From NCBI GenBank assembly GCA_011390365.1, contig JAABSM010000002.1:43089-107088 (forward strand): 64,000 nucleotides of DNA, given 5' to 3'. The translations under genes and the position numbers were made by a program. The notes below the pieces were generated by a model that was given only the letters and a program-made list of their open reading frames with translations, had not been told where the DNA came from and did not search any database. Numbering within the stretch: position 1 is the stretch's first letter; each line of letters starts with the position of its first letter. This document shows positions 1 through 64,000 of the stretch, in pieces. This DNA comes from Gammaproteobacteria bacterium. Its GTDB lineage: Bacteria; Pseudomonadota; Gammaproteobacteria; Chromatiales; Chromatiaceae.

Positions 1-463
1 GGCCGATGATCAGCGCGTCTCTCCAGCGGATGCTGTATTCGTCCCGCCGGCGCGCGCCTTTCACATCGAACCACCACAGGTAGAGGCCGAACAGAATGGT
101 GGTGGCGGCGATCACCAGCGGCGCGCGCAGGTCGGTCTCCACCAGCCCTTTCATCAGCAGGCCGAAGATCACCACGGGAACGGTGGAGAGGACGATCATC
201 CACGCCAGCCGTCCATCGGCGGTGACCTCGGATTCAGGCGTCATGGCGCGAAAGAAGTCGACGCTCATCGCCGCCACCTCGCGCCGGAAATACCACATGA
301 CCGCGCTTAGGGAGCCCAGGTGGACGGCGACGTCGAAGGCCAGCCCCTGATCCCGCCAGCCGAATACCACCGGCGTCAGGATCAGATGGGCGGAGCTGGA
401 GATGGGCAGGAATTCGGTGAGCCCCTGGACCAGGGCGAGGATGACGATTTGCAGGGTTTCCAT
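1..463 (-). CDS. uppP: undecaprenyl-diphosphatase UppP (5' part, runs off the window)
   Basis: Membrane phosphatase that dephosphorylates undecaprenyl diphosphate, recycling the lipid carrier for peptidoglycan and other cell-wall glycans. Reading the minus strand from the ATG at 461-463 gives about 154 residues before the window edge, against about 270 in the family, so the C-terminal part lies outside. Seen: the N-terminal signature METLQIVILALVQGLTEF, with Q13 and E17 matching the family's acidic motif, then the PISSSAH segment with H26, and hydrophobic helices after it. The start lies just downstream of a small ORF stop (465-467). Identity is confident; completeness cannot be judged. Confidence 0.93.
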   Translation of the reverse strand, partial: METLQIVILALVQGLTEFLPISSSAHLILTPVVFGWRDQGLAFDVAVHLGSLSAVMWYFRREVAAMSVDFFRAMTPESEVTADGRLAWMIVLSTVPVVIFGLLMKGLVETDLRAPLVIAATTILFGLYLWWFDVKGARRRDEYSIRWRDALIIG

Positions 464-464
464 C

Positions 465-599
465 TTATATCCGCTTGATGTTGCGCAGGGTAGCCCGGGC
501 GAGGCAGATGGCATCGGCCACCCCTTGCAGGGAGCTCCCCATCCGCGCGATATCGGCGATGGAGAGGCGGGTCTCCCGCGATTGCTCCCTGCCGCTCAT
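465..599 (-). CDS. small ORF directly upstream of uppP, unknown
   Basis: A 44-residue reading frame starting at ATG 597-599 and ending one base before the uppP start. Its codons have strongly G/C-biased third positions like the neighbouring genes, which hints at real or formerly real coding sequence. It overlaps the stop of the HMA-like mini-ORF by an ATGA junction. I recognise no domain (central part reads LSIADIARMGSSLQ). There is no clear ribosome binding site; translation could be coupled. It may instead be the out-of-frame remainder of a decayed gene shared with the HMA-like ORF. Confidence 0.3.
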   Translation of the reverse strand: MSGREQSRETRLSIADIARMGSSLQGVADAICLARATLRNIKRI

Positions 600-706
600 C
601 GGCGGATGGGGCAGGTTAGCGGTGTGGCGGGGTAACCACCCTTGATCGCCGCGCGGAAATTGCCCGCGCAGCCCATGCATTTCATGTGCTCGATTCTGAA
701 TTTCAT
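596..706 (-). pseudogene. HMA-like mini-ORF with CxxC, probably a decayed metal-binding domain
   Basis: Minus-strand ATG at 704-706 opens a 36-residue frame. It begins like a heavy-metal-associated domain (MKFRIEHMKCMGCAGNF, with the MxCxxC copper-site pattern at C10 and C13) and soon reaches a GGYPATPL segment that resembles the end of an HMA domain. About 40 residues of the usual 65-70-residue ferredoxin-like fold are missing between these parts, suggesting an internal deletion. The frame stops at TGA 596-598, overlapping the next small ORF. HMA resemblance is recognised by eye; whether anything is expressed is unknown. Confidence 0.35.
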
Positions 707-1066
707 GTGGCGCAACCCGTTGCGTCTGGTGCTGTTCCGGTTTGGTAGTCTTTAGAAGGGACGAGAGACCCTCCCGCATCCGCACCACCCGACATCTTTA
801 CGAGCGGGGAAGTTTGCCACACTCTGAATATTGGTGCGACCCGTTTTGCGCCGATGCCCTGCCGCCGACACGGATGGCCAACACCTTTTCCCATGAGTGG
901 TTTGTTTCGCAAAAAGAGGTTAGAATAGTCCAACATCCCAAGTTTGCCGTCGGACATGGAAGACAGAAACATGAGATACCCGCGGGTGCGTGCCGCGCAT
1001 GGACCGGGTCGAGCAGGAGCAGAAGGGGCGCGTTTGCTGATTGGGCCGCTTACCGACAATGGCAGC
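707..1066. other. intergenic region, no supported gene
   Basis: This 360-bp spacer lies between the divergent HMA-like ORF and the lipoprotein gene. Open frames on both strands here have no recognisable domain and no codon bias like the neighbours. A short inverted repeat (GCGCAA / TTGCGT) lies near 712-727. It probably holds the promoter of the lipoprotein gene, but no convincing -35/-10 pair stands out. Confidence 0.4.
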
Positions 1067-1687
1067 ATGACCCGTGTACGTCATCTCACTCTCCTGTTGC
1101 TGCTGTTGCCGATCATTTTGAGCGGCTGCGCCACGCAGCCTCCCAAAAAGATCGGCGACATCTGTGAAATATTCAGGGAAAAGGATGATTGGTTTGACAA
1201 GGCGCGCAAGGCGGAGACGCAATGGCGGGTTCCGATCCACCTGCAGATGGCCTTCCTGCGTCATGAGTCAGGGTATCGGGATGATGCCAGGCCGCCGCGC
1301 CGGTTTCTGCTTGGCTTCATCCCCTGGACACGTCCTTCGTCCGCTTATGGTTATGCCCAGGCCCTCGACGGAACCTGGGACTGGTACCTGCGGGATACCG
1401 GCAAAAACTGGGCTGACCGAGATGATTTTGGTGATGCCGCGGATTTCGTCTCCTGGTATGTGGCCAAGACCCGGGCCAGATTCGGCATACCGGAGAGCGA
1501 CGTCTACCGTCACTACCTGGCCTACCACGAGGGGCAGGGCGGGTATGCCCGGGGCAGCCATCGGGCCAAGCCGACCGTGCTCGCCTACGCCCGCAAGGTG
1601 GAGGGTACCGCCAGACGTTATCAGGCCCAGCTGAGCGGTTGCTCGGGGCAACTGGCCAAACGGGGTGGTTGGTGGCCGTTTTGGTAG
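1067..1687 (+). CDS. lysozyme-fold (SLT-like) lipoprotein
   Basis: Probable outer-membrane lipoprotein of 206 residues acting on, or binding, peptidoglycan. The ATG at 1067 is preferred over upstream starts because it places a basic N-terminus and leucine-rich h-region directly before the lipobox LSGC (C21). The segment AFLRHESGYRDD carries a Glu (E67) followed by Ser, as in the catalytic ES motif of soluble lytic transglycosylases. Later AYGYAQAL and HYLAYHEG resemble the GxxQ and Y-containing core motifs of that fold. No separate substrate-binding domain is visible. Transglycosylase activity is an inference. It stands alone, with no operon partner. Confidence 0.75.
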   Translation: MTRVRHLTLLLLLLPIILSGCATQPPKKIGDICEIFREKDDWFDKARKAETQWRVPIHLQMAFLRHESGYRDDARPPRRFLLGFIPWTRPSSAYGYAQALDGTWDWYLRDTGKNWADRDDFGDAADFVSWYVAKTRARFGIPESDVYRHYLAYHEGQGGYARGSHRAKPTVLAYARKVEGTARRYQAQLSGCSGQLAKRGGWWPFW

Positions 1688-1970
1688 GTGCGGCGGAGCA
1701 TGAACTTGGGGCAGCTACCACAGTAATTCGAGTTTATTGTGAGGAAAGTGGTAAGACTCCATGATTCTTCGCGGAAATTTATTCTCTCGGTTGCGCTCTT
1801 TTTTATTGCAGTCGAGGCCGTCGCTTGCTAAGGTTGAGGAGTATGGTGTCCGTACATGGGGGCCGAGGGAAAATAACCGCCATTAAAATACTTGAATTAA
1901 AAGTACAAACGGCAAGAGGGCTGGTTATAGGGTTTTGTCAGGATAAATTTGATGAAAGGGGGGGTGGATC

Positions 1971-2363
1971 ATGGGGTTCGCAAGGTCGACGCGTGGACCA
2001 TCGGGTGAAAGGCGCCCGTACCTGAAGAAGATCGGAGGGATCTTGCTGGTGGTCATTTCGACCGCGGCAATGGCTGGAGATCCTTACCTTGATGCACTGG
2101 AGGCGGAAGCGGCGAAGATTGGCCATGTTGAAGTCGACGATCAGCAGGGGCCTTCCACTGGCGAGGTGGGCGCGGGCTTCGCGCCGAATTTGTCGAGGGA
2201 TCAGTTCGTAAGTCACATGCGAAGCGATCACCCCGGAGGGAATGTGTTGTTTGTTCAGCTTTCTCCGCAAGAGCGTGATAAGATCTATCTCGATTACTAC
2301 CTCAAGGGGGCTTCCTATCAGCAGGTGCTGACTGTGATGGATACCTGGTTACAGAGTCGATAG
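1971..2363 (+). CDS. small exported protein of unknown function
   Basis: A 130-residue protein with a Gly-rich stretch (AAAGGGGGGG) upstream of the ATG. After a basic N-terminus (about 20 residues) the segment KKIGGILLVVISTAAMAG looks like a Sec signal peptide cleaved after AMA, leaving about 92 residues outside the cytoplasm. The mature part is mildly acidic and ends in a helical region (SPQERDKIYLDYYLKGASYQ). I recognise no family. It lies 30 bp upstream of a periplasmic rhodanese, probably in one operon, so a role in periplasmic sulfur or redox handling is possible but unproven. Confidence 0.6.
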   Translation: MGFARSTRGPSGERRPYLKKIGGILLVVISTAAMAGDPYLDALEAEAAKIGHVEVDDQQGPSTGEVGAGFAPNLSRDQFVSHMRSDHPGGNVLFVQLSPQERDKIYLDYYLKGASYQQVLTVMDTWLQSR

Positions 2364-2393
2364 TCACGGCAATCCGGATGTGGCGTGGAGTGA

Positions 2394-3128
2394 ATGATGA
2401 ATAAGATTATTGTATTGTGTGGTATGGCCTTGCTGTTCGGGGGAGGGGCTGTTCATGCCCAGGAAGAAGAGGTCGCGGTTGAAGAGTCGGGGTTTTTCAT
2501 TCCCCTCTCCGAAGACAAGCCCTACATCCACGTGCTTCATGAAGGGAAGTCGGTCAAGATCCAGCGCGTCCAGGATCCCGAGTATGAACTGCGCGGTTAT
2601 TTCGCGCGTACCGGGCGCAAATGTCCGCCCTTCTGTCTGCGTCCGATGGAGGCGCATCCGGAGGTGGAGACCGTCGGCGAAGTGGAGATCTTCTCCTTCA
2701 TGGAAAACGAGTTGCGTGACGAAACCGGATTGCTGATCGACGCGCGCACGCCGGCATGGTTTCAGAAGGGTACGATCCCGGGTTCCATCAACGTGCCGTT
2801 TACGGTTCTCAGCAAACCGCCCGCCGACCCGGAGATGATCGCGGTACTGAAGTCTTTTGGCGCCAAGCCTCGCGGCGAGGTCGGTACCGTCACACGACTG
2901 ATGGAAGAGTGGGGCCTGACGGACACCAGTCTGGTCACCAAGGATTGGGATTTTAGCGACGCGAAGAAGTTGCTGCTTTGGTGCAATGGACCTTTCTGCG
3001 GGCAGTCGCCGCGCGCGGTTGAAGGGTTGATGGAGGCGGGCTATCCGCCGGAGAAGCTTCTCTACTACCGGGGCGGAATGCAGGTATGGCAGCTTTTCGG
3101 GTTGACGACCATCATTCCCGGCACTTGA
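2394..3128 (+). CDS. periplasmic rhodanese-domain protein
   Basis: A 244-residue exported protein. The N-terminus (MMNKIIVLCGMALLFGGGAVHAQ) is a signal peptide with an AxA-type cleavage site. ATG 2394 and ATG 2397 are both possible behind GGAG. A single rhodanese domain fills the C-terminal two thirds: LLIDARTPAWFQKGTIPGSINVPF is the CH2A/CH2B region, and the active-site loop is WCNGPFCGQSPRA, with C197 as the expected persulfide-carrying Cys and a second Cys at C202. An N-terminal segment of about 100 residues has a CPPFC pair. The likely role is sulfur transfer or thiol chemistry in the periplasm; the substrate is unknown. Probably cotranscribed with the small exported protein upstream. Confidence 0.82.
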   Translation: MMNKIIVLCGMALLFGGGAVHAQEEEVAVEESGFFIPLSEDKPYIHVLHEGKSVKIQRVQDPEYELRGYFARTGRKCPPFCLRPMEAHPEVETVGEVEIFSFMENELRDETGLLIDARTPAWFQKGTIPGSINVPFTVLSKPPADPEMIAVLKSFGAKPRGEVGTVTRLMEEWGLTDTSLVTKDWDFSDAKKLLLWCNGPFCGQSPRAVEGLMEAGYPPEKLLYYRGGMQVWQLFGLTTIIPGT

Positions 3129-3220
3129 ATCTCACGGAAGAATCGACTTGAACTTACTGTGCCAACTGATGTAAAAAAGGATGGTTTTTCGTATGCTGAT
3201 CTGGGAGAGGATGGACGGCG

Positions 3221-3616
3221 ATGAGTGACGATCCCAACGCGGATATCTCGGGGGTCAAGGTCATGGTGATCGACGACAGCAAGACGATCCGTCGAACAGC
3301 CGAAAACCTTCTGAGCAAGGCGGGGTGCGAGGTGATCACCGCCACCGATGGTTTTGAAGCGCTGGCGATGATCGCGGATAGTCGTCCCGATGTGATATTC
3401 GTCGACATCATGATGCCCAGGCTCGATGGCTATCAGACCTGCGCCTTGATCAAGAACAATGACGAGTTCAAGAACACGCCGGTGATCATGCTCTCCAGCA
3501 AGGATGGACTCTTCGACAGGGCCAGAGGGCGCATTGTCGGCTCCGAGCAGTACCTGACCAAGCCATTTACCCGTGACGAGCTGTTGTCGGCGATCCGTGA
3601 TCACGTCGCCAGATAA
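3221..3616 (+). CDS. pilG: PilG-type response regulator
   Basis: Stand-alone 131-residue CheY-like receiver of the Pil-Chp system, taking phosphate from ChpA and promoting type IV pilus extension in Pseudomonas. Seen: acidic pocket VMVIDDSKTIRR, phosphoacceptor Asp in IFVDIMMPRLDGYQ, Ser in VIMLSSKDG and the conserved Lys in LTKPFTRDEL, with no output domain. It is first of the pilGHIJ-chpA-chpC cluster and 62 bp before pilH. An AGAGG-type ribosome site precedes the ATG. The choice of PilG over PilH rests on gene order and on the first-gene position. Confidence 0.92.
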   Translation: MSDDPNADISGVKVMVIDDSKTIRRTAENLLSKAGCEVITATDGFEALAMIADSRPDVIFVDIMMPRLDGYQTCALIKNNDEFKNTPVIMLSSKDGLFDRARGRIVGSEQYLTKPFTRDELLSAIRDHVAR

Positions 3617-3678
3617 TTCGTGAACCAAGATTCAGCTGCCAGCGAATTGAACACCAAAACGAGAGAGAGATAGAAACA

Positions 3679-4047
3679 ATGGGACATACGATACTGATCG
3701 TGGATGACTCTCCCACCGAAATCCATGTGTTGAAGGGAATCCTGTCGAAACAGGGATACAGTGTCCTTGTCGCGGAAAACGGTGAGGCGGGCGTCGAGGA
3801 GGCGCGCGCCTCCAAGCCTGATCTGATCCTCATGGATGTGGTGATGCCAGGGCTCAACGGCTTTCAGGCGACCCGCCAACTGAACCGGGATCCGGATACC
3901 AGCGAGATTCCGGTCATTCTCGTTACCACCAAGGACCAGGAGACCGACCGCGCCTGGGGGCTGCGACAGGGCGCCAGAGAGTACGTGGTGAAACCGGTCA
4001 ATGCCGACGAGCTGGTGGCCAAGATCAAGACGCTGCTGGGCGCCTGA
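3679..4047 (+). CDS. pilH: PilH-type response regulator
   Basis: Second single-domain receiver (122 residues) of the Pil-Chp phosphorelay; in Pseudomonas PilH counteracts PilG and acts as a phosphate sink or retraction regulator. Motifs: ILIVDDSPTE acidic pocket, phosphoacceptor Asp in LILMDVVMPGLNGFQ, Thr in VILVTTKDQ, Lys in VVKPVNADEL. It is preceded by a GAGAGAGAT ribosome site and followed 28 bp later by the CheW-like gene. All key receiver residues are intact. Confidence 0.92.
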   Translation: MGHTILIVDDSPTEIHVLKGILSKQGYSVLVAENGEAGVEEARASKPDLILMDVVMPGLNGFQATRQLNRDPDTSEIPVILVTTKDQETDRAWGLRQGAREYVVKPVNADELVAKIKTLLGA

Positions 4048-4075
4048 ACGGTCGGCGCAAGTTCGCAAAGCAAAG

Positions 4076-4621
4076 ATGGCCGGTGTAGATCCTCAACAGC
4101 TGATCCTGCAACTCCAGCGGATCGAAGAGCGGTGTCAGCAGTATGCCGCGGGTTTGCCGCAGAAGGAAGAGGTAACCCGTTTCTGGGAAGGGATGCTGTT
4201 CGAGGTGGCCGGCGTACATGTCGTTACCGCGCTCGGAGAGGTGAAGGAGATTCTCAACTATCCGCCGGTTGTTACGCCGGTCCCCGGAACCCGTGCGTGG
4301 ATGATGGGAGTGGCGAATATTCGCGGCAATCTCATGCCCATCGTGGATTTGCAGGTTTTTCTGGGCGGCGGTCCCATTTCGGTCCATTCCCGGACCCGAG
4401 TGCTGGTGATCGATCAGCATGGGATCTACGCGGGACTGATGGTGGAAGAGGTACTGGGTATCCGCTATTTTCCGGAAGAGCTACGCGCGAAATCCGGGAG
4501 TATGGCGGGGCGCATGGGAAGATTCATCGAAGGGGCATTCGTCCAGGAAGGAAAAAGCTGGCCGGTGTTCAGCATGCGCCAGCTGGCGGAAGATGAGGAT
4601 TTTCAGACCGCCGCGGCCTGA
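4076..4621 (+). CDS. pilI: PilI, CheW-like adaptor
   Basis: A 181-residue CheW-domain adaptor that couples the chemoreceptor PilJ to the kinase ChpA. The ATG at 4076 gives MAGVDPQQLILQLQRIEERC; a longer in-frame extension upstream overlaps pilH and is not needed. CheW features include the VKEILNYPPVVTPVPGTRAWMMGVANIRGNLMPI core (split by family-typical insertions) and the C-terminal VFSMRQLAED. It sits between pilH and pilJ as in Pseudomonas. Confidence 0.92.
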   Translation: MAGVDPQQLILQLQRIEERCQQYAAGLPQKEEVTRFWEGMLFEVAGVHVVTALGEVKEILNYPPVVTPVPGTRAWMMGVANIRGNLMPIVDLQVFLGGGPISVHSRTRVLVIDQHGIYAGLMVEEVLGIRYFPEELRAKSGSMAGRMGRFIEGAFVQEGKSWPVFSMRQLAEDEDFQTAAA

Positions 4622-4780
4622 TATCGGGCGGATGCTCGAGCACAGGCGAAACGAAATGCAACGCGACTGTCGCCGAACCAGGGCTCTGATTTCGCGAAAG
4701 TCCGGGGTGTTGTTTTTATCTAGTCGAACCGGAGTCGATTGGACAATGGAAAGAGTTTGCACGCTGTCGGGAGTTGAGAG
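4622..4780. other. spacer between pilI and pilJ
   Basis: 159 bp with lower GC around 4705-4740. A short frame (4593-4784) overlaps both neighbours but has no domain or codon bias. It could hold an internal promoter for pilJ-chpA; no clear box pair is visible. Confidence 0.3.
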
Positions 4781-6829
4781 ATGAGAACGAGCACTGGGAA
4801 AGGTGGCGGACGGAAATCTGTGGTATTTCTCGGAGTCGGACTGGTCGTCTCGATTGCCCTCTCTATCGTGATATTCGTCCACGTATCGCAGTGGATTGGT
4901 TATGAAGAGGAGTACCGCTTTCGCGTCGCGGAGCAGCGAGTGACGTCGGAGCGAATCGCGAAAAACTCGCTGGCCGCGGCAAGCGGTGTGGAAGAGGCGT
5001 TCAATGGGCTGCGAGAGGCCAGGGATGAGTTCGAGAAACTCATGGGTGAGTTGAAGAGCGGCATCCCTGGCGAACTGCCGCCCTCTCCCGCGGGCAAGCC
5101 GCCGGAACTCGCGGCCAAAACCCAATTGCGGCGGCTCGAAAACGCGTGGCTGGAACTACGCCAGAACGCCGACGACATCCTCGGCAGCGAGGAGTCGATC
5201 GTTTCGGTGCGCGGTTACGTCAACGGCGTGACGGAGTCCATCCCTGACCTTCTCGCCCTCTCCCAGCAGTTAGTCGCCAATCTGGTCAACAAGGGCGGCA
5301 CGCCCGAGCAGATGACCTTCGCCGCCGAACTGCCCATGCTCACCCAGCGTATCGACAAGAACGTGGGGCGGGTATTGGACGGTGGTCGTCTGACCGCGGC
5401 GGCCATCGACCGTTTCAGCCGTGACGCGGATCGCTTCGGCAGGGTGCTGGTCGGTATGCTCGAGGGCAGTGACATCCTCGGCCTGGAGCCGGTGACCAAC
5501 CCCACCGCGGTCGAGGAGCTGCAGACGATGGCGGAGATCTTCCGCGGCATCAACGAGCGTGCCGAGCAGATCATTGAGACCACCCCTGAACTGTTGCCGG
5601 CCCTCGAGGCCGCCAGCAAGGTAACGGAGGTTTCCGACCGGGTGGGCAAGGAGGCCCGCGAGATGATCGATGTCTACCGCGACCAGCCAGGGCGCTGGGA
5701 GTTGGCGGGAATCAAGGCGGGACCGCTGGTGATCGCCGTATTCGGTATCCTGGCGGCGATCTTCTTCGTGCTCCTCTCGGTGATCCTGCTGCGCTCGGCG
5801 CGTGCCGGGGAAGAGGAGTCCAAGGAGCAGAACGAACGTAACCAGCGCGCCATTCTGCGACTGCTCGATGAGATGGGCGACCTCGCCGACGGCGACCTTA
5901 CCGTGACCGCTACGGTAACCGAGGACGTGACCGGGGCCATCGCCGACTCCATCAACTACGCCATCGAGGCGCTGCGCTCTCTGGTAACCACCATCAACGA
6001 AACCGCGGACATGGTCTCCTCCTCGACCCAGGAGTCGCGCACCACCGCGATGCATCTCGCCGAGGCCTCCGAGCATCAGGCGCAACAGATCACCTCGGCC
6101 ACCGAGGCCATCAAGAAGATGACCAAGGAGATCGACAAGATGGCCCAGGATGCGGTGGACTCGGCGGACATCGCCCAGCGCTCGATGGAGATCGCCGGGC
6201 GCGGCGCCGAGGCGGTACGCAGAACCATCGGCGGCATGGATAACATCCGCGAGCAGATCCAGGAGACCTCCAAGCGAATCAAACGACTGGGTGAGTCCTC
6301 CCAGGAGATTGGCGACATCGTGGAGATCATCGACGACATCGCCGACCAGACCAACATTCTCGCCTTGAACGCGGCCATGCAGGCGGCCATGGCGGGTGAA
6401 GCGGGTCGCGGCTTCGCGGTGGTTGCGGACGAGGTGCAGCGCCTCGCGGAACGTTCCTCCAACGCCACCAAGCAGATCGATGCGCTGGTCAAGACCATTC
6501 AGGCGGATACCAACGAGGCGGTGAGCTCGATGGAGACCACCACCGCGGAGGTGGTGGCGGGCGCCAAGCTCGCCGAGGATGCCGGCGAATCGCTGTCCGA
6601 GATTGAAAGCGTGTCGACGCGCATCGCCGAGGTGACCATCAAGATCGCCGATTCGGCGAAGACGCAGTCGGCGGAGGCGATCCGCATCGATGAAACGGTG
6701 TCGGTGATTCAAGAGATCACCGCCCAGACCCTGGAAGGTACCAACCAGACCGCAACCTCCATCGGAAGACTGGCCGACCTGGCCGAAGACTTGCAGAAGT
6801 CGGTGGCCGGCTTCCGCCTGCCGGGTTGA
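4781..6829 (+). CDS. pilJ: PilJ, methyl-accepting chemoreceptor for twitching
   Basis: A 682-residue membrane receptor sensing surface contact or pilin in the Pil-Chp pathway. TM1 lies at about 14-34 and is followed by a periplasmic helical region (about 35-310) with PilJ-type repeats. TM2 lies near 312-338 ([22 protein letters not shown]), then HAMP and a long coiled-coil signalling domain. The hairpin tip reads [20 protein letters not shown], the PilJ variant of the usual ALNAAIEAARAGE, followed by [15 protein letters not shown]. Several Glu/Gln pairs suit methylation, but no CheR/PilK methyltransferase is encoded beside it. The start at 4781 follows a GGGAGTTGAGAG ribosome site. Confidence 0.95.
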
Positions 6830-6878
6830 TCCCAGGGATTTCGGAGTAGCGTGATTGTCCGTGACGAGGGATGAATGA

Positions 6879-9800
6879 ATGACCGAGGCCCATGATTACA
6901 GTGCCCTGAAGTGGCTTGATCGGGAATTGGGCGATACCATCGGTCAGGCGCGCAATGCACTACAGGAATTCGTCGAAGGGGCGGGTTCCAAGTCGCTGAT
7001 GGAAGAGTGTGCCAGCCACGTGCATCAGGTGCACGGCATCCTGCAGATGGTTCAGGTGCATGGCGCCATGCTGCTCGCGCGCGAGATCGAAGAGTCGGCG
7101 CGCAGGCTCACCGAAGGGGATATCGAGGGCGACGAAGAGGAGTTCGCCGAGACCCTGATGATGGGGTTGATCCGCTTGCCCGATTATCTGGAGCAGGTGC
7201 AAACGGATAATCTCGACAATCCGCTGCTGCTCATGGACACCCTCAACGAACTGCGCGATTGGCGCAAGGCGAAACCGCTGGAGCAGTTTCAGCTGTTCGC
7301 GCCGGCGTTCAAGGGCAAGTTGCTGGCGGATACCGGCGAGGGAAAACCCAATCCCCAGCTACCGGGCTTGGCGAAGGCGGTGCGTCCGCGCATGCAGCGC
7401 GGACTGCTCGCCTGGATCAAGGGAACGGATGTCGCCGACGGGCTCGATAATCTGCAAAAGGTCATGCAGGTGCTCGAGCGCAGCGCCGGCACGGATCAGG
7501 TCAGGCGCGTCTTTCACATCGTCAGGGCGGCGCTGGTGCTGCCCCTCAAGGACGCCGAGGGAAGCGGGGCATCCGTCAAGAAGCTGTTCGCGCGGGTCGA
7601 TCAGTTCATTCGCCGCATCGTCGAGGGCGGTGAGCAGGGGATCGTCCAGGACTTCCCCCTTGAGCTCGGCCAACGTCTTCTCTATGAAGTTGGCTCGGCG
7701 ACCGTAGAGGATGATCTGCTCAAGGAGGTCAGGGATCACTATGGCCTGGCCTGGATTGCCCGTTGCAAACTGGCGGCGGGCCTCGGCCGCGGCATGCGTT
7801 CCGCGAATCGGGAGATGCTCTCCTCCTTCAAGGAGGCGCTGGGCGAAGACCTTACCGGAATCAAGGACAAGCTGGATCTCTTCATCCGCACCGGCAGCAG
7901 CGACCCACAGCAGCTGGCCTTCCTGGAGGCGCCCCTGCGCACCGTGGCCGGGACGCTGGGGATGGTCGGTCAGGACAACCTCCGTCAGCGTCTGCTCAAG
8001 CAGGCCGAGCTGCTGAAGAGTACCGCCGGCCAGGGCGAGATGCCCGGTGAGTCCGAACTCATGAGCATGGCTGGCGATATCCTGTTCGTCGAGACATCGC
8101 TTGAAAACCTCTCCAGCACCAGCGCCGAGAAGCGGGCCGGCGAAGAGGTCACGGGTGCGGAGGGGGCGGGCGCCCTGGAAATGCCGTCCGGCGAATACGA
8201 AAAGCTGGTCGGAACCGTCATCCAGCAGGCCGCGATCGACATGCACAAGTGCAAGGATGCCATCCTTGCCTATCTCAAGACCCCAGAAGAGATCTCCCTG
8301 CTGTCCCAGGTGCCGGTACGCTTCAGCACGATCTCCGGCGCCTTCGAGATCCTCAAGCTCGGCGAGGCCTCGGCACTGGTCAAGAAACTCGCCGGCTTCG
8401 TGTCCGAACAGATCATTCGGCGTCGCGTCGAACTGGACAAGGATCGAATGAACCTGTTCGCGGACTCGGTAACCAGTATCGAGTACTTCATGGAGTCCAT
8501 GGCCGAAGGTCGGGGCGCACAGAGGGATATCCTCACCTTTGCGGACCAGTCCCTCAACAACCTGATCGAGGTGGTGGGTGACGAGGATCGCTCGGCGGAG
8601 TACGTCCAGGACCGCCCGCCCGAGCCCGAAGTGACCCTGGAAATGGGCGATCTCGAAACCCTCACCATGACCGCGGACGGCGTCCAGGCGGCGGACCTGG
8701 CCGCCTCTTCCGGGGAAGGGGCAGACGCCGGCGCCGAGGAGGAGAAGATCCTCGACGAGGTCGACCCCGAGATCCTCGAGATCTTCATCGAAGAGGCGCG
8801 GGAAGAGCTCAGCGTGATACGGGAGTTCTTCCCGCGCTGGAAGAACGATCGCAATGACCGGGACGCCCTGATCACCTTCCGCCGTTCCTTCCATACCCTC
8901 AAGGGAAGCGGAAGGCTGGTTGGCGCCGCGACCATCGGCGAGCTGGCCTGGTCCATCGAGAACCTGCTCAACCGCATCATCGACCAGACGGTGCCGGTTA
9001 CCAACGACGCGCTGGCGGTTATCGACGAAGCGGTAGGGGCCTTGCCCGCCCTGGTCGAATGTCTGGAAAAGGGGCGCGAGCCGAAATTCAACGTGCAGTT
9101 GATGATCGACAAGGCCCTCGCCCTCGCCGATCCGGAGAAGCGGGACAATCATGAAGAGGATCACACCTCCGATGAGGTTCCGGAAATTCCCCCGGATGAA
9201 CAGCAAGAAGATTCGGCGGCGCAATCGAAGAGGCCTGGCAAGGGCGAGCCGGCGCGGGATGACGGCGGCACGGCGGCGTCCGATGCGAGCAAGGGCGGCG
9301 CGGCTTCGACGGTAGAAGCAGAGACGGCTAAGGCGGGGGCGACGGTCCTTGAGGATGTGGATCCGGAGATCCTTGATATCTTCATCGAGGAGGCCAAGGA
9401 GGAGCTGGAAACCATCGGCAAGTACTATCCCGTATGGCGTGAAAACCACAGCGACAAGGACTCCCTGACGGTATTTCGCCGCTCCTTCCACACCCTCAAG
9501 GGCAGCGGTCGCATGGTGGGCGCCATGACCATCGGCGAACTGGCCTGGTCGGTGGAGAACCTGCTCAACCGAATCATCGAGGAAGCCGTAAAGGTTACGC
9601 CGCCGGTACTGGAGATGATCGATGAGACCATCGCTCACCTGCCCCACCTGATCGACTGTCAGGAGCACGCCAAGGCTCCCACCATCAATGTCCAACCCCT
9701 GATAGATCGAGGGACTCTTCTCGCCAAGCCGGGCGGGGCGGAACAGGTCGAGAAGGAGGGGACCCCCTTGAAGGCATTGATCGCCGGCGCATCGGCCGCT

Positions 9801-12800
9801 GGCGGCCAGGCATCGGCGGCGACCGACGAAGAGGCGGATGCGAGTGCGGTGCAGGAAGTGTCCACCACGGAAGAGGGAATGGAGAGCGATCTCGATCTCG
9901 GCGCATTGCCGGAAACCGACTGGGATGACGTGCCCACGGAGCCGATCGAGCCCACCGAACCCATTGAAGATATCGATGAGGGCGACGACTTCTCAAGCCT
10001 GGAAGAGGGCGACGAAGGCGAGATCGAGCTGAAAGGCCTGTGGGAAGAGGGCGACGAGCCGAGCGCCGATTCCGATACGGCGCTGGAAGGTCTGGGGGAT
10101 TTCGGCGACCTGGAAGGCCTGGGCGAAGACGACGAGCTGGCGACCCTCGATGACGGTGAGATCGAGCTTGAAGGCCTGTCGGAAGAGGGCGACGAGCCGA
10201 GCGCCGATTCCGATACGGCGCTGGAAGGTCTGGGGGATTTCGGCGACCTGGAAGGCCTGGGCGAAGACGACGAGCTGGCGATCGGCGATGAGGGCGAGAT
10301 CGAGCTTGAGGGGCTTTCCGAAGAAGGGGCGGTCTCCGACGATGACATCAATTTTTTCGCGGGCCTTGAGGATGACCTGACCCAGGGACAGGAAGGGGCA
10401 TCGGAAGAAGGCTCGCGGCAAGACGCTGAAAAAAAAAATGAGCAGGAAGGCGATGAAATAGGGGACTTTGGGGAGACTTCATCGTTCGGTGATTTCGCCG
10501 ATTTGATGCTTGACGAAACCGTCGCCACCACACAGCGCTTCGACGACGAAGTGGCGGATGATGACTTGCAAGCCGAGCACGGTGGGGTCGAGGTGGAGGA
10601 AGGAGGGGAGGTTTCCGGGCCTCCGGATGCCGGCGAGGAGCCGCGCACCGTCGAAGATGCCACGTTGGATGAACTGGATGATGACTTCTTCGACGGTGAG
10701 CAGGCCATGTTTGCTGGTGATGACCCCGATCAAGAGCTGACCGATGATGACGTGAAAGGCGATGCGCCTTCCATCTCCGAGCAGGGCGAAGGATTGAATG
10801 GCCCGCGGGAGGCCGATGATTGGGAGTCGATCGCTTCGGGGTTCGGCCATCTTGAAGACGATTTCGAGCAGGAATTGACCGGCCTGATCTCTACCCAGTT
10901 CAATGAATTCGATGACGAGCTGGGTTCTGAAGAAGAGGAGGAAGCCGCTTCCGCTCCTGTCGCCATTGATGATGGGGGCGAGTCGATGGAAGCGGACGTC
11001 GCCGAAGCGCCGATCCAGATCGACGACACCCTGTTGGAGATCTTTTCCGGAGAGAGCCGCACCCACCTCGCCACCCTTCGGGAGTTCCTCGACCGCTGCG
11101 AGGCGAGCGATGCCGATATCGTGCCCGATGAGTCGGTTACTCGCGCCCTGCACACCCTCCGCGGCAGCGCCCATATGGCGGAGGTCACGCCGATCTCGGC
11201 GGTGGGAGGGGCGCTTGAGGGATACGCCAAGACGTTGCTCAATCATGGAATTCCCGTCGATCAGCGCTTCTGCGACCTCCTCGCGAACGGAGTGGTGGCG
11301 ATCGAGCAGGTGCTGGGGGCCATCAACCGCCCGGGGGCCGAACTTCCGGAATGGCGGGCGTTGGCGGATGAGGCGAACGAATTGCGGCAGGCCGTCCTTG
11401 CCGAGGATCGTGAGGCGGGTACCAAGGAGTCCGCAGCGAAAGAGACGCCGGATCAGCAACCGCAAGAGACGGGGAGTCAGGCCCGGAGCGAGCCGCCGAC
11501 GGGAGTTCCGGAAGGGGGGCCGGACGGGACTGAGGGCGCTTCTCCAGACAACCCATTCCCCAGTGCCGACGAGCCGCCGGTGCGGGTGTCGGCGGATGAG
11601 GAGCTCATCGAGATCTTCATAGAAGAGGCGGAAGAGCTGCTGGACAGCCTCGATAACACGCTGACGGGATGGTCCACCGAGGGTGAGGACCGTGAGTCCA
11701 TGTCGGAATTGCAGCGTACCCTGCATACCCTCAAGGGTAGCTCACGCCTCGCGGGCATCAGCGCCATTGGTGACTTGAGTCACTCTTTCGAATCATTGCT
11801 GATCGGCATTCGTCAGGAGAAGCTTGCGCATACCAGCGAAATCCATGAGCTGTGTCTGAAGGTGGCGGATCGTCTGGTGCGACAGGTGGAGGAGGTGAGA
11901 GACTCCCGACGGGTCACGCCCGCCACCGTACTGGTGGCGGTGCTGGATGGGCTGATCGATGGCTCCGTGGGGACCGATCGGCTGGATGACTTCCTGGTCG
12001 AAAGCGAGGACTCGGCGAGAGAAGAGACGCCGCTGGCGACCGCGGCCCCGGTCAAGGCTGCCGATGAGGAGGCGGTCGCGGAGGAGGTGGTTGCGGTCGA
12101 TGCGGATCCGGAACTGGCCGAGATCTTCCTGGAAGAGGCGCGAGACCTGCTCGACTCCCTGGATCAGACGGTCCACGAATGGGGGGGAAGTATCGAAAAC
12201 CTGGAGCCCATCGCGGAACTCCAGCGGGTCCTTCACACCCTCAAGGGCAGCTCCCGCCTGGCGGGCATAGCCCCGATCGGCGACTTGAGTCACGCCTTCG
12301 AATCCCTGCTGGTGGCGCTGAAGCAGGAGAACATCGCGATGAAACCGGAGTTCTTCAGGCTCGCGCAAAGCGCTACCGACCGCCTGGCCGAGCAGATCGG
12401 AGAGGTCAAGGAGAACGGCAAGGTCGCTACCTCCAACTGGCTGGTCAGGTTGCTGGAGGCGGCGCAGCGCGGAGAATACATCGAGCTGGAAGAGACCGGC
12501 ATTCATGACACCACCCGGATCGCCCAGTCCGCGGCGCAGAAGGTGCGGGATGAGCAGAAGAAAAAGCAGGAACAGGAGCAGCAGCCCGGCCAGGACGGCG
12601 GGGCGCAGAAAAAGGGCGGGCGCGAACAGGTCCGGGTGAGACCGGAACTGCTGGATCGACTGGTCAACTACGCCGGTGAGATCAGTATCTACCGCGCGCG
12701 CCTTGAGGAGCAGAACAGCACCCTTGGCTTCAACCTTCAGGAAATGATCCAGACGGTCGGGCGCCTGCGCGCCCAGCTGCGCAATATGGAGATCGAGACC

Positions 12801-14477
12801 GAGGCCCAGATCCTCTCCCGCTACGAAAAGGAGTTGGAAGAGAGCGGCATGGAGCAGGACAAAAACTTCGATCCGCTGGAGATGGACCAGTTTTCCAACA
12901 TGCAGCAGCTCTCTCGCGCGCTGGTGGAGACGGTTAGCGACCTGACCAGCATCAACGACGCGCTGGATGGGTTGCAGCGGGACACGGATACCCTGTTGCT
13001 ACAGCAATCCCGGGTCTCGGTGGACCTCCAGGACGGGCTGATGCGCACGCGCATGGTGCCCTTCTCCCAGACCATTCCGCGCTTGCGACGTCTGATTCGC
13101 CAGACCTGCTCGTCTCAGCGGAAACGGGCGGAGCTCGCGGTGGTCGGCGGTGAAGCGGAAATCGACCGCAACATCCTCGATCGCGTCATCGGTCCCATTG
13201 AGCACCTGCTTAGAAACTCCGTCTCCCACGGCATTGAGACCCCGGACGAAAGGGTCGGCAAGGGCAAGAGTGATGTGGGCAGGATTACCTTCACCCTATC
13301 GCGCGAGGGCAACGATGTCGTCATCATGATCTCCGACGATGGCGCGGGGCTCAATCTGGACAGGATTCGCGCCAAGGCGATCGACCGCGGACTGCTCGCG
13401 GAGGGGGCCAAGGTCTCCGACGAGGATCTGATGCAGTTCATCCTGGAGCATGGATTCTCCACCGCCTCGAAGGTCGATCAGGTCGCGGGGCGAGGCGTCG
13501 GCATGGACGTGGTGGTTAGCGAGATCAAGCAGATGGGCGGCTCGCTGAAGATTCGTTCGGAATGGGGCAAGGGCGCGGATTTCATTCTCATCCTGCCGCT
13601 CACCCTGGCAGTAACCGACTCCCTGCTGATGAAGCTGGGCGAGGATGTCTATGCGGTTCCCCATACCGGCATGGAAGGTGTGGTGCGGATCTCCCGGGAA
13701 GATCTGGTGGCCTGCTACGAAGGCCGCAAGGAGGGGTTCGAGTATGCGGGCAATACCTACCTGCTGCGATACCTGGGCGGATTGCTGGGCACAGCCGCCA
13801 TGCAACTTCCGGAACAGCAGCGCTGGTTTCCGGTGCTGCTGGTGAAAGCCGGTGAACACCGGGTCGGGCTCCAGGTGGATGAGCTGCTGGGTAACCGTGA
13901 GGTGGTGGTGAAACCCCTCGGCCAGCAGCTCAACGGGTTGCGTTGGCTATCCGGCGGCACCATCCTTGCCGATGGCCAGGTGGCGCTGATCCTGGATGCC
14001 CCGGCGGTGGTGCGCATGGATGCGGCGAAGACCGTGGTGACCACGGAGGAGGCGGCCCCCGCGCAGCCGGTGGAAGAGAAGAAGCCGGCGCGCCAGAAGC
14101 TGCTGGTGATGGTGGTGGATGACTCCATTACCGTTCGCAAGGTAACGACCCGTTTCCTCACCCGTCATAACATGGAGGTGGTTACCGCCAAGGATGGTGT
14201 CGACGCGGTCGCCCAATTGCAGGAGATCCGCCCCGATATCATGCTGCTGGATATCGAGATGCCGCGCATGGACGGTTACGAGCTGGCCCGTCATATCAAG
14301 CACTCGCATGAGCTCAAGGATATCCCGTTGATCATGATCACCTCCCGCACCGGCGAGAAACACCGTAACGTGGCCAAGGAGCTGGGCGTCGAGCGTTATC
14401 TCGGCAAGCCCTACCAGGAGACGGAGCTGCTGGAGACCATTCAGGAGCTGACCGCCGATGTGGAGGTTCAGGCGTGA
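6879..14477 (+). CDS. chpA: ChpA/PilL-type hybrid chemotaxis kinase with multiple Hpt domains
   Basis: A 2532-residue CheA-type kinase of the Pil-Chp system, feeding phosphate to PilG and PilH. Reading along the protein: an N-terminal Hpt-like helical unit with H52; a P1-like unit in which Ser (S483) replaces His (RFSTISGAF), resembling the Spt domain of Pseudomonas ChpA; five canonical Hpt sites at H672, H871, H1425, H1616 and H1786 (HTLKGS or HTLRGS); and a dimerisation region from about 1917. The HATPase N-box (LLRNSVSHGIETPDER) lies near 2110, with G boxes SDDGAGL and GRGVGMDVV. A CheW-like domain spans about 2241-2370 and a receiver about 2406-2528, with D2458. Between H871 and H1425 lies a very acidic linker containing a 138-bp tandem repeat and an A10 run. 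Kinase and receiver residues appear intact. Confidence 0.95.
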   Translation: MTEAHDYSALKWLDRELGDTIGQARNALQEFVEGAGSKSLMEECASHVHQVHGILQMVQVHGAMLLAREIEESARRLTEGDIEGDEEEFAETLMMGLIRLPDYLEQVQTDNLDNPLLLMDTLNELRDWRKAKPLEQFQLFAPAFKGKLLADTGEGKPNPQLPGLAKAVRPRMQRGLLAWIKGTDVADGLDNLQKVMQVLERSAGTDQVRRVFHIVRAALVLPLKDAEGSGASVKKLFARVDQFIRRIVEGGEQGIVQDFPLELGQRLLYEVGSATVEDDLLKEVRDHYGLAWIARCKLAAGLGRGMRSANREMLSSFKEALGEDLTGIKDKLDLFIRTGSSDPQQLAFLEAPLRTVAGTLGMVGQDNLRQRLLKQAELLKSTAGQGEMPGESELMSMAGDILFVETSLENLSSTSAEKRAGEEVTGAEGAGALEMPSGEYEKLVGTVIQQAAIDMHKCKDAILAYLKTPEEISLLSQVPVRFSTISGAFEILKLGEASALVKKLAGFVSEQIIRRRVELDKDRMNLFADSVTSIEYFMESMAEGRGAQRDILTFADQSLNNLIEVVGDEDRSAEYVQDRPPEPEVTLEMGDLETLTMTADGVQAADLAASSGEGADAGAEEEKILDEVDPEILEIFIEEAREELSVIREFFPRWKNDRNDRDALITFRRSFHTLKGSGRLVGAATIGELAWSIENLLNRIIDQTVPVTNDALAVIDEAVGALPALVECLEKGREPKFNVQLMIDKALALADPEKRDNHEEDHTSDEVPEIPPDEQQEDSAAQSKRPGKGEPARDDGGTAASDASKGGAASTVEAETAKAGATVLEDVDPEILDIFIEEAKEELETIGKYYPVWRENHSDKDSLTVFRRSFHTLKGSGRMVGAMTIGELAWSVENLLNRIIEEAVKVTPPVLEMIDETIAHLPHLIDCQEHAKAPTINVQPLIDRGTLLAKPGGAEQVEKEGTPLKALIAGASAAGGQASAATDEEADASAVQEVSTTEEGMESDLDLGALPETDWDDVPTEPIEPTEPIEDIDEGDDFSSLEEGDEGEIELKGLWEEGDEPSADSDTALEGLGDFGDLEGLGEDDELATLDDGEIELEGLSEEGDEPSADSDTALEGLGDFGDLEGLGEDDELAIGDEGEIELEGLSEEGAVSDDDINFFAGLEDDLTQGQEGASEEGSRQDAEKKNEQEGDEIGDFGETSSFGDFADLMLDETVATTQRFDDEVADDDLQAEHGGVEVEEGGEVSGPPDAGEEPRTVEDATLDELDDDFFDGEQAMFAGDDPDQELTDDDVKGDAPSISEQGEGLNGPREADDWESIASGFGHLEDDFEQELTGLISTQFNEFDDELGSEEEEEAASAPVAIDDGGESMEADVAEAPIQIDDTLLEIFSGESRTHLATLREFLDRCEASDADIVPDESVTRALHTLRGSAHMAEVTPISAVGGALEGYAKTLLNHGIPVDQRFCDLLANGVVAIEQVLGAINRPGAELPEWRALADEANELRQAVLAEDREAGTKESAAKETPDQQPQETGSQARSEPPTGVPEGGPDGTEGASPDNPFPSADEPPVRVSADEELIEIFIEEAEELLDSLDNTLTGWSTEGEDRESMSELQRTLHTLKGSSRLAGISAIGDLSHSFESLLIGIRQEKLAHTSEIHELCLKVADRLVRQVEEVRDSRRVTPATVLVAVLDGLIDGSVGTDRLDDFLVESEDSAREETPLATAAPVKAADEEAVAEEVVAVDADPELAEIFLEEARDLLDSLDQTVHEWGGSIENLEPIAELQRVLHTLKGSSRLAGIAPIGDLSHAFESLLVALKQENIAMKPEFFRLAQSATDRLAEQIGEVKENGKVATSNWLVRLLEAAQRGEYIELEETGIHDTTRIAQSAAQKVRDEQKKKQEQEQQPGQDGGAQKKGGREQVRVRPELLDRLVNYAGEISIYRARLEEQNSTLGFNLQEMIQTVGRLRAQLRNMEIETEAQILSRYEKELEESGMEQDKNFDPLEMDQFSNMQQLSRALVETVSDLTSINDALDGLQRDTDTLLLQQSRVSVDLQDGLMRTRMVPFSQTIPRLRRLIRQTCSSQRKRAELAVVGGEAEIDRNILDRVIGPIEHLLRNSVSHGIETPDERVGKGKSDVGRITFTLSREGNDVVIMISDDGAGLNLDRIRAKAIDRGLLAEGAKVSDEDLMQFILEHGFSTASKVDQVAGRGVGMDVVVSEIKQMGGSLKIRSEWGKGADFILILPLTLAVTDSLLMKLGEDVYAVPHTGMEGVVRISREDLVACYEGRKEGFEYAGNTYLLRYLGGLLGTAAMQLPEQQRWFPVLLVKAGEHRVGLQVDELLGNREVVVKPLGQQLNGLRWLSGGTILADGQVALILDAPAVVRMDAAKTVVTTEEAAPAQPVEEKKPARQKLLVMVVDDSITVRKVTTRFLTRHNMEVVTAKDGVDAVAQLQEIRPDIMLLDIEMPRMDGYELARHIKHSHELKDIPLIMITSRTGEKHRNVAKELGVERYLGKPYQETELLETIQELTADVEVQA
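10018..10310 (+). repeat. two-copy 138-bp in-frame tandem repeat inside chpA
   Basis: Two adjacent copies with a period of 138 bp (46 codons), for example GCGACGAGCC at 10051 and again at 10189. About 100 bp around these points is identical between copies. The encoded unit is acidic and Gly/Leu-rich (EEGDEPSADSDTALEGLGDF). A third, partial unit follows (GEIELEGLSEEG). The near-identity suggests recent duplication or ongoing homogenisation. Confidence 0.9.
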
Positions 14478-14956
14478 GCGGTAATCGACCCGATGTACAG
14501 CATATTGTCGTACGCAGCGTATTGATGCCGTTGCAGGGGATGACCTTGATGCTGCCTAACGCCGCGGTCTCCGAGGTCGTCGCCTACGACGAGAACTCGG
14601 AGAAGGTTCCCGGCGCCGACAACAGCTGGCTTCTGGGTACCCAGATCTGGCGTCAGCAGATCATCCCCCTCATTGCCTTCGAACGGATGCTCGGCAAGCG
14701 CTTCAGCGGCGAGGGTAAACGTTTGATGGTGGCGGTGTGCAATACCCTCAACGGTAACCCCAAGCGCCCCTATCTGGGGATTGTCCTCAGTGATATCCCG
14801 CATCTGATTCGAGCCCACCACAGTATGATAGAACCCGTGCGGGAGAGTGGCGAGTCGGACAAGCGCATCCTGGGGCGGATGCGCCTCAATGGCGAGGAGG
14901 TCATACTGCCGGATCTTGACGCCATCGAAGAGATGGTGAATCAGGAGTTGCCCTGA
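14474..14956 (+). CDS. chpC: ChpC, CheW-like protein
   Basis: A 160-residue CheW-like adaptor, probably ChpC, which links extra receptors to ChpA in Pseudomonas. The GTG at 14474 overlaps the chpA stop by four bases (GTGA), implying translational coupling. CheW-type segments include VLMPLQGMTLMLPNAAVSEVV, split by variation, then SWLLGTQIWRQQIIPLI and a C-terminal LNGEEVILPDLDAIEEM. The CheB-like methylesterase ChpB that lies between chpA and chpC in Pseudomonas is absent. Confidence 0.85.
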   Translation: MSGNRPDVQHIVVRSVLMPLQGMTLMLPNAAVSEVVAYDENSEKVPGADNSWLLGTQIWRQQIIPLIAFERMLGKRFSGEGKRLMVAVCNTLNGNPKRPYLGIVLSDIPHLIRAHHSMIEPVRESGESDKRILGRMRLNGEEVILPDLDAIEEMVNQELP

Positions 14957-14979
14957 TCTGACCGCTCATACCCCCTCCG

Positions 14980-15004
14980 AAAAACGCCCTTCCATCATGG
15001 GCGT
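14980..15004 (-). terminator. Rho-independent terminator for the rsmE operon
   Basis: On the minus strand ACGCCC / GGGCGT (14999-15004 and 14984-14989) form a 6-bp stem with a 9-base loop, followed by TTTTTCGG. It lies about 95 bp downstream of rsmE and close to the end of chpC, so it may act for both convergent units. Confidence 0.6.
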
Positions 15005-15098
15005 GTGATGACACGGCCATCCACCGGGAGAGGGGCGGGGTGAGGGCTGAGAACGGGCGGAGTATCAACGGTTACGGCCTGATTCATCTTGCTGAGAT

Positions 15099-15830
15099 CT
15101 ACCCCATGTCTCCCCACAGGGTCTGAAGTGCCGCGATTACCGCCAGCGGGGCGGTCTCGGTGCGCAGCACCCGGCCGCCAAGCCGCACCGCCGTGAACCC
15201 CGCCGCCAGCGCATCCTGTTTCTCGCCATCACCGAGCCCCCCTTCCGGCCCGGTCAACAGGATAATCCGATTACAGGGCGCAAGCGCCTTGAGGCCCATC
15301 GTCGCGAGGGGGTCCGGCAGCAGTTTGAGGCGATCCTCCCAGGCCGTCCCGCTCCAGTCGGCGAGCGCGCGCGGAGGCTTCACCGCGGGAACCATGGCGC
15401 GACCGCACTGTTCGCAGGCGGAGATGGCAACCCCTTGCCAATGCTCCCGTTTGCGCGCCATGGAATCCGGGTTCAGGCGCACGACGCTGCGCTCGCAGAA
15501 GAGGGGGGTTATGCGGGTAACGCCGAGTTCGATCGCCTTCTGAATCGCCTGGTCCATGCGCGAACCCTTGGAGATCCCCAGCCCGAGATGGATCTCCAGC
15601 GGTCCTTCGGCGTGGTTCTCCCGCTCCTCTTCCACCCTGACCCAAGCCGTGCGGCGGGCGAGGCGAACAATCTGGCAGCGATAGTCCCGGCCATCGCCGT
15701 TGAACAGTATCAGCGGGGCCTGCTCTTTCAGGCGCAACACCCGAATGGCATGGGTGAAGGCGTCATCCGCAAGCGTCAACTCCCGTCCCTGAGCGAGGGG
15801 ACCGGCGTGGTAGAGGCGTGGCAAGCGCAC
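15099..15830 (-). CDS. rsmE: 16S rRNA (uracil-1498-N3)-methyltransferase
   Basis: A 243-residue SPOUT-class enzyme that uses SAM to methylate U1498 of 16S rRNA. Seen: N-terminal PUA-like part (RLPRLYHAGPLAQG, HAIRVLRLK), then the catalytic part with LGLGISKGSRMDQAIQKAIELGV, FCERSVVR, ISACEQCGRAMVP and the knot motif LLTGPEGGLGDGEK. Near the C-terminus LGGRVLRTETAPLAVIAAL is diagnostic. It has the usual length. It lies last in the minus-strand series behind the pentapeptide-repeat gene, separated by 108 bp. Confidence 0.96.
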   Translation of the reverse strand: MRLPRLYHAGPLAQGRELTLADDAFTHAIRVLRLKEQAPLILFNGDGRDYRCQIVRLARRTAWVRVEEERENHAEGPLEIHLGLGISKGSRMDQAIQKAIELGVTRITPLFCERSVVRLNPDSMARKREHWQGVAISACEQCGRAMVPAVKPPRALADWSGTAWEDRLKLLPDPLATMGLKALAPCNRIILLTGPEGGLGDGEKQDALAAGFTAVRLGGRVLRTETAPLAVIAALQTLWGDMG

Positions 15831-15938
15831 GGGGTTCCCCGCTACTACAGCTGCGCCAAAGGAACGGAAACATCGGAGGTCGAGCCTGCGGGCGGATTGC
15901 GCCTGCGGGGGTGTTTCCGATATTTGCGCGCGGTCGTA

Positions 15939-16757
15939 CTACTTGCAGGGTCCGATGGAGCCATCGTGCATCCTGGCGTTGCAGAAATTGGTGTGCAGTT
16001 TGAGGACGCTGCTGACGGAAGCGTCGCTGAGGTCGGCGTTGGTCAGATCCGCGCCGCGCAGGTCCGCGCCATTGATGATCGCCCCGGTTAGGTTGGCGCC
16101 GCGCAGGTTGGTGTTGCGCAGGTTGGTGTAGCTGATGTTGGCGTGGCTCAAGTTGGCCCCTTCCAGGTTGGCATTGGAGAGGTTGGTCATCATCAGGCTC
16201 GCCTCCCGCAGATCGGCCCCTACCAGCTTGGCCCCCGACAGATCGGCGCTGCGCAGATCCGCTTCGGTCAGCTTGGCGTTGGTCATGTCGCTGCTGCGCA
16301 TATTGGCGAAACTGGCGAAGACCTTGGGGAGCTGGGCGTTGGTCAGGTTGGCGGTGGTGAGGCGGGCATAACTCAGTTCCGCGGCCTCGAGGTTGGAGTT
16401 GGTCAGGTTGCAGGCATGCATGGAAGCGCCCCGAAGGGTGGCGGCGTAGAGATTGGCCTCGGCGATATTGGTCTTGTCCAGGTTGGCGTCGGTCAGGTCG
16501 GCGCGGGCGAAATCGACGAAGATCAGTACCGCGCTCTCGAAGTCGGCGCCATTGAGGCGGGCGCGTTTGAAGTCGGAGTCGAACAGATAGGCCCCGCTGA
16601 AATCGGCGCTGTAGAGGTTCCGTCCCTCAAAGCTCTGATAGCGCAGGTTGCACATCGGGCATTCATAGCGCTCCTCCTCCGCTTGGGTCGCATGGAACGG
16701 GGCGACAAGGAGAAGCAGATATGCCGCAAGCGAAAGATGACGAAGATCCGGATTCAT
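15939..16757 (-). CDS. exported pentapeptide-repeat protein
   Basis: A 272-residue protein starting at ATG 16755-16757. The N-terminus (LRHLSLAAYLLLLVAPFHATQAEEE) is a signal peptide, so the repeat domain is exported. A CPMC pair (C33, C36) follows. From about residue 45 to 255 the sequence is an almost continuous A(D/N)LxX array (for example GADLREASLMMTNLSNANLE), predicting a right-handed quadrilateral beta-helix. The end carries more Cys (NFCNARM, GPCK). The function is unknown; exported repeats of this kind often act as structural or binding surfaces. It is 26 bp behind the TPR-secretin gene, so the two are very likely cotranscribed. Confidence 0.88.
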   Translation of the reverse strand: MNPDLRHLSLAAYLLLLVAPFHATQAEEERYECPMCNLRYQSFEGRNLYSADFSGAYLFDSDFKRARLNGADFESAVLIFVDFARADLTDANLDKTNIAEANLYAATLRGASMHACNLTNSNLEAAELSYARLTTANLTNAQLPKVFASFANMRSSDMTNAKLTEADLRSADLSGAKLVGADLREASLMMTNLSNANLEGANLSHANISYTNLRNTNLRGANLTGAIINGADLRGADLTNADLSDASVSSVLKLHTNFCNARMHDGSIGPCK

Positions 16758-16783
16758 TTTCAGTGGCTCGGTTGCTCTGGCTC

Positions 16784-18709
16784 TCAGAAGTAGATGAAAT
16801 CGAGGATGGAATTCAAGCGGTTGCGCAGATGTCCCTGGCTCTCCCAACGCTCCAGGGTAACATCACCGGTGCGGAATTCCCGGTACAGGACATTGGATTG
16901 CAGGTGATGGAAGACCGAAGCCCAGTTGGGGTAGGGTTTGAACCAGTCCGAGAAGCGCGCCTGGAGTTCACTGAGGACCTGGGAACGGCGCTCCGGCGGC
17001 AGGCTGGCGGTATCCTGGTAGACATAGGCCGGTTTGCGCGGCGTTAGCAGGATCAACACCGACTTCTGGAAATCGAGGGTACTCTTTTCGGCGAAAAGAT
17101 ACTGCACGATGGGGATATCTTGCAGGCCGGGGACGCCGTCGCGGATGTTTTCCGTCTCCTTCTCGCTCAGGCCGCTCAGGATCAGGGTCTCACCAAAGCG
17201 CATCTGGACGTTGGCCTCCACGTCCGTCTTGGAGGTCTCGATGCGATACTGAAAGTCCACGTCGTCACTCGGGGTGCGCAGGAAGGTCCGGGACGCGGTG
17301 ACGAAGATCTGTACCCGCTCGTCGTCGACCACCTTGGGGGTCACCTCCAGGGTCACGCCGATATCGTCCTGAATCGATAGCGAGCTCTTGCTGTCGCCGT
17401 CGCCGACCGCGGCGGCGCGGATGTTGATGCCGGAGAAGAAGCGGGACTTCAGTCCGTCCTGGGCCACCAGGGTCGGTCGCGCCAGCACCTCGTTACGCTC
17501 ATTGGTGGAGTTGGCGATGTTCAACGAGTAGGTCAACGCGGGAAGGTTGATGGCGCGGGTGATGGTGGTGCCTACCGCGTCATCATCGACGCTGTAGGTG
17601 CGTTGCCAGCCAGGTTGCAGGGTATCCTTGTCACTGCTGTTTCTGGCGCCGAATTGAACGGAGAGGCCGTTCAGCAGGTTGACGCCCTTGCGGGTGCGGG
17701 TTTTCTCTTCACTGCGGACTATGACCACATCGACGATCACCATGTCGGACGCTTCCCCGGTCGCCGAATCGTCGCTTGCCTTGGTATCGGCACGGGCGGC
17801 GACATCATCCTTGTCGTCGTCCTTTTTCTTGGCTTCCTTGTTGTTGGCAACCTGGATCAGGCGGCCAGGGCTGGCGGAGTCGGCACGGGCGGACTGGTTG
17901 GCCTGGTGATATCCGTCCCAATCGCGCAGGCGACGGTATAGCGCGGCGATACTCTCCCGATCCTGCTCCAGGTCGCTGTAACGGTTGTAATACTGGATCG
18001 CGTCGCCCTCCCTGCCGAGGGCCGCGGCGACCATCGCCCCCGCGCGCAAGGTGCGCGGGGAATCGGGTTCAAGGCGCTCCAGCTGCCCCAGGGTCGCGGC
18101 GGCGGTGGCCGGGTCATGGTTGTAGTAGGAGGCGCAAACCATGTTGTAGAGAAGTTCGGGGCTGTCGGAACGGTAGAGCAGGGATTCGGCGAAACGCTCC
18201 TGGGCCGAGGCGAACTGCTTTCGATCCATGTACAGCAGGCCGAGCTGGTAGTGGGCGATCCAGTTGGAGGGGTCGAACTGAATCGCAAGCTTGTAGCCCT
18301 CCTCGGCGAGATCGAGCTTCGAGCTGTCGTCTCGTACGCCCTGGATGTGATAGGTCAGGCCATTGAGCAGCTGAATGTTGGCGTCCGAGGGGCTCAGCTT
18401 CAGGGCGCGGTTGAAGAACAGGGAAGCGCTGTCCAGATCACCCTCGCCAAGCCGCTTGATGCCCTCCGCCGCAACCCGGCGCGGCAGGTTGGAGATCTTG
18501 TCCTTCGGGATCTCCTGTTCGAGGCCTTGCAGGGTATCGTAGCGGGTGAGCATTTGCTCCTGCTCGATCTGGCCCATGGACGGCGCGTTTTCGGAGAGAT
18601 TGGAGCATCCTCCAATGACGCCGGCGGCGATCGCGCTCAGGGCGACACGCCGAATCGCCGACATGGGTCGGTGACGGCGCGGGGGATTGATGGTGAATCT
18701 TGTGGGCAT
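16784..18709 (-). CDS. lipoprotein with TPR repeats and a C-terminal secretin domain
   Basis: A 641-residue protein. ATG 18707-18709 is used here; ATG 18662-18664 (MSAIRRVALSAIAAGVIGGC) would give a more typical lipoprotein signal. The lipobox is IGGC. From about residue 75 to 270 TPR-like helices occur (ASLFFNRALKLSPSDANI, NWIAHYQLGLLYMDRKQFASA). A charged linker (about 295-320, KEAKKKDDDKDD) leads to a secretin-type beta domain with a VTPKVVDDERVQIFV segment, MRFGETLILSGLSEKE and the signature GVPGLQDIPIVQYLF...VLILLTPR. No long N0/N1 domain set is visible. It could form or cap an outer-membrane channel or be a non-channel relative. The partners are a TAXI protein upstream and a pentapeptide protein downstream. 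Confidence 0.82.
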   Translation of the reverse strand: MPTRFTINPPRRHRPMSAIRRVALSAIAAGVIGGCSNLSENAPSMGQIEQEQMLTRYDTLQGLEQEIPKDKISNLPRRVAAEGIKRLGEGDLDSASLFFNRALKLSPSDANIQLLNGLTYHIQGVRDDSSKLDLAEEGYKLAIQFDPSNWIAHYQLGLLYMDRKQFASAQERFAESLLYRSDSPELLYNMVCASYYNHDPATAAATLGQLERLEPDSPRTLRAGAMVAAALGREGDAIQYYNRYSDLEQDRESIAALYRRLRDWDGYHQANQSARADSASPGRLIQVANNKEAKKKDDDKDDVAARADTKASDDSATGEASDMVIVDVVIVRSEEKTRTRKGVNLLNGLSVQFGARNSSDKDTLQPGWQRTYSVDDDAVGTTITRAINLPALTYSLNIANSTNERNEVLARPTLVAQDGLKSRFFSGINIRAAAVGDGDSKSSLSIQDDIGVTLEVTPKVVDDERVQIFVTASRTFLRTPSDDVDFQYRIETSKTDVEANVQMRFGETLILSGLSEKETENIRDGVPGLQDIPIVQYLFAEKSTLDFQKSVLILLTPRKPAYVYQDTASLPPERRSQVLSELQARFSDWFKPYPNWASVFHHLQSNVLYREFRTGDVTLERWESQGHLRNRLNSILDFIYF

Positions 18710-18750
18710 GCTCGGTTAACTGGTGTTCACGGTAAGACGACGAAATGGGA

Positions 18751-19746
18751 TCAGGGATTCTCGGTCGGTGTCGCCAGGCCGCGGCTCTGAAGGAACTTGA
18801 CCACGCCGGGGTGGTGAGGGAGGCTTTTACCCGCCTGGTGGACGTTTTTAATGCCAACATTGGTCAATGCGGGGTGGGACGCGCGAAAGGTCTCGATGTG
18901 GTCGAACAGGGAGGTCAACAACTGCTCGATCACGTTGTCGTTGGTGTCCGTGGAACTCACCAGCAGGGTATTGATCTGAATGGTCGGCACGTCCTCGGGG
19001 TTGGCGGCGTAGATGCCGCCGGGTATGACCCCTTCTTCGAAGGCCGGAGCCTGACGGATGGTTTCCTTGATGACATCATCGGGTACCGGGATGAAGACCG
19101 CGTCGCAGTCGCTGGTCAGGCGGTCGTAGAAGGCGGCGGGAACGGCGAATGCGCCGATGATGATGTCCAGCCGCCCTTCGCAGAATTCATTTTCCATGTC
19201 TGTTGTCTGGTACTCGTGAACGGCCCTGAAGCGATCCTTGGTCCAGCCCATGATCTCGAACATCCTGGTGGCGATGTCGCGGCGACCGGATCCGAGGTTG
19301 CCGATATTGATGCTCTTGCCGGGAAAGTCATTGAACGATTTGATGCCGGAATCCTTGTGGACCAGTATGCCGACGGGCATGTTGTAGAGAGAGATGACCG
19401 AGCGCAGCTTGCGCCCTTCGGGCAGGCCGGCGAAACTGTCGAATGTGGTGTAGGCGTCCCAGGCGAGATCGATGCGGGTGATCGCCACATCCATGTCCCC
19501 CGAGGCGACGGCGTAGAGGTTGTATACCGATCCGCCGGTTTCGAAGGCCACGCAGCGCACCCCATGTTCCAGACGTCCGACATTGACCAGACGGCAGACC
19601 TCCTTGCCGACGGGATAGTAGACCCCGGATTTGGACGCCGTACCAAGGGCGATGAAGCGCTGTTCGGAAAACGTCGCATCCAGCGGCAGTAGCACGAGGC
19701 ACAGCATCAGCAGCAGCTGTCCGGGGAGTGGCGTGCGATAGGTCAT
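18751..19746 (-). CDS. TAXI-family periplasmic solute-binding protein
   Basis: A 331-residue protein with a signal peptide (LLLMLCLVLLPLDATFSEQ) and a TAXI (TRAP-associated extracytoplasmic immunogenic) binding fold. It begins with FIALGTASKSGVYYPVGKEVCRLVN, followed by FETGGSVYNLYAVASGDMDVAITR and INIGNLGSGRRDIATRM. These proteins normally hand organic acids or glutamate-like ligands to a fused TRAP membrane subunit, but no TRAP permease is encoded nearby. It is first in a minus-strand group with the TPR-secretin lipoprotein (41-bp gap). A different role, for instance sensing or delivery to an outer-membrane complex, is an inference. Confidence 0.88.
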   Translation of the reverse strand: MTYRTPLPGQLLLMLCLVLLPLDATFSEQRFIALGTASKSGVYYPVGKEVCRLVNVGRLEHGVRCVAFETGGSVYNLYAVASGDMDVAITRIDLAWDAYTTFDSFAGLPEGRKLRSVISLYNMPVGILVHKDSGIKSFNDFPGKSINIGNLGSGRRDIATRMFEIMGWTKDRFRAVHEYQTTDMENEFCEGRLDIIIGAFAVPAAFYDRLTSDCDAVFIPVPDDVIKETIRQAPAFEEGVIPGGIYAANPEDVPTIQINTLLVSSTDTNDNVIEQLLTSLFDHIETFRASHPALTNVGIKNVHQAGKSLPHHPGVVKFLQSRGLATPTENP

Positions 19747-19907
19747 GGCTAAATTACCGGGTAGAATGGGAGTTCCCGGGTAGATTCGCTACCCATGTAT
19801 CATGCCCAAAGATACAAGTTTTGACGAAAAGAAGCCAGCGCTTCCTTTGGAGCTTGGTATAATCCGCCCCCCATCCGGGACAACAGCCGAGAAGGGTATG
19901 GAGTTGC

Positions 19908-22391
<2,484 letters not shown>

Positions 22392-22474
22392 TGTCGCGGG
22401 GACTTACGCCGCCGCGGGATGCCGTTTCCCACGGCGGCGGCCCCGGGTCTTGACCGCCCGGAATGACAAACCGC

Positions 22475-22506
22475 AATCCCGCAGTAGTGGGGTCGGGATT
22501 TTTTTT
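22475..22506 (+). terminator. Rho-independent terminator after ccoI
   Basis: AATCCCG (22475-22481) pairs with CGGGATT (22494-22500) around a 12-base loop, followed directly by a run of T residues to 22506. A second GC-rich inverted repeat (GCCGCC / GGCGGC) lies just upstream, about 22408-22440. Both sit between ccoI and the atp promoter. Confidence 0.7.
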
Positions 22507-22519
22507 ATCAATCCATCGT

Positions 22520-22548
22520 TTGACCTTATATGAGGATTATCTTATACT
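22520..22548 (+). promoter_or_regulatory. sigma-70 promoter of the atp operon
   Basis: TTGACC at 22520-22525 and TATACT at 22543-22548 are separated by exactly 17 bp, close to the sigma-70 consensus, in a local AT-rich dip. The first gene, atpI, starts 50 bp downstream. This is the best promoter match I found in the window. Confidence 0.72.
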
Positions 22549-22597
22549 CCCCGCCCGTCGACATGCAGCGCCGGGGCCCACATGCCCGGAGGCGGGC

Positions 22598-22972
22598 ATG
22601 AAGCGCAACGTCGGGCGCGCATGGCGCCGCGTTCTCGCGGTACAGGCGGCGGTCGCGCTGCTGGCGGCCTTGGTCGCTTCGCTGTTCGGGAGCGTGCATG
22701 GCTGGTCTGCGTTGAGCGGCGGCATCATCGCCTTGGCCATCAGCGGGCTGTTCGCCAGCAAGGTCTTCACGACCTACCGCGCGGACCAGCCGGGGCGGCT
22801 GACCGGCGCGCTGTATCGCGCCCAGTTTTACAAACTGATCCTCGCGGGCATGTTATTCGGCGTGGTCTTCGCATGGCTGCGCCCCATACATCCGGCGACC
22901 CTGTTAGGCGTCTTTTTCATCGTCTATCTGGCGTCACCGTTGGCGGCACACAAATCTGGCAAAACCTTGTAG
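22598..22972 (+). CDS. atpI: ATP synthase protein I
   Basis: A small 124-residue membrane protein that assists assembly of the Fo c-ring. The ATG at 22598 is chosen over an in-frame upstream start at 22463, because the extra 45 residues would run through the terminator and promoter and are not family-like. Helices: VLAVQAAVALLAALVASLF, ALSGGIIALAISGLFA, FYKLILAGMLFGVVFAWL and a C-terminal hydrophobic segment. It heads the operon, 17 bp before atpB. Confidence 0.88.
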   Translation: MKRNVGRAWRRVLAVQAAVALLAALVASLFGSVHGWSALSGGIIALAISGLFASKVFTTYRADQPGRLTGALYRAQFYKLILAGMLFGVVFAWLRPIHPATLLGVFFIVYLASPLAAHKSGKTL

Positions 22973-22986
22973 GTAATCGGGAATAG

Positions 22987-23859
<873 letters not shown>

Positions 23860-23904
23860 GCGGCGCGGATTAACTTTAGCCATTTCTATCAACTTAGTCA
23901 GTAA

Positions 23905-24162
<258 letters not shown>

Positions 24163-24220
24163 GCGGGATTAGGTTGATCTCTTTCCACTTAAACGCGACT
24201 AACAGCGGGGTACTTCCGGA

Positions 24221-24691
24221 ATGAATATCAATGTTACGTTGATCGGACAGTTGCTTGCCTTCGTCGGGTTCGTGTGGTTCACGATGAAGTATGTCTGGAC
24301 CCCGATCATGAGCGCGCTGGAGGCTCGTCGCAAGGAGATCGCGGATGGTCTCGCCGCGGCGGAGCGGGGACAGCACGAGCAACAGTTGGCCCAGGAGCGC
24401 TCCAAGGAGTTCCTGAAAGAGGCCAAGGGTCAGGCGGCCGAGATCATCGCCCAGGCGCAGAAGCGGGCCTCGGAGATCGTCGAGGAGGCCAAGGACGATG
24501 CGCGCAGCGAGGGCGAGCGTATGCTGACCGCCGCGAAAGCGGAGATTGAGCAGGAGAGCAATCGCGCCCGTGAGGAGCTGCGTAGCCGAATCGGCGAACT
24601 GGCGATCGCTGGCGCCGAGAAGATCCTGCGCAAGGAGATCAATGCCGATGCGCACAAGGGTATCGTCGAGCAACTGGCCAAAGAGATCTAG
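24221..24691 (+). CDS. atpF: ATP synthase Fo subunit b
   Basis: A 156-residue peripheral-stalk subunit: one N-terminal membrane helix ([22 protein letters not shown]) and a long charged right-handed coiled coil that dimerises and grips F1 through the delta subunit. It has the standard length for the E. coli type and only one b gene is present, so this is the homodimeric form. It ends 3 bp before atpH. Confidence 0.96.
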
Positions 24692-24694
24692 ACC

Positions 24695-25234
24695 ATGGCG
24701 CTAGAAGAGAGCACTATTGCCCGCCCGTACGCCGAAGCGATCTTTCGCGCGGCCCAGGAGAGCGACAGCTTCGCCGCCTGGTCCGATGCGCTGGAGTTTG
24801 TCGCCGCGGTGTTGGCGGAGCCGAGCATTGAGGCGATGATCGTTGATCCGAGGGTCGGCGCGGACCAGCTTGAAAAGCTGCTGCTGGAGATTTGCGCGGA
24901 TCAGGTGCCGGTCGAGGCCGCTAATCTGGTTCGGCTGTTGATCGCCAACGGTCGTCTGGCCAACCTGCCGACGATTCGCGGGCAGTATGAGGCGCTCAAG
25001 CAGGCGGCGGAGGGAACCATACAGGTTACCGTGACCTCGGCCTATGTGGTCCACGCCGCCGAAAAGACCGCCATCGCCGCCGCCCTCAAGGCGCGCCTGG
25101 GCAAAGAGGTGGAGATAGCCACCGAAAAAGACCCCTCGCTGATTGGCGGGGTACGTATCCGTGCCGGAGACTTGGTGATCGACGGTTCGATCCAGGGCAG
25201 ACTCAGGCAACTGGCCACCGAATTTGGAATCTGA
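24695..25234 (+). CDS. atpH: ATP synthase F1 subunit delta
   Basis: A 179-residue subunit linking the b stalk to the top of the alpha3beta3 head. The N-terminal helical domain starts [18 protein letters not shown]. The C-terminal signature [21 protein letters not shown] matches the family's conserved end. The start is 3 bp after atpF and the gene ends 13 bp before atpA. Confidence 0.96.
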
Positions 25235-25247
25235 ACGAGAAGCCATC

Positions 25248-26789
<1,542 letters not shown>

Positions 26790-26813
26790 CCGACGCTAGA
26801 GACAGAGGCTGAT

Positions 26814-27686
26814 ATGGCAGGCGCAAAAGAGATCCGCACCAAGATCGGAAGCATCAAGAATACGCAGAAGATCACCCGCGCGATGGAGATGGTCGCCGCG
26901 AGCAAGATGCGCAAGGCGCAGGATCGCATGGCGTCTTCTCGCCCCTATGCCGAGAAGATGCGCACCGTGATCGCGCACCTCGCCCAGGCGAATGCCGAGT
27001 ACCGGCACAGCTTCATGACCGCCGAGCGGGAAGAGAAGCGGGCGGGTTACATCATCATCTCCTCGGATCGGGGGTTGTGCGGCGGGTTGAACAACAACCT
27101 GTTTCGCAAGCTCGTAAGGGATTTGAAGGAGAAGCAGGACCGCGGGATAGAGGCCGAGTTCTGTACCATCGGCAACAAGGCGCTGGGATTTTTCCGGCGG
27201 GTTGGCGGCAAGGTGTTGGCGCAGGTGACCCACATGGGGGATGCGCCGCACATGGAGCAGTTGATCGGCACCGTCAAGGCGATGATCGAGGCCTATGACA
27301 AGGGCGAAGTGGATCGGGTCTACGTGGCCTACAACCGCTTCGTCAACACCATGACCCAGCAGCCGGTGGTCGAGCAGCTACTGCCGATCCACGCGCCGGA
27401 GCCATCCAAGGACCTCGAACACCACTGGGACTATATCTATGAGCCGGATTCCAAGGCGGTGCTGGATCACCTGTTGATCCGCCATGTCGAATCCCAGGTC
27501 TATCAGGCGGTGGTCGAGAACGGCGCCTGCGAACAGTCCGCCAGAATGGTCGCCATGAAGTCCGCCTCCGACAACGCCGGCAGCCTCATCGATGAACTGC
27601 AACTGGTTTACAACAAGGCGCGCCAGGCGGCGATCACCCAGGAGATCTCGGAGATCGTGGGCGGCGCGGCCGCAGTGAGCGGGTAA
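26814..27686 (+). CDS. atpG: ATP synthase F1 subunit gamma
   Basis: A 290-residue central rotor shaft. The N-terminal helix ([20 protein letters not shown], then [15 protein letters not shown]) and the C-terminal helix ([40 protein letters not shown]) form the coiled-coil axle. [16 protein letters not shown] marks the Rossmann-like body. It follows atpA by 24 bp and precedes atpD by 74 bp. Confidence 0.97.
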
Positions 27687-27721
27687 CCTGCTCAGGCCGA
27701 CGTACACAGAATTTTTTGTAA

Positions 27722-29134
<1,413 letters not shown>

Positions 29135-29152
29135 TAAGGCTGGAGAAAGATC

Positions 29153-29584
29153 ATGGCAATGACCATACATGTCGATATCGTCAGCGCGGAAGGCGAGATC
29201 CACTCCGGGCAGGCCGAAATGGTATATGCCCATGCCGAGATGGGTGAGGTCGGTATCGCCCCCCGTCACGCGCCGATGATAACCCGTCTGAAGCCGGGCG
29301 AGGTGCGTGTTGATCCTGGCAGCGGCAAGGAACAGCAGCACTTCTACGTCAATGGTGGTGTGCTGGAGGTTCAGCCCCACCGCATCACCGTGCTGGCGGA
29401 TACGGCGATTCGCGCCGCCGATCTGGACGAGGCCGCGGTGATGGAGGCGAAGCGCCGTGCTGAGGATGCACTGGCCGGACGCGCCGCCGACATGGAGTTG
29501 GCCCGCGCCCAGGCGGAGCTGGCCGAGACCGCGGCGCAGCTGCGGGCCATCGAACGCCTGCGCAAGCTGCGCGGTTCCCGTTGA
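29153..29584 (+). CDS. atpC: ATP synthase F1 subunit epsilon
   Basis: A 143-residue rotor subunit that inhibits ATP hydrolysis: an N-terminal beta sandwich (TIHVDIVSAEGEIHSGQAEM, GEVGIAPRHAPMITRLKPGE, VNGGVLEVQPHRITVLADTA) and a C-terminal helical pair rich in Ala and Glu. A second ATG (29159) is an equally plausible start. It closes the atp operon; glmU, which often follows in relatives, is replaced here by slyD. Confidence 0.96.
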   Translation: MAMTIHVDIVSAEGEIHSGQAEMVYAHAEMGEVGIAPRHAPMITRLKPGEVRVDPGSGKEQQHFYVNGGVLEVQPHRITVLADTAIRAADLDEAAVMEAKRRAEDALAGRAADMELARAQAELAETAAQLRAIERLRKLRGSR

Positions 29585-29614
29585 TCGCGGCGCGTATTCC
29601 CATTCAGGAGCACG

Positions 29615-30094
29615 ATGACTGAACAAACGATCCAACCCGGCAAGTTCGTCTCTCTCACCTATCGCATCGCCGATACCGAGGGGGATATACTTGAGCAGAA
29701 TGACATCCCGGTGAATTACATCTATGGTGGTGATCAGGAATTGATCGGCAGCATGGATCGTGCCGTCAGAGGCAAGAAGGCGGGCGATGTGGTGGAGGTC
29801 ATCGTACCGCCGGAGGACGGTTTTGGCCCCCACGACCCCTCGCTCACCTTTACCGACGATATCGACAACGTCCCACCGCAGTTCCGCCAGATTGGCGCCG
29901 AGGTGCAGATGCAGAGTGATGACGGGGATGTGAGGAACTTCTTCGTCAAGAAGATCGAGAACGGCAAGCTGACCGTGGACGGTAATCACCCGCTGGCGGG
30001 CAAAACGCTCAGGATCCGGGTGGAGATCAAGGACGTCAGAGAGGCGACGCCGGCGGATTACGAGAATGGCGGCGGCTCCTGCTCGATAAACTGA
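29615..30094 (+). CDS. slyD: SlyD-type FKBP peptidyl-prolyl isomerase
   Basis: A 159-residue cytoplasmic prolyl isomerase and chaperone. The FKBP core (GKFVSLTYRIADTEGDILEQ, YIYGGDQELIGSMDRAVRG, KAGDVVEVIVPPEDGFG) is interrupted by the insert-in-flap chaperone domain (PPQFRQIGAEVQMQ), as in SlyD. The C-terminal His/Cys-rich metal tail of enterobacterial SlyD is reduced to a short GGGSCSIN end, so nickel handling is doubtful. It follows atpC by 30 bp and may share its transcript. Confidence 0.9.
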   Translation: MTEQTIQPGKFVSLTYRIADTEGDILEQNDIPVNYIYGGDQELIGSMDRAVRGKKAGDVVEVIVPPEDGFGPHDPSLTFTDDIDNVPPQFRQIGAEVQMQSDDGDVRNFFVKKIENGKLTVDGNHPLAGKTLRIRVEIKDVREATPADYENGGGSCSIN

Positions 30095-30205
30095 ACAGCA
30101 CCGTCATGGAAGGGTCCGATGCGCTCTCCTCGATCGCGGACGGCGCACCACAACGACATCTTCTCGGGTTCTTCTCCAACAGTGATAGAGGCGGCGGCGT
30201 GATCC

Positions 30206-30535
30206 ATGGAAAACGAATATAGCAGCGAGATGGGGCCCTTGCTGGAGGGCGACGAAGATGTGGAGCGCGCCTCCCGCTCCCTGAAGGCGATGTCGCACCC
30301 GCTGCGTCTGAAGATACTCTGTACCCTCGGCGACAACGAAGTCAGCGTACAGGATATCGTCGATAACGTGGGGACCTCTCAGAGCAATATCTCTCAGCAT
30401 CTGGCCATTCTGCGCGACAAGGGTATACTCGCATCGCGTAAGGATGCCAACCGCGTCTATTACCGGGTCAGCGATTCCAGGACCCTGCAGTTGATCGTGA
30501 TGATGAAGCAGGTCTTCTGTCAGCACGGCGGTTGA
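30206..30535 (+). CDS. ArsR-family regulator with SqrR/BigR-like cysteine pair
   Basis: A 109-residue winged-helix repressor. The recognition region reads VQDIVDNVGTSQSNISQHLAILRDKG, and the wing is SRKDANRVYYRVSD. There are only two cysteines, C39 in RLKILCTL and C105 in QVFCQHGG, 66 residues apart. That matches the persulfide-sensing pair of SqrR (C41 and C107, as I recall) and the BigR/YgaV group, in helix 2 and helix 5. Metal-binding motifs of ArsR or SmtB are not seen. The next gene encodes a rhodanese. Control of a sulfur-transfer gene by persulfides is therefore a reasonable inference. Start ATG 30206. Confidence 0.85.
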   Translation: MENEYSSEMGPLLEGDEDVERASRSLKAMSHPLRLKILCTLGDNEVSVQDIVDNVGTSQSNISQHLAILRDKGILASRKDANRVYYRVSDSRTLQLIVMMKQVFCQHGG

Positions 30536-30629
30536 TCATCGCCCGATCTCCGCGAATGTCATTCTTCTCACCGCTTTCCCTGTGCGGCGCACCGCGGGCC
30601 AGAAAGGCGGTCAAACGGTTAAGGTATCC

Positions 30630-31052
30630 ATGGCACAATTGATCGAATTCATCGGCAATCATCTGTTTCTGGTAGTCGGGTTTCTTGTCGTTGGCGCGAT
30701 GCTGGCCCATAATCTCTATTCGGACATGGGGGGGAGTGGTAACCTCTCCCCGCAGCAGGCGACGGAGATGATCAACCGGGAAGACGCCATGGTCGTTGAT
30801 GTTCGCCCCATGGCGGATTTCAACAAGGGGCACATCCTGGGGGCCAAGAACTACCCCATGAACGGGTTGATGAAACAGTTGACCCAGCTTGAAAAACACA
30901 AACAGGGGCCGATCATCGTCAGTTGCCGCTCCGGCGCCCAGTCGGCGATGGCCTGCAAGCAGCTGCGCAAGGCGGGATTCGAGAAGGTCTACAATCTGCG
31001 CGGGGGGATCCTCGCCTGGAGTAGCGCGAATCTCCCGGTAACCCGCAAGTAA
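30630..31052 (+). CDS. membrane-anchored rhodanese (YibN-like)
   Basis: A 140-residue sulfurtransferase-type protein: an N-terminal membrane helix (NHLFLVVGFLVVGAMLAHNL) then one rhodanese domain with VVDVRPMADFNKGHILGA and the active-site loop VSCRSGAQSAMA, with C99 as catalytic Cys. The ATG at 30630 gives the family-like start MAQLIEFIG; a longer frame upstream is rejected. It lies 94 bp after the SqrR/BigR-like regulator and before secB, a common gammaproteobacterial arrangement for the YibN rhodanese. The membrane topology puts the rhodanese domain probably in the cytoplasm. Confidence 0.9.
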   Translation: MAQLIEFIGNHLFLVVGFLVVGAMLAHNLYSDMGGSGNLSPQQATEMINREDAMVVDVRPMADFNKGHILGAKNYPMNGLMKQLTQLEKHKQGPIIVSCRSGAQSAMACKQLRKAGFEKVYNLRGGILAWSSANLPVTRK

Positions 31053-31077
31053 TCGTTCACACTCCCTACCGAAAACT

Positions 31078-31112
31078 CCCTCTCCCCTCGGGAGAGGGCT
31101 GGGGTGAGGGCT
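31078..31112. repeat. hairpin of a dispersed GAGAGGG...GGGGTGAGGG repeat
   Basis: CCCTCTCCC and GGGAGAGGG form a 9-bp stem around TC at 31078-31097, followed by CTGGGGTGAGGGCTC. Related copies occur at 15025-15048 and 62858-62895. The present copy sits between the rhodanese and secB. All three are intergenic and probably REP-like. Confidence 0.7.
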
Positions 31113-31188
31113 CAAAACGGCAGGGGGTGTGAACGGTTACATCCATAACCATTTCCCAAGCATATTCCTGAACACGGAACGGAGAGTC

Positions 31189-31677
31189 ATGACTGAACAA
31201 GAAGCCGCCCAGCAACCCGGTCGCGAATTCGCGCTGTCGCGCATTTATACCAAGGATATCTCCTTCGAAACCCCGAACTCGCCGACGGTGTTCAGCGAGG
31301 AGTGGAAGCCCGCCTACAACATGAACATCACCAGCGAGGTCAATCCGCTGCCCAATGATCACTTCGAGGTGATCATCAATGTCACGGTTACCTGCAAGGT
31401 GGAAGAGAAGACGGCGTTCCTGGTCGAGGTCAAGCAGGCCGGCATCTTTCGCGTCAAGGGGTTTCCCAAGGAAGAGATGGGCCCGATGCTCGGCGCCTAT
31501 TGCCCCAATCTGCTCTTTCCCTATGCCCGCGAGGTCGTCTCCGACCTCGTAGCCAAAGGGAGTTTCCCGCAACTGCTGCTGACTCCGGTCAACTTCGACG
31601 CCATCTACGCCCGCCACTTGCAGCAGCAGAAAGAGCAGACGGCACTGGGCGGAGAGACCCCGAGCGGGACCCATTAA
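31189..31677 (+). CDS. secB: protein-export chaperone SecB
   Basis: A 162-residue cytoplasmic tetrameric chaperone that keeps preproteins unfolded and passes them to SecA. The ATG at 31189 follows a CGGAGAG ribosome site and gives a family-like start; an upstream in-frame extension to 31129 is rejected. Signature segments: FALSRIYTKDISFETPNSPT, VEEKTAFLVEVKQAGIF and PMLGAYCPNLLFPYAREVVS. It is followed 12 bp later by gpsA, the usual neighbour. Confidence 0.97.
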   Translation: MTEQEAAQQPGREFALSRIYTKDISFETPNSPTVFSEEWKPAYNMNITSEVNPLPNDHFEVIINVTVTCKVEEKTAFLVEVKQAGIFRVKGFPKEEMGPMLGAYCPNLLFPYAREVVSDLVAKGSFPQLLLTPVNFDAIYARHLQQQKEQTALGGETPSGTH

Positions 31678-31689
31678 GTCGATCCGGGG

Positions 31690-32691
31690 ATGAGCGACGC
31701 CCGCTCCATCGCGGTGCTCGGCGCGGGATCCTGGGGGACCGCGCTGGCCCTGGTACTATCCCGCAATGGCGTGAAGACCCTGTTGTGGGGGCTTCCCGGC
31801 GAGATTCCCGCGCTGCTGGAAGAGCGAGAGAATCGGCGCTTCCTGCCCGGGATTCCCTTTCCGGAAACCCTGTATCCCACCAGTGACCTGGCGTTCGCCC
31901 TTGGCGAGGCGGAGGATATCCTGGTGGTGGTACCGAGCGTCGCCTTCTCCGAAACCCTCGCCAAGGTGGCGGACCTTGTTTCACCGGATCGACCGGTGGC
32001 CTGGGCTACAAAGGGGCTGAATCCGGTCGACGGGGCGCTGCTGGGAGAGGTGGCGCGCAAGCGGTTGGGGGATCGCGGACTGGCGGTGCTGTCGGGTCCG
32101 ACCTTCGCCATGGAGGTTGCCCAAGGCATGCCTACCGCGATTACCGTGGCGGCGAACGATGCCGGGTATGCCGAAAAACTGGCGGCCACCCTTCATTGCG
32201 AGGTCTTTCGCGCCTATACCTCGACGGACATGATCGGCGTTCAGGTGGGAGGCGCGGCGAAGAACGTCATGGCGATTGGCGCCGGCATCGCCGATGGCCT
32301 GGGGTTCGGGGCCAACGCCCGCGCCGCGTTGATAACCCGGGGACTGGCGGAGATCATTCGTCTCGGGCTGGCGTTGGGCGCCCAGCGGGAGACCTTCATG
32401 GGCCTGGCTGGGATGGGAGATCTGGTACTTACCTGCACCGACAATCAGTCGAGAAACCGGCGCATGGGCCTGGCACTGGCGCGCGGCCTGAGCATAGCGC
32501 AGGCAAGGCAGCAGATCGGCCAGGCGGTGGAGGGGCTGGATACCGCGGAGGTGCTCTACCGCCGCGGCCAGGCGTTGGGCGTGGAGATGCCGATCACCGA
32601 GCAGCTATACGACGTACTCCACAACGGTGTCGATGCACGAGAGGCGGTCATGCGCTTGTTGGAGCGGGCTCAGAAATCGGAAATACCCTAG
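31690..32691 (+). CDS. gpsA: glycerol-3-phosphate dehydrogenase [NAD(P)+]
   Basis: A 333-residue enzyme reducing dihydroxyacetone phosphate to sn-glycerol-3-phosphate for phospholipid synthesis. Rossmann motif VLGAGSWGTALA, then NRRFLPGIPFPE-type substrate region, GPTFAMEVAQGMPTA, and catalytic Lys in VGGAAKNVMAIGAGIADGL. NARAALITRGLAEIIRLG completes the signature. It directly follows secB. Confidence 0.97.
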   Translation: MSDARSIAVLGAGSWGTALALVLSRNGVKTLLWGLPGEIPALLEERENRRFLPGIPFPETLYPTSDLAFALGEAEDILVVVPSVAFSETLAKVADLVSPDRPVAWATKGLNPVDGALLGEVARKRLGDRGLAVLSGPTFAMEVAQGMPTAITVAANDAGYAEKLAATLHCEVFRAYTSTDMIGVQVGGAAKNVMAIGAGIADGLGFGANARAALITRGLAEIIRLGLALGAQRETFMGLAGMGDLVLTCTDNQSRNRRMGLALARGLSIAQARQQIGQAVEGLDTAEVLYRRGQALGVEMPITEQLYDVLHNGVDAREAVMRLLERAQKSEIP

Positions 32692-32769
32692 CACATCCGC
32701 GCTAAAAGTTTCATGGGATCTCTCACCGAGACGGAGAGATCATGGGGAAGGATTTCTCTGGGTGCTGCC
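32692..32769. other. convergent spacer with hairpin
   Basis: Between gpsA and the convergent lipoprotein gene. GATCTCTC (32717-32724) and GAGAGATC (32734-32741) form a perfect 8-bp stem with a 9-base loop. No T-run follows on either strand, so a Rho-independent terminator is uncertain. Confidence 0.45.
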
Positions 32770-33351
32770 CTAGTCGCCGGCAGGCCCGTTGGTTGCGTTG
32801 CCTGCCCCGTCATCCTGCTCCAGGGCGTCATGAAGCCCCATCAGCGCCTTCTGAGCGCCTTCGCGCGCGCCGTCCAGCGCCTTCTCCGCCCCCGCCCTTG
32901 CCGCGGCAACCGCTTGCTGAGTCTCCTCGGCGACCTTGCCGGCGAACTCATCGGCGCGTCGCTTGATGGTGTTGTTGATGGCGTCCCGCAGCCGCGCCCC
33001 GGTCACGGCGTCGTCTGCCATGGATATGCCAGAGGGGCGGGTGCGGTAGGTAGAGAGGGGGTCCGCCTGATGCATTACGTTCTCCTCCGGGATATGCTCC
33101 TTCTCGTAGGTGCAGGAGGCGGCTACGGGCGCGGGATCGGAAGCCACATAGCTAAGGCGCACCTCAAGATCGCTGAAGCGCCCATGGTGGGTCTCCACGC
33201 TCTGCCACTCCAGTGGCGTCCCGTTCCCCTCCAGGTCGGAGACGATCGCCTTGCACAGGCTGACGCGCACGTCCTCGCCGCTTCCGGAGCAGCCACCGAG
33301 CAGGGCGATCGACGAGATGATCAAAAACGTAGTGGGTCTTGGTGTCATCAT
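32770..33351 (-). CDS. lipoprotein of unknown function
   Basis: A 193-residue protein with tandem ATGs at 33351 and 33348 behind a GGAGA site. Lipobox LLGGC gives a lipidated N-terminus. The N-terminal half contains two further Cys (SLCKAIVSDL and AASCTYEKE) that could form a disulfide. The C-terminal half is an Ala-rich amphipathic helix (ETQQAVAAARAGAEKALDGA) ending in an acidic, Gly-rich tail. I recognise no family. It lies 15 bp behind the thioesterase gene on the same strand. Confidence 0.7.
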   Translation of the reverse strand: MMTPRPTTFLIISSIALLGGCSGSGEDVRVSLCKAIVSDLEGNGTPLEWQSVETHHGRFSDLEVRLSYVASDPAPVAASCTYEKEHIPEENVMHQADPLSTYRTRPSGISMADDAVTGARLRDAINNTIKRRADEFAGKVAEETQQAVAAARAGAEKALDGAREGAQKALMGLHDALEQDDGAGNATNGPAGD

Positions 33352-33366
33352 GGTTTCTCCGGACGT

Positions 33367-33735
33367 TTAACTGGCGGCCTGGGGATGGATCGGCGCGCTA
33401 TGCCCCTCGCCATCCACGCACACGAAACGGATGTGGGTAGAGAAGATGCGCTCTTCGTCTCCGGTCTCGATATTCTCGCGAAACACCGTCACCTCGTACT
33501 GAATCGATGTGCGTCCCTTTTCCGATTCCCGAATGTCGAAAATGAGGATATTGCCCAGGTCCGCGCCCTTCTTGAAGACCGCCCGGTCCATGGCGATGGT
33601 GACGAACTTGCGACCGGGGTACTCCTGGGTGGCCGTGACCCAGGAGAATTCGTCAACCCAGCTGAGTAAATGGCCGCCAAAGAGGTAACCATAGTGGTTG
33701 AGATCGCCTGGCATGACAAGTTTGTGGTGGCGCAT
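33367..33735 (-). CDS. acyl-CoA thioesterase, hotdog fold
   Basis: A 122-residue YciA/BFIT-type thioesterase that hydrolyses acyl-CoA. ATG 33733-33735 is preferred to an in-frame TTG at 33745. The active-site region HKLVMPGDLNHYGYLFGG, then HLLSWVDEFSWV, has the conserved Asn/Gly pattern with the Asp of WVDE. VTIAMDRAVFKKGADLGNIL is typical of the family. The protein is shorter than some relatives but complete. The promoter must lie between it and the tRNA terminator, an unusually tight 30 bp, so readthrough from the tRNA genes is possible. Confidence 0.88.
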   Translation of the reverse strand: MRHHKLVMPGDLNHYGYLFGGHLLSWVDEFSWVTATQEYPGRKFVTIAMDRAVFKKGADLGNILIFDIRESEKGRTSIQYEVTVFRENIETGDEERIFSTHIRFVCVDGEGHSAPIHPQAAS

Positions 33736-33765
33736 GGTCCCGGACAACAGGGTACTATTGACGGC

Positions 33766-33798
33766 AAAAAAAAAGCGGTTACTAGGCGTAACCGCTTT
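33766..33798 (-). terminator. Rho-independent terminator after tRNA-Glu
   Basis: On the minus strand AAAGCGGTTAC pairs with GTAACCGCTTT around a short loop (GCCTA), followed by an unbroken T run (A-run at 33766-33774 on the plus strand). It lies 7 bp downstream of the tRNA-Glu 3' end. One of the clearest terminators in the window. Confidence 0.9.
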
Positions 33799-33804
33799 GG
33801 ATAT

Positions 33805-33880
33805 TGGCGTCCCCTAGGGGAGTCGAACCCCTGTCGCCGCCGTGAAAGGGCGGTGTCCTAGGCCTCTAGACGAAGGGGAC
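33805..33880 (-). tRNA. tRNA-Glu (UUC)
   Basis: A 76-nt cloverleaf on the minus strand: acceptor GTCCCCT / AGGGGAC, anticodon stem CCGCC / GGCGG with loop CTTTCAC giving anticodon TTC, T loop TTCGACT, and an encoded CCA end. Followed by a strong terminator and preceded by tRNA-Ala in the same direction. Confidence 0.97.
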
Positions 33881-33930
33881 GTCGTTCGGTATATCGCCCC
33901 GATCCTTCGTCCATCGGTCGCGATTCTGTT

Positions 33931-34006
33931 TGGTGGAGCCAGGCGGGATCGAACCGCCGACCTCAACACTGCCAGTGTTGCGCTCTCCCAGCTGAGCTAT
34001 GGCCCC
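33931..34006 (-). tRNA. tRNA-Ala (GGC)
   Basis: A 76-nt cloverleaf on the minus strand: acceptor GGGGCCA / TGGCTCC, D loop AGCTGGGAG, anticodon loop CTGGCAG giving GGC, T loop TTCGATC and encoded CCA. The G3-T70 type wobble usual for alanine identity fits the acceptor stem. It lies 50 bp upstream of tRNA-Glu and probably in one transcript. Confidence 0.96.
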
Positions 34007-34061
34007 GTTCAAGAGCTGCGCATTCTAGACGGCACGGGGATATCTGTCAAGGCAGCTGAAG

Positions 34062-34091
34062 AAAAAATTTCGCCGCCCAGGATGGGCGGCG
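34062..34091 (-). terminator. Rho-independent terminator after guaB
   Basis: On the minus strand a perfect 9-bp GC stem (CGCCGCCCA / TGGGCGGCG, 34071-34091) with a 3-base loop is followed by AAATTTTTTC. It starts about 12 bp past the guaB stop codon and separates guaB from the tRNA genes. Confidence 0.85.
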
Positions 34092-34102
34092 GAACCGCTG
34101 GC

Positions 34103-35566
34103 TCAGTCGCGGCGATAGTTGGGCGCTTCCTTGGTGATGGTGACGTCATGCACATGGGATTCGGTCATCCCGGCGTTGGTAACCCGCACGAAGACGGGCC
34201 TGGTGCGCATCTGTTCAAGGTCGGCGCAGCCGGTGTAGCCCATGCTGGAGCGCAGCCCCCCCATCAGCTGGTGGATGATGTTGAGCAGGCTGCCCTTGTA
34301 GGGCACCCGGCCCTCAATGCCCTCGGGCACCAGTTTTTCCGCCTCGGTACTCTCCTGGAAGTAGCGGTCGCTGGAGCCCTGGCTGCCGGACATGGCCCCC
34401 AGCGAGCCCATGCCGCGATAGGACTTGTAGGAGCGTCCGTGAAAGATCTCCACCTCGCCTGGGGATTCGTCGGTACCGGCGAACATGCTGCCGATCATTA
34501 CCGAATAGGCCCCGGCGGCGATCACCTTGGCGACATCACCGGAGTAGCGCAGTCCGCCGTCGCCGATCAGCGGGATGCCGGTCCCTTCCAGCGCCTTGGC
34601 GACGTTGGCGACCGCGCTGATCTGGGGTACGCCGACGCCGGAGACGATGCGGGTGGTGCAGATGGAGCCCGGGCCTATGCCTACCTTGACCGCGTCCGCG
34701 CCGGCATCCTTCAGCGCCAGCGCCGCCTCGGCGGTGGCGATATTGCCGCCGATCACCTGTACCTCGGGAAAGTTCTTCTTGACCCAGGCGACCCGGTCGA
34801 GCACGCCCTGGGAGTGGCCATGGGCGGTGTCGACCACGATCACGTCCACCCCCGCCTCGACCAGCGCGGCGACCCGTTCCTCGGTGCCGCCGCCGGTCCC
34901 CACCGCCGCGCCGACGCGCAGCCGTTCAGCGTCATCGCGGCAGGCGTTGGGATAGTCCTTCGCCTTCTGGATGTCCTTTACCGTGATCATGCCCCGCAGC
35001 TCGAAGCTGTCATTGACCACCAACACTTTCTCGATGCGGTGCTTGTGCAGCAACTGGGTGACCTCGTCGCGACTGGCGCCTTCCTTGACGGTGACCAGTT
35101 TGTCCTGACGCGTCATGATGTTGCGCACCGGGTCGCTGGTACGGGTCTCGAAGCGCAGGTCACGGCTAGTGACGATCCCCACCAGCTTGCCGCCGTCGGT
35201 GACCGGCACGCCGGAGATGTTGTGGGCGCGGGTGATCTCAAGCACCTCCGCGATGCTGGTTGTCGGCGATACAGTTACCGGCTCGCGAATGACGCCGGAC
35301 TCGTATTTCTTTACGATACGTACCTCGCGCGCCTGTTCCTCCGGGGTCATGTTCTTATGGATGATGCCGATGCCCCCTTCTAGCGCGAGGGTAATCGCCA
35401 GGCGGCTCTCGGTGACGGTATCCATGGCCGCCGAGATAAACGGAATGTTCAGGGTGATATCACGAGTGAGACGGGTGGTAAGATCGACATCCTTGGGCAG
35501 CACCGTGGAGTGGGCGGGGACCAACAGGACATCATCGAATGTGAGAGCTTCCTCAAGGAGACGCAT
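34103..35566 (-). CDS. guaB: IMP dehydrogenase
   Basis: A 487-residue enzyme oxidising IMP to XMP, the committed step to GMP. Order: N-terminal barrel segment ([20 protein letters not shown]), tandem CBS domains (about 95-205), then the catalytic barrel with [10 protein letters not shown], the Cys loop [19 protein letters not shown], the flap region and [10 protein letters not shown]. Full length. guaA, often downstream, is not present; a terminator follows directly. Divergent from xseA. Confidence 0.98.
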
Positions 35567-35776
35567 GGCAGGGCTTCCGTTAGGTTCTTGGGTTGGCGAG
35601 GCGCGGGCAGGGCGGGCCGATGACGCGGCCGCGCGACGCCCGGATTGGCGATGCTGGCCGGGGTCTGCGGCTCGCTCGCTGGCGGCGCCCCTGAAAAACA
35701 GTCGATTATAGAATCCGGGAGGCGTCCCGGTAAACCTTCGCGGGGCAACCGGCCTGCCCCTTGCATGGAATGTGCG

Positions 35777-37159
35777 ATGGACAATGGCATGAGCGACGAG
35801 TTCCCGAACACGGCCAGTCAGCGCGAGATCTACAGCGTCTCCAGGCTCAACGCCGAGGTGCGCGCGGTGCTTGGCGGCAGTTTCCCGCTACTGTGGGTGG
35901 AGGGTGAGATCTCCAATCTCGCCAGCCCCCGCTCCGGACATCTCTATTTTACCCTGAAAGACGCCAATGCCCAGGTACGCTGCGCCATGTTCCGCATGCG
36001 TCGCCAGCTGCTGCGCTTCGTCCCCGACAATGGCGCGCGGGTGCTGGTGCGCGCCCGGGTCAACCTGTATGAACCCAGAGGCGATTTCCAGCTTACGGTG
36101 GAGGGCATGGAGCCCGCCGGCGACGGCGCCCTGCGTCAGGCGTTCGAGGCGCTCAAGGCCAAGTTGGCGGCGGAGGGACTGTTCAGCGCCGAGCGCAAAC
36201 AACCGCTCCCCGCCTTCGTGCGGCAATTGGGGGTGATCACCTCGCCCAGCGGGGCGGCGATTCGAGATGTCCTCAGCGTGCTGGGGCGACGCTTTGCGGC
36301 GATGCCGGTGGTCATCTATCCGGTGGCGGTACAGGGGGCGAACGCCGCCGCCGAGATCGCGGCGATGCTGCGCCAGGCGGATCGGCGCGGCGAGTGCGAC
36401 CTGCTGATTCTGACCCGCGGCGGCGGATCCCTGGAGGACCTGCAAGCCTTCAACGAGGAGCCGGTGGCGAGAGCGATCGCCGAGGCGCGCACGCCGATCA
36501 TCTCCGCGGTGGGCCATGAGATCGACTTTACCATCGCCGATTTCGTCGCCGACATGCGCGCCGCCACCCCATCCGCCGCCGCCGAGGCGGCGAGTCCCGA
36601 TGGTGAGGCGCTGCGGCGGCGTGTCGATGACTTGGGGCGCCAGCTGGCGGGGGCGATGGCCGGGCGTCATCAACGGCTCGCCGGGCGGGTCGAGGAGCTG
36701 CGCCGGCGGCTGTTCTTGCAGCACCCGGCGCAACGCTTGCAGCAGCGACAGCAGCGGGTCGATGAGCTGGAGGCGCGGTTGCGGCGGGCCATGGCGGGGC
36801 AAGTGGGACAGCGCCGCCAACGACTGGATGCCGCCGCCCGCCGGGTCGCCCTGGACGCCCCCCGCCGCCAGCTCGCCCAGAGTCGGCGGCAGGTGGCGGA
36901 TCTACGCCAGCGAATCGGGCGGGCGATGTCCCGGACCCTGGTAACCAGCCGTGAACGTTTGCAGGCGAAGGGGCGGGAGCTGCATGCGGTGAGCCCGTTG
37001 GCGACCCTTGATCGCGGTTACTCCATCACCCGGCGCGAGGGCGATGAACGGATCCTGCGCAGCGTCGTCGATATCCGCCCCGGCGAGCGCCTGCGCACCC
37101 GCCTTGGCGATGGCGAGGTGGTGTCGCGGGTGGAAAAGAAAATCGGCGACGAATCGTGA
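35777..37159 (+). CDS. xseA: exodeoxyribonuclease VII large subunit
   Basis: A 460-residue subunit of the single-strand-specific nuclease. Starts at ATG 35777 or 35789 are both possible; the frame continues upstream but through non-coding-like sequence. An N-terminal OB fold ([29 protein letters not shown], split by family variation) is followed by the catalytic region ([60 protein letters not shown]). A long Arg/Gln-rich coiled coil makes up the rest. xseB is not adjacent. Divergently transcribed from guaB. Confidence 0.95.
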
Positions 37160-37318
37160 CTTGAGTCACAATCGCCCCTATGTGTGCCAGAGCGGGCCAG
37201 TGATTGAACGGGAGAGGCCGCCGCGCATGGCGTTCGGGGTCGAGAGCGGTCGCGATGGGGCCGCGGTGGCCGCAAGGCGCCGGGGCGGCAGGGATGCTTT
37301 GTCGGGGAATAGGCGAAT

Positions 37319-40300
37319 ATGACGCGGATTCGATGGTGTGGTGGGATCGCCTTGGGGGCATGGGCGGGGGTATGGGCGCTGTTGGCCGTCCCGAGCGCCG
37401 TTGTCGCCCTGACCCTTGAGCTGACGCATCAGGAGCGGGCCTGGATCCAACAACACCCCGAGATCCGCGTGCGGGTGAGTGACTTTCCGCCCTTTCACTT
37501 CGTCGAACAGGGGAGGCCCCAGGGCATCTCCGTGGACATGATGGGTGAGATCGCCGAGGCGGCGGGTTTTCGGCTGCGGTTCATCCCCCACTACGATTGG
37601 GACGAGGCGCTGACCGCGATCCGCGAACACCGGGATTTCGATCTCCTGCTCACCGCCAAGCGCACCCCCGAACGCAGTCGCGACATGAACTTCACCCGTG
37701 ACTACCTCAATCTTCCATGGGTGGTGTTTACCCGGGACGATGCCCCCTTCGTCTCCAGCGCCGAGGATCTCGCCGGCTGGCGGGTAGCGGTGGAGGAGGG
37801 GTATGTGATGCACGACCTGCTGGCGCAACGGGTCCCGGACGCCCAATTGATCCCCGTCGCCGGATTGGCGCTGGAGGCCCTGAGCCGGCTCTCCGCGGGC
37901 GAGGCGGATGCCTACGTCGGCAATCTGACCGTCGGCAGCTATCTGATCGGTCAGTTCGGTTTTACCAATATCAAGGTCGCCGCCCCCGCCGGTTTCGGCA
38001 GTCACGATCAGGCGATGGCGGTGCGTAACGACTGGCCGGAGTTGGTGTCGATTCTCGACAAGGGCCTGCAGGGCATTTCCCCCGCCGAGCGCAATCGGAT
38101 CTTTCAGCGCTGGCTGTCGGTAAGCGTTGAATATGGCCTGGAGTGGCGCACCGTCGCCTACTGGGCGGCCCTGATCCTGCTGCCGCTGCTCTTTTCTCTT
38201 GCCATTTTCGTGGTCTGGAGCAGCCGCCTGCGGCGCGAGGCGGCACAGCGCCGCAAGGTCGAGAAGGCCCTTCAGCAGAGCGAGGAGCGCTATCGCGACC
38301 TCTTTTCCAACATGCGCAGCGGGGTCGCGGTCTACGAACCGGACGGGGATGGCTTTCGCTTCGTCGACTTCAACCGGGCCGCCGAGCGCATCAATGAAAC
38401 CACCGCCTCCGAAGTGTTGGGGCGCAGGGTGGAGGAGCGGTTTCCCCAGGTTGAATCCTTCGGCCTGCTGGAGGTATTTCGGCAGGTCCACCAAAGCGGC
38501 GAACCCCGGGAGTTGCCGGTTACCGTCTATCAGGATGAGCGGCTGGAAAAATGGATCGAGAACTATGTCTACCGGCTCTCCGACGGCTGCGTGGTGGCGA
38601 TTCACGACGACCTCACCGAGATACGCCGCGCCGAACAGGAGTTGCAGCGCAGCAGTGAGAGCCTGCGTCGCGCCCAGGCCATCGCCCATATCGGCAACTG
38701 GGACTGGAACATTCGCACCGGAGGGCTGCGCTGGAGCGACGAGATCTATCGCATCTTCGGCCTCGAACCGCAGCAGTTCGCGGCGACCTACGAGGCGTTC
38801 CTCGATCATGTGCATCCCGAGGATCGCCGACGCCTCGCCGAGGCGGTGGAGCGCGCGGTAGCCGATCCGGGTGAAGTCTATCGTATCGAGCATCGGGTGC
38901 TGCGCCCCAGCGGCGAGGTGCGGGAGGTGGTGGAGGTAGGCGACGTCTACCGCGATGACAGCGGCAAGGGGATCTACATGACCGGTACGGTGCGGGATAT
39001 CACCGAGCAGAAGCGCATCGAAGAGAATCTGCGGCTGGCGCAAAAGGTCATTCAGAGCGCCGGCGAGGCGATCCTCATCACTGACGCCGCGAGTAACATC
39101 ATCGACGTCAATCCCGCCTACGAGCGGATCATGGGGTACCATCGCGACGAGATCATCGGCAAAAACCCCCGCTTCGTCAGCTCGGGACGCCATGGCCCCG
39201 AATTCTATCGCGATATGTGGGGCAAGTTGAGCGCCGCTGGCTTCTGGGAAGGCGAGGTGTGGGATCGACGCAAGGATGGCGAGGTCTTTCCCCAGTGGCT
39301 CACCATCAACGCCATCCACAACGAGGAGGGCAAGGTGTCCCATTATGTGGGCATGTTTCTCGACATCAGCCGGCAGAAGGCGACCGAGGAGAAGCTGGAG
39401 GAGCTGGCCTTCTACGACCCCCTCACCGGCCTCCCCAATCGCACCCTGAGCCTCAATCGCCTGCGCCATGGGATCAAGGTGTGTCATCGCAAGGGCTGCC
39501 GTCTGGCGCTGCTGTTCATCGACCTGGATCGCTTCAAGGGGGTCAACGACACCCTCGGCCACGCCGCCGGCGATGAGCTGCTCCAGCAACTGGCGGGCCG
39601 GCTCAAGAGCGAACTGCGCGAGATGGACACGGTGGCGCGCCTGGGCGGCGATGAATTCACCATCCTCATCAGCGATCTCGACTCCCCGGATGAACTCTCG
39701 CCGCTGGCGGACAAGTTGATCGCTCGCATCCGTGAGCCGGTGATGGTGCGGGGCAGGCTCGTCCACGTCGGCGCCAGCATCGGCATCGCCGTCTACCCGG
39801 ATGACGCCCAGGACGCGGGCAATCTGCTCAAGTACGCCGATATGGCGATGTACCAGGCCAAGGAGGCGGGGCGCAACACCTACAAGTACTTCTCGCCGGT
39901 GATTCAATCACGGGTGCAGGATCGGGTCGCCCTGGAAGAGGACCTGCACGAGGCGCTGGAGCATGGCTGGTTCGATCTCTTCTATCAGCCCAAGGTGCAA
40001 CTGGAGCAGCGGAAGATCATCGGCGCCGAGGCGCTGGTGCGCTGGATGCATCCTCAGCGCGGCATGGTGGGCCCGGACCAGTTCATCCCGCTGGCGGAGG
40101 AGACCGGCCTCATCATGCAGCTGGGTGAACTGGTGTTGCGCAAGGCCTGCATCAAGGGCGCGCAGTGGGCGCGCCGCGGCTGCGAACCGTTTCGCATCGC
40201 CGTCAACCTCTCGGCGCGTCAGTTCCATGCCGACGATATCGTCGAGATGGTGCGCGACACCCTGGAGCGCAGCGGGCTGCCGCCGGAGCGACTGGAGCTG

Positions 40301-40690
40301 GAGATCACCGAATCCGCGGTGATGGTCAATGTGGAAGAGGCGATCGGCATCATGCGCGGGCTGCGCGAGCTGGGGGTCTCCCTCGCCATCGATGACTTCG
40401 GTACCGGCTACTCCTCCCTCAACTATCTCAAACGCTTCCCCATCAACACCCTGAAGATCGACAAATCCTTCGTCCTCGACCTGCACCGGGACGGCGGCGA
40501 CGCCGCCATCGTCGCCGCGGTCATCTCCCTGGCCAGCAGCCTCGGGCTCAACGTCATCGCCGAAGGCATCGAGAACGAGGCGCAGCTGGCGTTTCTGATC
40601 GAGCGAAAGTGTCGCGAAGGCCAGGGCTACCTGCTCGGCAAGCCGATGCCGGAACGGGAGTTCGAGGCGCTCTGCGGGCTCTCGGCGTAG
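37319..40690 (+). CDS. periplasmic SBP-like sensor with PAS, GGDEF and EAL domains
   Basis: A 1123-residue membrane protein for c-di-GMP turnover. Signal or first helix at 1-30; a family-3 solute-binding-like domain outside (about 35-265, PEIRVRVSDFPPFHFVEQGR); a membrane helix near 275-300; three PAS/PAC units (about 320-700); GGDEF with intact GGDEF at 776-780 and the inhibitory RxxD site REMD at 767-770; then EAL with E904-A905-L906, DDFGTGYSSLNYL and KIDKSFV. Both catalytic motif sets look functional, so the protein could switch between synthesis and degradation. The extracellular ligand is unknown, possibly an amino acid. Its 3' end overlaps the convergent glycosyltransferase gene by 64 bp. 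Confidence 0.93.
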   Translation: MTRIRWCGGIALGAWAGVWALLAVPSAVVALTLELTHQERAWIQQHPEIRVRVSDFPPFHFVEQGRPQGISVDMMGEIAEAAGFRLRFIPHYDWDEALTAIREHRDFDLLLTAKRTPERSRDMNFTRDYLNLPWVVFTRDDAPFVSSAEDLAGWRVAVEEGYVMHDLLAQRVPDAQLIPVAGLALEALSRLSAGEADAYVGNLTVGSYLIGQFGFTNIKVAAPAGFGSHDQAMAVRNDWPELVSILDKGLQGISPAERNRIFQRWLSVSVEYGLEWRTVAYWAALILLPLLFSLAIFVVWSSRLRREAAQRRKVEKALQQSEERYRDLFSNMRSGVAVYEPDGDGFRFVDFNRAAERINETTASEVLGRRVEERFPQVESFGLLEVFRQVHQSGEPRELPVTVYQDERLEKWIENYVYRLSDGCVVAIHDDLTEIRRAEQELQRSSESLRRAQAIAHIGNWDWNIRTGGLRWSDEIYRIFGLEPQQFAATYEAFLDHVHPEDRRRLAEAVERAVADPGEVYRIEHRVLRPSGEVREVVEVGDVYRDDSGKGIYMTGTVRDITEQKRIEENLRLAQKVIQSAGEAILITDAASNIIDVNPAYERIMGYHRDEIIGKNPRFVSSGRHGPEFYRDMWGKLSAAGFWEGEVWDRRKDGEVFPQWLTINAIHNEEGKVSHYVGMFLDISRQKATEEKLEELAFYDPLTGLPNRTLSLNRLRHGIKVCHRKGCRLALLFIDLDRFKGVNDTLGHAAGDELLQQLAGRLKSELREMDTVARLGGDEFTILISDLDSPDELSPLADKLIARIREPVMVRGRLVHVGASIGIAVYPDDAQDAGNLLKYADMAMYQAKEAGRNTYKYFSPVIQSRVQDRVALEEDLHEALEHGWFDLFYQPKVQLEQRKIIGAEALVRWMHPQRGMVGPDQFIPLAEETGLIMQLGELVLRKACIKGAQWARRGCEPFRIAVNLSARQFHADDIVEMVRDTLERSGLPPERLELEITESAVMVNVEEAIGIMRGLRELGVSLAIDDFGTGYSSLNYLKRFPINTLKIDKSFVLDLHRDGGDAAIVAAVISLASSLGLNVIAEGIENEAQLAFLIERKCREGQGYLLGKPMPEREFEALCGLSA

Positions 40691-41481
40691 CCGCGCGCCG
40701 CGCGAATGCAATCGGGATCGCCCAGGCGCTGCGCCAGCAGACGCCGGTTTTCGGCATGACGATCCCGGGGATTGGCGGGGTGCCAGAGGTGAAACACCGG
40801 CGTCGCGAAGCGGCCCTCGCGGCGTCGCAGGCCCTGATGAATCAGGCGGATCACCAGATCCGAATCCTCAAAGCCCCAGCCCTGAAAGAGCTCGTCAAAG
40901 CCGTTGACCGCGATCAGGTCTCGCTTCCAGAGTCCGAGATTGCAGGACTGGGCGTTGCGCCAGCGCCGGCTGTCGCCGATCCCCGCCAGCCAGACGGGCA
41001 GGGGCAGCAGCGGCAGGAGCTTGTTGCAATCCCCTCGCAGCCGCCAGCCAAGCGCCTGGGTCAGAGTCGTGTCGTGGACCGGCGTCCCGTTGGCGAGCAG
41101 CTCTTCGCTAAGGGGGCGGGATAGCAGGATACGGCTGCCGGGGACGAAGCGCCCCGGCGTCGCCAGCCGGCGATGGGCGGCGACGAAATCCCGCCGCGGC
41201 ACGCAGTCGCCATCGAGAAAGACCAGATACTCCCCCGCCGCCATCACCGCCCCGCGATTGCGAATCGCCGCCGCGCGAAAGCCCCGGTCCTCATGCCAGC
41301 AATGGCGCAGGGACACCGGCGAAACACTACGCAATGCCGCGATCGCGCGCGCGGTCTCCGGCCCCGAACCATCATCGGCGACGATGATCTCGAACCCCCG
41401 TTCGGTCTGATCGAACAACGCCCGCAGCGTCGCCGACAGGGCGTCGATGCGGTTGTAGGTGGTGACGATGAGGGACAGCAC
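40627..41481 (-). CDS. glycosyltransferase family 2 (GT-A)
   Basis: A 284-residue cytoplasmic glycosyltransferase with GTG start behind GAGGAAAA. Motifs: LSLIVTTYNRIDALSATL, VADDGSGPETA (nucleotide-binding Asp), the DxD-type FLDGDCVPRRDF and WGFEDSDLVIRL (ED catalytic region). A C-terminal tail rich in Ser/Arg runs into the convergent GGDEF-EAL gene. It is of the type used for LPS core or capsule sugars. The acceptor cannot be told from sequence. Confidence 0.9.
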   Translation of the reverse strand: MLSLIVTTYNRIDALSATLRALFDQTERGFEIIVADDGSGPETARAIAALRSVSPVSLRHCWHEDRGFRAAAIRNRGAVMAAGEYLVFLDGDCVPRRDFVAAHRRLATPGRFVPGSRILLSRPLSEELLANGTPVHDTTLTQALGWRLRGDCNKLLPLLPLPVWLAGIGDSRRWRNAQSCNLGLWKRDLIAVNGFDELFQGWGFEDSDLVIRLIHQGLRRREGRFATPVFHLWHPANPRDRHAENRRLLAQRLGDPDCIRAARGYAESPQSASNSRSGIGLPSR

Positions 41482-42026
41482 TATTGCGTTTTCCTCGTTA
41501 TTACCACGGAGCCACGGAGATCACGGAGCGATGCGAGAGGACAGCATAGGATGGCGATGACATGATCGATCGACCCGCGCCTAGATCGGATAAGCGCAGC
41601 GCATCCGACACCCTCGGCGCGCTGCTTTTCATTGGGATGATCGAACCGGTAAGGCTCACGGCGGATTATGGGCTGCCCGTAGGCGATAAAAAACCGCCCA
41701 AGCCGCTCCCCCCTGTCGCAAAGGGGGGCTGGGGGGGATTTTTCCTGATTCGGGCTGGTGATTCGGTTCTTGCGCCAGCTTCCGCAAATCCCCCCTAACC
41801 CTTCTTTGCGAAAGGGGGGGACTGGTTTTGGGGCGTATTTCTGATTGCCGCGCATTGACATCATTCGTTTCAGATTCCGGCTAACGGTCATGGAGTGATG
41901 CACCACCCCGGGAAATGAATCAGCCCAAGGAGTGGCAGTCCTTTGAGGACTGCCACTCCTCGGTAGATTCACAGTAACCATTATCCGTGCGCACTGTGTC
42001 TCCGTGGCTGATTTTTCGACTCTGCC
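41482..42026. repeat. repeat-rich spacer between glycosyltransferase genes
   Basis: 545 bp with no supported gene. It contains AGCCACGGAGA (41510-41520) and its inverse TCTCCGTGGCT (41999-42009) near the ends; a GGATAAGCGCAGCGCATCC-type hairpin near 41589-41608; opposed GC tracts (about 41697-41740 and 41785-41820); and a perfect 15-bp hairpin with a 3-base loop at 41928-41960. The bounded, hairpin-rich structure suggests a decayed non-coding element inserted in the glycan operon. Confidence 0.65.
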
Positions 42027-42782
42027 TCAATGCGGTGAATTTCGTCGTTGCCGCCGCAAATGCCCCAGCTTGACATATTTGTAGTAGACCCCGCCGGCGT
42101 TGGAGAGGGCGAGCATCAGCCCCGCCGCGCCGTCGAGGATCGCGCCGCGCAGCAGCCAGCCGCGGATAAAGGCCCAGATCCCGCGCAGGATGGCCTGGGT
42201 CAGGGGCATGGGCAGGGGGCGATCGCGATGCTGCTGGGCCCATAGCGTGGAGTAGCGGTTGAGCTTCTCCAGCACCTCATGGTGATCGCGAAAGGCGTTG
42301 TGTTGCAACCTTTCGTTCAACCGGCCCACCGGCCCATCCACCACCACCCGTTCGTGGACCAGGTCCGCGGTGAAGCGCCCCCGCCCACGGCGAAACAGCC
42401 GCAGCACCCGGTCCGACTGCCAGCCGCCAAAGCGGATCCGTTGGCCGCAATAGCTCGACTGGCGGGGGATCTCGTAGCCATCGAACCGGGGCGCTTCGAG
42501 GATCGCTTGGATCTCCCGCGCCAGCGCCTCGCCCACCACCTCATCCGCATCGATGGAGAACACCCACTCGCCGCGGGCCTGCTCCAGCGCGAACTGCTTC
42601 TGCGGCCCGAAACCGGGCCACTCGCGCTGGAAGATGCGATCGGTATATCGGCGCGCGAGCGCCAGGGTGCGATCGCTGCTGTAGGCGTCCACCACCACGA
42701 TCTCGTCGGCCCAGGATACCGATTCGAGACAGCGCTCGATATCCGCCTCTTCGTTCTTGCAGATGAGGATGACGCTCAACAT
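42027..42782 (-). CDS. glycosyltransferase family 2, WaaE/KdtX-like
   Basis: A 251-residue GT-A enzyme resembling LPS inner-core beta-1,4-glucosyltransferases. Motifs: LSVILICKNEEADIERCLES, WADEIVVVDAYSSDRT, FGPQKQFALEQA, SIDADEVV (the DxD-type site) and FGGWQSDRVLRLFRRGRG. The C-terminal segment (IWAFIRGWLLRGAILDGAAG) is an amphipathic or membrane-associated region common in the family. It overlaps the 3' end of the upstream family-4 enzyme by 7 bp, so both are cotranscribed. Confidence 0.9.
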   Translation of the reverse strand: MLSVILICKNEEADIERCLESVSWADEIVVVDAYSSDRTLALARRYTDRIFQREWPGFGPQKQFALEQARGEWVFSIDADEVVGEALAREIQAILEAPRFDGYEIPRQSSYCGQRIRFGGWQSDRVLRLFRRGRGRFTADLVHERVVVDGPVGRLNERLQHNAFRDHHEVLEKLNRYSTLWAQQHRDRPLPMPLTQAILRGIWAFIRGWLLRGAILDGAAGLMLALSNAGGVYYKYVKLGHLRRQRRNSPH

Positions 42783-44179
42783 GGGCTCAACCAGCCGTCC
42801 CGATGCCAGCTCTCGAAGCGCTCCGGCGTGACCCCCAAGGCGGCCGCATCCCGCTGGCTGACGCGCCCGGAATGCGCCTCCAGCAGGCGGATCAGCTCCG
42901 ACATGGGGTGATGTTCACCCTGAAAGTCGTGAAACAGGCCCAGCCGGGAGCGGTAGCACCAGGGCGCGAGCTGGAAGCGGCTATCCGCGTTGCTTGGCCG
43001 GTGGCGATAATGCAGGGGAGGGCGCTTCCTGGCATTGACGATGGTCTCCGCATAGGCCTGGCGTTGGGCATCGATGGAGAGCCGCCGGCGCAGAAAGGCG
43101 AGGGTGGCGGGGGAGGTGCGGCGCCTTTCCCGCATGATGCCGGCGGCGATCGCCGCCGCCCCGTCCACGTCGCCGTAGTCTACCTTGTCGAGCAACTCCT
43201 CCGGCGGCAGTTCCCGATAGGTGGAGACCCGCGCCGCGATCGCCGGGGCGCCGCAGCTCAGGGATTCATAGACCGCGTTGCCGAAGGCCTCGGGGCAGTT
43301 GCCCAGCGCCAGCGAGACGCTGCCCAGGCTGTAGTATTCCGCCATCAGGTGATGGGGGATCCAGGGGTGGAGGCGGATGTGTTCGGCGATCCCCAGCTCC
43401 CGCGCCAGTTGTACCGGCGAGTGGTAGTGCTGGTCGATCCGTTGGGCGTGGTCGGCGTCGAACCAGCGCGGGAAGAGCAGGGTGAGGTTGTCGATACCGT
43501 ACTCCTTGACCAAAAGGGCGGCGACGCGAATGCTCTGGTCGATCCCCTTGGCCGGATCCGGGCGGTGGGGATGGAGCAGGATGTTACGCCCGCGAGGATC
43601 GAAGTCGAGCAGGTCGAGCAACTCCCGGCTCGGCGGCGTCGGCTTGAAGCGCTCATGGTCGACGCCGTTGTCGATCACCCGAATCCGCCCATCCAGCTCG
43701 GGAAAGAAGCGCCCGGCGGTGGCGAGAAAGATGCGCCGCGAGTAGTCGGAGATGGCGATCAGGGCGTCGCCGCGAAACAGAAACGAACCGAGGATGCTCT
43801 CGGCGTAGGAGTTGTCCCGAATCGACACCACCGTGGGGATCTCGCCGTAGAGCTCCGGCAGCAGCAGCTCCCCATCGTGGATATAGAGCCGCTCCGCCCA
43901 GGGCAGCTGATCCGCCACCTGCTGAAAGTTCCAGGCGGTGCGATAGCCAGGGATGGCATAGGGCTCCGGAAAGGGCTGTTTGAAGCGCAACTCCGGGCGA
44001 ATCTCGACCCCATCCCCCCAATGAAAACGCTCGCCGTTGTCCGGGTGACGGGTGCACAGGATACGCACCTCGTGCCCCAGCGCCCCCAGGTGCTCGGCGA
44101 TCACCTGAAGCTGCTTCGGTGAACCCCCGTTGACCTTGTCAGGGAACAGCGGGTTGATGGAGAAGATCAGGATTCGCAA
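42776..44179 (-). CDS. glycosyltransferase family 4 (GT-B) with extra C-terminal segment
   Basis: A 467-residue GT-B enzyme, probably acting on LPS or another surface glycan. It starts at TTG 44177-44179, five bases behind GGAG. Motifs: N-terminal FSINPLFPDKVNGGSPKQLQ, DNGVDHERF, a donor-site LLHPHRPDPAKGIDQSI and LALGNCPEAFGNAVYESLSCGAP, carrying the EX7E-type region. After about residue 420 a 40-residue tail (SELIRLLEAHSGRVSQRDAA) has a small helical fold not needed for GT-B activity. It is first in this glycan set; the inverted-repeat element begins 20 bp upstream of its start. Confidence 0.88.
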   Translation of the reverse strand: MRILIFSINPLFPDKVNGGSPKQLQVIAEHLGALGHEVRILCTRHPDNGERFHWGDGVEIRPELRFKQPFPEPYAIPGYRTAWNFQQVADQLPWAERLYIHDGELLLPELYGEIPTVVSIRDNSYAESILGSFLFRGDALIAISDYSRRIFLATAGRFFPELDGRIRVIDNGVDHERFKPTPPSRELLDLLDFDPRGRNILLHPHRPDPAKGIDQSIRVAALLVKEYGIDNLTLLFPRWFDADHAQRIDQHYHSPVQLARELGIAEHIRLHPWIPHHLMAEYYSLGSVSLALGNCPEAFGNAVYESLSCGAPAIAARVSTYRELPPEELLDKVDYGDVDGAAAIAAGIMRERRRTSPATLAFLRRRLSIDAQRQAYAETIVNARKRPPLHYRHRPSNADSRFQLAPWCYRSRLGLFHDFQGEHHPMSELIRLLEAHSGRVSQRDAAALGVTPERFESWHRDGWLSPC

Positions 44180-44261
44180 GGAGGCTCCAGGAGTTTTCTA
44201 ACCGCGGATTAACGCAGATGAGCGCAGATTCATGCTCGTTCCCACGCCGCGTGGGAAATGT

Positions 44262-44378
44262 CGCCGGTCGCGGGTTGCACCCGCGACCGTAACGTTGGGT
44301 TGTCGAAATGGCTGTTTATGTCACCCATCGGAGGCTTTCCAAACGTTCCGGTCGGGAGTGCAACTCCCGACCGGCTGA
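44262..44378. repeat. hairpin-rich direct repeat, copy A
   Basis: A 117-bp unit matching 44968-45085 with about ten differences. It contains two perfect palindromes with a three-base TGC or GCA centre: 44267-44287 (9-bp arms) and 44348-44374 (12-bp arms). The unit lies downstream of the toxin gene. The arms differ in sequence, so these are separate hairpins rather than one. Confidence 0.92.
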
Positions 44379-44390
44379 GGCCTGTTGCGG

Positions 44391-44684
44391 TTAAATGCGT
44401 GAATGCCAATAATTCGGCCGCTTTCGATGGTGCGCAAACGCAGTGATCTATACTTGATTATCAATAAGGCGGTAAAAAATGGAGTATGGGAAGCGTGACA
44501 GCCCTATTCTGCGGATACCTGACGGGTGCACTTGTCGCCAAGTCAAAGGGCGTTCCAAGACACATTCAATGGCTTGTTCGAAATCGTTGATCAGGGCCTC
44601 ACCGAGCCCGTTACGCCTTTGTTCGTAGAACCGCACTGCATCAAGGTATTCCGATTCAGCATCTTCAAGGAACCCAGAACTCAC
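44391..44684 (-). pseudogene. RelE/ParE-family toxin with in-frame TAG
   Basis: From the GTG at 44682-44684 the frame gives 78 residues (FLEDAESEYLDAVRFYEQRR, IRRIGLSRFPYSIFYRLIDN) and then a TAG at 44448-44450. Reading on in the same frame gives ITAFAHHRKRPNYWHSRI before TAA at 44391-44393. That is exactly the C-terminal strand and His/Arg/Pro/Tyr-Trp end of RelE/ParE toxins, so the full gene is about 98 codons with a nonsense codon at 79. Either it is a pseudogene, a deliberately shortened toxin, or TAG is read through. It overlaps the antitoxin stop by GTGA, the usual coupled arrangement. Confidence 0.85.
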
Positions 44685-44905
44685 CGAAGAAGGTCTCTCG
44701 CCTTGCCGGCAACCTCTTCACCCGCGACCATTTTGACGTCCCCGACATCGAAGGCGGCGGCTCTTTTCGCGCTTTCATTTCCCCAGTATCCGTCGAACTC
44801 CTCTTCGCTAACCTCATCAAGACTAAGGATCAACCTGCGGACCAGCTGCGCCCGCTGATCCGTTGGAAGTGAGAGTGCTTCGGATTCAATTTGTGCCAAC
44901 AGCAT
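44681..44905 (-). CDS. addiction-module antitoxin (PF09720-like)
   Basis: A 74-residue antitoxin, the typical partner of this RelE/ParE group. The start ATG 44903-44905 follows GGGGG at five bases; ATG 44915-44917 is an alternative. Text such as IESEALSLPTDQRAQLVRRL then LILSLDEVSEEEFDGYWG, and a region ending GEEVAGKARDLLR, match the short helical, unstable antitoxin family. It reads into the toxin by a GTGA overlap. It lies inside the inverted-repeat-bounded cassette. Confidence 0.85.
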   Translation of the reverse strand: MLLAQIESEALSLPTDQRAQLVRRLILSLDEVSEEEFDGYWGNESAKRAAAFDVGDVKMVAGEEVAGKARDLLR

Positions 44906-44967
44906 ATGTTCCCCCATTTGGTGATCGATAGTGTAAGAAGAAATTTTAGCAGCGCAACATGAACATG

Positions 44968-45085
44968 CGCCGGTCGCGGGTTGCACCCGCGAGCGTAACG
45001 TTGGGTTGTCGAGATGGCTGCTTATGTTGCCCATCGGGGGGATTTCCAAACGTTTCGGTCGGGAGTGCAACTCCCGACCGGCTGA
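44968..45085. repeat. hairpin-rich direct repeat, copy B
   Basis: The second copy, in the same orientation as 44262-44378. Its palindromes are 44973-44993 (one arm end mismatched) and 45056-45080 (11-bp arms around GCA). It lies upstream of the antitoxin and may hold or influence its promoter. Confidence 0.92.
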
Positions 45086-45142
45086 CTTTCTTCCCCGGCA
45101 GGAAAAATCATCTGCGTTAATCCGCGGTTCATGCTTCACCGA

Positions 45143-46120
45143 TCAGGACAGCCGCACCCGGGGATCCACCAGCGTATAGGAGATATCGGTCAGCAGCAGC
45201 CCCAGAATGTAGAGCACCGAGCCAAGAAACACCATGGCGCGGACGATGGCGAAGTCCTGGTTGTTGATGGCGTCGATGGTGTAGGAACCCAACCCCGGAA
45301 TGCCGAAGAAGGATTCGGTGATGAGGCTGCCGGTGAACAGCAGCGGTAGCACCACTACCACGCCGGTGAGGATGGGGATCATGGCGTTTTTCAGTACATG
45401 GCGAAACAGCACGACCCGTTCGGAGAGGCCCTTGGCGCGGGCGGTGCGGACGTAGTCCTTGTTGATCTCCTCCAGGAACAGGGTGCGGTACCAGCGGGTG
45501 CCGGCGCCGATGCCGCCGATGACGCCGATGATCACCGGCAGGACCAGGAATTTGATCGCGCTGATTCCGGTGTCGTAGCCGGAGATGGGGACCAGATGCA
45601 GGAGTTTGCTCACCAGATACTGGCCGCCGATGATGTAGAAGAGGCTGGAGATGGACATCAGCACCACGCACAGCACCACGCTCCAGAGGTCGATGTAGGT
45701 GGCGCGGAAGAAGGCGATCAGCAGCGCGAAGGTGATGTTGACCGCCAGTCCGATGATCAGTACCGGCACGGCGATGGCGAGGCTGGGCCACATGCGTTGA
45801 GAGATGTCGTGGCCGATGTCGCGCCCGGAGTCGGAGGAGCCGAACTCGAACCGGAACAGCTTGAGGGATTTTTCGAAGAAGATGGTCTCGCTGATCTTGC
45901 CCAACCCTTCAGCGCCAGCGTTGTAGAGTAGCGGCATGTCGTAGCCCCGCTCCGCTTTCCAACTGGCGATCGCCCCTTCGGTGACCCGCTTCTCCCCCAG
46001 ATGCATGCGCGCCATGTCTTCCGGCGAGTTGAGCACGAAGAAGAGCAGGAAGGTGAGGATGTTGACGCCGATCAGGATCGGAATGGCGTAGAGGATGCGG
46101 CGAATGATATAGGCGGTCAC
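45143..46120 (-). CDS. ABC transporter permease, OppB/DppB-type
   Basis: A 325-residue inner-membrane permease of a peptide- or opine-type importer. It has an N-terminal signature YIIRRILYAIPILIGVNILTF, an extended periplasmic loop (about 50-115), and the EAA-type cytoplasmic loop INKDYVRTARAKGLSERVVL...HVLKNAMIP. It ends YTLVDPRVRLS, a normal OppB end, so it is complete. It starts inside the 3' end of the binding-protein gene (ATGA overlap). Neither an OppC-like permease nor ATPase genes follow; the inverted-repeat cassette begins 13 bp past its stop. Confidence 0.92.
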   Translation of the reverse strand: MTAYIIRRILYAIPILIGVNILTFLLFFVLNSPEDMARMHLGEKRVTEGAIASWKAERGYDMPLLYNAGAEGLGKISETIFFEKSLKLFRFEFGSSDSGRDIGHDISQRMWPSLAIAVPVLIIGLAVNITFALLIAFFRATYIDLWSVVLCVVLMSISSLFYIIGGQYLVSKLLHLVPISGYDTGISAIKFLVLPVIIGVIGGIGAGTRWYRTLFLEEINKDYVRTARAKGLSERVVLFRHVLKNAMIPILTGVVVVLPLLFTGSLITESFFGIPGLGSYTIDAINNQDFAIVRAMVFLGSVLYILGLLLTDISYTLVDPRVRLS

Positions 46121-48279
46121 AGGGCGCTGCTCCTTTCACGACGGCGATAGATGCGGATCGCCGGCAGGCTTGTGACCGCCAGGATCACCAGAATCAGCAG
46201 TATCGGCCACAGGATCGGCTGGTTCCATGCGCGGCGCTTTTCGTCCCGCGGTGCCGGGTCGATGCGTTTGTACTTGAGGGTGTTGTTGGCCATCAGGTTG
46301 GGTTTGACGTTGCCGTACCAGGCGTGGTGCAGGGAGAAGGCCTTGGGGAAGAAGCCCCAGGACCAGGGGGCGTCGCGGTGCAGGATCTCCATCATTTCGT
46401 CGATCAGGGCCTGGCGCTGGTCGTTGTTGGGCATGTTCTTCATCCGCTCGAACAGGGCGTCGAACGCTGGACTGGCGTAGTTGGCGGCGTTCTCGCCGCC
46501 ATGTTCCGCCTTGCCGTTGGGGCCGTAGAGCAGGAAGAAGAAGTTTTCCGGGTCCGGGTAGTCGGCGTTCCAGCCCCACATGAAGATCTGGGAGGTGCCC
46601 TTGCGCATCTTTTCCCGAAAACGGTTGTAGTCGCTGGCGCGAATGACCAGTTCGATGCCCAGCTTGTCGAACTGCTTGCGCATCCAGTTGAGCCGGGCCT
46701 TGTCGTCTGGACCGGTGGCGGTGGTGTCGTAGTAGAGGATCAGCGGCTTGCCGGTTTGCGGATCTCGGCCATCCGGGTAGCCCGCCTCCGCCAATAGGCG
46801 TCTGGCCTCGGCGATGGGGCGGCGGTGCTGGCCCTGGGGCGTGACCTGGTAGACCGTGCGATTGATGCCCTGAACCCCTTCGCGGTGGCCGAAGATGCCC
46901 GGTGGCAGCGGCCCCTGGGCGGCGACGCCGCGACCGTTGAGGAAGATGGAGATGAACTCCTCGAAGTCGATGGCGATGGAGAGGGCGCGTCTTAGCTGGC
47001 GCGCCTGCTCATCGTAACCGCCGACGACCGGGTCGAGCATGTTGAAGCCGAGGTAGAAGATCGAGCTCTGGACCGCGGTGATCAGCTGGATATCCCGCTC
47101 TTGCATAGCCTCGGTGAGGTTCGCCTCGCCGCCACCGCCGAACGTGACCGCCTGGTCGAAGCTGTCGGAGCCGATCCCGGAGGTGTCGTACCAGCCTTGC
47201 AGGAACTTGTTCCAGCGCGGGATCGACTCCTTCTCCAGGCTGTAGACGGCGCGTTCGATCAGGGGCAGGGTCTTGCCGCTGTCGTCGAGCAGGCCGGCGG
47301 CGCGGTCCTCGGCGCCGCCGGTGTCGGGATAGGCCTCATGATGGTAGTGGGGGTTGCGCTCCAGCACCATGCGCAGGTTGGGGTTGTTCTCGCTGAGCAT
47401 GAACGGACCGCTGCCCACCGGGTACCAGTCGAGGGTGATGTTGCGCTCCTTCATCCCCGGCTGGCCGTAGAAGGCCTCCGCCTCCCAGGGCATGGGCGAA
47501 AAGAAGGGCATCGCCAGCCAGTAGACGAACTGGGGGTAGTGGCCCTTGAGGCGTACCGAGTAGCGCCGCTCGTCGATGACCTCGACCCCCTCCAGCGGGA
47601 AGGGGCGCAGATCGAAAAAGCCCTCTCCCTGTTGTCTCTCGTGGGCCTCCTTCACCGCCTCGGTAAAGGCCTCGAAGCCGAGGATGTGCTCGCTCATCAG
47701 GCCGCGGATCGGCGAGTGCAGGCTTGGAAAGGCGATGCGCTTGATCTGGTGGGCATAGTCGGCGGCGGTGACGGCGCGGCTGTCGCGCTCGTTAAAGTCG
47801 CCCAGGCTGCGCTTGTCCGCCAGTTGTTCGGCGTCGAGGGTGTGATAGATCCACTCCCCTTCGGCGTCGCGGGCGAAGGCGGGGTGGGGCTGATAGCGCA
47901 GGTCGTCGCGCAGGGTGATGTGGTACTCGCTGTAGGCGATCGCGTCCGCCGCCGCCCCCTCCGGCAGTCGCTCGCCATCCGCGTCGAACAGCCGCACCTC
48001 GGGCATCGCCGCGGCCGCGGCGGGGACCAGTCGGTAGGGGCGATGCAGGTAGTGGTATTGCAGCGGCGGCTCGTAGACCTGGGCGATGAAGGTGTATTCG
48101 TCGGAGCTGTAGGCGCGCACCGGGTCGAGGTGCTTGGGGCGGGTCGAGAAGGAGCTGTAAAAGGTGTTGCGGACCTCCGGGTCGTCCTGGTAGGGGTTGT
48201 TCCAAGGCCCGTCGCCGCAGCCCGCGAGCAGGGCCAGGCTCAGGCAAATCAGTGCGGTGAAAGTGGGTTTGCGGGGCAT
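46117..48279 (-). CDS. family-5 peptide-type solute-binding lipoprotein with C-terminal membrane helix
   Basis: A 720-residue periplasmic binding protein. The N-terminal lipobox is LLAGC. The family-5 fold is seen in RNTFYSSFSTRPKHLDPVRA, YPVGSGPFMLSENNPN, ALSIAIDFEEFISIFLNG, RRLLAEAGYPDGRDP and MWGWNADYPDPENFFFLLYG. It is longer than usual, with insertions. Unusually, a hydrophobic helix (WPILLILVILAVTSLPAIRIY) follows at the very C-terminus, so the protein may be anchored at both ends. It is translationally coupled to the OppB-like permease. Confidence 0.9.
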   Translation of the reverse strand: MPRKPTFTALICLSLALLAGCGDGPWNNPYQDDPEVRNTFYSSFSTRPKHLDPVRAYSSDEYTFIAQVYEPPLQYHYLHRPYRLVPAAAAAMPEVRLFDADGERLPEGAAADAIAYSEYHITLRDDLRYQPHPAFARDAEGEWIYHTLDAEQLADKRSLGDFNERDSRAVTAADYAHQIKRIAFPSLHSPIRGLMSEHILGFEAFTEAVKEAHERQQGEGFFDLRPFPLEGVEVIDERRYSVRLKGHYPQFVYWLAMPFFSPMPWEAEAFYGQPGMKERNITLDWYPVGSGPFMLSENNPNLRMVLERNPHYHHEAYPDTGGAEDRAAGLLDDSGKTLPLIERAVYSLEKESIPRWNKFLQGWYDTSGIGSDSFDQAVTFGGGGEANLTEAMQERDIQLITAVQSSIFYLGFNMLDPVVGGYDEQARQLRRALSIAIDFEEFISIFLNGRGVAAQGPLPPGIFGHREGVQGINRTVYQVTPQGQHRRPIAEARRLLAEAGYPDGRDPQTGKPLILYYDTTATGPDDKARLNWMRKQFDKLGIELVIRASDYNRFREKMRKGTSQIFMWGWNADYPDPENFFFLLYGPNGKAEHGGENAANYASPAFDALFERMKNMPNNDQRQALIDEMMEILHRDAPWSWGFFPKAFSLHHAWYGNVKPNLMANNTLKYKRIDPAPRDEKRRAWNQPILWPILLILVILAVTSLPAIRIYRRRERSSAL

Positions 48280-48282
48280 CGC

Positions 48283-49053
48283 TCAGATCCCTTCGCCGTA
48301 CTTTTCCTGATGGAGACGGCGCGCCTGGCCGATCCAGTCCTCGCGCTGGATGCGATCACCAAAACCGACGATCTGGCTGAAGTGCTCAATATCCGCGTCG
48401 TTCCACTGGGCGATCTGGCGAAAGGCGTGAACGCCGTTGTCGTTGAGCTTGCCCTGAATGACCTCGCCTACCCCCTTGAGCTGGGTCAGGTCGTCGGCTC
48501 TGGCGTCGATGGACGAGGAGGTTGCGGCGATTGGCGACGGTTCCGGGGCGGCGGGGGTAAATTGCGCCTCCATCTCGCGCAATTCTTCCCGCAGCGTGTC
48601 GCGGTCGCGCTGGGCGGCGGCGAGCTTCTTCTCCGCCTCCTCGGCGCGCGCGGCGGTGGCGGAGAGGTCGGCGTTGAGGGTGGCGTTGCTGCCCTTCTCG
48701 ATATCCAGCTCAGCTTGCAGCTGGTTGAGCCGGCGTTGCAGCGACTCCAGTTCGGCGTCTACGGCATCGGGCCTGGCGACGGGTGCGGGCGGGGCGGCGG
48801 CGTTTTCCTCTCGCGCCTGGCGCAGGCTCCGCTCCAGTTCGCTGGCATGCCGCTGCTGCTTGTCCTGCTCGGCTTGCAGCGCCTGCAGGCGGGAACGCAG
48901 GTTGGCGAGCTCCCGTTCCTGGCCGCGCGGCGAGCGAGCGTCCCCCTTGCCCTTGACCATGCTCCCCAGCCACAGGCCGAGGAGAAAGAAAAGGGTTCCC
49001 AGTACCAGCAGCAGGGTGGCGCTGTTGACCAGAAAGTAGAGCATGGCATCCAT
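48283..49053 (-). CDS. membrane coiled-coil protein with C-terminal helix-hairpin-helix domain
   Basis: A 256-residue protein: an N-terminal membrane helix (LLLVLGTLFFLLGLWLGSMV), then a heptad-rich coiled coil (about 45-170, with ELERSLRQAREE and LESLQRRLNQLQAELD), a Pro/Ala linker, and a C-terminal helix-hairpin-helix unit (DDLTQLKGVGEVIQGKLNDNGVHAF split by variation; IVGFGDRIQREDWIGQA). The last unit resembles the predicted 5' flap-like or NADH-quinone oxidoreductase-linked HhH domain found in small bacterial proteins. The role is unknown. It is located 15 bp behind the BON/OmpA-like gene and 3 bp before the binding-protein gene. Confidence 0.75.
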   Translation of the reverse strand: MDAMLYFLVNSATLLLVLGTLFFLLGLWLGSMVKGKGDARSPRGQERELANLRSRLQALQAEQDKQQRHASELERSLRQAREENAAAPPAPVARPDAVDAELESLQRRLNQLQAELDIEKGSNATLNADLSATAARAEEAEKKLAAAQRDRDTLREELREMEAQFTPAAPEPSPIAATSSSIDARADDLTQLKGVGEVIQGKLNDNGVHAFRQIAQWNDADIEHFSQIVGFGDRIQREDWIGQARRLHQEKYGEGI

Positions 49054-49068
49054 GATGGGCGGGATCTC

Positions 49069-50124
49069 CTAGATGATGACGATTTCCACGCAATTTTCGG
49101 TATTCCGGGGTGCGTCTGGCAAGTGGGGCGAGGCGTCGAAGCGGTGGATTTCCAGATTATCTCCGTTCATGCCCGCTTCGACCAGTGCCTCTCGCACCCG
49201 CGCCGCCCGCGCCAGCGCCGCCTGGGCCTCTTCGCTCCCTTGCGCGGCGCTTGCGTTGACGTAACCGCCGATGGCGAGGGGGAGTCGCGGGCTCGCCTCG
49301 ACCAGCTGTTCGGCCAGTTGCGAGAGGTGTGTACTTTGCCCTTGCGGGAGGTTTGCGTCCACCGCGTCGAAACAGATCAGCGGCTTCTCCAGCAGTCGCG
49401 ACAGGCTGACGTAGGTATCGATCGTGATCGGTGCGCTGGCGCGATAACCGGGCAGGTGAAAGCGGGAGGGGTAGAGGGTCAGTTGCGAGTCGATGTCGAG
49501 CGTCGGTGCGAAGGTGGCGATGCGGTCGCCCCATTGCCCCTCCAGTTCGCGGGTGGCGCTGCCGTGCAAGCGGATGGCGGCGGCATCGAAGGCGAAGCCG
49601 CGGTCTCCCGAGAGGGCGAAGAATTCCGCCAGCAACCCCTTCAGTTCCGGGTCGCCAAGCGCCAGCGGGCTGCTGACGTGGGAGTGATAGGCGACTTCGT
49701 CGAGGGTCAGGCGCGTGTTTACATCGAACAACCCATACAGGGCCGCTTCCTCCCCCTTCGGCAGCAGCCCGGAGACATGCAGCGAGCCCATTTCCCGGCG
49801 GATGTCGAGGTGGGCGGGCGCGGTCAGTCGGTTATCCCGCGGGCGCACCCGCAGCCCCGGGATGCCGTCGATCAGGCGCTCGGCGTCGAAACGCCGCAAC
49901 GGCGTGGCGACCGTCCCCTCCAGGCGGGCGTCCAGGTAGTCGACGGTAACCCGAACCCCGGCGAAATCCGGTGACGCCAGCGCCCGCTCCGCGGCGGCGG
50001 CCAGCCGCGGATGCAGGTTGCGCTGGTAATGGAGATCGCTCCACCACACGAACGCGGGAAGCAACAGTATCGCCAGCAGGATCGGCAGGGCCTTCAAGTT
50101 TTCAACACTCCATTCGCATGACAA
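49069..50124 (-). CDS. BON-like / OmpA-like envelope protein
   Basis: About 351 residues from TTG 50122-50124; a second TTG at 50095-50097, ten bases behind GGAG, may be the real start. An N-terminal hydrophobic anchor (LPILLAILLLPAFVWWSDLH) is followed by BON-like segments (FAGVRVTVDYLDARLEGTVA, LHVSGLLPKGEEAALYGL). The C-terminal part (LPLAIGGYVNASAAQGSEEA, RAARVREALVEAGMNGDNLE) resembles an OmpA peptidoglycan-binding domain with the canonical residues partly changed. Function unknown; a cell-envelope role is likely. It is first in the minus-strand operon. Confidence 0.7.
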   Translation of the reverse strand: MSCEWSVENLKALPILLAILLLPAFVWWSDLHYQRNLHPRLAAAAERALASPDFAGVRVTVDYLDARLEGTVATPLRRFDAERLIDGIPGLRVRPRDNRLTAPAHLDIRREMGSLHVSGLLPKGEEAALYGLFDVNTRLTLDEVAYHSHVSSPLALGDPELKGLLAEFFALSGDRGFAFDAAAIRLHGSATRELEGQWGDRIATFAPTLDIDSQLTLYPSRFHLPGYRASAPITIDTYVSLSRLLEKPLICFDAVDANLPQGQSTHLSQLAEQLVEASPRLPLAIGGYVNASAAQGSEEAQAALARAARVREALVEAGMNGDNLEIHRFDASPHLPDAPRNTENCVEIVII

Positions 50125-50490
50125 AAGGGATTAAGATTTACCGTGTCGTCCCTATAATAACATCATCCCTATATTAACCCAGGGGCGCACCCGCAAACCA
50201 ACGGAAAGCGCGTGACGCGGGTGGCGGTAACGATGACGCAGGTACTTTGAACCCAAAACGGCGTCGGCGATCATGGAGCATCATTACATCGGCAAACGGT
50301 GGTACACTTCAACTTCTGCTCAGCGGAGGCGGGTGACGGTTATATCCGCCCCGGTGGAATCCAGTGGCGGAGAGACGGGGCGCGGCCGTTGCAATATCCC
50401 TTTCTATACCCTACCATTTGTTAACGGGCATAAGGCCGTGCCTCTCTTCATCCAACTGGAATGGTGGTTTTGTTCCAGGTGCCATAGAAA
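50125..50490. other. intergenic region between divergent operons
   Basis: 366 bp without a supported gene. The AT-rich part near 50130-50175 contains TATAAT at 50153-50158 with TTAAGA 16 bp upstream, a possible plus-strand promoter, though it would leave a 330-nt leader before the EAL-like gene. A frame at 50273-50494 has no domain or codon bias. Promoters for both operons should lie here. Confidence 0.4.
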
Positions 50491-51297
50491 ATGACCCAAT
50501 CCCAGGCCCATAGCCCCGCGCAGCTCAGAGCCCGTTTCCTCGGTCTGCTCTCATCCGGGGGATTGACGACCCGCTATCTGCCCATCTTCGATCTTCGGCA
50601 GCGCCGGATGGAGGCCCTTGAGGCGGAGATCTGGTGCGATAGCCCCGACCAGGCGGATTGCGACGGCACGGAGATCGCGGCCAGCGCGGCCCGGCTCGGG
50701 CTGCTGGCGGAGCTGGATGACTGGTGGTTGCCCGCGGTATTGACCGATGTTCAGCAGTTGCACAGCAAGCAGAATCCACCCCAGGTGCTGATGCGCCTGC
50801 ATAACGTGGAAGATTACGAACAACTGCGCCGGCGCATGGGGGATTGTCGCGAACTGCTGCTCAGGGAAAAGCCCATCCTGCTGATCGATGAGACGGGATT
50901 GAATCGGGGCGGCGATCCCTTGGTGGAGGTATTGGCGGAGTTGGGCGGCCAGGGCTATCGTCTCGCCATCGACCGTTTTGGCCTCGGCCACACCAGCTAC
51001 CGGCAACTGCTGCGGCTGCCCCTGTCCTGGGTCAAGCTCGACCCGGCGCTGGTGGTGGGTGCGCTGGTGCGGGAGGCGGATGGCACGCAGATCTACAACA
51101 TCGTGAACCTTGCTCACTCCCTGAATATTCGCGTGATCGCGGGCAATATCCAGAGTGAGGAGCAGTTCTGGCTGATGTGCAACGTGGGCTGTGATTTCGG
51201 CGAAGGCGAGGCGTTCCTGGCGGCGCTGCCCATCCACTCCTTCGCCGACATGCTGGCCGAGGCCCCGCGGCAGCGCGGTCGCCGGGTATTGGGGTAG
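50491..51297 (+). CDS. degenerate EAL-domain protein
   Basis: A 268-residue single EAL domain that has probably lost phosphodiesterase activity. Reading it against active EAL proteins: the EAL motif is EAE (ALEAEIW), the NxS motif is changed (LMRLHNVED), the DDFGTGYSS loop is IDRFGLGHTSY so the second Asp is Arg, and the late EG(V/I) and QGY motifs are GN and EGE. The Lys in WVKLD persists. Such proteins often bind c-di-GMP or partner proteins instead. It is 4 bp upstream of a tandem hemerythrin gene, so the pair is almost certainly coexpressed. Confidence 0.85.
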   Translation: MTQSQAHSPAQLRARFLGLLSSGGLTTRYLPIFDLRQRRMEALEAEIWCDSPDQADCDGTEIAASAARLGLLAELDDWWLPAVLTDVQQLHSKQNPPQVLMRLHNVEDYEQLRRRMGDCRELLLREKPILLIDETGLNRGGDPLVEVLAELGGQGYRLAIDRFGLGHTSYRQLLRLPLSWVKLDPALVVGALVREADGTQIYNIVNLAHSLNIRVIAGNIQSEEQFWLMCNVGCDFGEGEAFLAALPIHSFADMLAEAPRQRGRRVLG

Positions 51298-51301
51298 GGC
51301 G

Positions 51302-52135
51302 ATGAAGACGACGCGGGATCACGAGGCCTTCAGCCCCTGGCAGAAGGGGATGGTGTGTGGCATCGTCACGATCGATGGCGAGCATCAGAACCTGTTGCGG
51401 CGGCTTGACGAACTGCGCCGCCTCGCCGCGGGCGAGGTGGCTTACCAGAACCTGGTTCGGCGTCTTACCGGCCTGGTGCGCAAGATCGAAACCCACCTCT
51501 CCGTCGAGCGGGGGATGCTGGCGGACGACAGCGAAGCCGGGGCCCTGCTGGAGGAGGATCACGACTTTCTGGAGATCTGTCGCGATGTCATCCTGATGGT
51601 AGAGGAGGAGAGGGATGCCCGGTTGATCAACGAGGAGCTGATCTGGTTCCTGCGCCACCAGCTGACCCGGCATATCTACCGATTCGCCGAGTTCTACGGT
51701 CAACGCAATCGTGGCGACGACCCCCCCGATCTGCTGGTCTGGTCGCCGATCTTTTCGGTCGGCGAAAAACGCCTGGATGGCGAGCACAAGCTGCTGATCG
51801 GGCATGTCAACAACCTCAACCGCCTGTTGCGGGGCGACACCCGCCCCCGCGAGGTGCTGGAGGAGTTGTGCCGTTTCGTCGATCACGCCAGGCTCCACTT
51901 CGCGCATGAAGCGGGGATGCTCGATGGTCTCTCCAGCGACGATCGTGAGGCCCACCTGCGGGAGCACGACCGGATGCTGCACGAGGCGGAGTTGCTGGTT
52001 ACGCGCATCAAGAGCGGACGCGAACGGCTCACCCGTCGCCAGTTGCTCGATTTCGTGCGAGACTGGGTGGTACATCACATCCTGGTGGTGGATATGAAGA
52101 TCAAATACCATTATCGTCAAACCCAGTCGCCGTGA
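51302..52135 (+). CDS. tandem bacteriohemerythrin protein
   Basis: A 277-residue soluble protein with two hemerythrin domains. The C-terminal domain (about 150-277) shows the full di-iron ligand set: H of DGEHKLL, HxxxE of HFAHE, HxxxH of HLREH, and H and D of VVHHILVVDMK. The N-terminal domain has H of DGEHQNL, H and E of HLSVE, one His of EEDHDF, and H of TRHIYRFAE, so it lacks one His and the final Asp and is probably non-canonical. Such proteins bind oxygen or NO. Start ATG 51302; an upstream frame overlapping the EAL gene is rejected. Confidence 0.88.
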   Translation: MKTTRDHEAFSPWQKGMVCGIVTIDGEHQNLLRRLDELRRLAAGEVAYQNLVRRLTGLVRKIETHLSVERGMLADDSEAGALLEEDHDFLEICRDVILMVEEERDARLINEELIWFLRHQLTRHIYRFAEFYGQRNRGDDPPDLLVWSPIFSVGEKRLDGEHKLLIGHVNNLNRLLRGDTRPREVLEELCRFVDHARLHFAHEAGMLDGLSSDDREAHLREHDRMLHEAELLVTRIKSGRERLTRRQLLDFVRDWVVHHILVVDMKIKYHYRQTQSP

Positions 52136-52296
52136 CGCAGGGATGCCGTGATATCTCGATGGTTGAAAAAAAGTTGTGTCGTAATATCATGTTTTTAAAA
52201 GAATAAAATACCGATCTTCCCGGTTTTCCCGAATAAACCTTCTCCTCTCCCTTGACCGTTGGGCAACGATCGCCGAGAATACAGGGCTGGTCTGTG

Positions 52297-52308
52297 CTGA
52301 TATATCAG
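52297..52308. promoter_or_regulatory. 12-bp palindrome upstream of petA
   Basis: CTGATATATCAG, a perfect palindrome 77 bp before the petA start in a low-GC stretch. It could be an operator; it lacks the N4 spacer of FNR sites. Nothing else in the 250-bp gap (52136-52385) stands out. Confidence 0.25.
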
Positions 52309-52385
52309 TATATTCTGAAATAACAGCAAATCCCTGGACCTTGATGTTAACTCTAACCGTCCAGCCTACCCGGGGAGTGTTTCTA

Positions 52386-52982
52386 ATGAGTACAGATGGC
52401 GTGGATTTAAAAAAGCGGCGGACATTGACCGCCGCGACAAGCGTGGTCGGGGCCGTTGGCGTCGGCTTTTTCGCGGTACCCTTTCTCAAAGCCTGGAATC
52501 CCAGTGAAAAGGCCAAGGCCGCCGGCGCGCCGGTGGAGGCCGATATTGGCAAACTGGAGCCGGGGCAGATGATGCGTGTCAAATGGCGCGGCAAGCCGGT
52601 ATGGATCGTCCATCGTACCGAGCGCAACCTGGCGGACCTGTCGAGCATGGATAGCTCTCTGGCTGATCCGGCCTCCGACGTACCCCAACAACCCGAGTAT
52701 TGCAAGAACCCGACCCGCTCCATCAAGGCGCCCTATCTGGTCGCGGTCGGCATCTGCACTCACCTGGGTTGCTCTCCGACCTACCGGCCCGACATCGGCG
52801 CCGCCGACATGGGTGGAGAGGCCTGGAAGGGTGGATTCTTCTGCCCGTGTCACGGTTCAAAATTCGATCTCGCCGGGCGCGTCTACAGCGGTATGCCGGC
52901 TCCCACGAACCTGGAAATCCCTCCGCACCAGTACCTCAGCGACGCGGTGATTCTGGTGGGTGAGGACGGAGGTGCCGCCTGA
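52386..52982 (+). CDS. petA: ubiquinol-cytochrome c reductase, Rieske iron-sulfur subunit
   Basis: A 198-residue bc1 subunit that takes electrons from ubiquinol through a 2Fe-2S cluster. The N-terminus is a Tat-like signal anchor (KKRRTLTAATSVVGAVGVGFF). Cluster motifs CTHLGC and CPCHGS are intact and followed by GRVYSGMPAPTNLEIP. ATG 52386 gives the standard start. It heads petABC. Confidence 0.97.
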   Translation: MSTDGVDLKKRRTLTAATSVVGAVGVGFFAVPFLKAWNPSEKAKAAGAPVEADIGKLEPGQMMRVKWRGKPVWIVHRTERNLADLSSMDSSLADPASDVPQQPEYCKNPTRSIKAPYLVAVGICTHLGCSPTYRPDIGAADMGGEAWKGGFFCPCHGSKFDLAGRVYSGMPAPTNLEIPPHQYLSDAVILVGEDGGAA

Positions 52983-54223
52983 TGAGCATGATGAGCAATG
53001 TTGTCGACTGGATCGACAGACGTTATCCAATGACCCAGGTGTGGAACGAGCATCTGGCACAGTATTACGCCCCCAAGAACTTCAACTTCTGGTACTACAT
53101 GGGGTCGTTGGCGATGCTGGTGCTGGTGATGCAGATCGTCACCGGCGTCTGGCTCGCCATGAGCTACAAACCGGACGCGGAACTGGCCTTCGGTTCCGTC
53201 GAATACATCATGCGCGATGTCGAGTGGGGCTGGTTGATCCGCTACATGCACTCCACCGGGGCCTCCGCCTTCTTCGTGGTGATCTACCTGCACATGTTCC
53301 GCGGACTGATGTACGGCTCCTACCGCGAACCTCGTGAACTGTTGTGGATCATCGGCGTGTTGATCTACGTGGTAATGATGGCTACCGCCTTCATGGGCTA
53401 TCTGCTGCCTTGGGGCCAGATGTCCTACTGGGGCGCCCAGGTGATCGTCAACCTGTTCAGCGCGGTGCCGGTGATCGGTCCTGATCTGGGGGTGTGGATT
53501 CGCGGTGACTATGTCATCTCCGACGTCACCCTCAACCGCTTCTTCGCGCTGCACTTCCTGCTGCCCTTCATCCTCGCGGCGCTGGTCTTCGTCCACATCG
53601 TGGCGCTGCACAAGGTGGGTTCCAATAATCCCGACGGCATCGAGATCAAGAAGGGGCCGAAGGGCAACAGGTGGAGCGAGACCGCCCCGGCGGATGGCAT
53701 TCCCTTCCACCCCTACTACAGCGTGAAGGACATCGTCGGCGTCGCCGGCTTCCTGTTCCTGTTCGCGGCGGTGGTCTTCTTCGCGCCGGAGATGGGCGGC
53801 TTCTTCATCGAGTACCCCAACTTCGAGCCGGCCAATCCGCTGAAGACCCCGGAGCATATCGCCCCCGTGTGGTACTTCACGCCGTTCTACGCCATCCTGC
53901 GCGCGGTACCCTCGGTTGCCGGCTCCGCCTTCCCTGGCGTGGTCGCGATGTTCGCCTCGATCCTCGTGCTGTTCTTCCTGCCCTGGCTCGACAAGAGCCC
54001 GGTCAAGTCCGTGCGCTACAAGGGAACCCTCTACAAGGTACTGCTGGGGCTGTTCGTGATCGACTTCATCATGTTGGGCTATCTCGGCGTGAAGCCGACC
54101 ACCGACCTCTACAAGTTCATGGCCCAGGTTGGCACCATCTACTACTTCGCGTTCTTCCTCGCCATGCCCTGGTATAGCAAGATGGACAAGACGAAACCCG
54201 TTCCTGAGAGGGTGACCCAATGA
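52982..54223 (+). CDS. petB: cytochrome b of the bc1 complex
   Basis: A 413-residue integral membrane subunit binding two b hemes and both quinone sites. Eight helices are expected. Seen: RYMHSTGASAFFVVIYLHMF with heme-ligand His, the PEWY-like Qo loop as the variant PVWYFTPFYAILRA after PEHI, and the first b-heme His pair. The ATG overlaps the petA stop by one base (TGATG), and the gene overlaps petC by four bases. Confidence 0.97.
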   Translation: MSMMSNVVDWIDRRYPMTQVWNEHLAQYYAPKNFNFWYYMGSLAMLVLVMQIVTGVWLAMSYKPDAELAFGSVEYIMRDVEWGWLIRYMHSTGASAFFVVIYLHMFRGLMYGSYREPRELLWIIGVLIYVVMMATAFMGYLLPWGQMSYWGAQVIVNLFSAVPVIGPDLGVWIRGDYVISDVTLNRFFALHFLLPFILAALVFVHIVALHKVGSNNPDGIEIKKGPKGNRWSETAPADGIPFHPYYSVKDIVGVAGFLFLFAAVVFFAPEMGGFFIEYPNFEPANPLKTPEHIAPVWYFTPFYAILRAVPSVAGSAFPGVVAMFASILVLFFLPWLDKSPVKSVRYKGTLYKVLLGLFVIDFIMLGYLGVKPTTDLYKFMAQVGTIYYFAFFLAMPWYSKMDKTKPVPERVTQ

Positions 54224-54945
54224 AAAAGCTGATAATCGCACTTGTGATGGCCGCGATGCCCATGCTCGGGTTCGCCGCCGGCGGCAAGGTTCAGTTGAAC
54301 CATGCCGATATCGACCTCACCGATCAGGAGTCGCTGCAACGCGGCGCGCGTCTGTTCGTCAACTACTGCCTCAACTGCCACTCGGCCAAATACCAGCGCT
54401 ACAACCGCATGGCGCGGGATCTGGGCATGACCGAGGACGAGGTGAAGGAGAACCTGATGTTCGCCACCGACAAGATCGGTGACACCATGAACATCGCCAT
54501 GCCGGAGGCGCAAGCCGCCAAGTGGTTCGGTACCGCACCGCCGGATTTGAGCGTGATCACTCGCGCCCGTGGCAGCGATTGGGTTTATACCTACCTGACG
54601 AGCTTCTACATCGACGAGAAGCGCCCCTTTGGCGTAAATAACACCGTCTTTCCGGACGTGGGCATGCCCCATGTGATGTGGAAGCTTCAGGGCTTCCAGA
54701 AGGCCAACTTCTCGGGCGACGAGGATCATCGTGTCTTCGAAGGCTTCGAACTGGTCGAACCCGGCGAGATGTCCGCCGAAGAGTTTGATGCCGCGATGCT
54801 GGACCTGACCGCGTTCATGACCTACGTAGGTGACCCGATTCAGGTCGAACGCCACCGCATCGGCGTGTGGGTGCTGATCTTCATCGCCATCTTCTTCGTG
54901 CTCGCCTACCTGCTCAAGAAAGAGTACTGGAAGGACGTGCATTGA
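54220..54945 (+). CDS. petC: cytochrome c1 of the bc1 complex
   Basis: A 241-residue periplasmic c-type cytochrome with a signal peptide (ALVMAAMPMLGFAAG) and one C-terminal membrane anchor (VLIFIAIFFVLAYLLKKEY). The heme motif CLNCH sits in LFVNYCLNCHSAKYQR; the axial Met lies in the FPDVGMPHVMW region. Start ATG 54220 overlaps petB (ATGA). It ends the petABC operon. Confidence 0.96.
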   Translation: MKKLIIALVMAAMPMLGFAAGGKVQLNHADIDLTDQESLQRGARLFVNYCLNCHSAKYQRYNRMARDLGMTEDEVKENLMFATDKIGDTMNIAMPEAQAAKWFGTAPPDLSVITRARGSDWVYTYLTSFYIDEKRPFGVNNTVFPDVGMPHVMWKLQGFQKANFSGDEDHRVFEGFELVEPGEMSAEEFDAAMLDLTAFMTYVGDPIQVERHRIGVWVLIFIAIFFVLAYLLKKEYWKDVH

Positions 54946-54968
54946 TCGCGATGCGATAAGCGGAAAAC

Positions 54969-55000
54969 GGGGGTGCACGCCGGGTCTGGCGTGCGCCCCC
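54969..55000 (+). terminator. Rho-independent terminator after petC
   Basis: GGGGGTGCACGCC and GGCGTGCGCCCCC form a 13-bp stem (one G-T pair) with a 6-base loop, followed by TTTGTCGTTT. It sits 23 bp past petC and separates petABC from sspAB. Confidence 0.85.
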
Positions 55001-55073
55001 TTTGTCGTTTCTCAGGGCTATCGATTTGCTTGAGAGATCGCCCCCCCTCGTTGAGTCTAAGCGGAGTTGCTAA

Positions 55074-55697
55074 ATGGCGGCCAGTTCCAATAGAAGATCG
55101 GTCATGACCCTCTACTCGGATCCACGCAATCCCGACAGCCATCGGGTGCGCATGGTGCTCGCGGAAAAGGGGATCACCGTAGAGATCGCGGATGCCGATC
55201 CCACCGAACCCGGCGAAGAGGTGCTGGAACTCAATCCCTACGGCACCCTTCCCACCCTTGTGGACCGGGATCTGGTGTTGTATGAATCCCATATCATCAT
55301 GGAGTATCTGGATGAGCGTTTTCCTCATCCGCCATTGTTGCCGGTGGACCCGGTGCAGCGGGCCAACTCCCGGCTCTTTCTGCATCGTGTGGATGAGGAC
55401 TGGTTTCACCCGATGATGGCTATCCTCAAGGATGGTGATCCGGATAGCAGCAGGCGCAAGGTGCTCAAGGAGAGCCTGGTGCGTTCGGCGCCGATCTTCG
55501 GCGCCCATCCCTATTTCATGAGCGAAGAGCTGACCCTGGTCGATTGCAGCATCGCGCCGCTGTTGTGGCGTCTACCGATGATGGGCCTCAAGCTGCCGCA
55601 GCAGTGCAAGCCGCTGCTGGAGTACGCGGCGCGCCTGTTCAAGCGGAAGTCCTTTCAGGACAGCCTTACCGAACTGGAAAAGGAAATGCGCGACTGA
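55074..55697 (+). CDS. sspA: stringent starvation protein A
   Basis: A 207-residue GST-fold protein that binds RNA polymerase and adjusts transcription under stress. Segments: MTLYSDPRNPDSHRVRMVLA, LNPYGTLPTLVDRDLVLYES, IIMEYLDERFPHPPLLPVDP and LVDCSIAPLLWRLPMMGL, close to Pseudomonas SspA. ATG 55074 gives a 10-residue N-terminal lead as in relatives. Its stop overlaps the sspB start. It follows petABC in the usual gammaproteobacterial order. Confidence 0.95.
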   Translation: MAASSNRRSVMTLYSDPRNPDSHRVRMVLAEKGITVEIADADPTEPGEEVLELNPYGTLPTLVDRDLVLYESHIIMEYLDERFPHPPLLPVDPVQRANSRLFLHRVDEDWFHPMMAILKDGDPDSSRRKVLKESLVRSAPIFGAHPYFMSEELTLVDCSIAPLLWRLPMMGLKLPQQCKPLLEYAARLFKRKSFQDSLTELEKEMRD

Positions 55698-56134
55698 TGG
55701 AACCCATGACCTCCAACCGCCCCTACCTGATCCGCGCCGTCTACGACTGGCTGGTCGATAATGGCCTGACGCCCCATCTGCTGGTGGATGCCGAGGGACG
55801 CAACGTGGTGGCGCCCATGGCGTTCGCCGAAAATGGCAAGATCGTACTCAATGTCGCGCCGCGGGCGGTACGGGATATCTATCTCGGCAACGACATGATT
55901 AGTTTCAGCGCCCGTTTCAACGGCGTGCCGACGGAGATCTTCGTTCCGCCCGCCAGCGTACTCGGTATCTACGCGCGGGAGAATGACGTTGGCATGCTGT
56001 TTACCCCCGAGCAGGCGGAGGCGGAGGCGGAAGCCCTGGGCGAGCCCGCGGGCGCCCAGGGCGGCGAGCAAGAGCGAGACTCACAGCCGCCGCGGCCGCC
56101 CAAGGGGCGTCCCAGCCTCAAGGTAATCAAGTAG
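55697..56134 (+). CDS. sspB: ClpXP adaptor SspB
   Basis: A 145-residue adaptor delivering SsrA-tagged proteins to ClpXP. The folded part begins RPYLIRAVYDWLVDNGLTPH, followed by NGKIVLNVAPRAVRDIYLGN and FSARFNGVPTEIFVPPASVL. The acidic linker leads to the C-terminal GRPSLKVIK, which corresponds to the ClpX-docking tail. ATG 55697 overlaps the sspA stop; ATG 55706 is also possible. Confidence 0.96.
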   Translation: MEPMTSNRPYLIRAVYDWLVDNGLTPHLLVDAEGRNVVAPMAFAENGKIVLNVAPRAVRDIYLGNDMISFSARFNGVPTEIFVPPASVLGIYARENDVGMLFTPEQAEAEAEALGEPAGAQGGEQERDSQPPRPPKGRPSLKVIK

Positions 56135-56400
56135 GTTCGGCTTGGCGCGGCGGTGCGCCGTGGCGCTGGTTTGGTGGCAGCCAGGGTCATGATCCTTGGA
56201 TCGTCGACAGGTTGTGGCGTACAACCTGTCGAGCGCGAAGGGCCAAAGGCCCGTGCCATATTCCTGAATGCCAAAAAACAGAGCGGGGCGGGAATTTATG
56301 GTCACCCCCTGATGACCCGTTACGACCCCTTATCCAGACAACAGGGGGCGTCGGCAACAGGGAGCGAGAGCGCTTGCCCATCAACCACAGGAGGCAGCTC
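56135..56400. other. spacer with perfect hairpin
   Basis: 266 bp between sspB and the methyltransferase. A perfect 12-bp stem with a 5-base loop spans 56204-56232 (ACAGGTTGT / ACAACCTGT), next to a GGGCC / GGCCC repeat at 56239-56252. No T-run follows, so this is more likely an element remnant than a terminator. No gene is supported. Confidence 0.55.
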
Positions 56401-57186
56401 ATGGAAATGGCTTACTTCTACGAAGTATTCGAAGAGATGCCCCGCCAGGGGCCGGGATCGACGGAGCTCACCCTGCGAGCGCTGGAGATCGCGGGCCCCC
56501 ATCTGTCCCATGCCGATTCGATCGGAGCGCCGCGTATCCTTGATCTGGGATGCGGCAGCGGCGCCCAGACCCTGACCCTCGCCGAGGCCCTGCCCGAGGC
56601 GCGCATCACCGCCCTCGACAACCATCAGCCCTTCCTTGATCGGCTTCAGCATCAGGCCGCGGCCAAAGGTTGCGGCAAGTGCGTCGAGACGGTCAACGGA
56701 GACATCTTCGCCGTACCGTTCGAGGATGGTGCTTTCGACCTGATCTGGAGCGAGGGTTCGGCCTACCTGCCAGGCCTTGCCGGCGCATTGCACGACTGGA
56801 AACGCCTACTCAGACCCGCCGGGCTGCTGATGATCAGTGACAACCTCTGGCTGCGACGCTGCGACAAGCCGGAGGTGCGCGCCTTCTGGCGGGAGGAGAG
56901 TCCGGAGATGCTGGACATGGCCGCAACCGAGGCGCGCATTCGCCGCCACGGCTATGAAATCCTCGGTCATCTCACCATGCCCTTGGCGGTCTGGCGGGAG
57001 AGCTACTACGACCATCTTCGCGAACGCCTCAAGGCGATGAGGGCGAAGTATCCCGACAACGAAGTCGTCGCCGAGATTACCGAGGCGCTCGCCTTCGAGA
57101 TGGATATCTTCGATCTTGCGGATGGCGACTACAGCTACGAATACTGGGTGTTGCGCCCCGAACCCGCGAGGGGCGGGGAAGATTGA
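56401..57186 (+). CDS. class I SAM-dependent methyltransferase
   Basis: A 261-residue methyltransferase of unknown substrate. ATG 56401 follows AGGAGG at seven bases. Motif I is ILDLGCGSGAQTLTLAEALP, post-I Asp is in ITALDNHQPFLD, motif II region is FDLIWSEGSAYLPGL, and motif III region LLRPAGLLMISDNLW. The C-terminal part (about 170-261) probably contacts the substrate. It overlaps the next gene, coaBC, by four bases, so translation is coupled. Confidence 0.85.
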   Translation: MEMAYFYEVFEEMPRQGPGSTELTLRALEIAGPHLSHADSIGAPRILDLGCGSGAQTLTLAEALPEARITALDNHQPFLDRLQHQAAAKGCGKCVETVNGDIFAVPFEDGAFDLIWSEGSAYLPGLAGALHDWKRLLRPAGLLMISDNLWLRRCDKPEVRAFWREESPEMLDMAATEARIRRHGYEILGHLTMPLAVWRESYYDHLRERLKAMRAKYPDNEVVAEITEALAFEMDIFDLADGDYSYEYWVLRPEPARGGED

Positions 57187-58427
57187 TTCCGCGACAACAG
57201 GCATCGCCGCGGGGGCGTCGTGTTCTGCTCGGGATAAGCGGGGGTATCGCCGCCTACAAGAGCGCCGAACTGGTGCGCCTGCTGGTCAGGGCTGGCGCCC
57301 AGGTTCAGGTGGTGATGACCGATGCCGCTACCCGCTTCGTCGCCCCGCTCACCTTCCAGGCCCTTAGTGGAAGGCCGGTGCGATTGGGCTTGTTCGAGGC
57401 CGCCGACGAGGCGGCCATGGGGCACATCGACCTGGCGCGCTGGGCCGACGCCATCCTGATCGCCCCCGCCAGCGCCGATTTTCTCGCCCGCCTGCGCGCG
57501 GGGCTCGCCGATGACCTGTTGAGTACCCTCTGTCTCGCCGCCGACGCCCCCGTGATCGTCGCCCCGGCCATGAATCAGGCGATGTGGCGGGCGGCGGCGA
57601 CCCAGGACAACCTGCGCGTGCTGCGGGAGAGGGGGGTGCGCGTCTGGGGGCCGGCGGAGGGGGTGCAGGCCTGTGGCGAGAGCGGTCCGGGGCGAATGCT
57701 GGAGCCTGAAGAGATTCTGCGCGCGCTGAACGGGGCGCTCGACGTGGCGGGTGACGCGCGCCAGGCGCCCCTTGCCGGTGTTGACGTATTGCTCACCGCC
57801 GGCCCCACCTGGGAGGCGATCGATCCGGTCCGCTTCATTGGCAATCGGAGCTCCGGCAAGATGGGCTTCGCGCTGGCGCGCGCCGCCAGGGCAGCGGGCG
57901 CGAGGGTGCTGCTGGTGAGCGGGCCGGTCACCCTGGAGACGCCGCCGGGTGTCGAGCGGATCAGCGTCGAGAGCGCCCGGGAGATGCATCGCAGCGTGAT
58001 GCGGCATGCACCGGGCTGCGACATCTTCATCGGCGCGGCGGCGGTGGCCGATTTCCGGCCCGCCCAGGTCGCCAGCGAGAAGCTCAAGAAGGGCGATAGC
58101 GGGTCCATGGAGTTGGCGCTGGTACGCAATCCGGATGTGCTGGCATCCGTCGCCGCCTTGCCAGAGCCGCCGTTCACGGTAGGTTTCGCCGCCGAGACCC
58201 AGGACCTCAGGGCGAACGCGCTGGAAAAACTGCGTCGCAAGGGGGTGGACATCATCCTTGCCAACCAGGTCGGCGGCGAGGAGGGGGGCTTTGATCGCGA
58301 CCACAACGCGGTTATCCTGCTCACGGCGGACGAAGAGCGCAGCTTCGCTCTGCAAGAGAAGGGGCGGCTCGCCCGCGCCATCATCGCCGCGCTAGCGGAA
58401 CGCTATCGGGCAAGGAGGACAACATGA
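57183..58427 (+). CDS. coaBC: phosphopantothenoylcysteine decarboxylase/synthetase
   Basis: A 414-residue bifunctional enzyme for coenzyme A synthesis. CoaC half: [20 protein letters not shown], the active-site His in [20 protein letters not shown] and [10 protein letters not shown]. CoaB half: [26 protein letters not shown] and VADFRP. The frame starts at TTG 57183 overlapping the methyltransferase stop; no ATG or GTG start closer to the conserved region exists. It is followed by dut with a four-base overlap. Confidence 0.95.
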
Positions 58428-58879
58428 AGGAGATCGAGCTCAAGATACTGGATCCCCGCATCGGCGACGCCTTTCCCCTGCCGCAATACGCCACCGAAGG
58501 TTCGGCGGGACTCGATCTGCGGGCGATGCTGGCGGCCCCCCTCAAGCTCGCGCCCGGGGCCGTCGAGCTGATCCCCACCGGGATCGCCATCCATATCGCC
58601 GACCCGCACATGGCGGCGATGATCCTGCCCCGTTCCGGCCTGGGCCACAAGCACGGCATCGTACTCGGGAACCTGGTGGGACTCATCGACTCCGATTACC
58701 AGGGACAGCTCTTCGTATCCTGCTGGAACCGGGGACATGCCCCGTTCAGCATTGAAGTCGGGGAGCGCATCGCCCAGCTGGTCGTGGCGCCGGTGATTCG
58801 CGCCCGATTCCGCACCGTCGAAGAGTTTGGCGCGAGCCAGCGGGGCGAGGGGGGGTTCGGTCATTCGGGAAGACGTTGA
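58424..58879 (+). CDS. dut: dUTP diphosphatase
   Basis: A 151-residue trimeric enzyme that hydrolyses dUTP, preventing uracil misincorporation. Motifs: [41 protein letters not shown] and the flexible C-terminal [15 protein letters not shown] 58424 overlaps coaBC (ATGA). Standard gammaproteobacterial coaBC-dut-algC-argB order. Confidence 0.96.
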
Positions 58880-58886
58880 CGCGTCG

Positions 58887-58910
58887 GGTAAAAAAGGATA
58901 GTTTTTTACC
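58887..58910 (+). terminator. possible terminator after dut
   Basis: GGTAAAAAA (58887-58895) pairs with TTTTTTACC (58902-58910), the T-run forming part of the stem. It lies just past the dut stop and upstream of the algC-like gene. Confidence 0.45.
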
Positions 58911-59000
58911 GTTAATGAACGGTTTTCCGGGAGGCGGTTCGTCCCAGTATCGGCGGGACCAGGGCGAGCCTCCGTTTCTCAGGCAGGGTATACGATCAAC

Positions 59001-61595
59001 ATGGCCAAGAAAAAAGGTGAAGCGCCGCCCAGGAAAGGGGCGGGCAGCAGGCAACGCAAGAACAAGTCGGCGGAGGAGAAGGAGCCCTGTGCCAACCTGA
59101 CCTGCGGTGCGTTATGGGCCGCGACCTTGCAGAATATTCTGGTCACGGCGGGCGTATTCGTCGCCATTCTCTGGTTTTCCTTCGTCCTGATCGGTGCTGG
59201 ACAACGGGACCTCGATCAGCGTGAGATCCGCTCGGCGGCGACTATCCTGGCGGAAGGGGTCGCCTCCCGAGTATCCCTGTATCGGCAAAGCCTGGTGCAA
59301 CAGGCGGCGGCCGTCGGCGTGATCGGCCAGCTTGAGTCCGATGACCAGCAGGGGCTGGCGCGGAGCGAGGCATGGCTGCACGAGATGTTGCCGGGCAATC
59401 CGCGGGTCAGCATCCACCCCCCGGATGTGGATGCCATCGAGCGAGGTTCCGCGGGGGGCAATGTCGGCTTCGCGCTGCTCGAGATGCTGCGCGCGGCGCT
59501 CAACAACCAGCGGGTACCGGTCGAGGTGCACGCCAGCGAGGGCGGCGCGCGCGAGGTCATGTTCGTCGAACCGCTGGTCGATGGGGATGGGGAAGTGGCG
59601 GGGTTGCTGCATGCCGCCTTTCCCGCGGCATTCCTCGAATCCATGATCAAGGGATTGGCCGGCGGGCGCAACATCTCCTTGCGCCAGACCACGGAGGGCG
59701 GCGGCTGGGAGCTCTACTCGACAGGCGCGGCGGCCGACATGAAGGGTTTCGTAGCCGTTCCCGGCAGCATCTGGGAGCTAGGCTACGCCGCTGGGGAGGG
59801 CGCCGCCGCCATCCCGACAACCCTGACCGCCCTGCATGGGGGCGGGCTGGCCATCATCGTCGTCATGATGCTGATCAATCTCAAGCGGATTCGGGTCAAG
59901 CTGGCGAGTGATCTGACCGAGCTCAAATCCACCATCAACGAGATGCTCGGCAAGGGCGGCACCCAGACCCGCAAGTTGCGCATGCGCGAATTGCAGGGAT
60001 TGATGGAGTGGTTCGTCAAGAGCGCCTACGTGATCCCGGGTGAAGCCCCCGTCAGCCGCGGTAGCGCCAAGATCACGGCGAAGCGCCAGCCGCCGCCCGC
60101 TTCGCCGGCGAAGGAGGGCAGGCAAGGCGCTCAGAAACCGCAACCCAATTTCGCTTCCCAGCCGACGGAGGGAATACTGGTTGAGGAGGTCGCGGGCGAA
60201 GAAGAGGCGGCGCAACCCTCCGTTGAACTGCCGGCGGGCATCATCGGCGGCTACGACATCCGCGGCAGGATCGGCGACGAACTCGGGCGCGAGGCCCTCT
60301 TCGAACTGGGGCGGGCCATCGGCAGCGAATCGATGCACAAACATCAGGATACGGTCATCATCGCCAACGACGGGCGGGCGGGAAGCCAGGAGCTGGTGGA
60401 GGCCCTGCACAGGGGGGTGATGGGCAGCGGTTGCAATCTGGTGGATATCGGTGTCGCCACCACGCCGATGCTCTATTTCGCCACCCACTACCTCGCCAGC
60501 AACTCCGGGGTGATGCTCACCGGCAGCGATACCGAGGCGGATGTGGCGTGCCTCAAGGTGCACATCAACGGCAAGGTCCTCTCGCAAGCGGCGCTGGAGA
60601 AGCTGCGCCAGCGGGTGCTGGTCGGCGACCTGATGGAGGGGGAGGGGCAAATGGTCGCCCAGGAACTGACGGCGGACTACCACGAGCGAATCGTCGACGA
60701 TGTCCAGATCGCCCGCCCCCTGCATGTGGTGATCGACGCCGGCAACGGCGTCGCCGGCGCCATTGCCCCGGCGCTGTTTCGTCAGCTCGGTTGCGAGGTC
60801 ACCGAGCTCTATTGTGACCTCGACGGGACATTTCCCAATCACCCGCCGGACCCCAGCGATCCCCTCAATCTGACGCCGTTGGTGAACAAGGTACGCGAGG
60901 TCGGCGCGGATATCGGCTTCGCCTTCGACGGCGACGGGGACCGACTCGGCATTGTCGACTCCTCGGGCAAGATCATCTGGCCGGATCGCGTGCTGATACT
61001 GCTGGCCAGGGATGTCCTGGCCCGCCAGCCGGGCGCGGATGTGGTCTACGACGTCAAGTCGACCCGCCATCTCGCCACCGAGGTGCTCAATGCCGGCGGC
61101 CGCCCGGTGATGTGGAAGAGCGGCCACTCCCTGATCGCCGAAATGATGAAGCAGAGCGACGCCCTGCTCGGCGGTGAATTCAGCGGACACCTCTTCTTCA
61201 AGGAGCGCTGGTACGGCTTTGATGACGCCATCTATGCGGCGGCGCGTCTGGTCGAGGTGCTCTCGCTTGAGGGACGCTCCAGCGCCGAGGTCTTTCAAGA
61301 GGTGCCGGAGGATTTCTCTACCCCGGAACTGGTGGCGACCACCCCCCAGGGGGTTAATGACAAGCTGATGCAGATGTTCAGCAAGCGCGCCAAGATCCCC
61401 GACGCCAAACTGGTTACCGTCGACGGCGTGCGCGCCGAGTTCGAGGACGGCTGGGGGCTGGTACGCTCCTCCAACGTCACCCCGGCCCTCAAGTTTCGTT
61501 TCGAAGCCAGCACCGAAGAGGCCCTGGCCCGAATCCAGGGTCTCTTTCGCGAGCAGGTAAAGGGCGTCGCCCCCGATGTGGAATTGCCGTTTTGA
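59001..61595 (+). CDS. algC: AlgC-like phosphohexomutase with membrane sensor-like N-terminus and altered active-site loop
   Basis: An 864-residue protein. The N-terminal part has two membrane helices (LQNILVTAGVFVAILWFSFV near 35-57; GGGLAIIVVMMLINL near 278-294) flanking a periplasmic domain, as in long AlgC forms. From about residue 410 the phosphomannomutase/phosphoglucomutase domains follow: YDIRGRIGDELG, the metal loop FDGDGDRLG, sugar loop GEFSGHLFF and phosphate loop RSSNVTP are intact. In the active-site loop, however, the usual TGSHNPPDYNGFK reads TGSDTEADVACLK: the Ser and Lys remain but the His-Asn-Pro set is lost. Activity is therefore doubtful. It lies between dut and argB as in Pseudomonas. 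Confidence 0.9.
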   Translation: MAKKKGEAPPRKGAGSRQRKNKSAEEKEPCANLTCGALWAATLQNILVTAGVFVAILWFSFVLIGAGQRDLDQREIRSAATILAEGVASRVSLYRQSLVQQAAAVGVIGQLESDDQQGLARSEAWLHEMLPGNPRVSIHPPDVDAIERGSAGGNVGFALLEMLRAALNNQRVPVEVHASEGGAREVMFVEPLVDGDGEVAGLLHAAFPAAFLESMIKGLAGGRNISLRQTTEGGGWELYSTGAAADMKGFVAVPGSIWELGYAAGEGAAAIPTTLTALHGGGLAIIVVMMLINLKRIRVKLASDLTELKSTINEMLGKGGTQTRKLRMRELQGLMEWFVKSAYVIPGEAPVSRGSAKITAKRQPPPASPAKEGRQGAQKPQPNFASQPTEGILVEEVAGEEEAAQPSVELPAGIIGGYDIRGRIGDELGREALFELGRAIGSESMHKHQDTVIIANDGRAGSQELVEALHRGVMGSGCNLVDIGVATTPMLYFATHYLASNSGVMLTGSDTEADVACLKVHINGKVLSQAALEKLRQRVLVGDLMEGEGQMVAQELTADYHERIVDDVQIARPLHVVIDAGNGVAGAIAPALFRQLGCEVTELYCDLDGTFPNHPPDPSDPLNLTPLVNKVREVGADIGFAFDGDGDRLGIVDSSGKIIWPDRVLILLARDVLARQPGADVVYDVKSTRHLATEVLNAGGRPVMWKSGHSLIAEMMKQSDALLGGEFSGHLFFKERWYGFDDAIYAAARLVEVLSLEGRSSAEVFQEVPEDFSTPELVATTPQGVNDKLMQMFSKRAKIPDAKLVTVDGVRAEFEDGWGLVRSSNVTPALKFRFEASTEEALARIQGLFREQVKGVAPDVELPF

Positions 61596-61654
61596 CGGCT
61601 GGTACAGCCGCGTATAAGTTGTCCGTGGATGCTCAGGCCAGCAAGAATCTCTCG

Positions 61655-61705
61655 CACAGGCACGGAGCACACGGAGAAATCCTCCTCCGTGATCTCCGTG
61701 TCTCA
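61655..61705. repeat. CACGGAG-type hairpin between algC and argB
   Basis: ACACGGAGA (61669-61677) and TCTCCGTGT (61693-61701) form a 9-bp stem with a 15-base loop, next to another CACGGAG. The same words occur at 41504-41520 and 41999-42009. It resembles the short dispersed CACGGAG elements known from many environmental genomes. Confidence 0.7.
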
Positions 61706-61771
61706 GTGAGCGATCTCATGAAATCTCTGGCGTGGCTGTACTCGAGCGTCTGGCGGTCTGGTTCGGTTTGA

Positions 61772-62704
<933 letters not shown>

Positions 62705-63140
62705 GTAACGCTTCGTTAGCAAGTCGTAGCGGAAGAAAGAGACCTGGCCGCGGAACGGGTGTTGCATACCCGTCCCGTACAGCGCTCCCGCCGGCTGAAG
62801 GCTTACCTACCGTTTCGATCGAAGGGTTCCCTCCCCCGGCGGAGCCTGCCGTAAAAGCCCCTCTCCCCGAGGGAGAGGGGTTGGGGTGAGGGCTCAAATG
62901 CTTGAAAATACTCCAGTGCAAGAATTCGCTACCTGCCCCAATCAACCTTTTGCGACAGCCTCCGCCGGGGGAGGGTCAGGGAAGGGGGGGCTGGTGTCGG
63001 CGGGATGGTCCGAACCCCCTGCCAATGCCCAATACCCTCCCCCCAACCCCCTCCCGGCGGGAGGGGGAGTGTTTATAACGGCGGGACGGGTGTGCAACAC
63101 CCGTCCTGTACAGGCGAACGAGACGATGGCCAAGGCCGGG
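62705..63140. repeat. repeat-rich convergent spacer
   Basis: 436 bp between argB and lspA with no supported gene. It holds ACGGGT-type hairpins at 62752-62774 and, perfect with 10-bp arms around GCA, at 63084-63106, both followed by GTACAG or its like; a 16-bp perfect inverted repeat CCCTCCCCCGGCGGAG at 62829-62844 and 62960-62975; and the GAGAGGG hairpin at 62858-62880. It appears to be a pile-up of short non-coding elements. Confidence 0.8.
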
Positions 63141-63680
63141 CTACCCATGGCTCGGGGTATCGCCACCGCCGCCGTCGGCGCCATTTTTCTCGTCATCCCG
63201 GCAACGCCGCGGCTCCAGCAGCAGCGCGTCATACAGCAGCAGCGCCACCCCCAGAAAGATAGCCGAATCGGCGAGATTGAATGCCGGCCAGTGCCACCGC
63301 TGATAGTAGAAGTCGAGAAAATCGATGACATGCCCGTAGAGCAGGCGATCGATCAGATTGCCGACGGCGCCGCCGACGATCAGCGACAACCCCGCCGCCA
63401 GCACCCCCTCGCGGGCGCTCAGGCGCAACAGCCAGATGATCAGGACCACGCTGACCGCCAACGCCAGCAATACAAAGAACCAGCGCTGCCACCCCCCCTG
63501 ATCGGCGAGAAAGCTGAACGCCGCGCCCGGATTGTAGACCAGGGTCAGGTTGAAGCCGGGAAAGACTGGAACTGGCTCATGGTAACGCAGGTACTGGTCC
63601 GCGGCCATCTTGGTCACCTGATCCAGGGTCAGGACGACCAGGCTCAGCCATAGCCAGCGTTTCTGGGGCATGGGTTTCAT
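63141..63680 (-). CDS. lspA: lipoprotein signal peptidase
   Basis: A 179-residue inner-membrane aspartyl protease cutting lipoprotein signal peptides. Four helices; the conserved LTLDQVTKMAADQYL start, VYNPGAAFSFL, and the two catalytic-Asp regions GAVGNLIDRLLYGHVIDFLDF and FNLADSAIFLGV are intact. The C-terminal tail (RRCRDDEKNGADGGGG) is extended and polar. ileS, normally upstream, is not seen in the remaining 320 bp. Confidence 0.96.
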   Translation of the reverse strand: MKPMPQKRWLWLSLVVLTLDQVTKMAADQYLRYHEPVPVFPGFNLTLVYNPGAAFSFLADQGGWQRWFFVLLALAVSVVLIIWLLRLSAREGVLAAGLSLIVGGAVGNLIDRLLYGHVIDFLDFYYQRWHWPAFNLADSAIFLGVALLLYDALLLEPRRCRDDEKNGADGGGGDTPSHG

Positions 63681-64000
63681 GAGAGGATTATATCAGTCAT
63701 CGCAGGCAGGATGTGAATCGCTCTTTTCTCTGTTTATTACGATCTTGGTCGGCTCGGACTGTTGCAAGATAGGGCTGCTTGTTCTGTGACGGGTTATTGA
63801 AGGCAGTTGTTGTGGAACAGGCGATTAGTGATCATTGATTGCTGCCCCTTGTAGTCTAAATGCATTCAGGTTGTAGAAAAGTTCACCTAAACTGTGTTCG
63901 TTATGAATCCAGGATTATCGCTTGCCAGAATCCGGCTTGTGTTGATTGGAGGTGATTGATATATTTCCCCTGGTTATTCTTGGGTGACCGATTGGAAAAA
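63681..64000. other. low-GC upstream region of lspA
   Basis: 320 bp, noticeably richer in A/T than the rest of the window. No open frame with domain or codon bias is visible on either strand. It should hold the lspA promoter. The usual ileS-lspA arrangement is broken here, or ileS lies further out. Confidence 0.4.

Follow-up and report, generated by a model that had tools for sequence, protein, structure and literature searches.

A toxin-antitoxin (TA) gene pair lies here between perfect 22-bp inverted repeats on the outside and direct repeats of about 117 bp on the inside, raising the question of whether the 930-bp block is one mobile cassette or a set of repeats that came to lie together. 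The initial annotation had favoured the former, describing a non-autonomous element without a transposase, placed neatly between a glycosyltransferase gene and an ABC permease gene and using an addiction module for persistence. We analysed a 64,000-nt stretch of DNA, hereafter the window, which spans positions 43089-107088 of contig C92 in a 4.26-Mb draft genome of 169 contigs. The block (Table 1) is, in our judgement, probably a nested mosaic, with small intergenic repeats separately acquired around a probably decayed TA module at a rearrangement junction.

Table 1. Features of the 930-bp block and its flanking genes (positions in the window).
Feature	Position	Strand	Remarks
Glycosyltransferase gene, flanking	42776..44179	-	PF00534, PF13439
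Left end of miniature inverted-repeat element	44200..44231	+	AACC and three iterons of 10-bp period; first 22 bp form the inverted repeat; matrix score 50.0
Member of a third family of dispersed palindromes, GTTCCCACGC..GCGTGGGAA	44236..44258	.	Comparable pattern in L216, L130, L141 and L150
REPIN/BIME-like unit, left copy	44261..44378	+	Palindromes 44266-44288 and 44350-44372 with a spacer between
ParE-like toxin gene	44448..44684	-	78 aa; early in-frame stop
Antitoxin gene	44681..44905	-	74 aa; PF09720 Unstab_antitox; 4-nt overlap with toxin start
REPIN/BIME-like unit, right copy	44967..45085	+	Palindromes 44972-44994 and 45057-45079; 92% identity to left copy
Right end, inverted	45098..45129	-	Outer 22 bp perfect, third iteron absent; matrix score 25.7
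ABC transporter permease gene, flanking	45143..46120	-	PF00528

The outer repeats (44200-44221 and 45108-45129) are 100% complementary over 22 nt, both by inspection of the sequence and by repeat search. By our own arithmetic, a perfect inverted repeat of this length would occur in 930 bp with a probability of about 2e-8, and it is therefore not due to chance. The direct repeats are separated by nine substitutions and one indel column over 118/119 nt, matching the ten or so differences first reported; the indel caused the repeat search to divide them into families of 82 and 49 nt. Reading frames and profile searches bore out the absence of a transposase from the window copy of the element. The block contains no match to a sigma-70-like promoter or terminator consensus (shuffles gave 0.5 and 1.3), and an Rfam search returned two chance-level matches only, far under the gathering scores. 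Collapsed or misjoined repeats are a very improbable source of this anatomy: the draft is in 169 contigs, and some palindromes of the kind described below do sit at contig ends (C29, C18), but the block is well inside a 107-kb contig, and its two direct-repeat copies differ at 10 alignment columns and so do not represent a single sequence entered twice.

The 22-bp sequence forms the terminus of miniature inverted-repeat elements that make up a dispersed family. Allowing up to three mismatches, we found it at 28 sites in the same genome, the window's two included, and its reversed control at none. Alignment of 31 sites gave a consensus of AACC and, after it, three iterons repeating about every 10 bp, AACCGCRGAT TAACGCMGAT NNACGCAGAT. 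A generic three-iteron pattern, a single degenerate pattern that also admits the variant CACAGAG, matched 93 sites in the 4.26-Mb genome, with no match for its reversed control. At a loose threshold, a matrix scan of 354,896 bases (the window and 40 fetched stretches, 38 from this genome and two from genome G003) returned 60 raw matches, compared with zero for the reversed sequence. Matches that scored under 7 and had no other end nearby were excluded from pairing, as were the G003 ends. The third iteron, present at the window's left end, is missing from its right end. AACC is outermost in the paired ends, the exception being one right end in ten pairs (L140), in which the last base is different. 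Another iteron-type repeat (ACCACGGAGCCACGGAG..) occurs at window position 41503, close to glycosyltransferase genes.

Neighbouring generic-pattern sites within 500 bp of each other (n = 16) were convergent (+/-) in 15 cases and -/- in one, with no divergent (-/+) or +/+ pair, against an expectation for uniform sites of about 1.0 pair in any orientation. The convergent lengths are 71, 83, 141, 142, 142, 142, 144, 150, 167, 172, 242, 255, 261, 413 and 419 bp, with six of the 15 falling at 141-150 bp. The window pair stands outside this set because its right end lacks the third iteron; it is the longest of the ten convergent pairs from the matrix scan (133, 133, 135, 143, 143, 144, 144, 236, 272 and 930 bp), a set that overlaps the first and was kept unmerged with it. 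Both 133-bp pairs measure 142 bp from AACC, which is located further out. Shorter paired copies elsewhere are often 133-150 bp long with variable interiors. Another 19 ends, including two low-scoring ones (13.4 and 15.2), were treated as solo. When an inverted partner was sought within 500 bases of these, three (L134, L128 and L122) scored higher than every one of 100 shuffles, and L134 proved to be truly paired, over 242 bp.

The outer sequence has the marks of a MITE-like family, namely terminal inverted repeats that occur in pairs, keep their outermost bases and are dispersed in many copies; one such copy is in the window. MITEs are described, in the available text of the source, as elements of 70-300 bp with 15-30 bp terminal inverted repeats (TIRs) and no coding capacity (PMC3733652). 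The elements found here resemble them in being short, intergenic and dispersed, with inverted ends of about 30 bp and a common length near 142 bp. They differ in that many ends looked solo, no target-site duplication was obvious by eye in the flanks of the printed pairs, no parent transposase with the same ends was present within the stretches read, and the interiors are barely conserved, sharing little beyond a central CTCACC..GGGTGAG-like palindrome in several copies. Searches with repeat strings or with REP/MITE terms, which strings present only in figures escape, returned no published description of the iteron-ended family.

If the whole block were a single non-autonomous cassette, the 22-bp ends would be recognised in trans, the REP units and TA genes would be cargo, and the TA module would ensure persistence. 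The perfect outer ends and their convergent pairing, typical of transposable ends, fit this account, as does the variable length of the elements, some of which contain additional inserted sequence and reach 413 and 419 bp. We nevertheless consider it improbable. A single full-length 930-bp copy was found in this genome, its right end is incomplete, its toxin is shortened, and no target-site duplication is visible by eye. Fifteen of the 19 other end-bounded stretches (83-419 bp) have no frame of at least 40 codons; four do, and the three longest frames (99, 82 and 55 codons) have no Pfam match. A candidate larger element in genome G193, an 1810-bp stretch with an ABC-ATPase-like frame, was ruled out as a single element by a nearer inverted end about 140 bp inside it. 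What holds of the earlier proposal is that the ends behave like those of miniature non-autonomous elements, with 15 of 16 neighbours convergent and no transposase, and in the past they may have been moved in trans by an enzyme; what is not supported is the 930 bp as one mobile unit, with a single full-length copy and no empty site found. Movement of the block as one addiction-held cassette is possible, and we found no positive evidence for it.

The direct-repeat unit belongs to a different kind of repeat. It consists of two opposed palindromes with 3-base loops, spaced 84-89 bp apart at the doublets seen, except at C139 (145 bp) and at about ten loci that showed only one recognisable palindrome. 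The spacer, whose sequence varies, is faced by the tags AACGTTTGG / CCAAACGTT. The stems are mostly invariant and their covariation is weak, with changes on both sides in two of 22 pairs and a covariation term of 0.02. At E-values up to 10, a search of the same genome returned 84 rows, where both strands of a single palindrome may be listed, and the 26 palindrome loci that we read are the top part of that list. Five units, two on C29 and one each on C44, C83 and C143, share 86-93% identity although they lie at different places, an indication that the unit has been dispersed. At E 0.001, the unit matched one of 58 family genomes, namely its own, and palindrome B had no match in viral contigs. 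A further palindrome of similar design (GGACGGGTGTGCAACACCCGTCC) lies at window position 63084.

A rigid spacer between two inverted REP palindromes is the arrangement of REPINs and BIMEs, and the unit shares with these REP doublets, as far as the available text of the source describes them (PMC3116915), opposed palindromes at a near-fixed distance, conserved ends, a variable spacer and the occurrence of singles beside doublets. It differs in its tags: GTAG/CGTC, a feature of the REP superfamilies described in the available text of PMC3733652, is absent from the consensus of 14 units. No RAYT flanked by the repeat was found either, the only RAYT-like frame being a single sub-cutoff Y1_Tnp match on C124, broken into two frames, with no palindrome in its 7.5-kb stretch. 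At this locus (L143:2924-3731), a REP-associated tyrosine transposase-like gene is split into two frames, the first ended by an apparently repeat-derived stretch. The TIRYT transposases, Y1-type enzymes to which moderately abundant inverted-repeat families are linked (PMC3733652, section 16), offer a further comparison: the iteron ends too are a moderately abundant inverted-repeat family, but no Y1 transposase was found bounded by window-type ends, the nearest listed iteron end on C124 being about 4.3 kb from the broken Y1 gene.

Within this family, the two window copies stand apart. Their identity to any of the other 13 units aligned does not exceed 72%, they share their spacer with none of these, and by full-unit BLAST they reach 77% at best against other genomic copies. 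As mutual closest relatives among the 15 units aligned, they probably arose by local duplication. Their outer flanks differ, so the window is not a plain tandem duplication like that at C22. At the latter locus (C22:65420-66174; L051, L054), a palindrome unit and its flanks are tandemly duplicated with a 299-bp period and 99% identity between copies. The same two observations, close mutual relationship with a private spacer and differing outer flanks, would also be expected if a REP+TA unit of about 706 bp, as a piece or a circle, had recombined into a resident unit and left direct repeats on both sides, with the outer ends uninvolved. We regard this alternative as conceivable though doubtful, as no palindrome occurs near any of four other PF09720 loci and neither a donor nor an empty site is known.

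The genes between the repeats are a TA pair, as first proposed; they form a two-gene type II module with a toxin frame shortened relative to its relatives. The antitoxin belongs to PF09720 (38.7 bits; cut-off, 23.3), scores 25 bits against TIGR02574, under the cut-off of 31.9, and aligns with five relatives over 73-74 residues. The toxin matches PF05016 ParE_toxin with an E-value of 6.5e-4 and 20.7 bits, under the 23-bit cut-off. Like other pairs of a ParE/RelE-type toxin with Unstab_antitox, the module has the order antitoxin-toxin with overlapping genes, and it is 54-62% identical in amino acids to related modules in records titled Chromatiaceae, Thiocystis, Methylovulum, Crenothrix and Methylomonas. 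Unlike these, its toxin is not full-length for the family: translation with stops shown places its stop 20-23 codons earlier than in all five relatives, and the frame downstream is still relative-like. The toxin is thus probably shortened, through mutation or sequence error. Its function has probably been lost and the module decayed, although the early stop could be an error in the 169-contig draft, or the shortened toxin could still be functional. With the toxin frame ending early, active addiction is doubtful, and the idea that the module ensures persistence is not supported. The toxin had no match in plasmids or in solved structures. Only about 60-70 bp separate the module from the repeat copy on either side.

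Do the ends, the palindromes and the TA module belong together? Of the 26 palindrome loci read, five (C12, C44, C81, C121 and the window) have an iteron end no more than 150 bp from a palindrome; some of the 26 loci stop at contig ends, beyond which iteron ends would be missed. By our own arithmetic, uniform placement predicts fewer than one such locus of 26. This excess is weak evidence for linkage, because both families appear intergenic, and their crowding in the short stretches between genes can account for it. Neither repeat is linked to TA modules: neither ends nor palindromes occur within about 1.5 kb of the genome's four other PF09720 loci, at the modules of the five relatives or at L088 (which has only a short toxin-stretch match), and self-comparison of these loci revealed no repeat bracketing a module. 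Around antitoxin genes elsewhere, we noted a looser inverted pair with another heptamer (CACGCGAATGCGCGAAGACGCGAAG) about 770 bp from the gene (L078:585-734, C165), a short tandem array that precedes the gene by some 300 bp (L084) and palindromes about 2 kb away (L083). The initial annotation had suggested a search for the 22-bp end and the 117-bp repeat, holding that wide and independent occurrence would count against a cassette; both are indeed dispersed, mostly apart from each other, which comes close to that outcome.

The insertion site is likewise less tidy than it had seemed. The glycosyltransferase has a close homologue in one of 37 other genomes (G003), where the neighbouring genes are different. 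Permease orthologues of at least 68% identity occur in 12 of 21 other genomes. By our own reading, a frame beginning like a second permease follows the permease in eight of 13 relatives' loci. In the present genome, the second permease lies on contig C83 (L263, L264), followed by ABC ATPase genes, and none of the window repeats occurs within about 1.5 kb of it. The element, which reaches the permease gene across window positions 45129-45143, is therefore at the split of a transporter operon whose two permease genes are adjacent in those eight loci, so that the supposedly neat placement is a synteny break. We take the permease to be YejB-like and the names YejA/B/E to apply here. No empty site was found through the glycosyltransferase or the permease in the relatives' loci, which were read to about 1.5 kb beyond each gene.

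Across genomes, the ends have a patchy distribution. The GCAGAT-type pattern is present in two of 58 family genomes, the present one (31 sites) and G003 (two sites). The generic pattern, with no mismatches allowed, occurs in 26 of 299 phylum genomes, comprising this genome and 25 members of the distant family f45, with at most 40 sites in any f45 genome and no control hits; f45 is heavily sampled (about 74 of the 299 genomes by our own row count), and about two thirds of its genomes are without the pattern. Within f45 (for example G193, G229 and G287), genomes of the same genus may have the iteron-end class in abundance or lack it, and G229 has end pairs of 100, 100, 143 and 147 bp. A stricter pattern matched 14 stretches of environmental contigs labelled viral. 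Three such IMG/VR contigs (L237, L239 and L245) carry several iteron ends each, some in close convergent pairs. A bolder reading, which we offer tentatively and think unlikely as a whole, is that the ends define a broad, apparently unnamed class of miniature elements, recognisable by AACC and three CRCRGAK iterons in helical phase; an interior-tolerant enzyme would move these in trans, so that they could pick up genes such as a TA module.

Returning to the nested mosaic, we suggest that three layers were added in turn. A MITE-like element, its ends bearing AACC and three iterons spaced by about one turn of the helix, would have settled between the two genes at the rearrangement junction; it would then have been entered by a REP unit, today present twice in direct orientation; and a ParE-like / Unstab_antitox module would have entered between the two REP copies, either through insertion or because a REP+TA piece recombined homologously with a resident REP. 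This order, from MITE-like element through REP unit to TA module, appears the most likely. Two observations run against nesting: the unit copies flank the TA module tightly, as those of a composite would, and neither an empty site nor a second copy was found.

The locus stands as a caution that tidy bracketing by two repeat types can come from nested independent repeats. Its wider interest lies in the outer end family, with its iterons near a helical turn apart, its convergent pairs often similarly spaced, its little-conserved interiors and its patchy distribution, which together give the search for the enzyme behind the movement of such elements something definite to aim at.
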